DNA from: an uncultured Pelagibacteraceae bacterium
Lineage (GTDB): Bacteria > Pseudomonadota > Alphaproteobacteria > Pelagibacterales > Pelagibacteraceae
DNA: 64,000 bases
Assembly: GCA_902599495.1 (NCBI GenBank)
Contig: CACKFY010000004.1
Location: forward strand, 1 to 64,000
Reading direction: 5' to 3'
In this document: in pieces, positions 1 to 64,000 of the stretch
How the letters are laid out: each line of letters starts with the position of its first letter
Numbering within the stretch: the stretch's first letter is position 1
Notes under the pieces: model-generated
The model's input: the letters and a program-made list of their open reading frames with translations, nothing else
Database searches by the model: none
Told to the model about the DNA's origin: nothing
Position numbers and translations under genes: made by a program

Positions 1-1624
1 TTCTTTTTATGTATCCCTTGCTAGTAATGTTCAAAACTACTGACTCTTTCTGAATGGTTTCTTCTATATTATAGTTTAACACTGCATCAATAATTTTAGT
101 TCTCCGCGGAACTGCAAATTTGTCTTTAATATTATTAAGTTCATTTTTAATTAATTTATAAAGTTCTTTTTTAGAGTTTAATATTTTATTAAGTTCTATG
201 ATTAAATTTGCTAATTTATTAATTTCGTTCTCAATTTCTGATATTCCAAACGCAGTCAATTTTTGTAGTCTTAGTTCAAGAATAGCTATAACCTGATTTG
301 TAGATAAAGAATAAGAATGTATATTCTTTTTTTTTTCAATTAATGTGACTAACTTGGAGCTTTTTTTTATTTTCCATTTTTTATTTAAGAGGTTTTTTTT
401 TGCTATTTCGTTATTTTTCGAATTTTTGATAATTTTTATAATAGCATCAATATTTTCAACCGCTGTGGCTATACCAATTAAAATATGTGCCCTTTCCTCA
501 GCCTTTTTTAAATCGTATTTTACTCTTTTAAGAACGGTTGTTTCTCTAAATTTTAAAAATTCTGAAATGAATTCTTTTAAATTTAAAATTTTTGGTTTGT
601 TATCTACTAAAGCTAAAGTATTAAAACCAAATGAACTTTCAACGTTTGTCAGTTTGTATAATTGTCTTCTTATAGTTTCGGGTTCTACACCTCTTCTTAG
701 CTCAATAACTATACGTATACCTTCCCTATTAGACTCATCCCTAATGTCACTGATTCCTTCAATCTTTTTATCCCTGGCTAATATTGCAATTCTCTCATTT
801 AAAACTGATTTGTTTATTTGATAAGGAATAGATTTTATTACTAATATTGATCTACCATTTTTCTTTTCTTCAAATTCAATTTCACCTCTTATTTTAAAAG
901 ATCCACGACCTTTATTATAACCTTGTTTTATAAAGTCTTTGCCAATAATTAATCCTCCAGTTGGAAAATCTGGACCCGGTATAATTTTCATTAATTGTCC
1001 AATTGTAATGTTTTGGTTTTCAATAAATGCGTTTGTCGCATCAATTACTTCACCCAAATTATGAGGTGGAATACTTGTTGCCATACCTACTGCTATACCA
1101 CCTGCTCCATTAACAAGTAAATTTGGGTATTGTGACGGTAGAACTGTCGGTTCCTTTTCAGTCTCATCATAATTATCTCTATATGAAACTGTATTTTTTT
1201 CTAAATCTTCCGTTAGATATTGCGAAATTTTTCCTAGTTTCGTTTCTGTGTATCTCATTGCGGCAGGTGGATCACCATCAATAGATCCAAAATTTCCTTG
1301 TCCTTTTAATAAAGGTAAACTCATTGAAAAATCTTGGACTAACCTTACAAGAGCATCATAAACAGCTTGATCACCATGAGGGTGATATTTACCTATTACG
1401 TCTCCAACTATTCTAGCCGATTTTCTAAAATTTTTGGACCAATCATAACCACCTTTATACATTGCAAAAATTATCCTTCTATGAACAGGTTTTAATCCGT
1501 CTCTAACATCGGGTAGAGCTCTACTAACAATTACGCTCATAGCGTAAGAAAGATATGAAGAGCTCATTTCGTTTCTTACAAAGACTGATTTTAAATTATT
1601 AGAACTAGTTGTTATTTTTTCCAT
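1..1624 (-). CDS. gyrA: DNA gyrase subunit A, partial (C-terminal part lies beyond the left edge)
   Basis: GyrA forms the DNA breakage-reunion subunit of the A2B2 type II topoisomerase that introduces negative supercoils. Reading the minus strand from ATG at 1624 gives 541 codons with no stop before the edge. The start reads [10 protein letters not shown], followed by the winged-helix region ([17 protein letters not shown]), the quinolone-determining stretch [12 protein letters not shown] at about 79-90, and the catalytic tyrosine in PAAMRYTE. The tower and coiled-coil region follows, and the visible part ends near the start of the beta-pinwheel ([13 protein letters not shown]). The residue at the classical Ser83 position is Gln (Q86 here). 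The start lies 2 bases after the ssb stop on the same strand, so the two are probably cotranscribed. Identification is secure; the C-terminal domain cannot be assessed. Confidence 0.97.
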
Positions 1625-1626
1625 AA

Positions 1627-2085
1627 CTAAAATGGAATTTCGTCATCTAAATCATTTTTATCCTGATTTAAATTATCTTCCGGTAGGGAGCTTTTGTTTT
1701 CAGAAACTAGGTTAGAGTTATCACTTTTGTTTCTACCATCCAACATTGTTAAATTTGAATTATATCCTTGCAATATAACTTCCGTAGAATATTTATCTTG
1801 ACCAGTATTTTCGTCTTTCCATTTACGAGTACTTAATTGACCTTCAATGTATACGTTAGCCCCTTTTTTAAGGTATTGCTGTACTACTCCAACAAGACCT
1901 TCATTAAAAATCACAATCCGATGCCATTCCGTTTTTTCCTTTTTTTCACCGGAATTCTTGTCTTTCCAGGATTGACTTGTGGCTATACTTAATCTTGCGA
2001 CGTTTTTTCCGTTAACCATCTGCTTAATTTCAGGATCTGCTCCTAATCTTCCTATTAATTGGACTTTATTTAAACTTCCGGCCAT
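1627..2085 (-). CDS. ssb: Single-stranded DNA-binding protein
   Basis: SSB coats single-stranded DNA during replication, repair and recombination and recruits partner enzymes through its tail. The 152-residue protein has the OB-fold start [20 protein letters not shown], the middle core [19 protein letters not shown], and ends in the acidic partner-binding tip DDEIPF. A polar linker rich in Asn, Asp and Ser separates core and tip, and the length is usual for bacterial SSB. It is divergent from uvrA (101 bases between starts) and runs directly into gyrA, the common alphaproteobacterial uvrA/ssb/gyrA arrangement. No Shine-Dalgarno sequence is seen before the ATG. Confidence 0.97.
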
Positions 2086-2186
2086 ATATATTTTTGAATA
2101 GTTTAAGATTTATAATTATATTAGTTAAATTTATATCATAAATATATGTTATTTATAAGCTGATAATTTAAAAGAGTTAACAACAA

Positions 2187-5066
2187 ATGCTTAAAAAAAT
2201 CGTTATAAAAGGTGCGAAAGAACATAACTTAAAAAACGTATCTTTAGAGATACCTAAAGATAAATTAGTTGTAATAACTGGTTTGTCAGGTTCGGGTAAA
2301 TCTTCTTTAGCATTTGACACAATTTATGCAGAGGGACAAAGAAGATATGTAGAAAGTTTATCTGCTTACGCTCGTCAATTTTTAGATAAAATGAAGAAAC
2401 CAAATGTAGACTTTATAGAGGGTTTAAGCCCAGCTATTTCTATAGAGCAAAAAAATACATCAAAAAATCCAAGATCAACAGTTGCTACTGTAACTGAAAT
2501 TTACGATTACATGAGAGTCCTTTTTGCTAGAGCTGGCATTCCCTACTCTCCTTTTACTGGAAAGCCTATTGTGTCTCAATCGGTTAGTGAAATGGTAGAT
2601 AAAATAAAAACTCTTCCTAAAAGCAGCACTATTTATCTGCTTGCACCTATCGTTAGAGGAAGAAAAGGAGAATATAAAAAAGAAATATTAAATTTTAAAA
2701 AAAGAGGATTTCAGAAAATTAAAGTGGATGGGAAATATTATCAAATTAGCGATTTTCCAAATTTAAATAAAAAAGTAAAACATGATATATCTATTATTGT
2801 TGACAGGATAGTGCTAAACTCATCTATCGGAAATAGACTTGCTGATAGCGTAGAGACTTCGCTAAATTTATCGAATGGATTGCTAGTTGTTGAATATGAA
2901 AATGAAAGTTTACCAAAAAAGTTTAGAAAAACTGAGTCAATTACATTCTCTTCAAAATTTTCGTGTCCAGAAAGTGGATTCACTATTGAAGAAATAGAAC
3001 CAAGATTATTTTCATTTAATTCACCTTATGGGGCCTGTGAGGAATGCGAGGGTATTGGAAGCAATTTGAATGTAGACCCTAAACTTGTGATACAAGATGA
3101 AAATAAATCTCTGCAAGATGGAGCTATTGTTCCTTGGTCAAAAAGCACTAGTTTATATTATGCTCAGACTTTAGCATCTTTAGCAAAACACTATAAATTT
3201 TCATTAACTGAAAAATGGAAAAAAATACCAAAAAAAATACAGGAAATTATTTTATATGGGTCTGATGATGAGGAAATTAAGTTTTCGTATGATGATAATT
3301 ATGAGACTTACACAACGAAAAAACCATTTGAGGGAGTAATAAATAATTTAGAAAGAAGATATCTAGAAACTGATAGTGAGTGGAAAAGGGAAGAAATTTC
3401 ACAATACCAATCGGAGTCCAATTGCGACAAATGTAAAGGCTTGAGACTTAAAGACGAGGCTTTGTGTGTAAAAGTAAATGACTTAAATATAAGTCAAATA
3501 ACACATAAATCTATTGAAAATGCAAAAAAATGGTTTGATGAATTGCCAAATTATTTGAACGATAAACAAAATAAAATTGCTCAACATATTTTGAAAGAAA
3601 TAAATGAGAGACTTACTTTTTTGTTAAATGTTGGTTTAAATTATTTAACACTTTCGAGAGAATCTGGCACCTTGTCTGGTGGAGAGTCTCAAAGGATTAG
3701 ACTTGCATCTCAAATAGGATCTGGGTTGACAGGTGTATTGTATGTATTAGATGAGCCTTCAATCGGATTACACCAACGTGATAATAAAAAATTAATTACA
3801 GCACTTAAAAAACTTAGAGATCTAGGAAACACAGTCATCGTAGTTGAGCACGATATTGAAACAATGGAAAGTGCCGACCATATTATTGACATTGGACCGG
3901 AGGCAGGTCTTAATGGGGGTAAAATAATAGCTCAAGGACAAATAAAAGATATTGTTCAAGAAAAGCAAAGCATAACTGGCACTTATTTATCTGGTGAAAA
4001 AAATATCAATGTTCCGAAAAAAAGACGTTTAGCAAAAAATGGGCGTTACTTAGAAATTAATGGTGCAACAGGAAATAATCTAAAAAATATTGATTTAAAA
4101 ATTCCAATTGGAACTTTTACATGTGTAACAGGAGTTTCAGGAAGTGGTAAATCAACTTTAGTTTTACATACTCTCTATAACGCACTAAATTTAATTTTAA
4201 ACAATAATAAGTCAAGAAAAATACCTAAGTCTTTTAAAAATTATAAAGGAACTGAGTTAATAGATAAAATTATAGATATTGATCAATCACCAATTGGTAG
4301 AACACCCAGGTCTAATCCAGCAACTTATACTGGAGCTTTTGGTCCAATAAGAGATTGGTTTGCAAATTTGCCAGAGTCTAAGGCAAGAGGATATAAGGTA
4401 GGAAGATTCTCTTTTAATGTAAAAGGTGGAAGGTGTGAAACTTGCGAAGGTGATGGTGTGTTAACTTACGAAATGCACTTTTTGCCTGATGTTTTTATAC
4501 CATGTGATACGTGTAAAGGAGCAAGATATAACAGGGAAACTTTAGAAATAAGATTTAAAAATAAAAATATAGCTGATATTCTTGACATGACAGTTGACGA
4601 AGGTTGTGATTTTTTTGAAAACATTCAATCTATAAGATCAAAATTAATAACTCTTAAGCATGTTGGACTGGGTTATATGAAAATCGGTCAACAAGCCACA
4701 ACATTATCTGGAGGTGAAGCTCAGAGAATAAAGTTAGCTAAGGAGTTATCAAAAAGATCAACTGGAAGAACTTTGTATATACTTGATGAACCTACCACAG
4801 GTTTACACTCACATGATATAAAAAAACTATTAGATATTTTACAGGCATTTGTTAATACCGGTAATACAGTAGTTGTTATAGAACATAATTTAGACGTGAT
4901 TAAGACTGCTGATCATATTATTGACATGGGACCCGAAGGTGGAGAGTCAGGTGGTAAAATAATCGCACAAGGTACTCCTGAAAAAGTATCATCTGAAAAG
5001 GGCAGTTTTACAGGACAATTTTTGAAAGAAATCCTTACCACTCCTAAAATGAAAAAAACTGCATAA
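2187..5066 (+). CDS. uvrA: Excinuclease ABC subunit A
   Basis: UvrA is the damage-sensing ATPase of nucleotide excision repair; it loads UvrB onto lesions. The 959 residues contain two ABC modules. The first has Walker [15 protein letters not shown] near residue 31, a CxxC zinc site (CEECEGIG), a second cysteine pair in CDKCKG, signature LSGGESQR and Walker [11 protein letters not shown]. The second has Walker [11 protein letters not shown], zinc module CETCEGDG...CDTCKG, signature LSGGEAQR and Walker [11 protein letters not shown]. Length is normal for the family. The gap to ssb holds no obvious alphaproteobacterial LexA box, so SOS control is not indicated. The ATG lacks a clear ribosome-binding site. 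Confidence 0.98.
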
Positions 5067-5093
5067 TTTTCAAAATTTGTGGTAGGATCAGAT

Positions 5094-5696
5094 ATGGTTA
5101 GTATATTACAATCTTTATCTAAAACTATTCATCTTTCGCTTGTTATAGCAATTTTGTTGTTTCTTGGTTTGTATTTCGGTGGAGATGGATTTGCTTTTGA
5201 TCAATATTTTTTTAGTTGGTTTTTTAGGTACTTGCACGTTCTAGCCGGGATAATGTGGATTGGATTGCTTTGGTACTTAAACTTTGTTCAAATTCCAAGT
5301 ATGCCAAATATACCTGATGAGCAAAAGCCCGCTATAAGTAAAGTTATAGCTCCAAAAGTATTATTTTGGTTTAGATGGGCCGCATTTGCAACTATATTAA
5401 CCGGTTTAGTTGTTGCCTATCTAAATGGATATCTTCATGAGTCTATGACGCTGGGGATAGGTAGCGGAGGCGGAAAAAATACTGCTATAGGAATAGGTAT
5501 GTGGTTAGGGATTATAATGGCTTATAATGTATGGTTTATTATTTGGCCAAATCAAAAAAAAGCTTTAGGGATAGTCGATGCTTCACCTGATGAAAAACCA
5601 ATCGCTGCAAAAAAAGCAATGCTTACATCAAGAATAAATACGCTTTTATCGATTCCAATGCTATTGACGATGGTAGCCGCTCAGAACCTTTACTAA
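5094..5696 (+). CDS. PuuD-like (urate hydroxylase N-terminal domain) membrane protein
   Basis: A polytopic inner-membrane protein resembling the membrane domain of PuuD / urate oxidase N-terminal family (former DUF989). The visible family-like stretch is FRYLHVLAGIMWIGLLWYLN, followed by more hydrophobic segments and the conserved-looking VWFIIWPNQKKAL. About five or six membrane spans can be counted. Family members often carry a C-terminal cytochrome c domain; here the protein stops after the membrane part and has no CxxCH. The start at ATG 5094 is chosen because AGGA lies six bases upstream (5084-5087); an in-frame GTG at 5079 lacks such a signal. It follows uvrA and meets secF tail to tail. 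Catalysis on urate is not shown by the sequence. Confidence 0.65.
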   Translation: MVSILQSLSKTIHLSLVIAILLFLGLYFGGDGFAFDQYFFSWFFRYLHVLAGIMWIGLLWYLNFVQIPSMPNIPDEQKPAISKVIAPKVLFWFRWAAFATILTGLVVAYLNGYLHESMTLGIGSGGGKNTAIGIGMWLGIIMAYNVWFIIWPNQKKALGIVDASPDEKPIAAKKAMLTSRINTLLSIPMLLTMVAAQNLY

Positions 5697-5697
5697 A

Positions 5698-6606
5698 TTA
5701 CGGAACAATTTTTTCTTCTTTTTTCTCAAGAGTTTTGTATGAAACTTTGAAGTACTTTAAAACTGGTGAAGCTACAAATATAGATGAATAAGTTCCAATC
5801 AAAACACCCATTATCATAGCAAAAGAAAAACCTTTAAGTATAGCACCGCCCAAAATAAAAATTGAAAATAAAGCCAAAAGTGTCGTAACTGATGTAATCA
5901 ATGTCCTTGATAAAGTCTCATTTATAGACAAATTAGATATTTGATCAATTTCTAACTTATTGTATTTAGACAGATTTTCCCTTATTCGATCATAAATTAC
6001 AACAGTGTCGTTCATTGAATAACCAACTATGGTTAATACTGCAGCTACGATAGATAAATTTATTTCAATTGATAAAGCTGAGAAAACTCCAAGAGTTATA
6101 ATTACGTCATGAAATAAAGCAATAATTGATCCTAAGCTAAATTGCCATTCAAATCTAAACCAAATATAAAATAACATCATTAAAAGAGCTAAACCTATTG
6201 ATATAATGCCAGATTTAAGTAATTCAGAACTTACTTTTGGACCAACGCTTTCAATACGTCTATAATTAACTTCTTCATTTAGGTTTTGATTAAGAGTTTC
6301 TTTTATTTCAGTAATTATAACTTCGTTGTTATTTAATTTTTTTTCAATTTTTATTAAAAAATCGGATCCTTCACCAAAATTTTTTACATTTACATCACCC
6401 AAATCAATTTTTTTTAAAGAATTTCTTACATCTGAAACTTTGACAGCATCATTTTCTAACCTAATTTCAATTAATGTTCCTCCTTTAAAATCTATTCCAT
6501 AGTTTAATCCTTTAAATAAAATAAATAATAAGCTCATTAAAACAAATATTATTGATACCAGAGTAAATTTTTTAAAATAATCAACAAAATTTAAATTATA
6601 TTTCAT
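5698..6606 (-). CDS. secF: Protein translocase subunit SecF
   Basis: SecF pairs with SecD in the proton-driven accessory complex that helps SecYEG export proteins. The 302-residue protein has an N-terminal membrane span, the periplasmic start FKGLNYGIDFKGGTLIEI, and five further spans with the typical TIVGYSMNDTVVIYDRIREN motif near residue 200. Length is usual. The start codon overlaps the secD stop as ATGA, which suggests translational coupling. It is the last gene of the yajC-secD-secF set and is convergent with the PuuD-like gene. Confidence 0.96.
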   Translation of the reverse strand: MKYNLNFVDYFKKFTLVSIIFVLMSLLFILFKGLNYGIDFKGGTLIEIRLENDAVKVSDVRNSLKKIDLGDVNVKNFGEGSDFLIKIEKKLNNNEVIITEIKETLNQNLNEEVNYRRIESVGPKVSSELLKSGIISIGLALLMMLFYIWFRFEWQFSLGSIIALFHDVIITLGVFSALSIEINLSIVAAVLTIVGYSMNDTVVIYDRIRENLSKYNKLEIDQISNLSINETLSRTLITSVTTLLALFSIFILGGAILKGFSFAMIMGVLIGTYSSIFVASPVLKYFKVSYKTLEKKEEKIVP

Positions 6607-8150
6607 AGTTTCACGCTTTCTTTATTTTTTAAAACATAAGATGAAGTTAAGTGTCTTGCGATAAAATATGCTGAGAAAAGTGTGGTTATTATCCCTATTC
6701 CTAAAGTAACAGCAAATCCTTTAACCGGCCCTGACCCAAAGAAAAACAATATAATGGTAGCTAACAAAGTAGTTAAGTTTGCATCCAGAACAGTTATTTT
6801 AGCTCTGCTATAACCCATGTCAAAAGCATGTATAATTGATTTTTCTGTTCGTAGTTCTTCTCTAATTCTCTCAAATATAAGAACATTCGCATCCACAGCC
6901 ATTCCTACGGTAAGTATTATTCCAGCTATACCGGGTAGAGTTAAGGTGGCTTCTAAAATGGTTAAAACACCTACTAGCATTAACAAATTTGAAATTAAAG
7001 AAATATTAGCTATTAATCCAAAAAATCTATATTTATAAAACATGTAAAGTACTACTAAAGCAAATCCGATTATTAATGAAATTGTTCCAGAAATAATTGA
7101 GTCTTTGCCTAAGTCAGGACCAACAGTTCTCTCCTCAACAATATTGATTGGTGTTGGAAGGGCTCCTGATCTCAATAGCAAAGCTAAATCAGTAACTTCT
7201 TGAAAGGAAAAGTTTCCTGAAATACTCCCGCTGCCACCTGTTATTGCCTCTCTAATAACTGGAGCACTAATAATTTGATTATCTAATACAATCGCTAATC
7301 GCTTGCCAACGTTATTAGTGGTAACTTTTCCAAACTTTTGTGCCCCATACCTATCTAAAGAAAAGAAAACCATTGGCTTGTTAGTTTGACTATCGACCCT
7401 AGGTTGAGCATCTATTAAGTTTTCTCCGCTCATAATAATTTTTTTGTTTACAATGGCTTCTTCGCCATCATCAAGAGTCATTTTTTCTGATCCAAAATCG
7501 TTATCTTTGTCGGTTACGAGCCTGAAATTTAATTGAGCTGTTTTTCCTAGCAAACTTTTAATTCTAGACGGATCTTTAAGACCGGGTAATTCAACGACTA
7601 TTCTTTTTTCTCCTCTCTGAATAATAGTTGGTTCTTTCGTGCCTAAATCATCTATTCTTCGTCTTACAATTTCTATAGATTGTTTTACAGCAGCATTATT
7701 TAGTGTTAGGAGACCATATTTTGAAAAATCAATTTTATAGTTTTTGTTTTCCACTACTAGATCAAGTTGATGTGCACGATATTGATCAATGTAAGGATTT
7801 ATTAAATTATCTTTTTTAGAAAAAAATAAGTTTTGAAATTTATTTGTATTATCATCTTCTATAATAAAATTGATTGAATTTTCGTTTATTTTAAAAGAAT
7901 TATAACTAAAATTATTTTTTCTCAAAAATTTTTTTATATCAATTACTTTGTCTTGTAATCTTTCTTTGATAAGGGGATTTGTATCAATTTCAAGTAATAA
8001 ATAAGAGCCTCCTTGTAAATCTAAACCTAAGTTTACTTTTTTTTTTAAAGGTAAATTTTCATTAGAAAAAATATTGAGGAAAGCAAAAAATGCCAAAAAT
8101 AAAAAAATAAAATAAATTGATATTATTTTTATTTTTGTGAAATTAAGCAC
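6603..8150 (-). CDS. secD: Protein translocase subunit SecD
   Basis: SecD is the large subunit of the SecDF proton-driven export motor. The 515 residues show an N-terminal membrane span, the diagnostic LGLDLQGGSYLLLEID, a periplasmic P1 domain ending near VDSQTNKPMVFFSLDRYGAQKF, and C-terminal spans with TVGMAVDANVLIFERIREEL. The start is a GTG at 8148-8150 with AAAGG five bases upstream, both visible on the minus strand. It lies 9 bases after yajC and overlaps secF by four bases, consistent with a yajC-secDF operon. Confidence 0.96.
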   Translation of the reverse strand: MLNFTKIKIISIYFIFLFLAFFAFLNIFSNENLPLKKKVNLGLDLQGGSYLLLEIDTNPLIKERLQDKVIDIKKFLRKNNFSYNSFKINENSINFIIEDDNTNKFQNLFFSKKDNLINPYIDQYRAHQLDLVVENKNYKIDFSKYGLLTLNNAAVKQSIEIVRRRIDDLGTKEPTIIQRGEKRIVVELPGLKDPSRIKSLLGKTAQLNFRLVTDKDNDFGSEKMTLDDGEEAIVNKKIIMSGENLIDAQPRVDSQTNKPMVFFSLDRYGAQKFGKVTTNNVGKRLAIVLDNQIISAPVIREAITGGSGSISGNFSFQEVTDLALLLRSGALPTPINIVEERTVGPDLGKDSIISGTISLIIGFALVVLYMFYKYRFFGLIANISLISNLLMLVGVLTILEATLTLPGIAGIILTVGMAVDANVLIFERIREELRTEKSIIHAFDMGYSRAKITVLDANLTTLLATIILFFFGSGPVKGFAVTLGIGIITTLFSAYFIARHLTSSYVLKNKESVKL

Positions 8151-8159
8151 AAAGACCTT

Positions 8160-8444
8160 TTATTTTTTTGGAGTTTCTTTTTTTAGTAGACTAGTAATTG
8201 TAGATTTAATAACTTGAACTTTTACATTGTCACATAATATTACATCTATTTTATCATCTTCATGAACTTTATCCACTATACCTATAATTCCACCTGAGGT
8301 AATAACTTCATCACCTCTTTTCAAACCTTGCACCATTGCTCTGTGGTCTTTTACCCTTTTTTGCTGTGGTCTAATTAAAAAAAAGTAAAAGATAACAAAT
8401 ATAAGTATAAGAGGTATAAATTGCGCAAATCCTGATGAGTTCAT
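8160..8444 (-). CDS. yajC: Preprotein translocase subunit YajC
   Basis: YajC is a small single-span membrane protein that associates with SecDF. The 94 residues begin with a hydrophobic helix (FAQFIPLILIFVIFYFFLIRPQQKR) and continue with the family's cytoplasmic stretch ALKRGDEVITSGGIIGIV in slightly altered form (GLKRGDEVITSGGIIG). Size and neighbours (secD directly downstream) agree with the assignment. The 50 bases before it, up to the serS stop, hold only AT-rich sequence without a clear terminator. Confidence 0.95.
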   Translation of the reverse strand: MNSSGFAQFIPLILIFVIFYFFLIRPQQKRVKDHRAMVQGLKRGDEVITSGGIIGIVDKVHEDDKIDVILCDNVKVQVIKSTITSLLKKETPKK

Positions 8445-8494
8445 AATATTTGAATAATTATATTAAAAGACATTTTTTAACAAGAAAATTATAA

Positions 8495-9736
8495 TTAAAT
8501 TTTTTCTATATTATCCATGTATTTTTTTAAAGCCGCAGGTATTGATACAGAACCATCAGAATTTTGATAATTTTCAAGCAAAGATATCATTAATCTTCCC
8601 GTAGCAAGTCCAGACCCATTAAGAGTGCCAATAAAATTGGTTGATCCACTTGATTTATACTTAGTTTTCATTCTCCTAGCTTGAAATATTCCACAAGAGG
8701 AACAACTTGATATTTCTCGAAATTTATTTTCAGAAGGTATCCATACTTCAATATCAAACGTTTTTTCGGCGCTAAAACCCATGTCTCCTGTTGATAATAG
8801 AACTATTTGGTAAGGTAGATGAAGCATTTTTAAAATCTCCTCGGCACAATTTAACATTCTATTAAGCTCATCATTACATTTATTTGGTTCCACAAGGCTT
8901 ACAAGTTCAACTTTATAGAATTGATGTTGTCTCATCATACCTTTGGTATCTTTACCATAACTACCAGCTTCTCTTCTGAAACATGGTGTTCCAGCAACAA
9001 ATCTTAAAGGAAGTTTTTTAGCATCTACGATTGAATCTTTAAATAAATTTGATAGAGGTACTTCTGCAGTAGGTATTAAAAATTTTCTACCTTCGTTTTT
9101 TTCAGAAATCAATTCATATTGATCTTTTTCAAATTTAGGTAATTGACCAGTTCCAAACATCGTCGTTTCATTTACTATTAATGGCGGCGATATCTCAGTA
9201 TATCCAAATTTTTTTACATGTACATCAATCATAAAATTAATTAATGCTCTTTCTAAGAATGCAAGTTTATCTTTTAAGACAACAAATCTTGAGCCTGATA
9301 ATTTTGTTGCCGTGTCAAAGTCCATGTATTTGTTTCCTAATTCTGTATGTGATTTTATTTTAAAATCAAATTTTTTTATTTCACTTGACTTTTTAATTAT
9401 TTTGTTTGCTTTTTCGTCATTTCCAATAGGAACATCACTTAATGGTAAATTTGGAATTGAGGAAATGATAATGTTAATTTTTTCTTGTAAATTTTTTTGA
9501 TTATCCTCAAGTTTTTTAATTTGGTTAGTTAAATTTTTAGATTTTGTGAAATTTTGTGGATCTTTCTTCTTTGATAATAATTTTTTTTCTTGTTCTAATT
9601 TCTCTTTTTTTTGTATTAATTCCCTATTTTCCTTGTCATGGTTTATTAAAGACTTTAAATCAACATTTGTATTTCTATCCTTAATTTTTTTTTCAAATAA
9701 TTCTGTATTTTTTCTAATTTCTTTTAAACTATGCAT
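8495..9736 (-). CDS. serS: Seryl-tRNA synthetase
   Basis: SerS charges tRNA-Ser with serine and also makes Ser-tRNA-Sec where that exists. The 413 residues start with the long antiparallel coiled coil (about residues 30-100, very Lys/Glu rich) that grips the tRNA, followed by the class II catalytic core. Motif 2 is seen in CFRREAGSYGKDTKGMMRQH and motif 3 in GSGLATGRLMISLLEN. The start ATG overlaps the end of tatC by eight bases, so it is probably translated from the scp-tat transcript. Confidence 0.97.
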   Translation of the reverse strand: MHSLKEIRKNTELFEKKIKDRNTNVDLKSLINHDKENRELIQKKEKLEQEKKLLSKKKDPQNFTKSKNLTNQIKKLEDNQKNLQEKINIIISSIPNLPLSDVPIGNDEKANKIIKKSSEIKKFDFKIKSHTELGNKYMDFDTATKLSGSRFVVLKDKLAFLERALINFMIDVHVKKFGYTEISPPLIVNETTMFGTGQLPKFEKDQYELISEKNEGRKFLIPTAEVPLSNLFKDSIVDAKKLPLRFVAGTPCFRREAGSYGKDTKGMMRQHQFYKVELVSLVEPNKCNDELNRMLNCAEEILKMLHLPYQIVLLSTGDMGFSAEKTFDIEVWIPSENKFREISSCSSCGIFQARRMKTKYKSSGSTNFIGTLNGSGLATGRLMISLLENYQNSDGSVSIPAALKKYMDNIEKI

Positions 9737-10493
9737 TATCTTTTTTTTCTATTAATCTTACAGTTATAATAGACAATTCATATAACAATAATAACGGTAA
9801 TGCTAAACCTATTTGAGTAATAGGATCAGGTGGTGTTAAAATTGCTGCGGCAGCAAAAATTATAACTACAAAATACTTTCTTCTTTCTCTTAAATATTTT
9901 GAATTTACGACCCCAATTCTTGCTAACAAACTTAAAACTACTGGGAGTTGAAAACTTAATCCAAATGCAAATATAAGTCTCATAACAAGTGATAAATACT
10001 CATTTACTTTAGCCTCCAACTGAATAGCTAACGATCCTGTATCCTGTGTACTTTCGAAGCCTAAAAAAAACTTTATGGCCAGAGGCATTATAAAATAGTA
10101 TACGAGCATTCCACCAAAAACAAAAAGAACAGGCGTTGCAATTAAATAAGGTAACAATGCTTTTTTTTCGTTTGTATAAAGACCTGGGGCAATGAATTTC
10201 CATATCTCACTTAAAAATATTGGGCTAGTAATAAATACAGATGCAAAAAAGGCCACCTTAAGATACGTTAAAAAAGCTTCATGAAGAGCAGTAAAAATTA
10301 ATCTACGATCAAGATTGTTCTCTAAAACAGCATCGGAATACGGTTTAACTAAAAATTTATATATTTCTTCGGAAAAAAAATAACAAATTACAAATGATAT
10401 TATAAAAAAGATAAATGATTTTAAAAGTCTAGATCTTAATTCAGACAAATGACTAATAAAGGTATTTTGATTTAATTCTGTCTTCTTATTCAT
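9729..10493 (-). CDS. tatC: Sec-independent protein translocase TatC
   Basis: TatC is the multi-spanning receptor of the twin-arginine pathway that recognises RR signal peptides of folded proteins. The 254 residues carry six predicted membrane spans and the conserved N-terminal HLSELRSRLL, plus the family's EFWKFIAPGLYxxE-like segment (SEIWKFIAPGLYTNEKK). It overlaps tatB upstream and serS downstream by eight bases each, which points to coupled translation of the tatABC set. Confidence 0.96.
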   Translation of the reverse strand: MNKKTELNQNTFISHLSELRSRLLKSFIFFIISFVICYFFSEEIYKFLVKPYSDAVLENNLDRRLIFTALHEAFLTYLKVAFFASVFITSPIFLSEIWKFIAPGLYTNEKKALLPYLIATPVLFVFGGMLVYYFIMPLAIKFFLGFESTQDTGSLAIQLEAKVNEYLSLVMRLIFAFGLSFQLPVVLSLLARIGVVNSKYLRERRKYFVVIIFAAAAILTPPDPITQIGLALPLLLLYELSIITVRLIEKKDNA

Positions 10494-10695
10494 CAGGTTT
10501 ATCTTTTTTTTCTTTATTATTTTCCTCTAAATTTGTTATTTCATTTACATTTTTTTGTACGTCAGAAAAATACCTTTTTATAGAACCGACCCATGATCCT
10601 ATTTTTTTTAAAACAAATGGAAAATCTTTTGGTCCAATTACAAGAATTGCAACTATTATTATTACAAGTAATTCAAACCAACCAATCTGTGGCAT
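10486..10695 (-). CDS. tatB: Sec-independent protein translocase TatB
   Basis: TatB partners TatC in signal-peptide recognition. The 69-residue protein has the family start GWFELLVIIIVAILVIGPKD: a single N-terminal membrane helix, a hinge Gly-Pro, then an amphipathic helix and a charged tail. It is distinguished from TatA by the E at the start of the helix and the GPKDFP sequence. It is shorter than most TatB proteins, having lost much of the variable tail. It lies 5 bases after tatA and overlaps tatC. Confidence 0.9.
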   Translation of the reverse strand: MPQIGWFELLVIIIVAILVIGPKDFPFVLKKIGSWVGSIKRYFSDVQKNVNEITNLEENNKEKKDKPDE

Positions 10696-10700
10696 TTAAA

Positions 10701-10889
10701 TTAATTATTATTAGAATTATTTTTATCTTCAGTGTCTTTGTTTGATGAGTCTGAATTTTCTGAGATACCTTTTTTAAAGCTTTTAATGCCTTTTGCAACA
10801 TCTCCCATTAAATCAGAGATTTTACCTCGCCCAAATAAAAGGACGACAAGTACGACAACAATTGCTATTTGCCAAAAACCAATACTCAT
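10701..10889 (-). CDS. tatA: Sec-independent protein translocase TatA
   Basis: TatA oligomerises to form the translocation element of the Tat pathway. The 62 residues show the standard [20 protein letters not shown] membrane helix, the FGxG-type hinge (LFGRGK), an amphipathic helix ([16 protein letters not shown]) and a short polar tail rich in Asn and Asp. It lies 40 bases downstream of scpB and just upstream of tatB, as in many Alphaproteobacteria. Confidence 0.93.
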
Positions 10890-10929
10890 ACGTATCTTAT
10901 ATACAAAAATTTAAATGAAATAAATAACT

Positions 10930-11613
10930 TTATTCTGTCAATTTTTCGTTATCATCCATAACATCTTCAATATCTGAATAAATGTCTTCTTTTGCGTTTG
11001 ATGATTGTTCTGAAAAAAACTTGCTAGTGCCAAATATTGATGAATTAACTGAGGATGTATCAATTAAGCCTGCCGTGCCAAGTTCATCAATAGTGGGTAA
11101 ATCTGATAATTTTTGTATATTGAAATGATTCAAAAAATTTTCAGTTGTCACATATTGTATTGGTTTGCCTGGAATATTTTTTCTTCCAGCTGGTCTTACC
11201 CAATCTAATTCCATTAAAATTTCTATAGTATTCGATCCAAAAGCAACTCCGCGAATTTGTTCTATTTCAGATCTTGTTACTGGTTGATGATAAACAATGA
11301 TAGATAAAGTTTCGATTGTAGCTTTAGACAATTTTTTTTGAGTTGACTTTTGTAATGCCATAGTATTTGAAAGATCAGAAGCTGTTCTAAAAGACCACTT
11401 GTTTCTAATGCATATTAAGTTAATTCCCCTCGTCTTATAGTCACTTTGAATTTTTTCTAAAATTTTTTTTACATTTGTTGAGGTTTGTAGTCTTTTTTCA
11501 ATAGTTTCTATGTCTAAAGGTTCTGAGGCAGCAAATAATATTGCTTCGACTTTTCTTTCTAATTTGGAAATTGAATTGGGAAATTTAATTATGTTATTTT
11601 TTTTTTTAGTCAT
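10930..11613 (-). CDS. scpB: Segregation and condensation protein B
   Basis: ScpB is the dimeric winged-helix kite subunit of the SMC-ScpAB condensin. The 227 residues contain the family segments LERKVEAILFAASEPLDIE near the N terminus and ETLSIIVYHQPVTRSEIEQIRG in the middle, followed by GRKNIPGKPIQYVTTENFL. The C-terminal ~50 residues are acidic and low in conservation. It overlaps scpA by eight bases, so the two are coupled. Confidence 0.94.
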   Translation of the reverse strand: MTKKKNNIIKFPNSISKLERKVEAILFAASEPLDIETIEKRLQTSTNVKKILEKIQSDYKTRGINLICIRNKWSFRTASDLSNTMALQKSTQKKLSKATIETLSIIVYHQPVTRSEIEQIRGVAFGSNTIEILMELDWVRPAGRKNIPGKPIQYVTTENFLNHFNIQKLSDLPTIDELGTAGLIDTSSVNSSIFGTSKFFSEQSSNAKEDIYSDIEDVMDDNEKLTE

Positions 11614-12337
11614 TGGCTTTTTTAATCAAAATATCATCAAAAGTTTTTTTTTGCATTATATTGATTACACCTTCCTTCGTGAGTTCTAAGCAAGCTGCAA
11701 ATATACCTGATAAACCCGTCCTTTTTTTTTGAATATCTTGCTTATAATTTTCGGGAATTAGTTCTACAATATTTTTCCAGTCATTCAAATTATCTAATTG
11801 ATTTTTAATATTATTTATCCCTTGTTCTGTTGTTAAAACAGGTAATTTTGGAATATTCACTCTTTGGAAAGACTTTTGAGCATTTAGATTTGCATAAGTT
11901 TTGAGTAATTCATATAAATTTACATCATATATAGGTGTATAAATAGATTTTATACCTCCACGCATACCTCTAAAAAAAATATCTTTCCCAATTCTTTTTT
12001 TTTTAAGTAATTGATCCGACAAAAGTCTTATTAATTCAAGTTTCTTTAATTGCAATTTTAATCGCTCTGCGACCTCAAGGGCCTTAAAATCGTCATCTTC
12101 ATCTTCAGGTAATAGTAGCTTTGATTTTAAATAAGCTAACCAAGTTGCCATGAGTAAAAATTCAGATGCAGATTCTAAATTAAGATTTTTATTGTTTTTA
12201 ATAAATTCTAAAAACTGATCAGATAATTTAGTTATTGAAATGTTTGTTAGATCAACTTTTTGATTTTTGGCTAAGTCTAATAAAACATCCAAGGGTCCAC
12301 TAAAATTTGGAATATCAATTGAAAAAGAATTATTCAT
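11606..12337 (-). CDS. scpA: Segregation and condensation protein A
   Basis: ScpA is the kleisin that bridges SMC heads in bacterial condensin. The family hallmarks are the N-terminal FSGPLDVLLDLAKNQKVDL and the helical stretch LLMATWLAYLKSKLLLPED. I place the start at ATG 12337 (MNNSFSIDIPNF) because GGAG lies six bases upstream; an ATG four codons earlier at 12349 has no such signal. The resulting 243 residues fit the family. It sits between nagZ and scpB in the conserved alphaproteobacterial order. Confidence 0.94.
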   Translation of the reverse strand: MNNSFSIDIPNFSGPLDVLLDLAKNQKVDLTNISITKLSDQFLEFIKNNKNLNLESASEFLLMATWLAYLKSKLLLPEDEDDDFKALEVAERLKLQLKKLELIRLLSDQLLKKKRIGKDIFFRGMRGGIKSIYTPIYDVNLYELLKTYANLNAQKSFQRVNIPKLPVLTTEQGINNIKNQLDNLNDWKNIVELIPENYKQDIQKKRTGLSGIFAACLELTKEGVINIMQKKTFDDILIKKAND

Positions 12338-12357
12338 AGGCGACTCCATTTCAAATA

Positions 12358-13305
12358 TTATCTTAAAAATTTATAAAATTCCGATGTTTTTTTTCGTGTA
12401 AATTCGTCTATAGGTGGAATGTTTTCTAACAATTTTAAGGATTCTTTTGAACTACCGCTACAATATAAGGCTAAATTGCAACCAGCTTTTAAAGCTTTCA
12501 AGGCATTTTCAACTATTCCATACTTTAATGATTTCATACTTATATCATCCGATATTATAATTCCTCTATAATTAATTTTTTTTCTAATTAAATCTTTGAT
12601 AATTTTTTTTGAATGAGTGGCGCAATTTTTACTATCTATATTTTTAAATAAAATATGTGCGGTCATTGCAAAAGTCGATTTACTATTTTGGAAACATTTA
12701 AAATCATTTTTTAATAAAAAATTAATATTCTTATTAATAATTGGTAACTTTTTATGAGAGTCTAATTTTGCTAAACCATGACCAGGAATATGTTTAATGA
12801 CTGTTGAAATTTTATTTTTTTCATAGGTATCAATGCATATTTTAGATAATTGTTGAATAGTTTTTATTTTTGAAGAATAGGTTCTATTTTTTAAAAAACT
12901 GTTCGTAAAAACATATGATTTATCTAAAACAGGCACTGTATTTATATTTATTCCCAGTGAATTTAAAACAGAGCAAATTTTACTTATATAAAGCTTATAA
13001 ATATTTAAACCAATTTTTGAATTACTCTCATAAATTTGCCCAAAATATCTTTGAGAAAATAATTTATTATTGATTATGTTGCTAAGTCTAGAAACCTCTC
13101 CGCCCTCTTCGTCTATAATTATTGGATATTTTTTATCTTTAGTTATTTTTTTTATTGAAAAAATAAGCTTTTTTAATTGGTTAAAATCTTTAATATTTCT
13201 TTTAAAAAGAATTACTCCCCAGGGAGTGAATTTTCTAAATATATTTAATTCTATTTTTGTTAATTTGTATCCAGCTATGCTTATTATGATTGCCTTTTTT
13301 ATCAT
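12358..13305 (-). CDS. nagZ: Beta-N-acetylhexosaminidase, glycoside hydrolase family 3
   Basis: NagZ removes N-acetylglucosamine from anhydromuropeptides in cytoplasmic peptidoglycan recycling. The 315 residues show the GH3 features PWGVILFKRNI, IIDEEGGEVSRL, and the active-site loop KHIPGHGLAKLDSH in which the His-Gly-His segment acts with a downstream Asp (IISDDISMKSL). It is slightly shorter than typical NagZ. The start overlaps the stop of the preceding small membrane protein gene (TAATG). The assignment rests on GH3 motifs and the argS-nagZ-scpAB context. Confidence 0.9.
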   Translation of the reverse strand: MIKKAIIISIAGYKLTKIELNIFRKFTPWGVILFKRNIKDFNQLKKLIFSIKKITKDKKYPIIIDEEGGEVSRLSNIINNKLFSQRYFGQIYESNSKIGLNIYKLYISKICSVLNSLGININTVPVLDKSYVFTNSFLKNRTYSSKIKTIQQLSKICIDTYEKNKISTVIKHIPGHGLAKLDSHKKLPIINKNINFLLKNDFKCFQNSKSTFAMTAHILFKNIDSKNCATHSKKIIKDLIRKKINYRGIIISDDISMKSLKYGIVENALKALKAGCNLALYCSGSSKESLKLLENIPPIDEFTRKKTSEFYKFLR

Positions 13306-13565
13306 TATTTAAAAAGTTCCCAAAAACTTCTCTTTAATCTTTCATTATCATTATTTTCAAAACCAGAATTAAACTCAATAACATCTTTAGTATTATTTTT
13401 AAGAATAGGTAGATCTGACGTATTTTTAATCATTTTAGTTTGTATGTTCTCTCTTTGATTTATTACTCTATTCAAATTTTTCTCAGAGAAATAGTAATTG
13501 AATACTAATATAAAAAATAAGAGAAAAATTATAAAAGCTAGTAATTTAACAATATTTGAGAACAT
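13305..13565 (-). CDS. Small single-span membrane protein, possible SPOR-protein remnant
   Basis: Not recognised by sequence. The 86-residue product starts with a charged residue and one strong membrane helix (VKLLAFIIFLLFFILVFNYYF), followed by a polar, Asn/Lys-rich region predicted to face the periplasm, ending FWELFK. In many Alphaproteobacteria a longer SPOR-domain cell-division protein occupies this position between argS and nagZ; here the length leaves no room for a SPOR fold. I use the ATG at 13565, which overlaps the argS stop (TGATG), rather than the GTG one codon earlier. Function unknown; inference from position only. Confidence 0.7.
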   Translation of the reverse strand: MFSNIVKLLAFIIFLLFFILVFNYYFSEKNLNRVINQRENIQTKMIKNTSDLPILKNNTKDVIEFNSGFENNDNERLKRSFWELFK

Positions 13566-15283
13566 CACATTTTATTTGGTAAAGAAACATTAAGTATTTT
13601 CATGCCATTTTGCAGAACTATTAATACGAGTTGCATCATTAATAGTTTTGATTTGTCTATGTTGCCTTTTTTAATAAATTTAAATTTATCATCTTCGTTT
13701 CCTTTGCTCCAATATGAATGAAATAAGGTGGCTAATTCATAAAGATAAAATGGAATTCGATGAGGTTCATATTTGTTAGAAGCAATCTTAATTATTTTTG
13801 GCCACTCAAATACTTTTTTTAGTATTTCTTTTTCATATTTATTAAAATTTATATCGCCAATTTTAGCTTGTTTGTTTTTTTTAGATTTAAAATCTATTGT
13901 GCGAAATATTGATTGGATTCTTGCATGACAATATTGAACATAAAAAACTGGATTATCTTTGCTTTTTTCTAAAACTTTATCAAAATCAAATTCTAATTCA
14001 ACATCATTACTTCTATTGAGCATCATGAATCTGATCGAGTCTTTGTTAACTTCATTTAATAGATCATTAACGGAAATAAAGTCTCCAGATCTTTTTGACA
14101 TCTTAAAAGGTGATCCGTCTTTATATAATTTTACTAATTGACAAACTTTACAATGTAAAATTTGTTTATTTTTGGATAATGCTTTGACGGCTCCCTCTAT
14201 TCTTTTTATATATCCAGTGTGATCAGCACCGAGTATATTTATTAATCTATCATAGTTTCTTGAAACTTTATTAAAATGATAAGCTAAATCATTTGCAAAA
14301 TATGTCCAAGAACCATCATTTTTTTGTAATGCTCTATTAGTGTCATCTCCAAATAAAGTTGACTTAAATATTAATCTTTTAGTTTTTTTCCAATCTTCAT
14401 TTTTAATTCCTTTAGGAGGCTCTAAAAATCCTTCCTCAACATAATTAGATCTTTTTAACTGATTTATAGCTTTAATTACCGTTTTTGAATTTACGATTGA
14501 TTTTTCTGATATAAAACTATCGTGTGATATTCCTAGTTTTTTTAAATCTGACTTAATCATTTCCATTGAATATTTTAAAGATTCTTTTGTCAAAAAATTA
14601 TAATTGTCTTTAAGAGAATTAAACTTTAATTTACTTTTTGAAAGAATTTTTTTTGCTATTTCGATAATATAATCGCCAGGATATAGTTCTTTTTCGTTAA
14701 CAAAGCTCTCATTATATTTTATTTCTCTAATTCTTAAAAAAACTGATTTAACAAAATTATTTATCTGATTTCCGTAATCATTAATGTAGTACTCTTTTAT
14801 AACTTTATTTCCATTAAACTTAAGAAGATTTGATAATACATCTCCGTATATTGCTCCTCTACTATGGCCTACATGCATAGGCCCTGTTGGGTTTGCTGAA
14901 ACAAATTCTATATTATACGAGTATTTGGTTTTATATGAACCAAAAGATTTATCTTCTTTAAAAATTTTATTAATTATAGAAATTAAAGCTTTATCTGAAA
15001 GATTTATATTAATAAATCCAGGTCCAGCAATTTCAACTTTTTTAAAATCAGTAATATTTTTTTTTAATAAATCCATTATATTTAATGAAAGTTTATTAGG
15101 ATCTTTTTTATTTAATTTTGCTAAAATCATAGAAATGTTTGAGGACAAATCTGAGTCGATATTTGATGGTGGTAACTCTAAACTGACACCTTTAAAATTA
15201 TTAGTCTCTTTTAGATCTAATTTTTTTTGATTTTTTTTAATTAAAGTCAAAATTTTTTTAAGATAAATTTCAAATATATTCAT
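13565..15283 (-). CDS. argS: Arginyl-tRNA synthetase
   Basis: ArgS charges tRNA-Arg. The 572-residue class I enzyme has the HIGH-type motif in ANPTGPMHVGHSRGAIYGD (near residue 130), a KMSK-type loop (FKMSKRSGDFISV), an N-terminal Add-1-like domain and a C-terminal anticodon-binding domain ending in LNVSLPNKM. The start overlaps the dgt stop as ATGA, and the end overlaps the start of the small membrane protein gene. Confidence 0.97.
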   Translation of the reverse strand: MNIFEIYLKKILTLIKKNQKKLDLKETNNFKGVSLELPPSNIDSDLSSNISMILAKLNKKDPNKLSLNIMDLLKKNITDFKKVEIAGPGFININLSDKALISIINKIFKEDKSFGSYKTKYSYNIEFVSANPTGPMHVGHSRGAIYGDVLSNLLKFNGNKVIKEYYINDYGNQINNFVKSVFLRIREIKYNESFVNEKELYPGDYIIEIAKKILSKSKLKFNSLKDNYNFLTKESLKYSMEMIKSDLKKLGISHDSFISEKSIVNSKTVIKAINQLKRSNYVEEGFLEPPKGIKNEDWKKTKRLIFKSTLFGDDTNRALQKNDGSWTYFANDLAYHFNKVSRNYDRLINILGADHTGYIKRIEGAVKALSKNKQILHCKVCQLVKLYKDGSPFKMSKRSGDFISVNDLLNEVNKDSIRFMMLNRSNDVELEFDFDKVLEKSKDNPVFYVQYCHARIQSIFRTIDFKSKKNKQAKIGDINFNKYEKEILKKVFEWPKIIKIASNKYEPHRIPFYLYELATLFHSYWSKGNEDDKFKFIKKGNIDKSKLLMMQLVLIVLQNGMKILNVSLPNKM

Positions 15284-16410
15284 TTTATTTTGTTATATAA
15301 ATTTATTGCATATCTATCTGTCATTCCAGCAATATAATCACAGATCAATCTATCGGTATTCCTTCGGTTGCTAGGATGAATTTGAACAAATTTTTTTGGA
15401 TTTTTTTTGATATTAAAAAATAAACCTTTAATTATCTTTTTACCTAAATTTGTTCTGTGGATAACGTTATTATGATAATACATATTCTCTTTTAAAAAAA
15501 ATTTTACATTTTCAACAAATAATCTCATTTTATTTGAAAAGCAAACTAATGGATATTTAGATTTATAAACATCTCTTATAGTTTTAATATTGTTTTTTTT
15601 TAAATTTTTCTTAGTGTTTGAAATAACATCCTGTACCATTTCATTAATAATGTCTCTTATTATTTGTCTAAGAGCTAAATCTAATGAATATTTTATTATT
15701 TTTTGTTTGTGTTTTTTAATAAGATTTTTAAGCACTGGTAATTCACTTATATCTTTTAATGTAAACAATTTAGCATTTAAACCATCTTCAAGATCATGAC
15801 TGTTATAAGCTATATCATCTGAAATTGAAGCTATTTGAGCCTCAAGAGAGGGACTGTAATTAAAATTTATTTTATTTTTAAAATAATTTTTTCCCAATAT
15901 ATTATCTATTTTTTTAATATCTTTAATAGGACCATTATGTTTAATTAAACCATCTATTGTTTCAAAAGATAAGTTCAATCCCTTGAAATTATAATATTTA
16001 TTCTCCAGTAGTGTAACTATTCTCAAAGTTTGTATATTATGGTCAAAACCTCCACTTTCTCTCATACATTCATTGAGCGACTCTTCTCCAGCATGACCAA
16101 AGGGGGTGTGTCCCAGATCATGTGCCAAACTTAAAGTTTCTGTTAAATCTTCATTTAAATTAAAAACTTTAGAAAGTGTTCTAGCAATTTGTGATACTTC
16201 AAGTGAATGAGTGATTCTAGTCCTATAATGATCTCCAGAAGTATTAACGAAAACTTGAGTTTTATGTTTTAGTCTTCTAAATGCAGTAGAATGTAAAATT
16301 CTATCTCTGTCTCTTTGATAAGGTGATCTTAAGTTACTTTTTTTTTCTTTGTAAAATCTCCCTTTAGAACGAATAGGAGTAGATAATTTTGAAAAGGTAT
16401 TGCTTTGCAT
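15280..16410 (-). CDS. dgt: Deoxyguanosinetriphosphate triphosphohydrolase-like protein
   Basis: A dNTP triphosphohydrolase of the HD superfamily that splits dNTPs into deoxynucleoside and tripolyphosphate. In the 376 residues the metal-binding HD set is visible: the first His in THSLEVSQIA, the HD pair in AHDLGHTPFGHAGE, and a later Asp in SISDDIAYNSHDLEDG. The preceding YQRDRDRILHSTAFRRLKHK is typical of the class. It is divergent from erpA with only 38 bases between start codons, a junction common in Alphaproteobacteria. Confidence 0.92.
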   Translation of the reverse strand: MQSNTFSKLSTPIRSKGRFYKEKKSNLRSPYQRDRDRILHSTAFRRLKHKTQVFVNTSGDHYRTRITHSLEVSQIARTLSKVFNLNEDLTETLSLAHDLGHTPFGHAGEESLNECMRESGGFDHNIQTLRIVTLLENKYYNFKGLNLSFETIDGLIKHNGPIKDIKKIDNILGKNYFKNKINFNYSPSLEAQIASISDDIAYNSHDLEDGLNAKLFTLKDISELPVLKNLIKKHKQKIIKYSLDLALRQIIRDIINEMVQDVISNTKKNLKKNNIKTIRDVYKSKYPLVCFSNKMRLFVENVKFFLKENMYYHNNVIHRTNLGKKIIKGLFFNIKKNPKKFVQIHPSNRRNTDRLICDYIAGMTDRYAINLYNKIK

Positions 16411-16448
16411 AAATGTATTTTAAAATATATACTATATATTAACTTAAT

Positions 16449-16766
16449 ATGACAAAAAAAATTGAATTTACAGATAGAGCAAAGAAACAAATTGAAAAAA
16501 TAACTTCAGGAAACGACTCTAAAAAATATTTTAGAATTTCAGTTAAAGGAGGAGGTTGTTCTGGATTTAAGTATAATTTCAGCTTTGACAATTCAAGAAA
16601 TAATAATGATATTTTGTTTGAGAATACTGTAATTGATAAAACCTCTCTAGATATTATTAATGGATCAATAATTGATTTTAAAATTGAGATGATTGGTGAG
16701 TCTTTTGTTATTAATAATCCAAATGCTTCTTCTTCTTGTGGTTGTGGTTTATCTTTTTCTGCTTAA
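16449..16766 (+). CDS. erpA: Iron-sulfur cluster insertion protein, HesB/IscA/ErpA family
   Basis: A-type carrier that receives Fe-S clusters and passes them to target enzymes. The 105 residues contain the three expected cysteines: one in GGGCSGFKYNF and two in the C-terminal SSCGCGLSFSA. The position beside dgt and xthA matches erpA in other Alphaproteobacteria, but paralogues of this family are hard to tell apart by eye. A TATATT hexamer lies eight bases before the ATG and there is no Shine-Dalgarno, so the message could be leaderless. Its stop overlaps the xthA start. Confidence 0.85.
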   Translation: MTKKIEFTDRAKKQIEKITSGNDSKKYFRISVKGGGCSGFKYNFSFDNSRNNNDILFENTVIDKTSLDIINGSIIDFKIEMIGESFVINNPNASSSCGCGLSFSA

Positions 16767-17542
16767 TGAAAATAATTTCATGGAATGTTAATTCAGTCAG
16801 AGCTAGAATAACAAATATTTTAGATTATATTAAGCAATCTAATCCTGACATTTTATTTCTTCAAGAAATTAAAACTCAAGATGAAAATTTTCCCTATGAA
16901 GATTTTGAAAAAAGGGGTTATCATTCTTATGTTTATGGTCAAAAAAGTTATAATGGAGTAGCTATTTTGTCAAAGTCTGAAATAAAGAGTATCAGTAAAG
17001 ATTTTATTGTGGATGATTTAAAACAATCAAGAATTATTACGGGAGAAATATTTTTAAAAAAAAAGAAAATCGAATTAATAAATGTCTATGTTCCAAATGG
17101 AAATCCTGTTGGAACAACAAAATATGATTACAAAAAAAACTGGTTAAATAAATTTATTTCAAGCATTAAAAAAAAACTTATGAAAAATTCTAATTTATTA
17201 ATTGCAGGTGATTTTAATATAATTCCAGAAGAAATTGATGTTTATGATTTTAGAAGGTATGAAAATGATGCTCTTGGAAAATTAGAAATTAGGAAAAAAT
17301 TTCGTGAATTATTAAATTTAGGTTTTAATGATATTTATCGTCTTAAAAATAAAGATAAACAAGAGTATACCTTTTGGGATTATTTTGCGGGATCTTGGCA
17401 AAAAAATTATGGTATGAGAATTGATCATTTCCTTTTAACAAATAATTTAATTGAAAATATAAAATCAATTAGTATTAATAAAAAACCTAGATCTATGATT
17501 AAACCATCAGATCATACACCAATTGAATTACAAATTAACTAG
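16766..17542 (+). CDS. xthA: Exodeoxyribonuclease III (AP endonuclease)
   Basis: XthA nicks DNA at abasic sites and has 3'-exonuclease and phosphatase activity in base excision repair. From ATG 16766 the product has 258 residues with family motifs ISWNVNSVRAR (Asn), LFLQEIKTQDE (catalytic Glu), NVYVPNGNPVGT, LIAGDFNIIPEEIDV (Asp/Asn) and the final SDHTPIELQIN (Asp-His). The longer open frame upstream is only read-through of erpA sequence; the real start overlaps the erpA stop (TAATG). It meets manC tail to tail with an 8-base overlap. Confidence 0.95.
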   Translation: MKIISWNVNSVRARITNILDYIKQSNPDILFLQEIKTQDENFPYEDFEKRGYHSYVYGQKSYNGVAILSKSEIKSISKDFIVDDLKQSRIITGEIFLKKKKIELINVYVPNGNPVGTTKYDYKKNWLNKFISSIKKKLMKNSNLLIAGDFNIIPEEIDVYDFRRYENDALGKLEIRKKFRELLNLGFNDIYRLKNKDKQEYTFWDYFAGSWQKNYGMRIDHFLLTNNLIENIKSISINKKPRSMIKPSDHTPIELQIN

Positions 17543-18737
17543 CTCGACCATATATATCTTTGTATCGGACAATATCTGTTTCTTTTAAAATAGAACCTAG
17601 TTGAACTTCCATAATTTTGACTGTTTTCTTACTTAAGTTTTGAATCCTATGAATTGCTCCTTTTGGAATAAAAATTGTGTCGTTAGGTTTTTTTAAGAAT
17701 ACATTTTTGTTTAAAGTGATTTTAGGCTTTCCTTGGACTATAACCCAATGTTCTGATCTATAAAAATGTTTTTGCAAACTAAGTATTCCTTTTGGTTTTA
17801 CAATAAGTTCCTTAACCAAAAATTTATTACCATTAAATAAATTTATATAGCTACCCCATGGTCTTTTAAAAATGTTCTTCCTTTTAAAATATTTCGGTTT
17901 ATCTTTCTTAAACATTAATAAAATTTCTTTCCAGCTTCCTAAATCTGACCAAGGAATATCAAGTTTTATGGCGTATATATTTTTTGTTTTCTCTAGAATT
18001 GCATAATCAAAAGATTTTTTAGGATTTTTAATAAATTCTTTTTTGTTTAAATAGTAAGTGTTGTTTCTATATTTGCTTTTTAAAACAGACTGCAATGAAT
18101 TTTTATAAATATTTCTTTGATATTTTATATAATTGTTTATCAAAGAATCTTTTCTTAAAAAGAACATACCAGAGTTCCAATAACCACCTTTTCTAATGAT
18201 ATTTGTTGCTTTTTGTTTATTAGGTTTTTCAAGGAATTTAGCAACTCTAAAAAGTCTATTTTCTCTTTTCATAACAAAGTATCCAAATTGATCTGAGGGC
18301 ATATTGGGTTTAATTCCAAAAATAAAAATATTTGTATCAGTTAAAAACTTAACATTCTTTTTAATTTCTATATTTAATCTATTTTCTTTATCAATTAAGT
18401 GATCTGCAGAAAGAAACATCAAAGGTTGTTTATTTGGAATATCATCAATTAGAGCAGAGGAAAGGATAGCCGCACCTGTATCCTTTTTTGCTGGCTCTAA
18501 AATAATTTTATATTTTTTAATTTTATGTTTTCTTAAGTTTTTTTTAATATCCTTTATGTATTTTAAATTTGTGCTAATAATAGGATAATCAAACAAAGGG
18601 TTTTTAATTCTTTTCAATGTTTTACCGAACAGTGTCCATCCGCCAAAATCTATAAACTGTTTAGCTTGATGGTGTTTGATATTTGGCCATAATCTGGTTC
18701 CAGCACCTCCGCATAAAATAACTGGTCTTATTTTCAT
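17535..18737 (-). CDS. manC: Mannose-1-phosphate guanylyltransferase / mannose-6-phosphate isomerase
   Basis: A bifunctional type II enzyme making GDP-mannose. The N-terminal nucleotidyltransferase domain starts with ILCGGAGTRLWPNIKHHQAK (the GGxGTRLWP pyrophosphorylase loop), and the C-terminal cupin isomerase domain shows QKHFYRSEHWVIVQGKPKI, IFIPKGAIHRI and the ending ETDIVRYKDIYGR. At 400 residues it is shorter than most homologues (about 470), mainly in the middle. Its start overlaps the ilvD stop (TAATG). The product could feed surface polysaccharide synthesis; no such genes are in this window. Confidence 0.9.
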   Translation of the reverse strand: MKIRPVILCGGAGTRLWPNIKHHQAKQFIDFGGWTLFGKTLKRIKNPLFDYPIISTNLKYIKDIKKNLRKHKIKKYKIILEPAKKDTGAAILSSALIDDIPNKQPLMFLSADHLIDKENRLNIEIKKNVKFLTDTNIFIFGIKPNMPSDQFGYFVMKRENRLFRVAKFLEKPNKQKATNIIRKGGYWNSGMFFLRKDSLINNYIKYQRNIYKNSLQSVLKSKYRNNTYYLNKKEFIKNPKKSFDYAILEKTKNIYAIKLDIPWSDLGSWKEILLMFKKDKPKYFKRKNIFKRPWGSYINLFNGNKFLVKELIVKPKGILSLQKHFYRSEHWVIVQGKPKITLNKNVFLKKPNDTIFIPKGAIHRIQNLSKKTVKIMEVQLGSILKETDIVRYKDIYGRAS

Positions 18738-20455
18738 TAAATTTTAGAGTAGTCTTTAACTTCTTTTTTCTTACCAGGGTGAGTCGGTGCCCCTAGATAA
18801 GCAGGTCCCACTGTTTGAGCATATTTCCAAAGTGTTCCCGAACCAAAAGAAGATTTTTTTTCTTTCCATTTTTTCTTTCTTGAAATTAGCTGTGATTTCG
18901 TCAATCTAACATTTATTGTTCCTTTTTTTGCATCAATGTCAATCGTGTCTCCATTTTTTAATAAAGCTATTGGTCCGCCTAAAGCTGCTTCTGGTCCAAC
19001 GTGTCCAACACAAAAGCCTCTTGTAGCTCCAGAAAATCTTCCGTCTGTTATTAAAGCAACTTTTTCTCCTTTGCCTTGACCATAAATTGCTCCAGTTGTT
19101 GATAGCATTTCTCGCATACCTGGGCCTCCTCTTGGTCCTTCATATCTTATTATTATTACGTCTCCATCTTTATATTTTTTAGTTTGAACAGCTTTCATGG
19201 CATCTTCTTCATTGTCAAAACATCTTGCTTTACCAGTAAATTGTAATTTTTTTAATCCTGCTATTTTTACAATCGCACCATCAGGAGCTAAATTTCCCTT
19301 TAAACCAACTACTCCTCCATCTGGAGATAAAGGATTATTATATTCTCTTAATACCTTTTGATTAGGATTAAATTGAATATTTTTTAGATTTTCTTTTATA
19401 GTTTTGCCAGTAACTGTTAAACATTCTCCATGAATAAAACCACCATCAAATAAAGTTTTTAATAACATTGGAACACCACCGGCTTCCCACATATCTTTAG
19501 CAACAAATTTTCCACCTGGTTTCAAATCGGCAAGGTATGGTGTTTTTTTGAATATTTTAGCTACGTCCATTAAATCAAATTTAACACCGATTTCATTTGC
19601 TAGCGCAGGCAAATGTAAAGCAGCATTTGTCGAACCGCCAGTTGCAGCTACTATAGTAGCAGCATTTTCTAAAGATTTTTTTGTTACAATATCTCTTGGT
19701 TTAATATTTTTTTCTAACAAATTCATTACAGCTTGACCGCTTTCAAAAGCATACTTATCTCTTTCCTCATAAGGTGCAGGTGTTCCTGCTGAATAGGGTA
19801 ATGCTAGTCCAATGGCTTCAGATACACATGCCATAGTGTTAGCAGTAAACTGACCTCCACAGGCCCCTGCACTTGGACAAGCAACTAATTCAAGTTCTCT
19901 AAGTTCTTCAGAAGACATTGAACCTGAGGAATGTTTTCCTACTGCTTCAAATACATCTACAACTGTTACATCTTTGCCTTTATATTTACCGGGTAAAATA
20001 GATCCTCCATAAATAAAAACGCTAGGAACATTTAATCTAAGCATGGACATCATCAGTCCAGGTAAAGATTTATCACACCCTGCAATACCAACTAGAGCAT
20101 CGTAACAGTGCCCTCTAACTGTTAACTCTGCTGAGTCAGCAATAATTTCTCTTGAAATTAAAGACGATTTCATTCCCTCATGTCCCATTGCAATCCCATC
20201 AGTTACAGTAATTGTACAAAATTCTCTAGGTGTTCCACCAAATTGTTTCACGCCTTTCTTTACAGATTGTGCTTGTCGCATAAGCGCGGTATTACATGGG
20301 GCTGCTTCATTCCAAGTTGATACAACTCCTATAAATGGTTTAGCCACGTCTTGTTCTGTTTCCCCCATGGCATAGTAAAAAGATCTATGAGGAGCTCTGT
20401 CAGCTCCTAAAGATGTATGACGACTTGGTAATTTTTTTTTGTTAAATTTAGACAT
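18737..20455 (-). CDS. ilvD: Dihydroxy-acid dehydratase
   Basis: IlvD dehydrates dihydroxyisovalerate and dihydroxymethylvalerate to the 2-oxo acids that are the last intermediates before valine and isoleucine. The 572 residues contain the Fe-S cysteine regions [24 protein letters not shown] and [16 protein letters not shown], and the C-terminal [18 protein letters not shown]. Length is normal. It lies 2 bases after valS on the same strand, so valine synthesis and valine charging may share a transcript. Confidence 0.97.
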
Positions 20456-20457
20456 AT

Positions 20458-23106
20458 TTAATTTATACTCGATACAATACTTCTTAATTTTTCATCTTCA
20501 ATAGTTAATTCACTTACTAATTTTTTATCATTTTGAACTATTTCTTTGGGAGCATTCTTTAAATAAGCCTTATTTTGAAGCTTATTATTTAAAGCGTCAA
20601 TTTGTTTTCTTATAGTAAGTAATTTTTGCGAAATTCTCACTTTTTGAGAGTTTAAATCGATATCTTCATTAAAACTTAGTGAAAGTTTTTCTTTTAAAGA
20701 GATTATATCAATGTAGTTTTGTTGACTTTTTTTATATTTTGTAACCCCGTTTACTCTACCAACTTGCTTAATTAAGTTTAAATTATTATTAATTAACTTT
20801 TTTAATTTATTAGATTTTTCATTGAAAGAGATATTACAAAATAACTTTGCTTTAATTTTTAATTCAGCTTTTGTTGATCTTATATTTGAAATTAATTCTA
20901 TTAAGTTATTTATTTCTAGTTGATTTTTATTAAAACTAGCTACTTTTTTGAAATTAGGCCAGGAAGACAAAATTAATTCTTTTTTAAATAGTTTTTTATA
21001 GTTATTTTTTGACCAAACTGTCTCTGAAAAAAATGGGATAAAAGGATGAAGGATTTTTAAAATATTGGCCATCATAAATGAAGAAAAATTTTTTACTTCT
21101 TTAATTTCATTTTTATTTTTCGAGTTAAAAATAGGCTTTAGAAATTCTAAATACCAATCACAGTATAAATGCCAAACAAATTTATATACATGTTTTGATG
21201 CCTCATCGAATCTAAATATTTCAATATTTTTCGATACAATATTTTGTGTCTTTATAAATTCATTAAATATCCAATGATTAATAGGAAGTTTAATAGATTT
21301 TAAATTAATTTTTTTATCTATTTTACAATTATTTAATTTTAAAAAGTTATTAGCACTCCAGATTTTAGTTATAAAGTTTCTATTTCCTGTAACTCTATCT
21401 TTTGATAATTTTACATCTCTTCCTGGAGACGCCATTGAAATTAATGTAAACCTTAAACTATCTGCACCATATTCATTTATTAATTCAAGAGGATCAATAA
21501 CATTTCCTTTTGATTTTGACATTTTTTGACCTTTTTCATCTCTAACTAAAGCATGAACATAAACTTTGTGAAATGGTGTTTTATTATTAAAATAATTTCC
21601 CATCATTAACATTCTAGCAACCCAGAAAAAAATTATGTCAAAACCTGTTACAAGAATTGATGTTGGATAAAATTTTGAGAGTTCTTTTGTTTTAACTGGC
21701 CACCCTAAGGTTGCAAAAGGCCATAAAGCTGATGAGAACCAAGTATCTAGCACATCTGTTTCTTGTTTTAATTTAAAATTCTTATTTTTATTTTTTTTCT
21801 TCGCTAATTCAAAAGCATCTTTTTCATTTTCAGCGACAAAAATATTATTATTTTGATCGTACCACGCCGGTATTCTATGACCCCACCAAATTTGTCTAGA
21901 TATGCACCAGGGCTCAATATTTTTCATCCATTGAAAAAAAATTTTAGTCCAATTATTTGGAAAAAAAGATGTTTTTCCCGAGGAAACAATTTGAATTGGT
22001 TTCTTAGATAATTTTTTTGCATTTACAAACCATTGTTCTGTTAATAAGGGCTCAATTATAGTATTTGATCTATCTCCATATGGAATTTTATTATTGATAT
22101 TCTCAATTTTAACAAGATGGCCTTTTTCCTTGAGTTGTCTCACTAAAAGTTTTCTTGCCTCAAACCTGTCTAGACCTATAAATTCTTCAATTCCGTTTTT
22201 ATTAATTTTACCATTTTTTTTAAAAATGTTTATTATTTCTAAATTATTTCTTTTACCAACATTATAATCATTAAAATCATGTGCTGGTGTTATTTTTACT
22301 GCACCTGTTCCCTGATCCGGATCAGCATAATGATCAGTTATAATTTTTACTGATCTATTTACTATAGGAATAATAGCTTTTTTTCCTATAAAATTTGAGT
22401 ACCTCTTGTCATTTGGATTTACCGCAATAGCTGTATCACCCATCATTGTTTCTGGTCTTGTGGTTGCAATTGTTATTTTTTCTTCTGAATTTTCAATTTG
22501 ATAATCAATATAAAATAATTGCGATTGAACATCTTTCTGAATTACTTCTAAATCTGAAATTGCGGTTTGGAGATGAGTGTCCCAATTTACCAATTTTTTG
22601 TCTTTAAAAATCAATTTAGCATTATATAAATCTACAAACACTTTTATTACTGCACGAGAGAGATCTTTATCCATTGTAAATCTAGTTCTAGACCAGTCAC
22701 AAGAACATCCTAATTTTTTTAATTGATCTAATATTATGCCGCCAGACTCTTCTTTCCATTCCCACACCTTTTTGATAAATTCTTCTCTTCCTAAATCATT
22801 TTTTTTTAAACCTTTTTTTTCTAAATTATTTTCTACAATAGCTTGGGTCGCTATACCTGCGTGATCAGTACCTGGTTGCCATAAGGTTTCAAAACCTTTC
22901 ATCCTATAATATCTTACTAATACATCTTGTAAGCTGTTATTAAGAGCGTGCCCCATATGCAATCTACCTGTTACATTCGGAGGGGGTATCACGACTGAAA
23001 AATTTTTTTTTAACGATCCCTTTTTTGGTTTAAACAATCCTTTTTTTATCCAAAAATCAGAGATTTTTTTTTCTTCTTTTAAATGATTATATTTTTTAAA
23101 TTCCAT
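20458..23106 (-). CDS. valS: Valyl-tRNA synthetase
   Basis: ValS charges tRNA-Val and edits misactivated threonine. The 882-residue class I enzyme shows the HIGH motif in [20 protein letters not shown], the editing-domain stretch [17 protein letters not shown], the tryptophan-rich core [18 protein letters not shown], the KMSKS motif in [18 protein letters not shown], and a C-terminal Lys/Glu-rich coiled coil typical of ValS. The start [12 protein letters not shown] has no clear ribosome-binding site. The gene is divergent from the tRNA-Cys gene. Confidence 0.97.
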
Positions 23107-23204
23107 TATATTGACCTATATACTTTATATCAAATAACCAAAAACCTAAAAGACTTAGATTTTCCTTTATTGAAGCTAATAAATGATTTAAAAGAAACTT
23201 TACT

Positions 23205-23278
23205 GGCCACGTGGCGGAATGGTTACGCAGAGGATTGCAAATCCTTTTATCCCAGTTCGATTCTGGGCGTGGCCTCCA
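23205..23278 (+). tRNA. tRNA-Cys (GCA)
   Basis: A full cloverleaf can be drawn by hand: acceptor GGCCACG pairing with CGTGGCC, a short D arm (GCG/CGC), anticodon loop TTGCAAA with GCA at the anticodon position, T arm CCCAG-TTCGATT-CTGGG, discriminator T and encoded CCA. Length is 74 nt. It lies in the gap downstream of the divergent valS start; no strong promoter was identified. Confidence 0.96.
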
Positions 23279-23324
23279 ATTATTAAGTTGTTTTATTAAA
23301 ATAAAAAAAGTATGTTGAAACTAT

Positions 23325-23400
23325 TCCTCGGTAGCTCAGTTGGTAGAGCAGTTGACTGTTAATCAATTGGTCGCAGGTTCGAGTCCTGCCCGAGGAGCCA
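23325..23400 (+). tRNA. tRNA-Asn (GTT)
   Basis: Cloverleaf by hand: acceptor TCCTCGG/CCGAGGA, D stem GCTC/GAGC, anticodon stem-loop GTTGA-CTGTTAA-TCAAT with anticodon GTT, T arm GCAGG-TTCGAGT-CCTGC, discriminator G and encoded CCA. 76 nt. It follows tRNA-Cys by 46 bases, probably on one transcript. The stop codon of the convergent HTH gene begins at the very next base. Confidence 0.97.
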
Positions 23401-23766
23401 TTAACCAGTTTTTTCTAATGAAATTGTATTTTTGAGGATTTGTAAAATTTTATCTTTCTGATTTTTTGAAAGTGATGAAAATGTTTTACTTAAAAAAGAG
23501 TAATTTAAATCATCATTATCTTCTTGTGAATTTTTTATTTCATTAAAGTTCTTATAGTCCTCAAAAAAATATGTAATTGGAACTTTTAAAAAGTTAGATA
23601 ATTGCATTAAACGGTTTGAACTTACACCGTTTGTACCTTTTTCGTATTTTTGAATTTGTTGAAAAGTGACGTTTATAGCTTCTGCAACCTTTGTTTGTGT
23701 AAGACCTAGAGATAACCTTCTCATTCTTAATTTTTTACCTAAATGTAAGTTAAAATTCTCTTCCAT
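23401..23766 (-). CDS. HTH-type (XRE/Cro family) transcriptional regulator
   Basis: A 121-residue cytoplasmic DNA-binding protein. The helix-turn-helix spans about residues 9-65: LGKKLRMRRLSLGLTQTKVA, then a recognition helix in TFQQIQKYEKGTNGVSSNRL. The C-terminal half is polar and may mediate oligomerisation; there is no ligand domain. Regulators of this type are common in Alphaproteobacteria, but the target is unknown. I choose ATG 23766 because GGGAG lies five bases upstream; the TTG six codons earlier is less likely. It ends immediately against tRNA-Asn on the other strand. Confidence 0.85.
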   Translation of the reverse strand: MEENFNLHLGKKLRMRRLSLGLTQTKVAEAINVTFQQIQKYEKGTNGVSSNRLMQLSNFLKVPITYFFEDYKNFNEIKNSQEDNDDLNYSFLSKTFSSLSKNQKDKILQILKNTISLEKTG

Positions 23767-23929
23767 CCCATCTCCCAATTTCAAATATTCAACATTAATT
23801 TCTCTATTTATGCAACACCAAAGTTCAACTTGGGTTCATTTTTTTTTAAGCTTTTTAGGGCCTTGTAATGCAAAAAAAACACGAAAACACTCTTGACATA
23901 TTCAAAAAAAAAACAGCTAAAAATATAAA

Positions 23930-24613
23930 TTAATTATGTTTTTTCAGTCTGTACTCCCAATTTCCTTGTTTTATAAATTGAGCTTTTAACCAAATTAATG
24001 TTTTAGCATCATACCAGATATCGGTATTTAATTTTTTATTATCTGGAAGTGTCTCATCAGAAGATAAAAATTTAAAATGCAATGCTTCATATGTTTTATT
24101 GTTTATTTGTATGTTTTTTTTTCCCAAAAATACTACTTTCTGTTCAATAATTCTTCCCGATATAGCGCTTATTTGTGCTTTGGCTTTAACTATTTCATGA
24201 TTCCACCAAGTTCCAACCATAAAGTTTATATCTGCATCACCTTTAAAAGATGATCCATCAATATAAAGATTATTTTTTTCTTTATTTAAGGTAATTTTAA
24301 CGTATTTATTTTTTTTATTTTGTAAAGTTGAAGATTCAAATGATTGAAACACTCCTTTTTGGTATTTTTCAGTGCTTTCAGCAAAATATTTATATAAGTC
24401 TATCCCAAGTTTAGTTATTTTAAAATTTACAACACTTTTCACAGTTAAATTGTCGCCATTTTTGACAAAATCATATTTATGAGAACCTATTAGATCATTA
24501 TTTCTAAATAAGTCGTATTCTAAATATTCAACATTAGAGTAATGTTGTAGGTGACTAAATGAATTAACGTTTAAAAAAAAGTATAAAATAATTGAAAGTG
24601 TAATTTTTTTCAT
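23930..24613 (-). CDS. Predicted secreted protein, possibly DUF6134/DUF3108-like
   Basis: A 227-residue protein with a signal peptide (MKKITLSIILYFFLNVNSFS) and no further membrane span, so likely periplasmic or lipid-facing. The body looks like an all-beta fold: YDLFRNNDLIGSHKYDF, later VGTWWNHEIVKAKAQIS, and a C-terminal WYDAKTLIWLKAQFIKQGNW. This order of a lipid-type sequence with an ...IWYD...W/L... ending reminds me of the DUF6134/DUF3108 families, but I cannot confirm it. It is divergent from the cysteine synthase gene with only 12 bases between start codons. No function is proposed. Confidence 0.75.
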   Translation of the reverse strand: MKKITLSIILYFFLNVNSFSHLQHYSNVEYLEYDLFRNNDLIGSHKYDFVKNGDNLTVKSVVNFKITKLGIDLYKYFAESTEKYQKGVFQSFESSTLQNKKNKYVKITLNKEKNNLYIDGSSFKGDADINFMVGTWWNHEIVKAKAQISAISGRIIEQKVVFLGKKNIQINNKTYEALHFKFLSSDETLPDNKKLNTDIWYDAKTLIWLKAQFIKQGNWEYRLKKHN

Positions 24614-24618
24614 ATAAT
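24613..24618 (+). promoter_or_regulatory. Candidate -10 element (TATAAT) for the cysteine synthase gene
   Basis: An exact TATAAT sits seven bases before the ATG of the cysteine synthase gene and overlaps the last base of the start codon of the divergent secreted-protein gene. Transcription from it would begin at or next to the ATG. No good -35 was identified, so this remains a candidate. Confidence 0.45.
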
Positions 24619-24625
24619 TTTTAAT

Positions 24626-25621
24626 ATGGAAACAACAAATATATTAAATCAAATTGGTAATACACCATTAATCAAATTAAAACAAGTTTCTGAATTAACA
24701 GATTGTAATATTTATGGTAAGGCCGAATATTTTAATCCAGGTGAGTCCGTAAAAGATCGTGCTGCACTCTATATTGTAAAAGATGCTTTTAAAAAGAAAA
24801 AAATTGAAAAAGGTGGAATTATAGTGGAAGGAACCGCAGGAAATACTGGGATAGGTCTAGCAGTCGTTTGTAGAGAATATAACTTAGGTTTAAAAATTGT
24901 AATACCTAAAACACAGTCTATAGAAAAAAAAGAAATATTAAAAAAACTAGGGGCTGAATTAATTGAAGTCGATGCTGTACCTTACTCAAATCCCAATAAT
25001 TATATCAAACAATCAAAAATGATTGCGGAAGAATTATCCAGAAAACATAATTTTGGAGTTGTTTGGGGTAATCAGTTTGACAATATAATTAATACTGAAG
25101 CACATATTGAAACTACAGCAAATGAGATATGGTCTCAAACGGCTGGTAAAGTAGATGGTTTTACTTGTGCTGTAGGGACAGGAGGAACTTTGGCGGGTGT
25201 TTCAATTGGTTTAAAGAGTAAAAATAAAAATATTAAAATTGCACTTTCTGATCCTATGGGTTCATCTTTGTATTCATATATAAAAAATAATAAATTAGAA
25301 AGTAAGGGAAATTCAATTACTGAAGGAATTGGCACTGCAAGAATTACTAAAAATTTTGAAAAGGCTATTATCGATGAAGCTTTTCAAACAGATGACACTG
25401 TTGCTTTAAAAATTATTTATGATTTAATAGAACAACAAAATATTATTCTTGGTGGCTCATCTGGTATTAACATTGCTGGAGCAGTAAAACTTGCAAAAAA
25501 ACTTGGAAAAGGAAAAACAATTATTACTATACTGTGTGATGATGGTAGACGCTATGCAAGTAAAATTTTTAACAAAGATTTTTTAAAAAGTAAAAATTTA
25601 CCTATACCAAAGTGGTTATAA
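24626..25621 (+). CDS. cysK: Cysteine synthase A homologue (PLP-dependent beta-replacing enzyme)
   Basis: Fold-type II PLP enzyme expected to make cysteine from O-acetylserine and sulfide, though cystathionine beta-synthase-like relatives look similar. The 331 residues start with the family's [14 protein letters not shown], have the PLP lysine in [13 protein letters not shown], a [12 protein letters not shown] phosphate/carboxylate loop and the glycine-rich [11 protein letters not shown]. The Gly-to-Glu change in PGESVKDR and TAGN in place of TSGN set it slightly apart from classical CysK. Putative TATAAT at 24613-24618 lies only seven bases before the ATG, suggesting a leaderless message. 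Its 3' end overlaps aapP by six bases. Confidence 0.88.
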
Positions 25622-26347
25622 AATTTGGCTTAAAAATAACTTAGTTCTATCAGATTTAGGATTTTCGAAAAATTCTTTCGTTTTAGCTTTTTCAACAATT
25701 TTACCTTCATCCATAAAAATCATATTGTCAGCAACTTCTTTTGCGAATCCCATTTCGTGTGTTACAACAATCATGGTCATCCCTGCTTTAGCAAGATCAA
25801 CCATTGCATCTAAAACTTCTTTGATCATTTCTGGATCAAGTGCTGAAGTGGGTTCATCAAAAAGCATAATCTTTGGCTCCATACATAACGCTCGTGCTAA
25901 TGCTGATCTTTGTTGTTGACCGCCGGATAACTGTCCTGGAAATTTTTTAGCTTGATCAGCAATTTGAACTCTTTCTAAGTTTTTCATTGCTAATGCTTCA
26001 GCATCTTTTTTTGGCATTTTTTTAACCCATATAGGCGCCAAGGTACAATTATCTAAGATTGATAAGTGAGGAAATAAATTAAATTGCTGAAACACCATTC
26101 CTACTTCAGCTCGAATTTTTTCTAAGTCTTTAGTATTTTCGGAAATTTCTTTACCATCAACTATTATTTGACCATCTTGATGCTCCTCTAATCTGTTGAT
26201 GCATCGAATTAAAGTAGACTTTCCTGAACCAGAGGGTCCACAAATTACTATTTTCTCTTGTTGATTTACTTCAAGGTTTATATCTTTTAAAGCTTGAAAC
26301 TTATCAAACCATTTATTTACATTTTTTAATTCAATTATTTTACTCAT
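25616..26347 (-). CDS. aapP: General L-amino acid ABC transporter, ATP-binding protein
   Basis: Energises the importer encoded directly upstream. The 243 residues contain Walker [16 protein letters not shown]-loop region [15 protein letters not shown], signature [15 protein letters not shown], Walker [15 protein letters not shown] and switch His in [12 protein letters not shown]. This is the polar-amino-acid subfamily (AapP/GlnQ). It starts one base from the aapM stop and overlaps the convergent cysteine synthase gene by six bases. Confidence 0.95.
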
Positions 26348-27604
26348 TTATCTTTCTGTTTTTAGTTTTTTTTCTAAATTTTGACTATATCTACTCATAA
26401 CATAACATATTACCCAAAATACTAAACCAGCAAATACATAGCCTTCCATGGCCATTCCAAGCCATTTTGGATTAGTTTTTGCTAAATTTACCATTCCAGC
26501 AAGCTCTAAAAGTCCAACAACAAAAATTAGTGGCGTATCTTTTACCAATGCCAAAAATGTATTGGCTATTCCTGGAATTACTAATTTAAGAGCTTGAGGT
26601 AAAATTATTAAAAAATGCATTCTCCAATAACCCATGCCTAGCGATTTAGCTGCCTCGTATTGACCTTTAGGTAAAGCCTGTAACCCTCCTCTGACTACTT
26701 CAGCCATATAAGCTGCCTCGAATAAAGTTATAGCAATTAAAACTCTTATTAATTTATCTACATAAGTTCCGTCTGGTAAAAACATTGGAAACATTACTGC
26801 TGACATGAATAATACTGTAATCAAAGGAACACCTCTCCATAGCTCAATAAATCCTATGGAGGTGTATCTTATAGCAGGTAGCTTGGACCTTCTCCCTAAT
26901 GCTAAAATAGTCCCTATAGGAAAACAAAGTATTAAAGCAAATGCTGAAACTATGAATGTTAATGAAAGTCCACCCCAAGCACCAGTTTCAACATATTTTA
27001 GACCAAAATCTCCACCAGATATAAGTTTAAGACCAATTATTGGATATACGAATAATAAGAAGATAATAATATATTTTTTATATCTTTGAGGAACGAAAAA
27101 TGAAGCTCCGACTAGTAAAAATAGTGTTAAAAAAGCAGTATTTATCCGCCATTGTTCTGTATCAGGATAAAGTCCATAAACAAATCTATTTAACCAAACT
27201 TTGATAAATACCCAGCATGCACCACCACTAGTGCAATCTTCTTTTGTATTACCTGCAAAATTAGCATCAAATACAAACCAATTTAATAAAGGCGGGATAT
27301 ATTTTATAAGAGCAAATATTACAAGAAGCGTTAATAGTGCGTTAAAATTTGATGAGTTAAAATTAGTATTAACTTTATCAAGTAGTTTATTTCCACTAAA
27401 TTCAATTCTTATTAAATAAAGGCCAAATAATCCAAACAATAATGGAGTAAGATAACTTATTTTATCGGGTAAGAATGCAGTTATGTTTGTGCTAAAAAAA
27501 GAACTGAAAATAATATCTATAAAGCCTATTAAAATAAGGGTGCCTCCAATAGCAATGAAAGAATTCAGATTTTTTTTGTCAGATTTAAGTATTGATAAAT
27601 TCAT
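26348..27604 (-). CDS. aapM: General L-amino acid ABC transporter, permease AapM
   Basis: One of two membrane subunits of the Aap importer, which in Rhizobium takes up many L-amino acids. The 418 residues are longer than ordinary polar-amino-acid permeases because of extra N-terminal spans, a feature of AapM. The permease core has the EAA-type loop GGLQALPKGQYEAAKSLGMGY. A cysteine-containing loop (EDCTSGGACW) faces the periplasm. The start overlaps the aapQ stop (TAATG). Confidence 0.94.
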   Translation of the reverse strand: MNLSILKSDKKNLNSFIAIGGTLILIGFIDIIFSSFFSTNITAFLPDKISYLTPLLFGLFGLYLIRIEFSGNKLLDKVNTNFNSSNFNALLTLLVIFALIKYIPPLLNWFVFDANFAGNTKEDCTSGGACWVFIKVWLNRFVYGLYPDTEQWRINTAFLTLFLLVGASFFVPQRYKKYIIIFLLFVYPIIGLKLISGGDFGLKYVETGAWGGLSLTFIVSAFALILCFPIGTILALGRRSKLPAIRYTSIGFIELWRGVPLITVLFMSAVMFPMFLPDGTYVDKLIRVLIAITLFEAAYMAEVVRGGLQALPKGQYEAAKSLGMGYWRMHFLIILPQALKLVIPGIANTFLALVKDTPLIFVVGLLELAGMVNLAKTNPKWLGMAMEGYVFAGLVFWVICYVMSRYSQNLEKKLKTER

Positions 27605-28782
27605 TATTTTTCCTTTATAGCCATTTTTTTGTTATACCAATTCATAAATACTGAAATAGAGAGACTTAAAGATAAATATGTGAGCATTGTTATTGAAATA
27701 ATTTCGATCGCTCGGCCAGTTTGCATTAGGGCAGTTCCCGCAAATACTAAAACAATATCTGGATATGCAATAGCAGCAGCTAAGGATGAATTTTTTGTTA
27801 AATTTAAATATTGGTTAGTAGTAGGTGGAATTATAATTCTTAAAGCTTGTGGCATAACTACAAGTTTTAAGATTTGTCCTTTTGTTAAACCAATTGAAGC
27901 AGCGGCCTCTTTCTGTCCCTTGCTAACACCTAATATACCTGCTCTGACATTCTCAGCAATAAAAGTTGCGGTGTACATTGATAAAGCTAATGCTAACGAA
28001 ATTAATTCAGGGATAATACTTACCCCACCTCGATATACATAAACGGTCTTGGATAATTGAGTTAATACAGGAATTTCAAATGATAAACTTACTCCACCAA
28101 TTAAAAATGATAAAAGTGGCAAACCAATAATTAATAAAATTGATATATACAAAGTTGGAATTTGTTTTCCAAATTTATCTCTTTGCTTTTGCGCATATTT
28201 ACCTAAAAAGTAAATTAGAATAAATGAAAATACTATAGAGTATAAAAATATAGAAAAGTTAGTCCAAACAAATTTTGGAACATACCAACCTTTTACATTC
28301 AAAAAGCTAATATCGTAAAAATTGATAGAGTCTACAGTCAAAGGTAAGGCTCTTAAAGCGGCGAAGTACCAGAAAAAAATTTGAAGAATTAGAGGTATAT
28401 TTCTAAATATTTCCACATACCATTCTGCTGATTTAGCTACTAAATAATTTTGAGATAGTCTTGCTATACCAATTGTTACTCCTAAAATTGTAGCAAAGAA
28501 AATTCCAATTACAGAAACTAAAATTGTGTTTAAAAGACCAACCAAAAATGCCCTGGCATACGTATGTGATCCATCATAGTCTATGAGTGAAAAAGTTATA
28601 TCAAAGGAAGACTCTTGAGATAAAAAACCAAATCCAAATGAAATTCCTCTGTTGCCCATATTGCTTTGGGCATTAATAGTAAAATAAATTACAACTAAAA
28701 TTAAAAATAAAACTGTTAAAATTTGCGGAATTAAATCTTTGTTTTTATTGCTTAAATTTAATTTAAGATTTTTAAAATTCAT
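27604..28782 (-). CDS. aapQ: General L-amino acid ABC transporter, permease AapQ
   Basis: The second membrane subunit of the Aap importer. In the 392 residues the EAA-type cytoplasmic loop reads ILGVSKGQKEAAASIGLTKG and the preceding TATFIAENVRAG is characteristic of the family. There is a long periplasmic insertion between the N-terminal span (LTVLFLILVVIYFTI) and the permease core. It lies 59 bases after aapJ, with a stem-loop in the gap that probably lowers its expression relative to the binding protein. Confidence 0.94.
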   Translation of the reverse strand: MNFKNLKLNLSNKNKDLIPQILTVLFLILVVIYFTINAQSNMGNRGISFGFGFLSQESSFDITFSLIDYDGSHTYARAFLVGLLNTILVSVIGIFFATILGVTIGIARLSQNYLVAKSAEWYVEIFRNIPLILQIFFWYFAALRALPLTVDSINFYDISFLNVKGWYVPKFVWTNFSIFLYSIVFSFILIYFLGKYAQKQRDKFGKQIPTLYISILLIIGLPLLSFLIGGVSLSFEIPVLTQLSKTVYVYRGGVSIIPELISLALALSMYTATFIAENVRAGILGVSKGQKEAAASIGLTKGQILKLVVMPQALRIIIPPTTNQYLNLTKNSSLAAAIAYPDIVLVFAGTALMQTGRAIEIISITMLTYLSLSLSISVFMNWYNKKMAIKEK

Positions 28783-28797
28783 TTTATGCAGAATAAA

Positions 28798-28827
28798 AAA
28801 AAGGGCCAGATAAATCCAGCCCTTTTT
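28798..28827 (-). terminator. Stem-loop between aapJ and aapQ (attenuator or partial terminator)
   Basis: A perfect 9-bp stem (AAAAAGGGC / GCCCTTTTT) with a 12-base loop, followed on the minus strand by a T run. It lies 14 bases past the aapJ stop and before the aapQ start. Placement after the binding-protein gene fits partial termination or 3'-end protection, giving more binding protein than permease. Confidence 0.75.
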
Positions 28828-28841
28828 AATTTAATTAGCAA

Positions 28842-29888
28842 TTATCTTGCTGGTGGTACATAAAGAATTCCACCTTTTGTCCATAACTCATTTGGACCTC
28901 TATTAGGTAAAATTCCAGTGTCCGCTATGTGTTTTTTATAGCTTTCACCGTAGTTTCCAACTTGCTCGATAATTCTTAAGCTCCAATCATTGTCTAAACC
29001 GAAAGCTGCACCTAATTCACCCTCAGCACCAACTAATCTTTTAATAGCTGGATTATCAGAGTCTTTTAAGCTTGAAGCGTTTGATGAATTAACACCGTAT
29101 TCTTCTGCTTCGATCATAGTGTTTAGAGACCATCTAACAATATCTTCCCACACAGAGTCACCTTGTCTTACAACAGGTCCTAATGGTTCTTTTGAAATTG
29201 TTTCTGGTAATACTTTATGCTCATCTGGGTTACTCAACTTAGTTCTTTGAGCAGCTAATCCAGATTTATCTGTAGTATAAGTATCACATCTTCCAGCATC
29301 ATAAGCTTGAACAACTTCGTCTGCTTTTTCAAACGCAATTGGTTCATACTTGATGTTTTTAGAATTGAAGAAGTCTCTCATGTTAAGCTCAGTAGTTGTA
29401 CCTGTGTTTGTACAAGCAGAAATACCGTCTCTGAAATCATTTACAGAATTGATCCCAGATGCTTTTCTAACCATGAAACCTTGACCATCATAAAAATTTA
29501 CACCAACAAATGTTAATCCAATGTCAGCGTCTCTTGATAATGTCCAAGTTGTGTTACGTGCAAGTACGTCGATTTCACCTGAAGTTAATGCAGTAAATCT
29601 CTCTTTTGCACTTAATGGAGTATATTTAACTTTGTCAGCATCGCCTAATACAGCAGCTGCAACAGCTCTACATACGTCCACATCTATGCCGGTCCAGTTT
29701 CCTGCTTCGTCAGCATTTGAAAATCCTGGAAGTCCTTGTGAAACTCCACATTTTACAAAACCAGCTTTCTTAGTGTTGTCTAAAGTCTTAGATTTTTTAG
29801 AACCAGCACCGCCTCCACCTTGGCCACAAGCCACAAGTAATAGAGATGCAAATCCAACCAAAATCCAAGTTTTAATTGATTTAATCAT
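28842..29888 (-). CDS. aapJ: General L-amino acid ABC transporter, substrate-binding lipoprotein
   Basis: Periplasmic receptor of the Aap importer. The 348 residues begin with a lipoprotein signal: lipobox LLVAC, Cys at 21, followed by a glycine-rich linker. The mature part has FVKCGVSQGLPGFSNAD, WTGIDVDVCRAVAAAV and RFTALTSGEIDVLARNTTWT, all typical of AapJ/BztA. AGGA lies about 11 bases before the ATG. Two palindromes sit in the leader. It is the first gene of aapJQMP, and a stem-loop follows its stop. Confidence 0.95.
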   Translation of the reverse strand: MIKSIKTWILVGFASLLLVACGQGGGGAGSKKSKTLDNTKKAGFVKCGVSQGLPGFSNADEAGNWTGIDVDVCRAVAAAVLGDADKVKYTPLSAKERFTALTSGEIDVLARNTTWTLSRDADIGLTFVGVNFYDGQGFMVRKASGINSVNDFRDGISACTNTGTTTELNMRDFFNSKNIKYEPIAFEKADEVVQAYDAGRCDTYTTDKSGLAAQRTKLSNPDEHKVLPETISKEPLGPVVRQGDSVWEDIVRWSLNTMIEAEEYGVNSSNASSLKDSDNPAIKRLVGAEGELGAAFGLDNDWSLRIIEQVGNYGESYKKHIADTGILPNRGPNELWTKGGILYVPPAR

Positions 29889-29908
29889 ATTTATGATATC
29901 CTCATTTT

Positions 29909-29942
29909 ATTGTTAACAATATTTTGAAATTTAAATTTCAAA
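29909..29942. promoter_or_regulatory. Two adjacent perfect palindromes in the aapJ leader
   Basis: ATTGTTAACAAT (29909-29920) and TTTGAAATTTAAATTTCAAA (29923-29942) are each perfect inverted repeats, two bases apart. They lie 21-54 bases upstream of the aapJ start, just downstream of an AT-rich stretch that could hold the -10. They could be operators or stem-loops in the 5' leader; the protein involved is unknown. Confidence 0.5.
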
Positions 29943-30078
29943 GATCAAATTATGTATAATCTATTACTTAATTTCAATCTGATTAAATAACCACAATATA
30001 TAGACCATATATAATTTAAATACTAAATATACCAATATACACCTCTTTAATTAGACATGTTCTAAGATATAATTTATC

Positions 30079-30519
30079 ATGCCAACTTACTTTGTAAATT
30101 CATCAAATATTAAACTTTCAAAAATAGTAAAAGAAAAATTAGCAAAACAAATAACAAAAATTCATAACAAAACTACTGGGGCAAATAAATATTTTGCTCA
30201 AGTAATTTTTAATGACACAAAAAAAGGAAGCCATTTCATGGGCGGAAAAATAGTCACTAAATCTGAAATTTTTATATATGGTCACATTAGATCAGGTAGA
30301 ACCTCGAAAGTTAAAAATAAATTAATCAAAGGTTTAAGAGAAATAATTAAGGAAAATACAAAATTAGAAAAAGATAATATTTGGGTATATTTGTTGGATT
30401 TAAAGCCTAATCAAATGATAGAGTACGGCGAAATACTACCAAAATCTGGTGGTGAAAAAAAATGGTTTAAAAATTTACCAACAAAGTTAAAGATAAGATT
30501 AAATAAGATTGATAACTAA
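30079..30519 (+). CDS. Tautomerase-family protein (4-oxalocrotonate tautomerase/MIF superfamily)
   Basis: A 146-residue cytoplasmic protein that starts Met-Pro-Thr-Tyr, so Met removal would expose the N-terminal proline used as the catalytic base in the tautomerase superfamily. The later segments FAQVIFNDTKKGSHFMGGK and IFIYGHIRSGRT resemble cis-CaaD/MSAD-type trimeric members, which are roughly this long. The substrate is unknown; dehalogenase or decarboxylase activity cannot be inferred. A TATAAT at 30068-30073 lies five bases before the ATG, suggesting a leaderless message. The 3' end overlaps trmB by four bases. Confidence 0.75.
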   Translation: MPTYFVNSSNIKLSKIVKEKLAKQITKIHNKTTGANKYFAQVIFNDTKKGSHFMGGKIVTKSEIFIYGHIRSGRTSKVKNKLIKGLREIIKENTKLEKDNIWVYLLDLKPNQMIEYGEILPKSGGEKKWFKNLPTKLKIRLNKIDN

Positions 30520-31136
30520 TTTTTGGAAAACAAAAGCGAATTTATCTTATTTCCTTTTTTTTCTGCTTTCAGATAGAACTTAGTTTTAATTGTAACTATT
30601 TTATTAATTTTTTTTACCTTAATATTTGAAAATTTTTTTATAATAGTCTTAACATTCATGAAATAATCTAAATTGTCTGTGCTAAAAAAAACTTTTCCTT
30701 TTTTTTTTAAAATCGCAAAGATTGTCTTTAAAAACTCTTCATTTATAATACGTCTTTTCTTATGTCTTTTTTTGGGCCATGGGTCAGGAAATAAAACATA
30801 TATTATATCAAAACGAAGTTTGTTAAATTTATTGATAAATTTTTGAAACACATAGGGATAAAGATAAATGTTTTGTATATTGTTATTAATACAATAATCT
30901 GAAACATTTACCATTCCATTCTTAAAAGGATCTACACCAATTATATTTTTTTTTATATTTTTTTTGGATAAATAAATAAGGTTTTCACCCATTCCAATAC
31001 CAATTTCTAGAATCAATTTTTTCTTTGAATTTAATCTGTTTATATTCTTTGTTTTTAAATATTTTTTAAAGCTACTTTCTTTAATTATGGAAATCTTTCT
31101 TGATTTAACTCTTCCAAAATAAAGTTTTTTTTTCAT
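30516..31136 (-). CDS. trmB: tRNA (guanine-N7-)-methyltransferase
   Basis: TrmB puts m7G at position 46 of tRNA variable loops using SAM. The 206 residues carry the SAM-binding LILEIGIGMGENLIYLS, then IIGVDPFKNGMVN, and the family signature VLFPDPWPKKRHKKRRI. It begins five bases after a tRNA-Arg gene on the same strand, so tRNA and modifying enzyme are likely cotranscribed. The protein is very rich in Lys and Ile, as usual for this genome. Confidence 0.95.
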   Translation of the reverse strand: MKKKLYFGRVKSRKISIIKESSFKKYLKTKNINRLNSKKKLILEIGIGMGENLIYLSKKNIKKNIIGVDPFKNGMVNVSDYCINNNIQNIYLYPYVFQKFINKFNKLRFDIIYVLFPDPWPKKRHKKRRIINEEFLKTIFAILKKKGKVFFSTDNLDYFMNVKTIIKKFSNIKVKKINKIVTIKTKFYLKAEKKGNKINSLLFSKN

Positions 31137-31141
31137 TAATG

Positions 31142-31218
31142 TGGCGCGCCCTGAAGGATTCGAACCTACGACCCTCGGTTTAGAAAACCGATGCTCTATC
31201 CAACTGAGCTAAGGGCGC
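31142..31218 (-). tRNA. tRNA-Arg (TCT)
   Basis: Cloverleaf by hand: acceptor GCGCCCT/AGGGCGC, D stem GCTC/GAGC, anticodon stem-loop TCGGT-TTTCTAA-ACCGA with TCT, variable loop GGGTC, T arm GTAGG-TTCGAAT-CCTTC, discriminator G, encoded CCA; 77 nt. The second T-stem pair is a T-T mismatch. The gene lies one base after the stop of the DmdA/GcvT-like gene and five before trmB. Confidence 0.96.
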
Positions 31219-31219
31219 T

Positions 31220-32629
31220 CTAAGAGACTTCTCTAGTATTAGCATTAAATGACTGGGTAAATGGAATTTTAACTACAACAGCATCTACTGCCTTACTTGA
31301 GTATTTCTTTGGTAAGTGCACCTTATATTTTTTACCTAAATTACCTATCGGAAAACCTGTTGCACTTAAATGTCCTTCATAAGGAACATATCCCATAGCT
31401 ATATTTTTTCCCTTCTCTGGATGGTACCACGGAGAAGTAATATAACCAACTGGTTTACCTCCATCGCTATTAGAGATTAGATAAAAATCATTAGCATAAT
31501 CGTCTATAGGTTTGCCTCCAAGTTCTAAACCAACCAATTGTAACTTATAGGGTTTATCACCGTTTCTTAATTGATCTCTCATTTTTTCTAAAGCTTCTTT
31601 ACCAATATAATCTGTTTTCTTTTCCCATACACCTTTTCCAGATAAAGAAACTTGATAACCTAAATTACATTGAAATGGATTAGTTTCATGATCTAAATCT
31701 TGTCCCCATGAAAGAATTCCAGCTTGAATTCGTCTGTGATGAGCTGGCGCAATAACCATAAGTTTATGTTTTTTTCCTGCTTTTAAGACTGCATTCCACA
31801 TGTCTTCAGCGTATAAAGTAGCATTTCTTAAATATATTTCATAACCTGCTTCTCCAGAAAAACCTGATTGTGATATAACGCAACTACGACCACCTATATT
31901 TGCTTCTGCTAAACCATAGAAAGGCATATTATCGAAATCAACTTGATCACCTGCTAAATCTTTCATTAGAGCTTTCGATTTTGGACCTTGAATTTGAACT
32001 GGACATGCATCTATTTCATCTATTTCAACATTAAATCTTTTATCTGCGTTTACTCCCTGTAAATAAAGACCTATGTCTGAGTCTGATAAGCTAAACCAGA
32101 ATTCATCATCAGCCACTCTTAACAAAACAGGATCATTTAAAACCCCACCTTTGTAATTACATAAAATTACATAACGACCTCTCATTGTTGAGATTTTTGT
32201 AGCATCTCTGGTGATTACATAATCAACAAATTTTTCTGCATCTGGTCCTTTTACTCTTATTTGTCTTTCAACAGCAACGTTCCACATTGTTACATGGTTT
32301 TTTATTGCTGCATACTCAACCATTGCTCCACCTTTTTCAGGTCTTACATAACCCCTAGGATGATAAATTCTATTGTATACAGTAGCTCTCCAGCAACCTG
32401 CTTTCATCGACAAGTGCCAATAAGGAGATTTTCTTACTCTTGTAGAGATTAACATCTCAACTTTAGTTGGTCCGCTTTGTCTGAGATTGTATGGAACTTG
32501 TCTATCTGACTGATCGACTGATGTTTCATGTCGGACTTTGTCATAATTAACTTTTTCTGGTTTTAAAGATATTAACTTAAATTTTTTCTTTGGTTTATTT
32601 TTTTTTACTTTTTTATTTTTCTTTGGCAT
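31220..32629 (-). CDS. DmdA/GcvT-family tetrahydrofolate-dependent methyltransferase
   Basis: A GcvT-fold enzyme expected to move a methyl or methylene group from a substrate to tetrahydrofolate. The core from about residue 60 resembles DMSP demethylase DmdA: YNRIYHPRGYV, WNVAVERQIRVKGPDAEKF, GGVLNDPVLLRVADDEFWFS, CPVQIQGPKSKALM and a C-terminal GYITSPWYHPEKGKNIAMGY. The 469 residues exceed DmdA and GcvT (about 370); the extra N-terminal 58 residues begin with a run very rich in lysine. An alternative start at Met59 lacks a good ribosome-binding site. Its start overlaps the MetF-like gene by 17 bases. The substrate may be DMSP, a methylamine or another methylated compound; I cannot choose. 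Confidence 0.8.
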   Translation of the reverse strand: MPKKNKKVKKNKPKKKFKLISLKPEKVNYDKVRHETSVDQSDRQVPYNLRQSGPTKVEMLISTRVRKSPYWHLSMKAGCWRATVYNRIYHPRGYVRPEKGGAMVEYAAIKNHVTMWNVAVERQIRVKGPDAEKFVDYVITRDATKISTMRGRYVILCNYKGGVLNDPVLLRVADDEFWFSLSDSDIGLYLQGVNADKRFNVEIDEIDACPVQIQGPKSKALMKDLAGDQVDFDNMPFYGLAEANIGGRSCVISQSGFSGEAGYEIYLRNATLYAEDMWNAVLKAGKKHKLMVIAPAHHRRIQAGILSWGQDLDHETNPFQCNLGYQVSLSGKGVWEKKTDYIGKEALEKMRDQLRNGDKPYKLQLVGLELGGKPIDDYANDFYLISNSDGGKPVGYITSPWYHPEKGKNIAMGYVPYEGHLSATGFPIGNLGKKYKVHLPKKYSSKAVDAVVVKIPFTQSFNANTREVS

Positions 32630-33350
32630 AATTATTAGCTACCAACCATTTGTTTGTTTCCTTGAGACCGCCAAAAGTATAAATATGAAAGTGTTTTGTA
32701 ACTTTCTTTAAGCTATTTATCAATTCGCTAGGGTCTCTAGGCTTCAATAAATCTAAAGCTTTACTCGTATTAGATTTAAGAAAATTTATAGAATTTTTTG
32801 CCCCAACAATACTCGCAAACTTTAATAAGCTGCTTATTTTTAAGGGACCAGTAATTCCAACATGAACTGGAAGAGTTTGTTTTGAAATAAAATTAGCTAT
32901 TACTATTGGATCCAAGAGCCACTGCGTTACTATATAATCTGCGAGAGGAGTTTTTTCTTTCATAGCTTTTTCTAATTCTGAGTCGGATATATCAGGGGAA
33001 CCCTCAGGGTGTCCAGCAATTCCTATCTTCATCCCTTGAAATAATCCCGTCTCAAGTAATTGCAACGAGCAGTGGTATTCCCCTACAGGTTCTCTCCCTC
33101 CACCAATTACTAAAGCTTGATTTACGCCTGAATCTTTACACATTTTTACATAGTCCTTTAACTCATTTAAATCCTTTACAGATCTCGCAGGGAAATGTGG
33201 TATTGGATTGTACCCAGAACGAACTAGCTCATCAGCTTTACGAGCTACTTCTCGATAGTCGGTTCCCGGAAGCATCGTTACATAAACATCTTTTAATCCA
33301 GGTAAGACTGATAAGTCAGTTTTTGATGTAATTTCTAATGAAAATTTCAT
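32613..33350 (-). CDS. Methylenetetrahydrofolate reductase-like (MetF-like) protein
   Basis: A TIM-barrel flavoprotein of the MetF family, probably interconverting methyl- and methylene-tetrahydrofolate. Visible features are EITSKTDLSVLPGLKDVYVT, GYNPIPHFPARSVKDLNEL, ALVIGGGREPVGEYHCSLQLL, IGIAGHPEGSPDISDSELE and DYIVTQWLLDP. At 245 residues it is shorter than MetF (about 290), and I cannot assign the cofactor contacts by eye. Its 17-base overlap with the DmdA/GcvT-like gene implies joint function: the methyl group passed to folate would be oxidised here rather than used for methionine synthesis. Direction of reaction is inference. Confidence 0.8.
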   Translation of the reverse strand: MKFSLEITSKTDLSVLPGLKDVYVTMLPGTDYREVARKADELVRSGYNPIPHFPARSVKDLNELKDYVKMCKDSGVNQALVIGGGREPVGEYHCSLQLLETGLFQGMKIGIAGHPEGSPDISDSELEKAMKEKTPLADYIVTQWLLDPIVIANFISKQTLPVHVGITGPLKISSLLKFASIVGAKNSINFLKSNTSKALDLLKPRDPSELINSLKKVTKHFHIYTFGGLKETNKWLVANNYAKEK

Positions 33351-33362
33351 TGCCCTATTTAA

Positions 33363-34433
33363 TTAAAAACATACTAAATGGTCAATAAAAATGGGAGTTT
33401 TAATACCAAACTTTTCAGATTTTTCATGTTGGTGAATATGATGGGAATGTACGAAAACCGGTATATGTTCACCTTTTTGCGTCTTTAACGTGTAAATAAA
33501 ATTAGTTCCTCTAAACTTTCTATCAACTACCTCTAATTTTAATTTACTTTGATCGTCATGTATTAAATCTTCTGGTTGCAATAGAAGTTTAACACTTTTT
33601 CCTTTGGGGTAATTTTTTAGTAATTTCCCTCTTATTTCACCTAACTCATTATGCTGTAAACTATGTACAGCGCAATCATTGGTTAATACTTTTACATCTA
33701 CAAAAACTCCTTTATTTAAAAATTTTGCAACTTCTAAAGAATTTGGTTCATGATGAACATTGTAAGGAACATCATATTGTTTAAGCTCTTGATTTAGAAT
33801 TATTCCGCAGCGATCTGCCAAAGAAAATGCTTCGTAGGAATCGTGAGTAACAATTATTGTTGTTAAATTAATTTTTTTTAATAGTTTTTTTACTGAATAT
33901 TGTATTTCTTCCTTCAAATTTTGATCAATATTTGAAAAAGGTTCATCCAATAATAATAAATCCGGTTTAGACATTAATGATCTTGCTAAAGATACTCGTT
34001 GAGCTTCGCCAGCACTTATTTGGTGGGGAAATTTTTCTAAAATTGGTTCAATATGAAGTAATTTAATTATGTCGTCTGTTTCATATGAAAAGCCATTACC
34101 ATTAGATCTTTTTTTTCCGAAATTTATATTGTCAATTACTTTATAATTTGGAAATAAAGAATTGTCTTGAAATGATAAAGCTATATTTCTCTTCTCTGGT
34201 TCTACATGAACATCTTCTGAGGATATTAATTTATCTTTTAAAAAAATCTCTCCGGTACTTAGTTTTTGCAATCCAGCAATAGTTCTTAATATTGTTGTTT
34301 TACCAACACCAGAAGGACCTAATAAAGAAACAATTTCACCTTTTTTTTCTATTTTAAGGTTTACATTGTTAACTTTATTTTTTTCACTCGCAATAAAATT
34401 ACCATCTTTAATTTCAAAAAATCGATTTGACAT
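33363..34433 (-). CDS. fbpC: Ferric iron ABC transporter, ATP-binding protein
   Basis: ATPase of the iron importer encoded upstream. The 356 residues have Walker A LLGPSGVGKTTILRT, Q-loop NIALSFQDNSLFP, Walker B LLLLDEPFSNIDQN and switch His in IVTHDSYEAFSLA, followed by a C-terminal beta domain (TOBE-like, FRGTNFIYTLKTQKGE). The ABC signature is unusual, ISAGEAQRVSLARSL in place of LSGGQ. It starts 13 bases after the permease stop. The last codons run into a gap of 12 bases before the MetF-like gene, so the next transcription unit may be continuous. Confidence 0.9.
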   Translation of the reverse strand: MSNRFFEIKDGNFIASEKNKVNNVNLKIEKKGEIVSLLGPSGVGKTTILRTIAGLQKLSTGEIFLKDKLISSEDVHVEPEKRNIALSFQDNSLFPNYKVIDNINFGKKRSNGNGFSYETDDIIKLLHIEPILEKFPHQISAGEAQRVSLARSLMSKPDLLLLDEPFSNIDQNLKEEIQYSVKKLLKKINLTTIIVTHDSYEAFSLADRCGIILNQELKQYDVPYNVHHEPNSLEVAKFLNKGVFVDVKVLTNDCAVHSLQHNELGEIRGKLLKNYPKGKSVKLLLQPEDLIHDDQSKLKLEVVDRKFRGTNFIYTLKTQKGEHIPVFVHSHHIHQHEKSEKFGIKTPIFIDHLVCF

Positions 34434-34446
34434 TTTTTTGATTATA

Positions 34447-36063
34447 TTAGTTTTTTTGTGAAAGTATATATTTTGAAGAAAATATTATGAGGATAGTTGC
34501 CCAACTTATAAGAAATAAAGAAGGTAATGCCGCAGCCTCTAATAAATCCTGAGAGGCATAGACATATGCTTGTGTAGCAAAAGTCTCAAAATTGAAAGGT
34601 CTTAATATCATAGTAATTGGTAACTCTTTTATAATTTCTAAAGATATGAGCACAACTATTAAAATTATATTGTTTTTTAAATACGGAACATGAATGCTAG
34701 AAAAAGTTTTAATTTTTGAATACCCAAGTAAATACGCGCTTTCATCTATTGAATTATTTATTTTCTCATAACTAGATTTAATTCCATTAAAAGAAAGGGA
34801 AAAAAATCTTATAAAGTATGCTAAAATTAAACCGAATATAGATCCTATAAATATTTTTTTTGTACTTCCTAAATTTGTACTTTCACTTAAAAATTCACTA
34901 AGATTGCTAAATAAAGTTATAAAGGCTACGGCTAAAATCACTCCCGGAATTGCATACCCTGAAATTGAGAAATTGGTTAAATAATTTAAAATTTTGCTTT
35001 TGGATATCCTGCTTCCATAATTGATAAATAATGAAATAAATACTAATACTATACTAGCAAGACCTACCAAATACATTGTATTTAAATTTATTTTCAAAAT
35101 ATTAATGTCTTGGATATATTTTGGAAACTTCAAAGTCCAATAGATCATCTGTGAAACTGGAAAAATAAAACTTATAAAAAATACTAAAAAGCAAAAAGAA
35201 AAAGCTAGTAAAGATTTTTTCCCACTAAGTTTAATCTTATTAATTGGTTTAAAGCCTCTTCCTGGTTGGTGATACCTTGCCTCTTTTCTTGAATAAATTT
35301 CTATGGATAAAAGAATTAAAATAAATAATAATAATATGAAAGAAATTTGATTGGCTGTATTTAGATCATCAAACGACAGCCAAGAGTTATAAATTCCCGT
35401 AGTTAATGTTGAAACACTAAAAATTGATACTGTTCCAAAATCAGACAAACATTCCATGGCAACTAATGCTAAACCGGCAATAATTGCTGGTCTGGCTGAA
35501 GGTAAAATAATCTTAAATAGAGTTTCTTTCTCAGATAAACCTAAATTTTGTCCCACCTCTATATAATTGTTTGATTGAAAGAAAAATGATGATCTTGTTA
35601 ATACGTATACATAAGGGAACAAAGAAAAACTAATAGCTATAATTGATCCTAATATTCCATCTAATTTAGGTATATGTGGGTTATAATTATATTCACCAAA
35701 TATATTCGTGAGTATTGTATAAGCAGTTCCAAAATTTTCAAAAAAAGCGATTATTGAAAAAGCAAATATATAGCCTGGTATTGCAAACGCTAAAATTAAA
35801 GCCCAACTAAAAAAATTACATAATGGAAATTCATAAAATGATATAAAATAAGCTGAAATAACACCTAATAAAAGAGTTATAAGCAAAACAGAAATTAAAA
35901 TTGTTAAAGAATTATTTATATATTCAAAAAGAAATGTGTTTTTTAATACAGTAAAATAATTACTTGTTTCAGAAAAAAAACTAAAAAATACAGTGATAAT
36001 TGGCATTGCAACTATTAATGCAATAGCTAATGAGCTGAAAAACCAGAAGTTATATTTAGTCAT
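34447..36063 (-). CDS. fbpB: Ferric iron ABC transporter, permease
   Basis: A 538-residue fused permease with about 12 membrane spans, typical of FbpB/SfuB/FutB. Each half has an EAA-type loop: SNNYIEVGQNLGLSEKETLF in the first and KINNSIDESAYLLGYSKIKT in the second. Its start codon lies directly against the stop of a 54-residue Cys-motif protein upstream. Together with the binding protein and ATPase it forms a ferric-iron importer preceded by a Fur-type box. Confidence 0.92.
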   Translation of the reverse strand: MTKYNFWFFSSLAIALIVAMPIITVFFSFFSETSNYFTVLKNTFLFEYINNSLTILISVLLITLLLGVISAYFISFYEFPLCNFFSWALILAFAIPGYIFAFSIIAFFENFGTAYTILTNIFGEYNYNPHIPKLDGILGSIIAISFSLFPYVYVLTRSSFFFQSNNYIEVGQNLGLSEKETLFKIILPSARPAIIAGLALVAMECLSDFGTVSIFSVSTLTTGIYNSWLSFDDLNTANQISFILLLFILILLSIEIYSRKEARYHQPGRGFKPINKIKLSGKKSLLAFSFCFLVFFISFIFPVSQMIYWTLKFPKYIQDINILKINLNTMYLVGLASIVLVFISLFINYGSRISKSKILNYLTNFSISGYAIPGVILAVAFITLFSNLSEFLSESTNLGSTKKIFIGSIFGLILAYFIRFFSLSFNGIKSSYEKINNSIDESAYLLGYSKIKTFSSIHVPYLKNNIILIVVLISLEIIKELPITMILRPFNFETFATQAYVYASQDLLEAAALPSLFLISWATILIIFSSKYILSQKN

Positions 36064-36228
36064 TTATTTTTTTGAATTAATCTTATTTTTAAGTGGAAAG
36101 AATATTTGTTTTGCCTCTTCGAAACTTAATTTTTTTGGGTCTCTATTTTCAAGTTGATTTTGCATACTCTTAGCATCATCATTACAGGTTTTGCAGCCCT
36201 TTTTACAAGTATTTAATTTATTTTTCAT
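36064..36228 (-). CDS. 54-residue protein with a CxxxCxxC motif in the iron-import operon
   Basis: Not recognised. Translating the minus strand from ATG 36228 to the TAA at 36064-36066 gives 54 residues with no signal peptide or membrane span. It begins MKNKLNTCKKGCKTCNDDAK, with cysteines at 8, 12 and 15, and continues with a charged helical tail (LSFEEAKQIFFPLKNK). It lies between the iron-binding protein gene and the permease, its stop touching the permease start, so it is probably translated as part of the operon. The cysteine cluster could bind iron or zinc or an Fe-S centre; this is inference. Confidence 0.65.
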   Translation of the reverse strand: MKNKLNTCKKGCKTCNDDAKSMQNQLENRDPKKLSFEEAKQIFFPLKNKINSKK

Positions 36229-36236
36229 TATTTAAT

Positions 36237-36263
36237 ATTCATGGCACTTTTAATGCCATGAAT
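36237..36263 (-). terminator. Stem-loop after the ferric-iron binding protein gene
   Basis: Perfect 10-bp inverted repeat ATTCATGGCA / TGCCATGAAT with a 7-base loop, starting 14 bases past the fbpA stop. Only a weak T run follows on the minus strand, so it may protect the 3' end or attenuate rather than end transcription. The small Cys-motif gene and the permease follow it. Confidence 0.65.
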
Positions 36264-36276
36264 TATTTATTAACAA

Positions 36277-37287
36277 CTATTTCCAACCAGCTGTTGTCAT
36301 TACTTCTAATGCATCAGCTTGTCTTTTTCCGTAATTAACGACTTTAGTTTTAAGATCTTGTTTAAAATCTAAACCCATATTAACTACTAATGGATGAGGT
36401 GAAACACCTGCTATCATTGGATATTCAAAAGTATTGTTAACAATATGCTCTTGCGCTTCTTGACTTAGTAAGAACTCTACAAGCTTAATTGCATTAGCTT
36501 TGTTAGGGGCTCCTTTTACTAAACCTGCACCACTGATATTCATATGTGTTCCTCTACCATCCTGATTAGGGAAGAAAGGTTTTACTTTTTTTGCTGCAGC
36601 TTGTTGCTCAGCACCTTTTTTACCTGATAACATAAGAGCTAAGTAGTATGTATTAGCTACTGCAATATCAGCTTCTCCTGCTGCTACAGCTAGTATTTGT
36701 GCTCTGTCATTACCTTTTGGAGATCTAGCCATATTCGAAACCATTCCTTTTGACCACTCTGCTACTTTACCTTTTCCATTATTTTTAATTAATGAAGCAA
36801 CCAGTGATTGGTTATAAATATTGTTAGAAGCTCTTATAACTAATCTGCCTTTCCATTTAGGATCAGCTAAACTTTCATAAGTCAGACCTCTTAACTCTGC
36901 ACCTGTAACTCTCTCTGGAGCAAAATAAACTATTCTTGCTCTTTTAGCTATTCCAACCCATTTAGAAGTTCTGAAATTACTCGGAACTGCTGACTTTATT
37001 GCGTTACTTGTTAAGCCTCCTTGTAAGTTAGCTGCAAATGCGCCAAGTCTACCTGCATCAGCTGTTATATATAAGTCTGCTGTGCCGCCCTCTGCGATTA
37101 TTCTTTTCTCTAATGCGCCTGATTTTCCAGATACAACATTTACTTTTATTCCTGTTTTAGCTGTAAATTTTTCATACAATTGAACATCTGAATCATAATG
37201 TCTTGCACTGAATATATTTACTTCGTTAGCTAAAAGATTTCCAAAAACAAAAAATAATGCTGAAACTGCTAATATTATTTTTCTCAT
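36277..37287 (-). CDS. fbpA: Ferric iron ABC transporter, periplasmic binding protein
   Basis: Periplasmic ferric-iron receptor (FbpA/FutA/IdiA family). The 336 residues have a signal peptide (MRKIILAVSALFFVFGNLLA), then NIFSARHYDSDVQLYEKF as in FutA-type proteins (His30, Tyr31), and the characteristic adjacent tyrosines in VANTYYLALM (Tyr214, Tyr215) that hold Fe(III). The upstream region holds a near-consensus Fur box about 50 bases before the start. The gene is followed by a stem-loop, a small Cys-motif gene, the permease and the ATPase. Confidence 0.94.
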   Translation of the reverse strand: MRKIILAVSALFFVFGNLLANEVNIFSARHYDSDVQLYEKFTAKTGIKVNVVSGKSGALEKRIIAEGGTADLYITADAGRLGAFAANLQGGLTSNAIKSAVPSNFRTSKWVGIAKRARIVYFAPERVTGAELRGLTYESLADPKWKGRLVIRASNNIYNQSLVASLIKNNGKGKVAEWSKGMVSNMARSPKGNDRAQILAVAAGEADIAVANTYYLALMLSGKKGAEQQAAAKKVKPFFPNQDGRGTHMNISGAGLVKGAPNKANAIKLVEFLLSQEAQEHIVNNTFEYPMIAGVSPHPLVVNMGLDFKQDLKTKVVNYGKRQADALEVMTTAGWK

Positions 37288-37334
37288 TTATCTCCCTCGT
37301 TAGTTTTGCGAATGGTTCTCAATTATCTGAGAAT

Positions 37335-37353
37335 GAGAATAATTATCATTATC
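37335..37353 (-). promoter_or_regulatory. Fur-type iron box upstream of fbpA
   Basis: The minus strand reads GATAATGATAATTATTCTC, which agrees with the classic Fur box GATAATGATAATCATTATC at 17 of 19 positions (counted by eye). It lies 48-66 bases before the fbpA start. Iron-responsive repression is inferred; the regulator gene is not in this window, and Alphaproteobacteria may use other iron regulators. Confidence 0.75.
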
Positions 37354-37392
37354 AATAATGTCGCACCTTCTACGGGAAAATGATTTAATTAA

Positions 37393-37551
37393 TTATTTTT
37401 TGATTAAAGTTTTCTTCTTGAACAGATAGTAGAAGTCTGACTGAAGGTTATTTTTAGGCTTGAGTAAACTAGTTTTTAGCTTACCGTACTTTAGCTCTTT
37501 GGCATTTTTTATTCTTGAAGCTAAGATTCTCATATGGATAGAATCTATCAT
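37393..37551 (-). CDS. Possible 52-residue basic protein upstream of fbpA
   Basis: In the 344-base gap between fbpA and the BASS transporter gene, the minus strand has an open frame from ATG 37551 to TAA 37393-37395 (MIDSIHMRILASRIKNAKEL... ending FKKKTLIKK). It is strongly basic and has no signal peptide or membrane span. No ribosome-binding site is visible and I do not recognise it. It may be a real small gene or a chance frame. The rest of the gap holds the Fur box and, at the other end, a Zur-type palindrome. Confidence 0.3.
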   Translation of the reverse strand: MIDSIHMRILASRIKNAKELKYGKLKTSLLKPKNNLQSDFYYLFKKKTLIKK

Positions 37552-37604
37552 AAGTTGAGCTAAGCACAACCAAAGATTGTTTCATTTTGGGCCCTTTTTA
37601 TATA

Positions 37605-37619
37605 TGTTATATTATAACG
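37605..37619. promoter_or_regulatory. Zur-type palindrome upstream of the BASS transporter gene
   Basis: GTTATATTATAAC (37606-37618) is a perfect 13-base palindrome identical to the core of both operators between znuC and znuA in this window. It resembles the known enterobacterial Zur core GTTATAATATAAC. It ends 13 bases before the GTG start of the BASS gene, where it could block transcription directly. Confidence 0.65.
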
Positions 37620-37631
37620 TCAGAGGAATAA

Positions 37632-38477
37632 GTGGAAATTGCAAAAAGTATAGCGCCGATATGTTTAGCAATAATTATGTTCGGTCTTGGACTAGGTTTA
37701 ACAGCTCAAGATTTTTTAAGGGTAGTAAAAAATCCTAAAGATTTTCTTATAGGCTTTTTATCACAAGTTATTCTTCTTCCTATAGTAGCTATTATCTTAA
37801 TAAGTTTAATTTCGTTACCTGTAGAAATTGCTATGGGTGTTATGGTTATTGCGGCGGCACCAGGTGGAGTAACTTCAAACATATTAACTAAATTTGCTGA
37901 TGGAGATGTTGCTTTATCAGTAACATTAACTGCTGTTGTAAGCTTACTAAGTATAATTATTGTCCCTTTGATAGTGTTTAATTCAGCTAATTATTTAGGT
38001 ATTGAAATAGTTAAAGAAATTTCAATGCTAAATATTGCGCTTAAAATGTTTTTTGTAGTAACCGTGCCAGTGCTTTTTGGAATGATTGTTAGAAGTTTAA
38101 TGACTGATTTTATAATATCTAAAACTTTATTAGTTCAAAGGCTATCAGTAATATTATTTTTAATTGTTTTTATATCTATTTGGGTTGAGGAATGGGACAG
38201 AATAATTAGTTTTATTACAAGAGCAGGTTTAATAGCTTTTATCCTTAACATTACAATGATTTTTGCCGGTTATTACATTGCTAAATTTTTGGCATCAGGA
38301 ATTGCTCAGAGAAAGTGTATTTCTCTTGAATGCGGTTTACAAAATGGAACGTTAGCTGTGTTTGTAGCAACTCAATTATTTGATGATATTGTGTTTATGG
38401 TTCCTACAGCTGCATATGCATTAATTATGTTTGTAACATCGATTGTTTTTGTTTTGGTTGTAAGAAAAATTAACTAA
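37632..38477 (+). CDS. BASS-family (bile acid:sodium symporter-like) transporter
   Basis: A 281-residue inner-membrane transporter of the BASS/COG0385 superfamily, with eight to ten membrane spans. Family features include FGLGLGLTAQDFLRVVKNPK near the N terminus, the conserved AAPGGVTSNILTKFADGDVA (about 75-95), and CGLQNGTLAVFVATQLF in the C-terminal half. Known members carry bile acids, pantoate, pyruvate or other organic anions with sodium; the substrate here is unknown. The GTG start is supported by AGAGGA about five bases upstream. An exact copy of the znu operator core lies in its promoter, suggesting zinc control. It overlaps the HD gene tail to tail by four bases. Confidence 0.85.
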   Translation: MEIAKSIAPICLAIIMFGLGLGLTAQDFLRVVKNPKDFLIGFLSQVILLPIVAIILISLISLPVEIAMGVMVIAAAPGGVTSNILTKFADGDVALSVTLTAVVSLLSIIIVPLIVFNSANYLGIEIVKEISMLNIALKMFFVVTVPVLFGMIVRSLMTDFIISKTLLVQRLSVILFLIVFISIWVEEWDRIISFITRAGLIAFILNITMIFAGYYIAKFLASGIAQRKCISLECGLQNGTLAVFVATQLFDDIVFMVPTAAYALIMFVTSIVFVLVVRKIN

Positions 38478-39028
38478 TTTGTATAAGGTTTTCTACTAAA
38501 GATTTTTCTCACGTACGGTTCAAAGTCTTTTAAGGATAAAGATTTGTAATTAGGGTCAAAAGATTTTTGATCCCAATTTTCGCAAAATTTTACAGTATCA
38601 TTAAAATATTTATGATCTTTGTATTTATCTCTAGCATTTTTATTTCCACCTAAATGATGTGCGTAATAATACATTTGAAAAATTCCATGCTTTTCGACAA
38701 TCCAATGAGTTTTTTCACTTACGTATGGTTTTAAAACAGCTGCTGCATATTCAGAATGATTTAATGGTGCTAATTCATCACCAATATCGTGTAATAAAGC
38801 TGCTACTATCATTTCATCGCTTGCGCCATCTTTTAAAGCCCTTGTTGCAGCTTGTAATGAATGTTCTAAACGAGATACTTGATATCCTTCTAAGGTTTCA
38901 GTTAAGGTGCTCATAAAGTTTAATATTCTATCAGCTGTTCCTTTAACAAACTTTTGTTCATGTTTATCTAAAAGAAGATAATCCTCTTTTGTCCCTTTCT
39001 TCATTTCTTTAAAACTTACTTTACTCAT
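38474..39028 (-). CDS. HD-domain oxygenase-like protein of the PhnZ/TmpB type
   Basis: A 184-residue cytoplasmic HD-superfamily protein. It resembles the mixed-valent di-iron oxygenase PhnZ: RLEHSLQAATRALKDGASDE (His56), AALLHDIG (His80-Asp81), NHSEY (His91), EKHGIF (His114) and NWDQK (Asp153) match the expected metal ligands. From memory of PhnZ, the residues that contact the phosphonate (His62, Lys108, Arg158) align with Asp84, Gln118 and Glu150 here, so the substrate may not be a phosphonate. Its start overlaps the stop of the adjacent dioxygenase gene as ATGA, indicating joint action. A simple phosphohydrolase role cannot be excluded. Confidence 0.75.
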   Translation of the reverse strand: MSKVSFKEMKKGTKEDYLLLDKHEQKFVKGTADRILNFMSTLTETLEGYQVSRLEHSLQAATRALKDGASDEMIVAALLHDIGDELAPLNHSEYAAAVLKPYVSEKTHWIVEKHGIFQMYYYAHHLGGNKNARDKYKDHKYFNDTVKFCENWDQKSFDPNYKSLSLKDFEPYVRKIFSRKPYTN

Positions 39029-40119
39029 GAGTTAGCCTCTAATTTTTTCATTTTACTCTCAACGGAGTCGTGCTCAATGTAACAACCTTGTAAATGTCTT
39101 TCTCCAACGCTCATATCGTATTTTGTCCGACCATGAAGAGTTCTGTAGTTATCCATTAGCATCATATCCCCTGGAGACAATTTAAATTCAATCATGAACT
39201 TTTTTGAATTACATAGTTTTATAAATAAAGATCTTGCTTTATAAAATTGATCTAACTTATCTTTTTTAAATACCTGAACATAATCCAGTCTTGGACTTAA
39301 TCTCACCCTTTTAATTGTATTATCACTATCCAATTGTATCGTTTCACCCCAATTTTCAAGGTAAGTATTTTTATCTTGATAAGAGAATCTTATTTTAACA
39401 CTACTTAATATTTTAAAATATTTTGGATATTTTTTTCTCATGTATTCTACAACAGCAAATCCATCTGTAAGAGTTGAATGACCTCCTATACTGTCATTTT
39501 TTAAACAATGAAGAATTTGTATACCGGGTATAGGTCTTCTGTATGGGTTATCGGTATGAGCTGCTAAAGCATGTGATGTGTAGGCTAAATCGCTCGCTTT
39601 CCTTACGGATCTTACATTAAACAACTTACCGAAATTAGTTTTTCTCAATATTCCTAAAGAATTTGCGAAATTTAAAATATAGTTTTTTTTAACTGGTGTT
39701 TTTTTTATGATGGAAAAGCCGAATTTATAAAAATCTTTAATAACTTTTAATCCCCTTTTTGAATTAAATAAATTTTTTTCATATTTGTATATTGGCTTAT
39801 ATTTTATATTTGAGTTCCAAAGTTTTAAGTTTTTTTGAAAAGAATTTTTATTAATTTCGTTAATTAAATCCTTAATAAAATAATCTGATTGCACACCATC
39901 ACTAAACTTGATATTCAAAAATTTATTTTTTATTAGTGCGCGCTCAATTTTGATATTTTTCTTTATTTTTGATGGGTCATATAACCTTTGCCCATTGTTT
40001 TTATCAAAGTATTTAGCGTCAGTTACTCTTTCTCTTAACCACATAGGGTGGATAACCATATTGTTATTATATCCTGAAACCAGTATTTTTTTCTTATTTT
40101 TAGCGACTCCTAATTTCAT
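39025..40119 (-). CDS. Gamma-butyrobetaine hydroxylase-like Fe(II)/2-oxoglutarate dioxygenase
   Basis: A TauD/GBBH-fold oxygenase of 364 residues. The Fe(II) triad appears as H188-T-D190 in LAAHTDNPYRRPIPG and H329 in NYRTLHGRTKYD, with an Arg (R341 in GERHLQGCY) for 2-oxoglutarate. The N-terminal domain has HPMWLRERVTDAKYFDKNNG; this is the GBBH N-terminal domain but without the cysteines that bind zinc in true GBBH. Such enzymes hydroxylate trimethylammonium compounds, including gamma-butyrobetaine and, for TmpA, 2-trimethylaminoethylphosphonate. The context of quaternary-amine importer genes upstream and a PhnZ-like partner downstream supports an osmolyte-type substrate. Confidence 0.8.
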   Translation of the reverse strand: MKLGVAKNKKKILVSGYNNNMVIHPMWLRERVTDAKYFDKNNGQRLYDPSKIKKNIKIERALIKNKFLNIKFSDGVQSDYFIKDLINEINKNSFQKNLKLWNSNIKYKPIYKYEKNLFNSKRGLKVIKDFYKFGFSIIKKTPVKKNYILNFANSLGILRKTNFGKLFNVRSVRKASDLAYTSHALAAHTDNPYRRPIPGIQILHCLKNDSIGGHSTLTDGFAVVEYMRKKYPKYFKILSSVKIRFSYQDKNTYLENWGETIQLDSDNTIKRVRLSPRLDYVQVFKKDKLDQFYKARSLFIKLCNSKKFMIEFKLSPGDMMLMDNYRTLHGRTKYDMSVGERHLQGCYIEHDSVESKMKKLEANS

Positions 40120-40162
40120 ATTAGAAGATTACATCACTTGATAAAATTTGGATATAAATAAA

Positions 40163-41029
40163 TTAACGAGATTTAATATTGTCTTGTGGAATAATTTTCT
40201 GTGTAATTCTGTCTAATATTATGGCTAATATAACAATACCTGTTCCTCCAACCACAGCACCGCCTATATCTAATCTACCCAGTGCAACATATACGGTTAA
40301 TCCTAAACCCCCTGCTCCAATTAGTGCGGCTATAACTACCATAGATAAAGCTAACATTAATGTTTGGTTAACTCCGGCCATTATAGTTTTCATAGCCAAA
40401 GGAATTTCTATTTTTGTTAGTATTAAGAACCGTGATAAACCTAAGCTAGCACCAGCTTCTTTAAATCCTTTTCCTACTTGTCTTATTCCTAAATTTGTTA
40501 ATCTAACAATTGGTGGCAAAGCAAACACAATAGTTGCAACTACACCCGGCGTCAGACCCACGCCAAATAACATTACAACAGGAATTAAATAGACAAAACT
40601 TGGTATTGTTTGCATTATATCAAGAATAGGCCTTAATATAGTTTCAAATAAATTACTTCTAGAAGCTACAATGCCTAAAGGTATTCCAATTAGCATACAA
40701 AAGATAACTGCTGTGAAAATCATTGCTAAAGTTGTCATTGTTTCTTGCCACAAATCAACAAGGTCAATAAAAATTAAACTTAATGCTGATAATAATGCAA
40801 ATTTTAATCCATTGGTTTTGAATGCAAAAGCCATGAATATTAAAATTACTATCGGAAATGGTATGAAATTAAATAATGTGTCTAAACCGTTTAGTACTGA
40901 GTCTATCGGTGCGGATAATTTTTTAAAGAGTGGTCGTTGCATGAACAACCACTCCTTAATATGTTTTTCAATCCATTCTGCTATTGGAACGTATACTTCG
41001 TAGTCAGATGGTGAAAGTTTTAAGCTCAC
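40163..41029 (-). CDS. Glycine betaine/proline-type ABC transporter permease (ProW-like)
   Basis: A 288-residue membrane subunit with about six spans of the ProW/OpuAB family. The N terminus WIEKHIKEWLFMQRPLFKKL and the core with VRLTNLGIRQVGKGFKEAGASLG (EAA loop split here for length) followed by ALIGAGGLG are typical. It lies 11 bases after the binding-protein gene. No ProV-type ATPase gene, recognisable by CBS domains, occurs in the window, so the energising subunit must be encoded elsewhere. Substrate is likely a quaternary amine. Confidence 0.88.
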   Translation of the reverse strand: MSLKLSPSDYEVYVPIAEWIEKHIKEWLFMQRPLFKKLSAPIDSVLNGLDTLFNFIPFPIVILIFMAFAFKTNGLKFALLSALSLIFIDLVDLWQETMTTLAMIFTAVIFCMLIGIPLGIVASRSNLFETILRPILDIMQTIPSFVYLIPVVMLFGVGLTPGVVATIVFALPPIVRLTNLGIRQVGKGFKEAGASLGLSRFLILTKIEIPLAMKTIMAGVNQTLMLALSMVVIAALIGAGGLGLTVYVALGRLDIGGAVVGGTGIVILAIILDRITQKIIPQDNIKSR

Positions 41030-41040
41030 TTACCTAAAAC

Positions 41041-41982
41041 TTATTTTATCCAACTGTCGAACGTACTTTGGTTCGCTTTAATCCACTCCTTAGCATGCTT
41101 CTTGATTGCTCTTTCGCTTTTCTCACCAGCATTCATCTTCATGTTTTGTGCTGCGATATCCGCTAGTGGAATAGATGCTTTTGAAAGCATTTTTTTCACT
41201 TTTGGATTAGCTTTTAAGAAATCAGAGTTAGCTGCTGGACGTATATCATCAGCACCAAAACCCATATTTATTTTAGATTTTGTTGCATTAGATACTGCTA
41301 CTTTTTTTGTAGCGCTGTAAGGAACTTCTATCCAAACAACATCTTGTCCAAGTTTTAAAGCACCAACTGTCCAATTCGGCGTCCAAGTATAAAATAATAC
41401 TGGTTTACCGTTTTTGTATTTTGCAACTACGTCAGCCATAGATGCTGAATAGTCAGCTTTTACTGGATTAATAAAGTCACCTAAACCTAATTCAGCAAAG
41501 TGTTTTGTGATTTGCTTCTCACATCCCCAACCTGGAGGGCAAGCTACCATGTCTGCTTTACCGTCACCATTTGAGTCAAATTTTGCTGCGTGTTTTTTAA
41601 TATCCATTACGCTTTTGATACCAAGGCTGTCAGCTGATTTTTTGTCGATAAGGTAACCTTGTAAGCCACCTTTTTTCATTACATAACCAACTTTTTTAAC
41701 TTTACCTTTAGCTTCTTTGATATATCCATCATGAGTTCCAAACCATCCGTTTACCCATAGGTCAAGATCTCCTGCTGCCGCTGCAACGTAAAATACTGAA
41801 GGCTTAATTGCTTTAGGCTCAGTTACTTTGTAGCCCATTTTTTCCAAAGCTTGTTTGTATATTTCAGCTTGGAAATAACCAGTATCCCAGTTTGCTTTAG
41901 CCATTTTGATTTCGTTAGCATTAACTGCTTTTGTTATGAACAAAGCTGCAATCAAAGCAACGATAATTTTAAAATGTTTCAT
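41041..41982 (-). CDS. Glycine betaine-type ABC transporter binding protein 1 (ProX-like)
   Basis: A 313-residue periplasmic receptor with signal peptide MKHFKIIVALIAALFITKAVNA. Like E. coli ProX it has DSNGDGKADM, a calcium-loop-like sequence, immediately before CPPGWGCEKQI with two cysteines that probably form a disulfide. Tryptophans in ANWDTGYFQAE, DLWVNGWFG and YTWTPNWTVGALKLG are candidates for an aromatic cage around a trimethylammonium group. It lies directly upstream of the permease and is a close duplicate of the gene at 42116. Confidence 0.9.
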   Translation of the reverse strand: MKHFKIIVALIAALFITKAVNANEIKMAKANWDTGYFQAEIYKQALEKMGYKVTEPKAIKPSVFYVAAAAGDLDLWVNGWFGTHDGYIKEAKGKVKKVGYVMKKGGLQGYLIDKKSADSLGIKSVMDIKKHAAKFDSNGDGKADMVACPPGWGCEKQITKHFAELGLGDFINPVKADYSASMADVVAKYKNGKPVLFYTWTPNWTVGALKLGQDVVWIEVPYSATKKVAVSNATKSKINMGFGADDIRPAANSDFLKANPKVKKMLSKASIPLADIAAQNMKMNAGEKSERAIKKHAKEWIKANQSTFDSWIK

Positions 41983-42115
41983 GTATACTCCTTATTTTTT
42001 TGAAAAAACTAGCATGTATAATTATTAAATGTAACCGTAATACAACTAAAAGGTGAGTTTTATTAAAAAAACTGAGGTAAATATTGATTAATTTGAGTTT
42101 TATTTTGAAATTAAA

Positions 42116-43048
42116 TTAGTTAATCCAGCTGTCAAAGATACTTTGATTTGCCTTTATCCAGTCTTCAGCATGTTTCTTTATCGCTTTTTCACTTTTTTCG
42201 CCAGCGTTCATCTTAAGGTTTTGCTCAGCGATATCTGCTAGTGGTATAAAGGCTTTTTTTAACATTTTTTCAACTTTTGGATTAGCTTTTAAAAAATCAA
42301 CATTTGCTGCAGCTCTAATATCATTTACACCAAAACCCATATTTAATTTAGATTTTGTTGCATTTGGTACTTTAACTTCTTTTGTTTCGCTGTAAGGCAC
42401 TTCAATCCAAACAACATCTTCTCCTAATTTTAATGTTCCAACTGTCCAGTTTGGCGTCCAAGTATAAAATAAGATTGATTTTCCATTTTTGTATCTTGAA
42501 ATTGTATCAGCCATAGATGCAGAATAATCGGCTTTTAATGGATTAATAAAATCTCCAAGACCAAGTTCTTCAAAATGTTTTGTAATTATCTTTTCACATC
42601 CCCACCCTGGGTGACATGCTACTAAATCAGCTTTTCCATCACCATTTGTGTCGAATTCTTTTGCATGTTTTTTGATATCCATTATTGATTTTATATTGAA
42701 TTTGTCAGCAGTTTTCTTATCAATTAAATAACCCTGTAAACCACCCTTTTCTACAACATATCCTACGGGTTTAACTTTTCCCATTGATTCAGTTACATAG
42801 GTATTATGATTATCAAACCATCCGTTTACCCATAAATCCATATCACCTGCAGCAGCTGCCACATAAAAGACTTGAGGCTTCATTACTGTTGGTCCAGTCA
42901 CTTTATAACCCATTTTTTCTAAAGCTTTTTTATATATTTCTGCTTGAAAATAACCTGTATCCCAATCAGCTTTTCCCATTTTAATTTCTTTTGCATTTAA
43001 AGAAGTTAAGAAAAATAGCGCGCTTATAATTGATATAATAAATTTCAT
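42116..43048 (-). CDS. Glycine betaine-type ABC transporter binding protein 2 (ProX-like)
   Basis: A 310-residue tandem duplicate of the next gene, with signal peptide MKFIISIISALFFLTSLNA. Almost all landmarks are kept (ADWDTGYFQAEIYKKALEKM, DTNGDGKADLVACHPGWGCE, YTWTPNWTVGTLKLGEDVVW), but clear differences exist, for example Pro to His before GWGC and several charged changes. Both copies are intact, so they may bind different amines or be expressed differently. It starts 60 bases after zur on the same strand and 133 bases separate it from copy 1. Confidence 0.9.
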   Translation of the reverse strand: MKFIISIISALFFLTSLNAKEIKMGKADWDTGYFQAEIYKKALEKMGYKVTGPTVMKPQVFYVAAAAGDMDLWVNGWFDNHNTYVTESMGKVKPVGYVVEKGGLQGYLIDKKTADKFNIKSIMDIKKHAKEFDTNGDGKADLVACHPGWGCEKIITKHFEELGLGDFINPLKADYSASMADTISRYKNGKSILFYTWTPNWTVGTLKLGEDVVWIEVPYSETKEVKVPNATKSKLNMGFGVNDIRAAANVDFLKANPKVEKMLKKAFIPLADIAEQNLKMNAGEKSEKAIKKHAEDWIKANQSIFDSWIN

Positions 43049-43108
43049 CCTTAATAGATTAAGATAATTTAGTAGATAATTAAAATTGAGATTTGTCGCA
43101 GTTTAGAA

Positions 43109-43522
43109 TCAGCTTCTTTTACAGCTTGTACACAAGCCGTAAAATTCTAAATTATATTTTTTATAGGTCATACCTGTTTTGTCATGAAAATTTTTTAAAT
43201 ATTTAGAAAGTTTTTGGTTACTAATTTCAGTTACCTTTTCGCATGTTTCACAAATTGAGAAAGCTGTAGCTTTAGAAATTTCACAATTTGAATTTTTACA
43301 AGCCACAAAAGCATTTCTGCTTTCTACTTTATGAATTTTTCCTAATTTAATTAATTTTTCTAAGGCTCTATAAACTTGTAAGGGGGCTTTAATGCCTTTT
43401 TTTTGAACATTAAATAAAATTGAATAAGCTTTTAAAGGTTCTTTTGCTTTTTCAATAATATCTAGAATTATTTTTTGATTTTTAGAAAGAGTTTGTATTT
43501 GAGCCATATTATATTTTACCAA
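43109..43522 (-). CDS. zur: Fur-family transcriptional regulator, probably the zinc sensor Zur
   Basis: A 137-residue metal-dependent repressor. The winged helix occupies the first 80 residues (KAYSILFNVQKKGIKAPLQV, then VYRALEKLIKLGKIHKVES), and the structural zinc site is seen as CETCEKV and the terminal CTSCKRS. The position after znuB in a znuC-znuB-zur order, and palindromes of Zur type upstream of znuC, identify it as Zur rather than an iron sensor. It would repress its own operon when zinc is plentiful. Confidence 0.88.
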   Translation of the reverse strand: MVKYNMAQIQTLSKNQKIILDIIEKAKEPLKAYSILFNVQKKGIKAPLQVYRALEKLIKLGKIHKVESRNAFVACKNSNCEISKATAFSICETCEKVTEISNQKLSKYLKNFHDKTGMTYKKYNLEFYGLCTSCKRS

Positions 43523-43529
43523 TTAACTT

Positions 43530-44333
43530 TCATTTTTTCAATTCAGAAAATTTTTTTGTTTTAATAAGTGAAATTAAAAATAGTAGTAATGCTGCAGTTA
43601 TAATTGAAGGACCAGATGCTGTATTAAATTCTAAAGAAGAAAACAATCCTATTAAAATTGATAATAATCCTCCTATTGTGGATAAAAATGCCATTTGTAT
43701 TGGATTATTTGACATATTTCTTGCTAGCGCAGCTGGAATAATTAGCATTCCAGTTATTAAAAGAAGTCCAACTATTTTTATTGAAACAGCAATTATAGCT
43801 GCCATCAAAATTGTAAATATCGCATTGTATCTGTCTGGTTTCATTCCTTCTGCTTTAGCTAAATCGTAATTTATTGTTGAAGCAAACAAAGGCTTCCAAA
43901 TAATTTTTAAAATTATTAAGATAAATACACCGCCGCCCCAAATTAATAACAAATCGCTTTGACTTACAGCTAGTATATCGCCGAACAGCAATCCCATTAC
44001 ATCAAATCTTATAGTTGTTAAAAATCCAATAATTACAAGCCCTATTGCTAGAGATGAATGAGCTAATAAACCTAGTAAAGCATCGTTAGGAAGATTTGTT
44101 TTACTTTGTAATTGAAGAAGGAAAATAGCTATAACCGCTGATGTTAAAAAAACTGATAAAGCAATATTAAGTTCAAATACCAAAGCCATAGTTACACCTA
44201 ATAAAGCTGAATGTGCAAGTGTGCCTGCAAAAAAAGACAATCTTCTCCAAATTACAAAGCATCCTATTGGACCTGTTATTAAAGCTATTCCAATTCCTGC
44301 AAGTAAAGCTCTTATAAAAAAATCATCAAGCAT
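43530..44333 (-). CDS. znuB: High-affinity zinc ABC transporter, permease
   Basis: A 267-residue membrane subunit with eight or so spans, of the ABC-3 (ZnuB/MntB) metal family. Visible landmarks: GIALITGPIGCFVIWRRLSF near the N terminus, LAHSALLGVTMAL, and the C-terminal VKIVGLLLITGMLIIPAALA. Its start is one base from znuC's stop and its end 7 bases from zur, so the three form an operon. Confidence 0.94.
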   Translation of the reverse strand: MLDDFFIRALLAGIGIALITGPIGCFVIWRRLSFFAGTLAHSALLGVTMALVFELNIALSVFLTSAVIAIFLLQLQSKTNLPNDALLGLLAHSSLAIGLVIIGFLTTIRFDVMGLLFGDILAVSQSDLLLIWGGGVFILIILKIIWKPLFASTINYDLAKAEGMKPDRYNAIFTILMAAIIAVSIKIVGLLLITGMLIIPAALARNMSNNPIQMAFLSTIGGLLSILIGLFSSLEFNTASGPSIITAALLLFLISLIKTKKFSELKK

Positions 44334-44334
44334 A

Positions 44335-45081
44335 TTATTTTTGATCTATTGTTCCGTCTTGAGAGTGAGTATGGTCATGTTTATGCTCGTAAAGGGATAG
44401 GATATTTGAAGCTCTATCACCGAATAATTCTTTATATTTGCTATCTTTAACGACATGATGTGGTGTTCCAGAGCAACAGACATGTCCATTTAAGCATAAT
44501 ACATAATCAGTAGCGGACATCACTACATGCAAATCATGTGAAATTAAAAGTATTCCACATTTCATTTTTTCTGAAATTTTTTTGATTAATTCATATAAGG
44601 CAATTTCACCTTTAAAATCAACACCCTGCACAGGTTCATCAAGCACTAATAATTCTGGTTGCTTAGAAATAGCCCTTGCTATCAAAACTCTTTGAAACTC
44701 TCCTCCAGATAAATTACTTAAACTTTTATCCTTTAAATGTTCAACGCCTGTTAAATTTAAAGCTATATTAATTTGATCCTGGGTTAATTCCTCTGTCAAA
44801 GTCATAAAATCCGAAACTCTAATTGGTAAGGTCCAATCTATTAAAATTTTTTGAGGCACGTATCCAATTTTATTAGTGTATGTTTTAACTTTGCCATCTA
44901 TTTTTTTATATATTCCCAGTGCAATTTTTGCTGTTGTTGATTTTCCAGAACCATTTGGACCTATCAACGTAACTATTTCACCTTGTTTAACTTCAAACGA
45001 AACACCTTTAACTAAAGATTTATCGTTTATTGAAATACCAACATTTTCAACCTTGAGTAGTACCTTATTTTTGTTTTCCAT
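44335..45081 (-). CDS. znuC: High-affinity zinc ABC transporter, ATP-binding protein
   Basis: A 248-residue ABC ATPase: Walker A LIGPNGSGKSTTAKI, signature LSGGEFQRVLIARAI, Walker B LLVLDEPVQGVDFK and switch His in LISHDLHVVM. The C-terminal tail is His-rich (EHKHDHTHSQDGT), as in many zinc-family ATPases. The gene is divergent from znuA, and two Zur-type operators lie in the 57-base gap, so both directions are probably repressed together. Confidence 0.95.
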   Translation of the reverse strand: MENKNKVLLKVENVGISINDKSLVKGVSFEVKQGEIVTLIGPNGSGKSTTAKIALGIYKKIDGKVKTYTNKIGYVPQKILIDWTLPIRVSDFMTLTEELTQDQINIALNLTGVEHLKDKSLSNLSGGEFQRVLIARAISKQPELLVLDEPVQGVDFKGEIALYELIKKISEKMKCGILLISHDLHVVMSATDYVLCLNGHVCCSGTPHHVVKDSKYKELFGDRASNILSLYEHKHDHTHSQDGTIDQK

Positions 45082-45104
45082 AATAAAATCCTTGACCTTA
45101 AATA

Positions 45105-45136
45105 TGTTATATTATAACAAATGTTATATTATAACA
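45105..45136. promoter_or_regulatory. Tandem Zur-type operators between znuC and znuA
   Basis: Two exact copies of the perfect palindrome TGTTATATTATAACA occupy 45105-45119 and 45122-45136, with two bases between them. The core agrees with the enterobacterial Zur operator. The second copy ends only two bases before the znuA ATG; the first starts 24 bases before the znuC ATG. Zinc-dependent repression of both genes is inferred. Confidence 0.85.
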
Positions 45137-45138
45137 CC

Positions 45139-46173
45139 ATGATAAACAAATTATTAAAGCTTACAATTACTTTATTTATTACATTTACTGTAAATTTTTC
45201 AGCTAATGCAGATATTAAAGTTGTAGCTTCTATAAAACCTATACACTCATTAGCAAGTTATTTAATGGATGGTGTAGGTAAACCAGATTTAATTGTAGAT
45301 GGGTATAATTCTCCTCATGGATTTGCATTAAAACCATCGCACGCTAAAATGTTACAAAATGCTGACCTAGTTTTTTGGGTTGGTGAAGACTTAGAAACTT
45401 TTTTAGAAAAACCATTAAAATCAGTAGCAAAAAAAGCTGAAAAAATAGAATTAATGGAAATTAAAGGATTAAAAAAATTAGAATTTAGAGAAAGAAACAT
45501 ATTCGAAGGCCATGATGACCATGGACATGACGATCACAAAGAACACGGTCATAAAGAAGCTAAACACGATGATCATAAAGAACACGGTCATAAAGAAGCT
45601 AAACATGACGATCACAAAGAACACGGTCATAAAGAGGATAAACACGACGATCATCACGAGCATGCTCACGGTGAACATGATCCACATATTTGGCTTGATC
45701 CAATGAACGCGAAAGTAATTTTAAGTGAAATGGCAGAGCATCTAATTGAAAACGATCAAGAAAATGCATCAAAATATAAAGCTAATTTAAAAAAAGCACA
45801 CAAAGAGTTAGACAAACTAACAAAAAAAGTTAAATCTGATTTAAATAAAGACTTTAAATCAATTGTTTTTCATGACGCCTACCAGTATTTCGAAAAAAGA
45901 TTTGATGTTAATGTTTTAGGAGCTTTTACAGTAAATACAGATGTATTACCTGGTGCAGAACAATTATCTGAGATAAGAGAAGTAATTGAACATGAAAAAG
46001 TAAGTTGTGTATTTTCTGAACCTCAATTTAACCCAGATATAATCAAAGCAGTAGCAAAAGATACAAATATTAAGACTGGAGTTATAGATCCTTTAGGAGC
46101 AACTCTAAATCCAGGAAAATCATTATATTTTGATTTAATTAGAAATATGTCTAAATCTTTCAAAGGTTGTTAA
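45139..46173 (+). CDS. znuA: High-affinity zinc ABC transporter, periplasmic binding protein
   Basis: Periplasmic zinc receptor. From ATG 45139 the product has 344 residues: signal peptide MINKLLKLTITLFITFTVNF ending SANA, then IKPIHSLA with the first zinc His, a His/Asp/Glu/Lys-rich loop at about 125-180, DPHIWLDPMNA, VFHDAYQYFEKRF with another His, and VIDPLGA. The longer frame from 45121 starts inside the operator and is rejected. No Shine-Dalgarno precedes the ATG; the Zur operators occupy the leader position, so the message is probably leaderless or nearly so. Confidence 0.94.
   Translation: MINKLLKLTITLFITFTVNFSANADIKVVASIKPIHSLASYLMDGVGKPDLIVDGYNSPHGFALKPSHAKMLQNADLVFWVGEDLETFLEKPLKSVAKKAEKIELMEIKGLKKLEFRERNIFEGHDDHGHDDHKEHGHKEAKHDDHKEHGHKEAKHDDHKEHGHKEDKHDDHHEHAHGEHDPHIWLDPMNAKVILSEMAEHLIENDQENASKYKANLKKAHKELDKLTKKVKSDLNKDFKSIVFHDAYQYFEKRFDVNVLGAFTVNTDVLPGAEQLSEIREVIEHEKVSCVFSEPQFNPDIIKAVAKDTNIKTGVIDPLGATLNPGKSLYFDLIRNMSKSFKGC
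45529..45645 (+). repeat. Three tandem 39-bp repeats within znuA
   Basis: Three in-frame 39-base units at 45529-45567, 45568-45606 and 45607-45645, nearly identical, encode a 13-residue unit of the form DDHKEHGHKEAKH. They make up most of the histidine-rich zinc-binding loop and are followed by a partial fourth unit. Copy number is likely variable between strains. Confidence 0.9.
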
Positions 46174-46190
46174 GATTAATAATTTTAACA

Positions 46191-47411
46191 TTAGCTAAAA
46201 TTTTTGTTATCTTCATTAATAGCTTCTTTAAGTCTTATCAAATAATCAGGAATAGCACTTTTAACTCTGCTCCATGTAGGTATGAACGGCGTATCCATAG
46301 GACTTTTTAAAAAAGAATCACCGGCCTTCATTATATTTGAAGCAAATAATTCGACTGTTTTTTCCTCAGTATGAGAATCAAATTTAAAACCATTCATTTC
46401 AGCATCGCTTCTATAGATGTCAATTAAATCTAATGCATATCGATAATATGTAGCTTTTAATGATCTAAAAGTTTCAGGGCTAAAAGTATTTCCTTGTGTT
46501 GCTAGTTTTCTAATTAAAGTTTTAATAATATCTAAAGACATTCTTGATAGTCCTTTGTTTTCATTATTTGCTGATAAGTCCTGATGTTTATGATCATATT
46601 TGTCAGCTAAATCAACTTGGCAAATATTTTGGGGAGAAAAATTTCTTTGCATTTCTGACAGAATACCAACTTCAATACCCCAGTCTGATGATATTCTAAG
46701 CTCTGGTAAAACATTTCTTCTAAATGAAAACTCGCCTGCAAGAGGGTATTTGAATGATTTCATAAATTCTAAATAATCACTTTTTCCAATAGTTTTTTCT
46801 AAAGCAGTTAACAAAGGAAACACAAGTAATCTTGCAACTCGACCATTCATTTTCCCATTAGCTATTCTTGGGTAATATCCCTTACAAAACTCAAAGTTAA
46901 AAAAAGGATTTACAACAGGATAAAATAACTTTGCTAGCATTCTTCTATCATAAGTTTTAATATCACAATCGTGAAGAGCAACAGATCTAGCTTCATCTCT
47001 TGCAATACACATGCCAAGACAATACCAAACATTTCTACCTTTTCCTGTCTCGCTCGGTGCTAAACCTTTCTCTTTAAGTTCTTCATGCAATTTTTTTAAT
47101 TTAGGTCCATCATTCCATAAGATTGTAAAAGGTGTGTTTAAACCTTTAAAAAATTTCCAAGCCTTGATAGCCTCTGATTTTGAAGCCTTATCTAAACCAA
47201 TAATGATATGGTTAAGATATTTTGTTTCTCCAATTTGTTTTACAATATTAGGTAATGCATCTCCTTTAAGTTCAGAATATAGACTTGGTAAAATTAATTC
47301 CATTTTTCTTTCTTTTGAAAATTTTAATAATTCTTTTTCTATATCAGCTGTAGATTTAGTCCCAAAATCGTGGAGATTTGAAATTATTCCATTTTGAGAA
47401 AAGTCACCCAT
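46191..47411 (-). CDS. gpgS: Glucosyl-3-phosphoglycerate synthase
   Basis: A GT-A glycosyltransferase expected to join a glucose nucleotide with 3-phosphoglycerate, the first step to the compatible solute glucosylglycerate. From ATG 47411 (MGDFSQNGIISNL) there are 406 residues. The metal-binding DxD-type motif is in ALHDCDIKTYDRRML; other family-like stretches are GKGRNVWYCLGM and PLAGEFSFRRNVLPELRIS. An AAGGAA lies about 12 bases before the start. The frame can be extended to 47471 but would overlap the phosphatase gene. It is 17 bases downstream of that phosphatase, the enzyme for the next step. Confidence 0.85.
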   Translation of the reverse strand: MGDFSQNGIISNLHDFGTKSTADIEKELLKFSKERKMELILPSLYSELKGDALPNIVKQIGETKYLNHIIIGLDKASKSEAIKAWKFFKGLNTPFTILWNDGPKLKKLHEELKEKGLAPSETGKGRNVWYCLGMCIARDEARSVALHDCDIKTYDRRMLAKLFYPVVNPFFNFEFCKGYYPRIANGKMNGRVARLLVFPLLTALEKTIGKSDYLEFMKSFKYPLAGEFSFRRNVLPELRISSDWGIEVGILSEMQRNFSPQNICQVDLADKYDHKHQDLSANNENKGLSRMSLDIIKTLIRKLATQGNTFSPETFRSLKATYYRYALDLIDIYRSDAEMNGFKFDSHTEEKTVELFASNIMKAGDSFLKSPMDTPFIPTWSRVKSAIPDYLIRLKEAINEDNKNFS

Positions 47412-47428
47412 AACAAAACTTATTCCTT

Positions 47429-48229
47429 TTATTTTATTTTTTCTAGTGCCAATTTGACAACCTCTACCCACCCTTCTGGTGCAGTTTGTTTTGATATTAT
47501 CAAATTTTTAATTTGTAGATCTTTATTAATAAACTTATCATTTTTTACCAAACAAGGTACATCTGAATTTTTTAGCATTTCTAGGTCATTATGATTATCG
47601 CCTATTGCTATAGTTTTTGGTTTAGATTTATATTTATTTTCAAGCATATAAATTATTTTCTTCATAGCATCAGCTTTATTAACTCTATCACCTAAATTTA
47701 AAACCCTTCCACCATCTTTGAAATCTAAACCGATTTCTAATAAAATATTTTTTAAACTTAATTTTTCCTTGTTATTTCCCTCAAATTTTATCGGTATTGT
47801 ACATGTTCTCTTAAATACCTGCTTAAGCTTATTTTCTGGTAAACCAAATATTTGAATTTGTTCTTGCGTTGTTAGATTTGAAATAACTCTACATTTGGAT
47901 TTTAAATCTTGATTTATATTTTTATCAAAAATATTTTGAATTTCATAAACATTTTTAGCTAGAATAATTTTGTTTGGGAATTCGCTACTTAAAAAATTTA
48001 GGTTATGAATAATTGATCCATTTTCACTGATAAATGGAAATTTAAAGTTAGCTTCATTATTAAATTCTTTTATTTCATCCTCGGTTTTACTAGAATTCGG
48101 TATAATTATAATATTTTTGTTTTTTAACTCTTTTAGGAAAATTTTAATACTGTCGAACTTAAAAGTATCTCTATTTAAAAGTGTTCCATCTAAATCAGTA
48201 AATATTAAAATGGAAGAATTTGAATACAT
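47429..48229 (-). CDS. gpgP: Glucosyl-/mannosyl-3-phosphoglycerate phosphatase (HAD family)
   Basis: A HAD-superfamily phosphatase of the mannosyl-3-phosphoglycerate phosphatase type, expected to release the free glycosylglycerate. The 266 residues have motif I FTDLDGTLLNRDTF, the motif II region IIPNSSKTEDEIKEF, FPFISENGSII with the cap start, and motif IV AIGDNHNDLEMLKNS. The adjacent synthase is of glucosyl type, so the product is probably glucosylglycerate rather than mannosylglycerate. It follows the ATP-grasp gene by 28 bases. Confidence 0.85.
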   Translation of the reverse strand: MYSNSSILIFTDLDGTLLNRDTFKFDSIKIFLKELKNKNIIIIPNSSKTEDEIKEFNNEANFKFPFISENGSIIHNLNFLSSEFPNKIILAKNVYEIQNIFDKNINQDLKSKCRVISNLTTQEQIQIFGLPENKLKQVFKRTCTIPIKFEGNNKEKLSLKNILLEIGLDFKDGGRVLNLGDRVNKADAMKKIIYMLENKYKSKPKTIAIGDNHNDLEMLKNSDVPCLVKNDKFINKDLQIKNLIISKQTAPEGWVEVVKLALEKIK

Positions 48230-48257
48230 TTAAACTTTTAACACAAAAATAGTAAGA

Positions 48258-49700
48258 TTATACTTCTATAACTAAAGTATCTTTTGAACCACCGCCTTGT
48301 GAACTATTAACTATAGTGCTTCCTTTTCGAAGAGCTACTCTAGTAAGGCCACCAGTTGTAACCCATGAAGTTTTACCACTAAGAACGAACGGTCTTAAAT
48401 CAAGATGTCTTGGTTCAATTGAGTTTTCTGAAATTGTAGGAGTTGTTGACAAAACTTCAAGTGGTTGGGCAATGAAACCTTTTGGATCTTTATTAATCTT
48501 ATTTATAAAATCGTTTTTTTCTTTTGTTGAAGCTTTGGGTCCTATCATAATACCATTTCCCCCAGATCCATTAGTTGGTTTTACTACTAGTTCTGAAATA
48601 TTCTCTAAAACATGCTCTCTTTCTATTTTGTTTCTACATAAAAAAGTTTCAACTTGATTAATTTTTGGCTCCTCATTTAAATAAAATTTTATCATTTTAC
48701 CAACATATGAATAAATAGCTTTATCGTCCGCAATTCCTGTTCCAGGTGCGTTGACTATTCCTACGTTTCCTTTAATCCAAGATTTGAATAGACCGGCAAC
48801 ACCTAAAAGTGACTTCTTATAAAAAGTTTTTGGATCTAGAAAATTGTCATCTATTCTTCTATAAATACAATCTACCTTTAACGGACCTTTAACCGTTTTC
48901 ATGTAAACATAATCTTTTTCAACGAATAAATCTTTACCTTCAACTAAAGCTATACCCATTTGATCAGCTAAAAATTCATGTTCAAAATAAGCAGAGTTAT
49001 ATATACCTGGTGTAAGTAAAACCATATGAGGATTTTTAGTTTTTTTTGGTACGCATTCTTGCATACAATTATAAAGTTTATTTGGATATTGATGAATTGA
49101 AGATACCTTGTATCTTGTAAATAATTCTGGAAAAACATCTCTCATCACCATACGATTTTCAAGCATGTAAGATACACCTGATGGAACTCTTAGATTATCC
49201 TCTAAAACTAAAAACTCTCCGTCTTTATTTTTAATTAAGTCAACACCTGATATATTAGACCAAGCTTTGTGCTTAGGTGAAAATCCTTCACATTGTTTTA
49301 AATAATAAGGAGATTTGAAAACCAATTCCTCAGGAATTAATTTTTCCTTAAAGATTTTTTTTTCATTATACACATCATCTATAAAAAGATTGAGCGCTTT
49401 GACTCTTTGTAATAATCCCTTTGAAACTTTATTCCATTCTTTTTTTTCTATAATTCTTGGGATAATATCTAAAGGCCATTTTTTTTCGTCTTGTCTTTTA
49501 TCAGCAGAATAAACTTTAAAATTAATACCTCTCGCATTAATAGTGCTTTGACAGTTTTTCTCAATTTCATTTAATTTTTTTATTCCATATCTTTCTAGGA
49601 TGCCTGATATAGTTTTAGCTTGTTTTCTAAGCTTATTATCTAAGTTAAAATACTCATCATAAGACTTGCTAGAGTTATATTTTTTCCATATATCAACCAT
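48258..49700 (-). CDS. Circularly permuted ATP-grasp type 2 protein
   Basis: A 480-residue protein of the DUF404/DUF407 (COG2308) family, a circularly permuted ATP-grasp ligase without known substrate. Landmarks are PLDIIPRIIEKKEWNKVSKG, VLEDNLRVPSGVSYMLENRM, VNAPGTGIADDKAIYSYVGK, LVVKPTNGSGGNGIMIGP (the ATP-binding loop) and the ending SSQGGGSKDTLVIEV. This family is found in operons with the Anbu peptidase, a small alpha-E protein and a transglutaminase; here only Anbu is present, divergently. Confidence 0.88.
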   Translation of the reverse strand: MVDIWKKYNSSKSYDEYFNLDNKLRKQAKTISGILERYGIKKLNEIEKNCQSTINARGINFKVYSADKRQDEKKWPLDIIPRIIEKKEWNKVSKGLLQRVKALNLFIDDVYNEKKIFKEKLIPEELVFKSPYYLKQCEGFSPKHKAWSNISGVDLIKNKDGEFLVLEDNLRVPSGVSYMLENRMVMRDVFPELFTRYKVSSIHQYPNKLYNCMQECVPKKTKNPHMVLLTPGIYNSAYFEHEFLADQMGIALVEGKDLFVEKDYVYMKTVKGPLKVDCIYRRIDDNFLDPKTFYKKSLLGVAGLFKSWIKGNVGIVNAPGTGIADDKAIYSYVGKMIKFYLNEEPKINQVETFLCRNKIEREHVLENISELVVKPTNGSGGNGIMIGPKASTKEKNDFINKINKDPKGFIAQPLEVLSTTPTISENSIEPRHLDLRPFVLSGKTSWVTTGGLTRVALRKGSTIVNSSQGGGSKDTLVIEV

Positions 49701-49807
49701 AAGTTAAAATTATTAATTATTTAGACAATTAATCAAATGCAAGAAATAGATGTCTGGCATGTGTAATTTGGGTTATCTATAATAGATTAAATATTTTAAC
49801 ATTAATT

Positions 49808-50533
49808 ATGACTTATTGTGTTGGTATAAAAACAAACGAAGGCGTAGTTTTGGCATCGGACTCAAGAACTAATGCTGGTTTAGATAACGTCAATATTTAC
49901 TCTAAGATGTTGACTTATGATGTAGGAGATAGAACAATAATTATAGTAACATCTGGAAATTTAGCTACCTCTCAAGCAGTTTTTAAATCATTAGAAAAAG
50001 ATATAAAAAATAAAGATAGCTCGTTAAGTTTAAATACTTGTAAAGATTTTGAACAAATTGCATCATATATTGGAAAACTCAATGTTAAACACTCGTCCCC
50101 TGATGGAGTAAATACAGACAGTTTAGTATTGGGATCTACTTTTATTATTGGAGGACAGATAAGAGGACAACAACTAGAACTGTACATGGTTTATCCTCAA
50201 GGCAACTATATTAGACCTGCTGATAGTAAGCCTTACTTAGTAATAGGTGAAGTTAAATACGGAAAACCAATTTTAGATAGAGTAATTACTCCAAGTGTTT
50301 CTATTGGAGATGCATCAAGGTGTGCATTAATTTCTATGGACTCAACTCTTAAAAGTGATCTTACAGTTGGACCGCCTATTGATATAGCTGTTTATAAAAA
50401 AGATGAAAAAAAAATGTGCTATTTAAAATGTCTGAATACTACTGATGACGATTATGCAAAAGTTTGCAATCAATGGTCAGATAAAGTTTTACAAGTTTTT
50501 GACACTTTCCCAAAATTTGATTGGGAAAAATAA
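49808..50533 (+). CDS. Anbu-type proteasome-like peptidase
   Basis: A 241-residue Ntn-hydrolase of the bacterial proteasome homologue class. After Met removal the sequence starts Thr-Tyr-Cys-Val-Gly, giving the N-terminal catalytic Thr; Asp17 in LASDSRTNAGLDNV and Lys32 in IYSKM complete the usual set. GGQIRGQQLELYMVYPQGN and ISMDSTLKSDLTVGPPID are typical of Anbu. A TATAAT at 49778-49783 is placed well for a short leader of about 18 bases. It is divergent from the ATP-grasp gene, its usual partner; no alpha-E or transglutaminase genes accompany it. Confidence 0.85.
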   Translation: MTYCVGIKTNEGVVLASDSRTNAGLDNVNIYSKMLTYDVGDRTIIIVTSGNLATSQAVFKSLEKDIKNKDSSLSLNTCKDFEQIASYIGKLNVKHSSPDGVNTDSLVLGSTFIIGGQIRGQQLELYMVYPQGNYIRPADSKPYLVIGEVKYGKPILDRVITPSVSIGDASRCALISMDSTLKSDLTVGPPIDIAVYKKDEKKMCYLKCLNTTDDDYAKVCNQWSDKVLQVFDTFPKFDWEK

Positions 50534-50544
50534 TTTCATATTTA

Positions 50545-50961
50545 TTAATTTCCAATAAAATGAAAATTAATTTTTCTTATATGCTTTTCAATTCTATGTT
50601 CAAATAAGTATAATCCCTGCCATGTACCTAAAATTAAATCATTATTTTTTATTGATAAAGAAAGATGAGTTGAGGTTAAAATAGTTTTTAGATGTGCTGG
50701 CATATCATCTTTACCCTCAGTGTCATGAATATAGCTTCGGTCCATAGGGACTAATTTATTAAAAAAACTTAAAATATCTTTTTGAACATCAGGGTCAGCA
50801 TTTTCTTGTATAATTAATGAAGCGCTAGTGTGTAAAATGCTCAAATTAATAATGCCATTGAAAAATTCATTTTTTTTAATCCATTTTTTAACTTCAGATG
50901 TAAAATCGTAAAGTTTCTGTCCATTAGTATTAATTTCTATTTCATGAAAGACTTGTTTCAT
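50545..50961 (-). CDS. yjbQ: YjbQ family protein (secondary thiamine-phosphate synthase, UPF0047)
   Basis: A 138-residue cytoplasmic protein of the UPF0047/YjbQ family, which forms small trimers with a bound metal and has weak thiamine-phosphate synthase activity in E. coli; its main role is unclear. Landmarks are GIINLSILHTSASLIIQENA, YIHDTEGKDDMPAHLKTILT and LGTWQGLYLFEHR, with conserved histidines. It is divergent from pyk with 39 bases between starts. Confidence 0.92.
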   Translation of the reverse strand: MKQVFHEIEINTNGQKLYDFTSEVKKWIKKNEFFNGIINLSILHTSASLIIQENADPDVQKDILSFFNKLVPMDRSYIHDTEGKDDMPAHLKTILTSTHLSLSIKNNDLILGTWQGLYLFEHRIEKHIRKINFHFIGN

Positions 50962-51000
50962 TTAAAAAAATTGATGATAATGTAAATAATTCTTAAAACA

Positions 51001-52413
51001 ATGGAAAAAAAAGCAAAAATTATAGCTACTATAGGACCATCCATAAGCTCATTAAGCACCCTAAGAAAGATCATTGGTTTAGGTGTAGATGCTTTTAGAA
51101 TTAATTTTAGTCATGATTTAACAAATATTAAAAAAATTATTCAGCAAATAAGAAGCTTAGAAAAGAAAACATCAAAAAATGTATCTATTATAGGTGATTT
51201 GCAAGGAGTTAAAATCCGTATTGGAAGATTTAAGAAAAAAAATCAAGTTATCAAAAAAAATCAATTTTTTACTTTCGATTTAAAAAATAAACTTGGTGAT
51301 AAAAACAGAGTAACATTGCCTTATCCAAAATTACTTAAAAAGATAAAAAAAAACCATATTATCCTAGTTGATGATGGAAAATATGCTTTTAAGGTAATAA
51401 AAAGAAATTCTTTATCAGTTATAACAAAAAATTTAAGTCAGGACTTTATTATAAGTGATATGAAAAGTGTTCATATTAAAAATCTATCAATACCTTTTAA
51501 TAATTTTACTAAAAAAGATAAATTAGATATTAAACTAGCAAAAAAACTGGGTTGTGAATGGGTTGCTTTATCTTATGTTGAAAATGCAAAACTAATTTAT
51601 AAAGCGAAAAAATTATTGGGAAAAAAAATTGGTATAATTTCAAAAATTGAAAATAAATTAGCAATAAAAAATATTGAAGAAATTATTAAAGCTTCGGATG
51701 CGATTATGGTAGCAAGGGGAGATTTGGCCTTAGATATTGGCCATAGCGAAGTTCCAAAAATACAGTTGGGAATAATAAAAAAATGTAATAACTACTCTAA
51801 ACCAGTCATAGTAGCTACACAGATGCTTGAAAGTATGATAAATAATTTTACAGCAACCAGAGCAGAAATAAATGATATTGCTACTGCAATATTTCAGGGT
51901 GCTGATACAGTAATGCTGTCTGCTGAAACAGCAGTAGGCAAATATCCAGTGCAGGCAGTAAAAACAATGTTTAAAACAATTGTTTCAACGGAAGCATATA
52001 AAAAAGAACACATTGAAGATTTTAAGAGTTCTATTGAAGTTAAGAGGGATCCTATAAAATCAATTGTATTATCTGTAAAAGATCTTGCTTACAACCCATC
52101 TGTAAAAGCAATAATTGCTTTTTCTAATTCTGGTACTACCGCAAAATTAGTATCAGCAGTAAGGCCTAGAGTTAAGATTATAACTATATCTCCAAATATA
52201 ATAGTAAGTAGACAAATGTCTTTATTGTGGGGCGTTCGATCTATAAAAAGTAAAGATGCTAGTGGTTGGAAAGATATGATAAATATATCGCGGCAAATAA
52301 TTAAAAAAGATAAATCTATTAAAAAAAATGATTTTGTGATTATCACTGCGGGTTTGCCTTTTGGTAATGCGACTATGACTAATATGATAAGACTCTATAA
52401 GGTTGGTTCATAA
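51001..52413 (+). CDS. pyk: Pyruvate kinase
   Basis: Makes ATP and pyruvate from phosphoenolpyruvate. The 470 residues show ATIGPSISSLSTLRKI, RINFSHDL, the substrate loop IGDLQGVKIRIGRF, AIMVARGDLALDIGHSEVP and TATRAEINDIATAIFQGADT with TVMLSAETAVGKYP. In many homologues the loop ends DLQGPKIR; here Pro is replaced by Val. The C-terminal domain is present and has normal length. The stop overlaps the start of a 53-residue gene (TAATG). Confidence 0.96.
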   Translation: MEKKAKIIATIGPSISSLSTLRKIIGLGVDAFRINFSHDLTNIKKIIQQIRSLEKKTSKNVSIIGDLQGVKIRIGRFKKKNQVIKKNQFFTFDLKNKLGDKNRVTLPYPKLLKKIKKNHIILVDDGKYAFKVIKRNSLSVITKNLSQDFIISDMKSVHIKNLSIPFNNFTKKDKLDIKLAKKLGCEWVALSYVENAKLIYKAKKLLGKKIGIISKIENKLAIKNIEEIIKASDAIMVARGDLALDIGHSEVPKIQLGIIKKCNNYSKPVIVATQMLESMINNFTATRAEINDIATAIFQGADTVMLSAETAVGKYPVQAVKTMFKTIVSTEAYKKEHIEDFKSSIEVKRDPIKSIVLSVKDLAYNPSVKAIIAFSNSGTTAKLVSAVRPRVKIITISPNIIVSRQMSLLWGVRSIKSKDASGWKDMINISRQIIKKDKSIKKNDFVIITAGLPFGNATMTNMIRLYKVGS

Positions 52414-52574
52414 TGGAAGAAAAATATTCTATTAATGAAATTTTAAATGCTGTAAGTGAGATAAATGAAGTTAAGGTCAATACCCAAATTAAATCGAAAA
52501 AAAGAGTCGATAATGACGATATACCCAAAAATACTCTTAAGTTAATTGAACAAGCAGAAAAATCAAAAGACTAA
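52413..52574 (+). CDS. 53-residue protein coupled to pyruvate kinase
   Basis: Not recognised. The ATG overlaps the pyk stop (TAATG), and the frame runs to TAA at 52572-52574, overlapping the gapA end by four bases. The product begins MEEKYSINEILNAVSEINEV and ends with LKLIEQAEKSKD; it is charged, with two likely helices and no signal peptide, membrane span or cysteine. Translational coupling and normal codon use for this genome argue that it is real. Function unknown. Confidence 0.65.
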   Translation: MEEKYSINEILNAVSEINEVKVNTQIKSKKRVDNDDIPKNTLKLIEQAEKSKD

Positions 52575-53575
52575 ATCAATCCTGCAATTTGAATTGAAGT
52601 ATCACACATTCTGTTCGAAAAACCCCACTCATTGTCATACCAAGATAATACTCTACTAAACTTTCCCTTAATAACCTGTGTCTGTGTTAAATCAAAAATT
52701 GAACTGTGCGGATTATGATTAAAGTCTTTAGAAACCAAAGGAGCTGAATTTGTTGCTAATATTCCTTTTAGAGGTCCCTTAGCTGCTTTACTCATAGCAT
52801 CATTAATGCTTTCAGAAGTTACTTCTTTATTTGGTACAAATGTAAGATCAATTAATGAAACATTTGGTGTTGGCACTCTTATTGCAGTTCCATCAAGTTT
52901 TCCTTTCAAACTTGGTAATACTAAACTCATAGCTTTAGCTGCTCCAGTAGAGGTTGGTATCATTGCATCACCTGATGCTCTAGCTCTTCTCAAGTCTTTA
53001 TGAAGTGTGTCTAATAATTTTTGATCTCCGGTATAACTATGAATAGTGGTCATATATCCGTATTCAATACCAAAAGTATTTTCTAAAACCATAGCGACTG
53101 GTGCTAAACAGTTTGTAGTACAAGAGCCATTAGAAATTATATTATGTTCTTTTTTTAAATCTTTGCTGTTTACTCCTTGCACAACAGTAAAATCTACTTC
53201 CTTTGCTGGAGCAGAAATTATTACTTTTTTAGCGCCAGCCTCTATATGTTTTCCAGCTGATTTTTTATCTAAAAAGAGACCTGTGCATTCTAAAACTACA
53301 TCTGCTCCAATTTTCCCCCAAGGCAATTTGGCTGGATCTCTTTCAGCAAAAACTTTGATGTTTTGATCTCCTATCTGGAAACCATCTTTGGTAGTTTTTA
53401 CCTCATGGTTTAATGTTCCATGTGTACTGTCAAATTTTATCAGATGAGCGTTAGCTTCTATAGAACCAAGATCATTAATGCCTACTACTTGAATTTTTCC
53501 TTTATAATTTTCTAATAAAGCTCTTAAGATAAGCCGACCTATTCTACCAAAACCATTGATTCCTACTTTAACCAT
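52571..53575 (-). CDS. gapA: Glyceraldehyde-3-phosphate dehydrogenase
   Basis: Oxidises and phosphorylates glyceraldehyde-3-phosphate in glycolysis, or the reverse. The 334 residues have the NAD-binding GINGFGRIGRLILRAL, the catalytic Cys in SNGSCTTNCLAPVA, the sugar-phosphate loop PTSTGAAKAM and the C-terminal LSWYDNEWGFSNRM. The start lies 5 bases after the DUF2160 gene at the end of the glycerol-import cluster, so it is probably cotranscribed with glycerol uptake. Confidence 0.97.
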   Translation of the reverse strand: MVKVGINGFGRIGRLILRALLENYKGKIQVVGINDLGSIEANAHLIKFDSTHGTLNHEVKTTKDGFQIGDQNIKVFAERDPAKLPWGKIGADVVLECTGLFLDKKSAGKHIEAGAKKVIISAPAKEVDFTVVQGVNSKDLKKEHNIISNGSCTTNCLAPVAMVLENTFGIEYGYMTTIHSYTGDQKLLDTLHKDLRRARASGDAMIPTSTGAAKAMSLVLPSLKGKLDGTAIRVPTPNVSLIDLTFVPNKEVTSESINDAMSKAAKGPLKGILATNSAPLVSKDFNHNPHSSIFDLTQTQVIKGKFSRVLSWYDNEWGFSNRMCDTSIQIAGLI

Positions 53576-53580
53576 AATTT

Positions 53581-53934
53581 TTATACATATTTAAATACAA
53601 CAATAAAATATCCAACGCAAATAATTGATGCTATCCACAATAGACTACCAACAAGACCTAACCATGCTAAATGAATAAACGCACTGCCTAACAAAGATAC
53701 AAATAGTCTATCACCTCTAGTTGTATCTAAACCTAAAATACCTTTTCTTGGAGAACCTCCAGGTACTTTTTTTTCCCAAATAAGCATTACCGTTATGCAT
53801 AAGGCTATAAAAATGAAAAAAGCAGCCGTTTGCCAAGTCCAAGCCATCCATGAAAATAAATCAAAGTCAAAAAAACCTTTTTCTTTTGCTTTACCCACGT
53901 CGCCCCAAGTAGCTGCATATAATTTTGTAAACAT
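53581..53934 (-). CDS. DUF2160-type small membrane protein of the glycerol ABC transporter
   Basis: A 117-residue membrane protein of the DUF2160 family. Three to four spans are visible (WQTAAFFIFIALCITVMLIW, then LFVSLLGSAFIHLAWLGLVG and IASIICVGYFIVVF), with the polar loop KKVPGGSPRKGILGLDTTRG. In Rhizobium the corresponding gene, glpU, lies after the glycerol permease genes; its role is unknown. It overlaps glpQ by one base. Confidence 0.85.
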   Translation of the reverse strand: MFTKLYAATWGDVGKAKEKGFFDFDLFSWMAWTWQTAAFFIFIALCITVMLIWEKKVPGGSPRKGILGLDTTRGDRLFVSLLGSAFIHLAWLGLVGSLLWIASIICVGYFIVVFKYV

Positions 53935-54734
53935 TAAACCCTTCCCATCGCAAATCCTTTTGCAATATAATTCTTAACAAAGTAAATTACAATTGCACCA
54001 GGAATTATTGTTAACGTTCCTGCTGCAGCTAATAAACCAAGTTCATATCCAGAGGTACTTGCAGTTCTAGTCATAGTAGCTGCTATTGGTTTTGCAGCAG
54101 TAGCTGTTAGTGTTTTGGCTAATAAAAGTTCAACCCAGGAGAACATAAAGCAGAAAAACATTGTTATACCTATTCCAGCTGCAATAGTTGGAACAAATAT
54201 TTTAAAGAAAAACCTTCCAAAAGAATACCCATCTACATAAGCTGTTTCATCTAATTCTTTAGGAACAGCAGACATAAATCCTTCTAATATCCAAACTGCA
54301 AGAGGTATATTAAACAGACAGTGAGACAGTGCTACGGCTATATGAGTATCAAACAAGTTTACAGATGAATAAAACTGGAAAAATGGCAAAGCAAAAACTG
54401 CTGGTGGAGCCATTCTATTTGTTAATAACCAAAAAAATAAATGCTTGTCACCTAAAAATTTATATCTAGAAAATGCATAAGCTGCTGGTAAAGCTGCCGC
54501 AACAGAAATAACGGTGTTGAATACTGTATAGGTAATTGAGTTAATGTAACCCATATACCAGGTACTATCTGTAAAAATTTTTACATAATTTTCTGTTGTA
54601 AATTTTTGCGGCCATAACGAATAAGTATTTATTATTTCTGTTGTTGTTTTAAATGACATATTTATTAACCAATAAATCGGTAGCATTAAAAAAATTATAT
54701 ATAATGTAGGAACTAACCATTTATATTTTTTCAT
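53934..54734 (-). CDS. glpQ: Glycerol ABC transporter, permease GlpQ
   Basis: A 266-residue MalG/UgpE-type membrane subunit with six spans. Landmarks are LYIIFLMLPIYWLINMSFKT at the N terminus and the EAA loop SAVPKELDETAYVDGYSFGR. In the rhizobial GlpVSTPQU system this subunit pairs with GlpP; note that E. coli uses the name glpQ for an unrelated enzyme. Its start overlaps the glpP stop as ATGA. Confidence 0.88.
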   Translation of the reverse strand: MKKYKWLVPTLYIIFLMLPIYWLINMSFKTTTEIINTYSLWPQKFTTENYVKIFTDSTWYMGYINSITYTVFNTVISVAAALPAAYAFSRYKFLGDKHLFFWLLTNRMAPPAVFALPFFQFYSSVNLFDTHIAVALSHCLFNIPLAVWILEGFMSAVPKELDETAYVDGYSFGRFFFKIFVPTIAAGIGITMFFCFMFSWVELLLAKTLTATAAKPIAATMTRTASTSGYELGLLAAAGTLTIIPGAIVIYFVKNYIAKGFAMGRV

Positions 54735-55597
54735 GACTGTGCCTCATTTTTCATCATTAAATTATAAAATACCCAACAAACTAAAAGTACGATAAAGAAA
54801 TATATTAATGACATTGCAGCTGCTGGTCCTAAATCAAATTGACCTAAAGCCATTTTAACTAAGTCAATAGATAAAAACGCTGTAGTATTTCCTGGCCCAC
54901 CTCCTGTTAGTACAAATGGCTCAGTGTAAATCATAAAACTATCCATAAATCTTAATAAAATTGCTAAAGTTAAAACCTTTTTCATTTTTGGTAATTCAAT
55001 ATATCTGAAAGTTGCCCATCTACTAGCGCCATCTATTTCTGCAGCTTGATAGTACGCAGGCTGAATTGAGTTAAGACCTGCATAAGACAAAAGAACAACT
55101 AAGGATGTCCAATGCCAAACATCCATTAAAATTGTTGTGAACCATGCATCACCAGGTTGTTGGGTAAAATTATAATCAAAACCCATTGCATTTAATGAAT
55201 GACCGAGAAAACCAATATCTGGGAGTGCAAAGATATTCCACATTGCTCCAACAACATTCCAAGGAATTAGAAGCGGCATAGACATTAAAATCAAACAAAC
55301 TGGTACACCCCATCCTTTTTTTGGCATTGTAAGTGCAATAGCAATTCCTAGAGGTATTTGGATTAGAAGTATTATAAAAGTAAAAGTAAATTGTCTTCCT
55401 AATGAAGCATGAAATCTTTCGGATAACAAGATTTGTTTAAACCACCTTGTGCCTTCCCAAGCAAATACATTGTTTCCAAAAGTTTCTTGAAATGAATAAT
55501 TGACGACTGTCATTAAGGGAATAGCTGCATTAAATGCAACAAGAACGAATACAGGAATTACAAAATACCAAGCTTTTTGATTAATAGTTTTATTCAT
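54731..55597 (-). CDS. glpP: Glycerol ABC transporter, permease GlpP
   Basis: A 288-residue MalF/UgpA-type membrane subunit with six spans. The N-terminal WYFVIPVFVLVAFNAAIPLM and the EAA loop SIQPAYYQAAEIDGASRWAT are characteristic, followed by EPFVLTGGGPGNTTAFLSID. It pairs with the adjacent GlpQ subunit and overlaps the glpT gene by one base. Confidence 0.88.
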   Translation of the reverse strand: MNKTINQKAWYFVIPVFVLVAFNAAIPLMTVVNYSFQETFGNNVFAWEGTRWFKQILLSERFHASLGRQFTFTFIILLIQIPLGIAIALTMPKKGWGVPVCLILMSMPLLIPWNVVGAMWNIFALPDIGFLGHSLNAMGFDYNFTQQPGDAWFTTILMDVWHWTSLVVLLSYAGLNSIQPAYYQAAEIDGASRWATFRYIELPKMKKVLTLAILLRFMDSFMIYTEPFVLTGGGPGNTTAFLSIDLVKMALGQFDLGPAAAMSLIYFFIVLLVCWVFYNLMMKNEAQS

Positions 55598-56661
55598 TAT
55601 TCTATAATCCAGTTATCTCCATAAACATAAGTATATTTTTGATTGAAAGTTATATGAGCACTTCCACTTGGAATTTCAGTAGAGGCGTTGGATAATATTT
55701 TAATATTACCCCCATTACATTCAGTATCAACAATTTTATGTCTACCAGTATTACTTACTCTTTTAATTTTAACTGGAATCCCATCTTTTGAAAAATTTAT
55801 AAATTCAGGTCTAATACCTATTTGAGTTTTACTAAAATTTGATTTTTTTACAACTTTATGACTTTTTATTTTTTGACCACTGAAATTTATTTCACCATTT
55901 TTTATTTCACAAGGAAGTATATTCATTCCAGGTGATCCAATAAAATGTCCGACAAAAGTATGTTTGGGTTTCTCAAATAATTCAACAGGTGTTCCAGTTT
56001 GAACAATTTGACCTTCATGCATGACTACAACCTGATCTGCAAATGTTAAGGCTTCAGTTTGATCATGTGTCACATAAATCATAGTACGATTAATTTTTTG
56101 ATGTAACTCTTTTAATTTAGATCTTAAAACCCACTTTAAATGTGGGTCTATAACAGTTAACGGTTCATCAAACATAATTACGTTCACGTCTGATCTAACA
56201 AGTCCTCTACCTAATGAAATTTTTTGCTTACCATCAGCTGTTAAACCTGATGCTCTATTATTTAATGTAGATGTCAATTCAAGCATCTCAGCAATTTCTT
56301 TAACTTTTGATGCGACTTCTGAGTCTGAAAGACCTCTATTTTTTAATGGGAAAGCTAAATTATCATATACAGACATGGTGTCATAAATGACTGGAAACTG
56401 AAATATTTGAGCAATATCTCTTTCAACGGGGTTAAGCGATGTCATATCTTTATCATCAAATAAAACACTGCCCTTTGTTGGTTTTAATAAGCCTGAAACA
56501 ATATTTAATAAAGTTGTCTTGCCACAACCAGATGGACCTAATAATGCGTAAGCACCTCCGTCTTTCCAATCAATATTAACATCTCTTAAAGCCCAATCAG
56601 AATCATTATTCTGTTTTTCTAGATAACTATGACTTAGATCTTTTAATGTAATTTTAGCCAT
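55597..56661 (-). CDS. glpT: Glycerol ABC transporter, ATP-binding protein GlpT
   Basis: One of two ATPases of the importer. The 354 residues keep an intact Walker A (LLGPSGCGKTTLLNIV), Walker B IMFDEPLTVIDPHL and switch His VTHDQTEALTF, but the ABC signature is degenerate (LTADGKQKISLGRGL). The C-terminal TOBE-like domain starts near GSPGMNILPCEI. It overlaps glpS by eight bases. The two ATPases appear complementary: this one supplies the intact nucleotide loop. The name follows the rhizobial glp system, not the E. coli glycerol-phosphate antiporter. Confidence 0.88.
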   Translation of the reverse strand: MAKITLKDLSHSYLEKQNNDSDWALRDVNIDWKDGGAYALLGPSGCGKTTLLNIVSGLLKPTKGSVLFDDKDMTSLNPVERDIAQIFQFPVIYDTMSVYDNLAFPLKNRGLSDSEVASKVKEIAEMLELTSTLNNRASGLTADGKQKISLGRGLVRSDVNVIMFDEPLTVIDPHLKWVLRSKLKELHQKINRTMIYVTHDQTEALTFADQVVVMHEGQIVQTGTPVELFEKPKHTFVGHFIGSPGMNILPCEIKNGEINFSGQKIKSHKVVKKSNFSKTQIGIRPEFINFSKDGIPVKIKRVSNTGRHKIVDTECNGGNIKILSNASTEIPSGSAHITFNQKYTYVYGDNWIIE

Positions 56662-57718
56662 TGTTTACCAATCTGTTATTTTGATCAAAATATAAAAACT
56701 CATCCGTGTTCATATATAGTTTAGTATCTTCTCCAACATTTTTTTGCTGGGTGCCATTAGACAATGAAACCCAGTTTAAATTTCCGTTAGTAAAGTGTAT
56801 TAAGCTTTCTGATCCACTAAGTTCAGAAATTTGAACTTTGCCGTTAATCTCGACCGAATTATTTCCCTCTTTATAAGTAGTAATATTATGGGGTCTTATA
56901 CCTATTTTATAAGTACCGTCTTTAATTTTTGCTGATGATTTCCATTGAACATTATTATCTGTAAATTTACAATTATCTCCTCTTTTTGTGATTTCAGCTA
57001 TATTCATTGGAGGATCACTAAAAACTTTAGCTGAAATTAAATTTTCAGGTTTATTATAAACCTCTAGAGTTTTACCATACTGGATAACTTTGCCTTCTAA
57101 TAATGTTGCTGTATTTCCACCTATCATTAATGCATCTGATGGCTCTGTTGTTGCATAAACAACAATACAATCTCTATCTTCAAATAATTTTGGCAGTTCT
57201 TCTCGTAACTCCTCTCTTAGTTTAAAATCTAAATTGGCCAAAGGCTCATCTAATAAAATTAAATCTGAGTCTTTTACTAATGCCCTTGCTAAAGCAGTTC
57301 TTTGTTGTTGTCCGCCTGATAATTCGTCAGGTTTTTTATTTAACATTGCTGATAATTTTAAAAGTTCAGCCACCTTTCCTACTCTTTGTTTGATCTCATC
57401 ATCTTTCACTCCCGTTATTGCTAAGGGAGAAGCAATATTTTCATAAACCGTATAATTTGGATAATTAATAAATTGCTGGTAAACCATAGAGCAATTTCTT
57501 TTTTGTACTTTCATACCTGTAACATTTTTTCCATCAAACCATATCTCACCTGAGGTTGGTTTATCCAACCCTGCCATTATTTGCATTAAAGTTGTCTTCC
57601 CAGCTAGTGTGGAACCGAGCAGTACATTTATTGTATTTTTTTCTAATTTAAGACTTGTAGGATGAATATGAGTGTCTATTCCAACTTTTTTTTCTACATT
57701 TTTTAATTCTAGACTCAT
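56654..57718 (-). CDS. glpS: Glycerol ABC transporter, ATP-binding protein GlpS
   Basis: The second ATPase of the importer, 354 residues. Its Walker A is altered (LLGSTLAGKTTLMQIM), while the signature is intact ([15 protein letters not shown]), as is Walker B LILLDEPLANLDFK; the switch region reads VVYATTEPSDAL without the usual His. The C-terminal TOBE-like domain is present. It follows glpV by 68 bases, with a strong stem-loop in the gap. Confidence 0.88.
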   Translation of the reverse strand: MSLELKNVEKKVGIDTHIHPTSLKLEKNTINVLLGSTLAGKTTLMQIMAGLDKPTSGEIWFDGKNVTGMKVQKRNCSMVYQQFINYPNYTVYENIASPLAITGVKDDEIKQRVGKVAELLKLSAMLNKKPDELSGGQQQRTALARALVKDSDLILLDEPLANLDFKLREELREELPKLFEDRDCIVVYATTEPSDALMIGGNTATLLEGKVIQYGKTLEVYNKPENLISAKVFSDPPMNIAEITKRGDNCKFTDNNVQWKSSAKIKDGTYKIGIRPHNITTYKEGNNSVEINGKVQISELSGSESLIHFTNGNLNWVSLSNGTQQKNVGEDTKLYMNTDEFLYFDQNNRLVNNG

Positions 57719-57739
57719 AATTTAAAATTTAGTTTTAAA

Positions 57740-57766
57740 AAAAGGGGGCAGCTAGTGCCCCCTTTT
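57740..57766 (-). terminator. Strong stem-loop between glpV and glpS
   Basis: Perfect 11-bp stem AAAAGGGGGCA / TGCCCCCTTTT with a 5-base loop and a T run on the minus strand, 20 bases past the glpV stop. It is the most GC-rich stretch in the neighbourhood. It likely ends most transcripts after glpV or protects the glpV message, giving excess binding protein. Confidence 0.85.
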
Positions 57767-57786
57767 CAATTTAGATTAACCTCTTA

Positions 57787-59502
57787 CTATTTCCAAGCTT
57801 TTGCGTATGGAACAGTTTTTCCTTGAGGTTTCTCATCACGTTTAGCTTTTGGTGAACCTTTCTTATTTAACCAATAAGAAGCTTCTCTTGGTTTATTAAG
57901 TCTTGGTCCACATCCACCGTATGCATTGCTACCTTTGTCAGCAGCTTCCATACGAGACATAACTAAGTCCATCTCTTCTGCAAGACGATCCATAGCTTGT
58001 TGTGGAGTAAACGCACCTGAGTTTACATCTCCAATTTGTTGCCACCAGATTTGTGCTAGTTTCGGATAATCCGGAACGTTTACACCTGTTGGTGACCAAA
58101 TATTTCTGTTGTTTGATCTGTAGAACTCAACAAGTCCGCCTAAATCACCTGCTCTTTCTGTAAATGATTTATGATCGATTGAACTATCTCTTATAATAGT
58201 TAAACCAACGTGACTTTTCTTAAGGTCTACTGTTTTTGATACAACGAATTGAGCGTACAACCATGCAGCTTTTCTATTTTTAACTGGTGTAGACTTAAAT
58301 AAAGTCCATGATCCAGCATCTTGATATCCAAGCTTCATGCCTTCTTCCCAATAAGGTCCTTTTGGTGATGGACCCATTCTCCATAACGGCTTACCGTTAG
58401 CATCAACAACTTTATTGTTAGGATTTTTTCCTACTAAAGAAGCTGTGAACGCTGTGTACCAGAAAATTTGCTGAGCAACGTTTCCAGAAGATAGTGACGG
58501 TAAAGACTGATAGAAGTCCATAGCCGCAGCACCTGGAGGAGCGTAATTTCTTAACCACTCATCCCATTTTCTGATTGCGTATACAGCAGCAGGACCATTT
58601 GCAGCTCCTCCTCTTGTTACTGAAGCTCCAACAGGGTTACAAGAACCTTTTTCCATTCTTATTCCCCACTCGTCCACTGGTATTCCATTAGGTTTTCCAA
58701 CATCACCTGCTCCAGCCATTGATAACCACGCGTCAGTCATTCTCCAACCTAAGTCAGGAGCTCTTTTACCGTAGTCCATGTGACCGTAAATTCTAACACC
58801 ATCAATATTTTTCACATCTTCTGAGAAATATTTAGCGATGTCTTCATAAGCAGACCAATTTAATGGTACACCTAAATCGTATCCGTATTTGGCTTTAAAA
58901 CCTTTTTTGATTTCAGGTCTGTCAAACCAATCTTTTCTAAACCAATAAAGGTTAGCAAATTGTTGGTCAGGCATTTGATATAAGTCGCCATCTGGACCTG
59001 TAGTAAACTGTTTACCAATGAAATCATCTAAGTCTAAAGTTGGTAAAGTAACATCTTTACCTTCTCCAGCCATCCATTTCGTTAGGTTTACAGCTTGTTG
59101 CATTCTAGCGTGAGTACCAATCAAATCTGAGTCATTGATATAAGCATCGTAAATACTTACGTTAGTTTGCATTTGAGTTTGTACAGCCATTACTACGTCA
59201 CCTTCACCTAGTAACTGGTGATTAACTTTAATCCCAGTGATTTCCTCAAAAGCTTTTGTTAGAACTTTTGACTCATACTCGTGAGTAGGTATAGTTTCAG
59301 ACAATACTTTGATAGACATTCCTTTGAATGGCTTCGCAGCATCTTGGAACCATTTTAGTTCTTTTATTCTTTCTTTTTCAGAAAGTGTTGAAAGACTAAA
59401 CTCACCAGTAGCCCACTTCTTAATCGCGTCAGCGCTTGCAGAAGAAGCTAAAAGAGAAAGTGAAACAGCAACAGCTATTATAGTTTTCAATGTTTTAAAC
59501 AT
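57787..59502 (-). CDS. glpV: Glycerol ABC transporter, periplasmic binding protein
   Basis: A 571-residue extracellular solute-binding protein with signal peptide MFKTLKTIIAVAVSLSLLAS. It is long for the class, as in the rhizobial glycerol receptor. Landmarks are ELKWFQDAAKPFKGMSIKVL, VNHQLLGEGDVVMAVQTQMQ, PDQQFANLYWFRKDWFDRPE, and the C-terminal YGGCGPRLNKPREASYW. The preceding 97 bases up to glpK probably contain its promoter, though I cannot point to it with certainty. The substrate call rests on the linked glycerol kinase. Confidence 0.88.
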   Translation of the reverse strand: MFKTLKTIIAVAVSLSLLASSASADAIKKWATGEFSLSTLSEKERIKELKWFQDAAKPFKGMSIKVLSETIPTHEYESKVLTKAFEEITGIKVNHQLLGEGDVVMAVQTQMQTNVSIYDAYINDSDLIGTHARMQQAVNLTKWMAGEGKDVTLPTLDLDDFIGKQFTTGPDGDLYQMPDQQFANLYWFRKDWFDRPEIKKGFKAKYGYDLGVPLNWSAYEDIAKYFSEDVKNIDGVRIYGHMDYGKRAPDLGWRMTDAWLSMAGAGDVGKPNGIPVDEWGIRMEKGSCNPVGASVTRGGAANGPAAVYAIRKWDEWLRNYAPPGAAAMDFYQSLPSLSSGNVAQQIFWYTAFTASLVGKNPNNKVVDANGKPLWRMGPSPKGPYWEEGMKLGYQDAGSWTLFKSTPVKNRKAAWLYAQFVVSKTVDLKKSHVGLTIIRDSSIDHKSFTERAGDLGGLVEFYRSNNRNIWSPTGVNVPDYPKLAQIWWQQIGDVNSGAFTPQQAMDRLAEEMDLVMSRMEAADKGSNAYGGCGPRLNKPREASYWLNKKGSPKAKRDEKPQGKTVPYAKAWK

Positions 59503-59599
59503 TAATTCCCCTCTGTTGTTTGTTAATTTATTAATTGAAACAAAATAGAACTTATTTGTACAGACTTAATTCATAAAATTTATACAACTATAAATTGAT

Positions 59600-61081
59600 T
59601 TAATTAATGAGTGCTCTTTTAATAGCTTTTGACCAGCCTAATAGGAGTGTTTTTCTGTCGCTATTTTTCATTTTAGGAGTAAATTTTTTCTCAAGACTCC
59701 AATTTTTAGAAATATCTTTTAAAGATTTATACACTCCAATTTTTAAGCCCGCCATAAATGCTGCGCCTAATGCTGTAGTCTCATGAACCTTGGGTCTGTA
59801 AACTTTAACGTTCACTACATCAGATAAAAATTGAGAAAACCAATTATTCATAACCATTCCCCCATCTACTTTAACCATTCTCGGCCTTAATCCATCATGT
59901 TTCATTGCTTCAAACAAATCATGCGTTTGATAGGCAACAGACTCTATTGTAGCTCTTACGATTTCTTTGGGACCTGTATCTCTTGTTAAACCACTTAAAA
60001 CACCTCTGGATTGCTGGTTCCAATAAGGTGCGCCCATACCAGTAAATGCTGGAACTAAATATACATCCCTATTATCTTTCAAAGACTTTAAAATCTTTTC
60101 TGTTTCAAAAGCTTTTCTAAAAAATTTCATTCTATCTCTTAACCACTGAACGCCAGCCCCAGCAATAAAAATAGAACCTTCCATAGCATAAGTAGTTTTG
60201 CCATTAAGTCTGTAACCAATAGTAGTGAGTAATCTATTTTTAGAATAAATCTTTTTATAACCAGTATTTAACAAAACAAAAGCACCTGTCCCGTAAGTAC
60301 TTTTTAATGAACCAGGTTCAAAACAACATTGGCCTATTGAAGCAGATTGTTGATCGCCAACAACTCCAGTTATAGGAATTGATACACCGGTAATTGATGA
60401 ATGTGTACGCCCGTAATCATCAGCACAATTTTTTACCTCTGGAAGGATATGTTTTTTTATTTTTAAAATTTTAAGGATAGTTTCGTCCCACTTGTTTGTA
60501 GAAATATTAAAAATCATAGTTCTACTTGCATTAGTTGCATCAGTTGCATGAACTTGTCCTTTTGTGAGCCTCCAAATTAAAAAGCTATCAATAGTACCGA
60601 AAAGAAGTTGTTTCTTATTCATTAGTTTTCTAGCTTGTGAAATATTATCTAAAATCCATTTGATTTTTGTACCTGAAAAATAAGAGTCAATTGGTAGGCC
60701 AGTTTTATTAAAAATAAGAGTTTCTTTATTTTGTTTTTTTAATTTTTTACAATATTCTGCTTGCCTACGATCTTGCCAGACTATAGCTTTATAAACTGTT
60801 TTACCTGTTTTTTTATCCCATAATACTGTTGTCTCTCTTTGGTTAGTAATTCCAATTGCTAAAACTTTTCCATGTAATTTTTTAGCTTTTAAAATAACAT
60901 CTCTTAAAACTTTTTTTGTGGTGTTCCAAATTTCTTCTGGGCTGTGCTCTACCCATCCACTTTTCGGAAAATACTGCGTAAATTCTTTTTGAGATGAAAA
61001 CACTGGTTTACCTTTTAAATCAAAAAGTATTGCTCTATTTGAAGTGGTTCCAGCATCTATAGAAATAATAAATTTTTTCAT
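59600..61081 (-). CDS. glpK: Glycerol kinase
   Basis: Phosphorylates glycerol to glycerol-3-phosphate with ATP. The 493 residues show the FGGY-family features: ISIDAGTTSNRAILFD, VLAIGITNQRETTVLWDKKT, the FGGY signature regions TGVVGDQQSASIGQ and VRATIESVAYQTHDLFEAM, and VKVDGGMVMNNWFSQFLSD. Length is normal. Its start overlaps the stop of the gpsA homologue (TAATG), linking phosphorylation with oxidation. Confidence 0.96.
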   Translation of the reverse strand: MKKFIISIDAGTTSNRAILFDLKGKPVFSSQKEFTQYFPKSGWVEHSPEEIWNTTKKVLRDVILKAKKLHGKVLAIGITNQRETTVLWDKKTGKTVYKAIVWQDRRQAEYCKKLKKQNKETLIFNKTGLPIDSYFSGTKIKWILDNISQARKLMNKKQLLFGTIDSFLIWRLTKGQVHATDATNASRTMIFNISTNKWDETILKILKIKKHILPEVKNCADDYGRTHSSITGVSIPITGVVGDQQSASIGQCCFEPGSLKSTYGTGAFVLLNTGYKKIYSKNRLLTTIGYRLNGKTTYAMEGSIFIAGAGVQWLRDRMKFFRKAFETEKILKSLKDNRDVYLVPAFTGMGAPYWNQQSRGVLSGLTRDTGPKEIVRATIESVAYQTHDLFEAMKHDGLRPRMVKVDGGMVMNNWFSQFLSDVVNVKVYRPKVHETTALGAAFMAGLKIGVYKSLKDISKNWSLEKKFTPKMKNSDRKTLLLGWSKAIKRALIN

Positions 61082-62127
61082 TATCTAAAAGCTTCCCAAT
61101 TGAGTTCAAGTTTTTTATCTTCTACTATTGCATTTATCATAGCTAACATTAATGGTAATTTTTTTTTATCAAAATCTTCATTTACCTTTTTTGCTATTTC
61201 TTTCGCTAAATCAGCTCCCTCAACCGTTACTTTTTCCATTTTCATTTTTTTAACTTTAGAGAAAGTTAATCCTTCTCCAATATAAGATCCCATTTTTGCA
61301 TTTCTTCCGCCACCAGAGCTAACATATAAATCACCTAACCCTGCTAGGCCTTTTACTGTTTCTTTTTTTCCTTTTAGGTGTTCAACGAATACTTCCATTT
61401 CATGAATAGATTGTTTTATTAGTGCTGAAGATGTATTTAAATAATTTTTTTCTCTTGCCTCATTTGAAATATTTTTACCACATAAACCTTTAGCAGCGCC
61501 AACTGCCATAGAAAAAATATTTTTGATTGCAGCTGAAACTTCTACACCATTTAAATCATCTGAAAATGAGGTGTGATAATAACCAGTATTTAACATGTCT
61601 GCTATTTCTTTTGCAGTTTGCACATCTTCGTTAGCTATAACAACGCTACTATGAACTCTATTAGCTAAACCAGCTGCAAGACAAGGGCCACCAACTGCAG
61701 ATATATTTACTTTATTTATTCCTTTATTTGCCATTAACCTTTTTAGTTTATCAACTAATAATTCATAGTTATTATTATAAACACTTAATCCTTTGGTAAG
61801 CATAAGTAATTTTGGAATTTTTCCATCCTTATAAATTGAACTTAGTTGTTCTGATACCCATTCAATCCCCTTAGAGCTTATTGCTAAAACGATTAAATCG
61901 ATTTTTTCATTTAAAATTTCCTTAAATTTTTCAAATTTATATATTTTAATTTTCTTATCTATTTTTACATTTAATGCCGGGTGAAATTTATCTTGATTAA
62001 TTAGATTATCTATAAAATTATTTTCTAGATGTGTTCCTACGATACTTACTTCGTGATTATTATCTACACAAGGAAAAGCGAAAGCTGTACCCATTGCTCC
62101 AGCACCGATTATAACAATCTTTGACAT
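61081..62127 (-). CDS. gpsA: NAD(P)-dependent glycerol-3-phosphate dehydrogenase homologue
   Basis: A GpsA-family oxidoreductase interconverting glycerol-3-phosphate and dihydroxyacetone phosphate. The 348 residues have the Rossmann loop IVIIGAGAMGTAFAFPCVDN, LTKGLSVYNN, AVGGPCLAAGLANRVHSSVV, the catalytic-Lys region VEVSAAIKNIFSMAVGAAKG, and GLAGLGDLYVSSGGGRNAKM. Placement between trkH and glpK suggests that it oxidises glycerol-3-phosphate here, in place of GlpD; direction is inferred. The usual biosynthetic GpsA may be a second copy elsewhere. Confidence 0.9.
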   Translation of the reverse strand: MSKIVIIGAGAMGTAFAFPCVDNNHEVSIVGTHLENNFIDNLINQDKFHPALNVKIDKKIKIYKFEKFKEILNEKIDLIVLAISSKGIEWVSEQLSSIYKDGKIPKLLMLTKGLSVYNNNYELLVDKLKRLMANKGINKVNISAVGGPCLAAGLANRVHSSVVIANEDVQTAKEIADMLNTGYYHTSFSDDLNGVEVSAAIKNIFSMAVGAAKGLCGKNISNEAREKNYLNTSSALIKQSIHEMEVFVEHLKGKKETVKGLAGLGDLYVSSGGGRNAKMGSYIGEGLTFSKVKKMKMEKVTVEGADLAKEIAKKVNEDFDKKKLPLMLAMINAIVEDKKLELNWEAFR

Positions 62128-62129
62128 AT

Positions 62130-63542
62130 CTATTCTTTAAATAAAAGTTTTTTGAGCAAAATTAATATTGATATTAACTCAATTTTTCCAATAATCATAA
62201 ATAATATTAAGAATAATTTTGTGCTATACAAAAGATCAGCAAATCTTATATCCGCTACACCATATAGCGTTGAATTGGTAGTATTTGTTAGAGTAAGAAT
62301 AGATAATTTAAAGGAACTTTCAAAGCTGATGTTGTCTAAGACTAAAATACTAGACAAAATAAAAATACTTATAAAAAAAGATATAAAAATTAGGAAAGAC
62401 AAATTAATAGTTTGATTGTCAATTTTTTTTTCTGAATAAAAGATTGTGTTATTAAAAATATTATTTGGTCTCACAAGTCTAATGATTTCTGCTGCAGCTG
62501 TTTTTACCAATATATAAATTCTTATAAATTTTATACCTGATGAATTGGAAATCAGCGATCCTCCCATAATGCAAAGTAAAATGTAAATTATCGTGTTATC
62601 CACTGATTTAGTGAAAGATATTCCCGAATTACTTATACTTGTGACAATGTTGATTATAATTTCACTGATACTAGTGTTTTTAAAAGAGTAAAACATTGTA
62701 AGTGATAAAACTGATATTAGGATTATCAAAAATATATCTTCTTGATGAAAATTAATGAGTTTTTTTTTATTATAGAAGTTAAATACAAAAAATATATTAA
62801 ACGTTGGTATTAAAAGAGCAATAGCAAGTATATAATAATTATCTTTTAAAAATATTTGACTCAAACTATTTGTGGGTAAAAACCCACCGTTAGAAATTAT
62901 AGTCATTGAGAGATTTAAGGAGTTAAATAGTCTAGCATTTCCAATATTTAGTAAAATAAAAATTAAAACTGTTAGTAACGAATAAACTAAAAAAATTTGA
63001 AGTATAACATTTTTAGTATTAGATTTTGAAAAAGACCCCATATTACCTGTGTGAACTAAATGGTTTAATCTATAGTTATATTGATTATTTGAAAAAATAA
63101 TTATTATAAAGACTAAAAAATATAAACCGCCAATCCATTGTGAAGAAGATCTCCATAAAATCAGTGTGGGATCTAAATATTTGATATTGTCAAAAATTGA
63201 GAAACCGGTAGCAGTAATGCCAGAAAAACTCTCAAAAATTGAGTCGACAAAAGTAATTTGATAATTGCTTAAATAATATGGCAAAGAAATAAAAATAGAT
63301 GAAACAAAATAAACTAAAATAATTAAGAGTAATTGCTCGTAAAAATTAATTTTTTTTATTGAGTTTTTTCCAAAAAAATAAAAAGATGATCCTGCTACAA
63401 GTGTAATAAAGAAAGTTATGGTATAAGATTCTATATTTAAAAAATAATCAAAATAAGTTGAATAAAGAATATTTAAAAGTGACAGCCCAGATAAAGGAAA
63501 AATAAAAAGACTTAAATAAAATAAAATTGCTTTGTAATTCAT
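62130..63542 (-). CDS. trkH: TrkH-family potassium uptake protein
   Basis: A 470-residue membrane channel subunit of the TrkH/KtrB superfamily with eight or more spans arranged as four membrane-pore-membrane repeats. The selectivity-filter-like Gly segments are seen in FSGITATGFSIF, TIISNGGFLPTNS, SISNSGISFTKS and TLTNTTNSTLYGVA, the last deviating most from the family. The peripheral partner TrkA is not in the window. It begins 10 bases after nadK and ends 2 bases before the gpsA homologue. Confidence 0.9.
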   Translation of the reverse strand: MNYKAILFYLSLFIFPLSGLSLLNILYSTYFDYFLNIESYTITFFITLVAGSSFYFFGKNSIKKINFYEQLLLIILVYFVSSIFISLPYYLSNYQITFVDSIFESFSGITATGFSIFDNIKYLDPTLILWRSSSQWIGGLYFLVFIIIIFSNNQYNYRLNHLVHTGNMGSFSKSNTKNVILQIFLVYSLLTVLIFILLNIGNARLFNSLNLSMTIISNGGFLPTNSLSQIFLKDNYYILAIALLIPTFNIFFVFNFYNKKKLINFHQEDIFLIILISVLSLTMFYSFKNTSISEIIINIVTSISNSGISFTKSVDNTIIYILLCIMGGSLISNSSGIKFIRIYILVKTAAAEIIRLVRPNNIFNNTIFYSEKKIDNQTINLSFLIFISFFISIFILSSILVLDNISFESSFKLSILTLTNTTNSTLYGVADIRFADLLYSTKLFLILFMIIGKIELISILILLKKLLFKE

Positions 63543-63552
63543 TGATATAAAA

Positions 63553-64000
63553 TTATCTTTTTGAACTTTTTTGTCTTTTTATTTCACTCTTAATTCTTTT
63601 GACTAAACTTCTGTTGTTATCAAATAATAATTTAATATTAATTTTTCTATCTCTTTTAATTGAGACGCTTCTTACATTTCGTAGCTCTATGTTGTCGGCA
63701 ACAGCTGCGATTGGCCTTTTTTTTGAATTCAAATTTTTAATATTTACTATTGATTTATTTGAAATTACTTTTCCTTTCCATCTTCTAGGTCTAAACGGAC
63801 TTATAGGAGTAATTGCTAACTTTCCAGAATTTAAAGATAAAATTGGTCCATGAACTGAGAGATTATATGCAGTGCTTCCAGCAGGTGTTGATACTAAAAC
63901 CCCATCTCCGATAAGATTTTTAATAATTTGTTTTTTTCCAACTGAAATATTCAGCGAAGCTGTTTGTTTGCTTTGTCTAAAAATTGAAATTTCATTAATT
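63553..64000 (-). CDS. nadK: NAD kinase, partial (N-terminal part lies beyond the right edge)
   Basis: NadK makes NADP from NAD. The 149 visible codons on the minus strand cover the C-terminal domain: IGDGVLVSTPAGSTAYNLSV, then LAITPISPFRPRRWKGKV, and AAVADNIELRNV, ending at TAA 63553-63555. The GDG...STPAGSTAY segment is the family signature. The N-terminal GGDG loop lies outside the window. It runs into trkH after 10 bases. Confidence 0.93.
   Translation of the reverse strand, partial: INEISIFRQSKQTASLNISVGKKQIIKNLIGDGVLVSTPAGSTAYNLSVHGPILSLNSGKLAITPISPFRPRRWKGKVISNKSIVNIKNLNSKKRPIAAVADNIELRNVRSVSIKRDRKINIKLLFDNNRSLVKRIKSEIKRQKSSKR

Follow-up and report, generated by a model that had tools for sequence, protein, structure and literature searches.

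Why should the gene of an organic anion carrier be preceded by the same DNA switch as the genes for zinc uptake? In the stretch of 64,000 nucleotides from a Pelagibacteraceae (SAR11) genome analysed here, called the window in what follows, a BASS-family Na+/organic anion symporter of 281 amino acids is encoded at 37632..38477 on the plus strand, with a GTG start. A 13-base palindrome stands just before it, and two further copies stand between znuC and znuA. We predict, with a probability of roughly 0.8, that in this SAR11 subclade the transporter gene is a direct target of the regulator Zur, repressed in the presence of zinc and expressed together with ZnuABC when zinc is low.

SAR11 bacteria are among the most abundant in the sea, and PMC4771312 describes their trace-metal uptake as strongly reduced, high-affinity zinc uptake being the exception.

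Results

Copies of the palindrome

The palindrome GTTATATTATAAC is a perfect 6-1-6 inverted repeat. The initial annotation had placed it at three positions of the window, the first of them 13 bases before the GTG of the transporter, and an exact search agrees on both counts: the copies are at 37606..37618, 45106..45118 and 45123..45135, the gap to position 37632 is 13 nucleotides, and the next best match in the window has two mismatches. A search of the whole assembly (911 kb, about 78% complete) returns the same three exact copies. The relaxed, arm-based dyad GTTAYNNNRTAAC occurs four times in this genome, the fourth time within a coding frame. Since shuffled sequences yield about 8 matches to the 13-mer at two mismatches or fewer, a match carries information only if it is exact or nearly so.

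One way to read the copy before the transporter is as a promoter element, or as a coincidence in A+T-rich DNA, unrelated to Zur. Its centre, TATATTATA, does resemble a -10 box, and the loose pattern GTTA-N5-TAAC has about 7 to 19 matches per genome. The distribution of the exact 13-mer tells against this reading. In a survey of the family, 168 of 247 genomes contain it, and a reversed control pattern is found in far fewer. Nearly all of the exact copies whose loci were inspected are at znuC/znuA; the rest precede a BASS gene or a gene of the SaoD/DsrE type (NF040913), or are isolated chance copies, for example one close to infA and one within a ccmF-like gene. With exact copies almost confined to these three targets, the motif is no general promoter element, and the picture that the annotation had itself offered as contrary to its claim, a palindrome found generally in front of unrelated genes, is not the one that emerges. 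The SaoD/DsrE-type gene has exact operators just upstream in six genomes of other SAR11 genera, singly or, in two of them, in tandem, and can be considered a second recurrent predicted Zur target.

The pattern itself has been published for Zur sites. At least one GTTA-N5-TAAC, mostly in the form GTTATATTATAAC, is present in each of the 61 distinct SAR11 znuC-znuA intergenic regions whose sequences were fetched, and 21 of the 61 have two, usually spaced by 17 bp. The same pattern is conserved in the Zur sites of many proteobacteria and is the core used for Caulobacter (PMC4176598); in Paracoccus, the zur/znuA promoter contains related sites to which Zur binds in a zinc-dependent manner (PMC5387054); and the core GTTATANTATAAC occurs in Zur papers on other bacteria. 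Judged by its sequence, the 13-mer is a Zur-type operator.

The zur-znu cluster

The zinc genes of the window are znuC, for the ATPase (44335..45081, minus strand), znuB, for the permease (43530..44333, minus strand), then zur (43109..43507, minus strand), and, on the plus strand, znuA (45139..46173), whose zinc-binding product has a His-rich insert and scores above the cutoff of NF007091. The two predicted operators between znuC and znuA, at 45106..45118 and 45123..45135, are exact copies 17 bp apart. The second ends 3 nucleotides before the apparent ATG of znuA, a proximity that suggests either that the transcript is leaderless or that the start was called wrongly. As the initial annotation observed, zur lies between the two operator regions.

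The product of zur is a Fur-family protein (PF01475). Its best named model is the Zur equivalog NF008646, at 70 bits, below the cutoff of 167; its nearest solved structures are the Fur-family regulator 7dh7 and E. coli Zur, 4mtd. We assign it to Zur because of synteny and the PDB matches, and because no named NCBIfam model scores better than NF008646, even if the score is under the cutoff. Aligned to E. coli Zur, it has the two CxxC pairs of the structural zinc site, CETC and CTSC. A lysine is aligned at His96 of E. coli Zur, which we take to be a ligand of the sensor zinc, and an additional cysteine is found nearby.

A conserved Fur-family gene next to znuA has been described in SAR11 (PMC4771312), and the cluster reported there is the one seen in the window; the zinc passages of that paper mention neither operators nor targets other than the ABC transporter.

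Conservation before the transporter gene

We fetched 79 named BASS loci, every one of which belongs to the Pelagibacteraceae. Fourteen genomes, including that of the window, have a common arrangement as far as their contigs reach: a divergent futA, the BASS gene, then proW, proX, zur and znu. The dyad is found upstream of the BASS gene in 12 of these 14 genomes, 13 to 33 nucleotides before the start, although this does not amount to 12 independent events, as members of the clade are related; the genomes compared are mostly incomplete assemblies from single cells. In all 12, the arms GTTA and TAAC are unchanged, while the centre and positions 5 and 9 vary, often by symmetric changes, as in GTTATATTATAAC, GTTACATAGTAAC and GTTACAAAGTAAC. 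Several members have changed symmetrically to GTTAC...GTAAC, without any TATA box. Such forms are not -10 boxes, so what is kept is the dyad and not the TATA box, contrary to what a promoter element or a coincidence would lead one to expect.

In the remaining two genomes, the sisters AG-343-F07 and AG-343-D23, the site is degenerate (GTTGCATCAAAAC and GTTGCATCTAAAA) and the operator has been lost. One of the pair shows zur and part of znuB; znuA was found in neither of these two incomplete assemblies. A loss of Zur as the cause of the loss of the site in AG-343-F07 is unsupported: zur retains an intact C-terminal half in this genome, beside an apparently chimeric join.

In the window, the operator at 37606..37618 lies between two other elements. 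Downstream, before the start codon, is a ribosome-binding-site-like sequence, AGAGGAAT (37622..37629, plus strand). Upstream is a conserved block, ACAACC.AAGATTGTTTCATTTTGGGCC (37566..37593, plus strand), with a core, AAGATTGTTTCATTTTGGG, that is invariant in 14 genomes, the block being more conserved than the centre of the operator; it is possibly a part of a promoter, such as the -35 region, or a hairpin. A terminator scan upstream of the operator returned none, though a hairpin followed by a run of T looked terminator-like by eye; a promoter scan gave no good plus-strand promoter ending at the operator, and an Rfam search of the region gave nothing credible.

The neighbourhood has some further features. 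A small open reading frame of 46 amino acids, divergent from the BASS gene (37393..37533, minus strand), encodes a basic product conserved in the clade; homologues, diverged in sequence, also adjoin BASS genes at two other loci. Between the BASS gene and proW, the window has HD-domain and TmpA-like genes, of the 2-trimethylaminoethylphosphonate oxidation type (38474..40119, minus strand), which among the clade members compared occur there in this genome only.

Sites outside the clade

Nearly all other SAR11 BASS orthologues are without the operator; for this reason it is, on the sequences compared, a clade-level addition to the Zur regulon rather than something that goes with the transporter in general. 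At three loci of other SAR11 genomes, the BASS gene directly follows znuA in tail-to-tail orientation, and a Zur-type site is missing.

We scanned 169 genomes of the genus for the dyad in front of a BASS start and obtained 14 matches. In thirteen of them, the sequence upstream and at the start is that of the clade; the fourteenth is AG-919-I13, in which the BASS gene is in the other common arrangement, preceded by an HTH gene and followed by an AMP-ligase gene. The stop codon of the HTH gene is about 20 nucleotides from the BASS gene in relatives of AG-919-I13 and about 60 in AG-919-I13 itself; this extension of roughly 40 bp holds an exact operator, GTTATAATATAAC, 11 nucleotides before the ATG. 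Apart from this dyad, the genome of AG-919-I13 contains only two, which stand in tandem at znu. In a tree of BASS proteins, AG-919-I13 is far from the clade of the window, and to fit the tree the state of the site must have changed three times or more, for example by two gains and one loss. It thus appears that AG-919-I13, a single genome, gained its exact operator independently.

In another genus, genome G390 has GTTATATAGTAAC about 24 nucleotides before the ATG of its BASS gene, and another dyad at znuC/znuA. We rejected it as a firm third case: outside the clade, loose dyads precede the BASS gene in 2 of 92 windows of sequence, which is within the range of composition-matched arms.

That such single matches are not rare compared with other arms is a last point for coincidence. 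Set against the confinement of the exact copies, the persistence of the arms when the central TATA is gone and the exact copy gained independently in AG-919-I13, it leaves a promoter element or chance as an improbable account of the site.

It is also conceivable that another dimeric regulator, either of the two remaining Fur-family proteins or some other factor, uses the dyad before the transporter, its likeness to the znu sites coming from shared or converged motifs. The genome encodes three Fur-family proteins, and a Fur-box-like element of the divergent futA is nearby (37329..37356), invariant except for one base in two genomes. Furthermore, the symmetric form GTTAC...GTAAC does not occur in any of the 61 znuC-znuA regions, so that some of the sites before BASS genes may be of low strength or answer to a different regulator. 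However, the BASS and znu sites are identical in both the window genome and AG-919-I13, and the futA element, GAGAATGAGAATAATTATCATTATC, is clearly unlike the Zur-type site. We consider a different regulator to be as improbable as a chance site.

Control by Zur is thus the reading that we retain for the clade. The gene has an operator that matches the core GTTA-N5-TAAC in its promoter region, and zur is in the same genome. Membership in the Zur regulon, as the initial annotation proposed it, is partly supported, by the arms kept in 12 of 14 genomes, the independent gain and the specificity of the motif; conservation of the site before orthologues, by which it was to be judged, extends to the clade and to AG-919-I13, and fails for most other SAR11 orthologues.

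The transporter

The annotation had called the protein BASS-like, and rightly so: it scores 106 bits against PF01758 and 177 against TIGR00841, under the 326-bit cutoff of the latter, and has both the SBF domain and the fold of the family (TC 2.A.28). The best matches in a fold search are all ASBT/NTCP, with a TM score of about 0.74, for a model of moderate confidence (pLDDT 64) that adds little beyond the sequence.

The top fold match, ASBT_NM of Neisseria meningitidis, is also the closest by sequence, 28% identical to the protein. What we take to be its Na1 and Na2 ligands, Q77, S114, N115, S128, T132, E260 and Q264, correspond to Q45, S82, N83, S96, T100, E233 and Q237. Asn265 of ASBT_NM, which no longer binds pantoate when this residue is mutated, is conserved; Thr112 is replaced by valine, with which ASBT_NM still binds pantoate. 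The pantoate contacts of TM10, His294 and Asn295, are replaced by Met and Phe, according to a HMMER alignment extended by eye. The protein is far under the cutoff of the equivalog of PanS, the BASS-family protein of Salmonella (NF047939, 90 bits against 400), and is not assigned to it. Most genomes tested have panB and panC, so pantoate import is not essential, and we rejected a pantoate auxotrophy of the PanS type as the reason for the transporter. Most likely, the protein belongs to the sodium-coupled carriers of small hydroxy- or keto-acids.

Discussion

Since the transporter gene has the DNA switch of the zinc-uptake genes, the cell probably makes the transporter when zinc runs out. With sufficient zinc, a dimer of zinc-loaded Zur would sit on GTTA-N5-TAAC directly upstream of the ribosome-binding site and repress the gene, as at znuC/znuA. 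The operator being placed between the conserved block and the ribosome-binding site, the bound repressor would cover the -10 and start region of the promoter. When zinc is scarce, Zur would leave the DNA and the transporter would be made alongside ZnuABC, probably importing a small organic acid, hydroxy- or keto-, together with Na+.

What such an import would do is a separate matter. Control by Zur may be real while the protein exports a zinc ligand, or supplies organic acids in general, outside zinc acquisition: this concerns function only and is compatible with repression by Zur. The BASS fold carries organic anions, the sodium ligands and Asn265 are conserved while the pantoate contacts His294 and Asn295 are not, and the presence of panB and panC removes the need for pantoate import. 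Characterised BASS members, on the other hand, are mainly Na+-coupled importers (PMC10645422, and general knowledge). We regard such a role as quite possible, if somewhat less than even in its chances. The roles offered by the initial annotation, import of a zinc-complexing metabolite, export of a chelate or replacement of a zinc-dependent pathway, find no direct support in the sequences. More speculative, and to our mind rather doubtful, is the conjecture that SAR11 lineages put a BASS transporter under Zur more than once for the import of either an organic ligand or chelate that binds zinc, or an organic acid with a sparing effect on a zinc enzyme. If this were true, the transporter would be an arm of ocean zinc acquisition or sparing that is neither ABC nor ZIP.

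An extra predicted Zur target in a streamlined genome, conserved in a clade and apparently gained a second time elsewhere, points to a specific metabolite whose import matters at low zinc. It opens a way to test how bacteria of the open ocean cover their need for zinc or economise on it.

A literature search, with subscription journals largely outside it, found no link between Zur and BASS transporters and no published Zur regulon that includes one. The regulons known in Alphaproteobacteria, those of Caulobacter crescentus (PMC4176598), Paracoccus denitrificans (PMC5387054) and Sinorhizobium fredii (PMC7029138), likewise have dyads before znu genes and are small. The SAR11 sites have the GTTA-N5-TAAC core in common with the first, and paired sites at the znuA promoter with the second. 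In contrast to these regulons, the extra SAR11 target is, by its family, not a metal transporter; and, compared with ASBT_NM and PanS, the transporter of the window differs in being under predicted zinc control.
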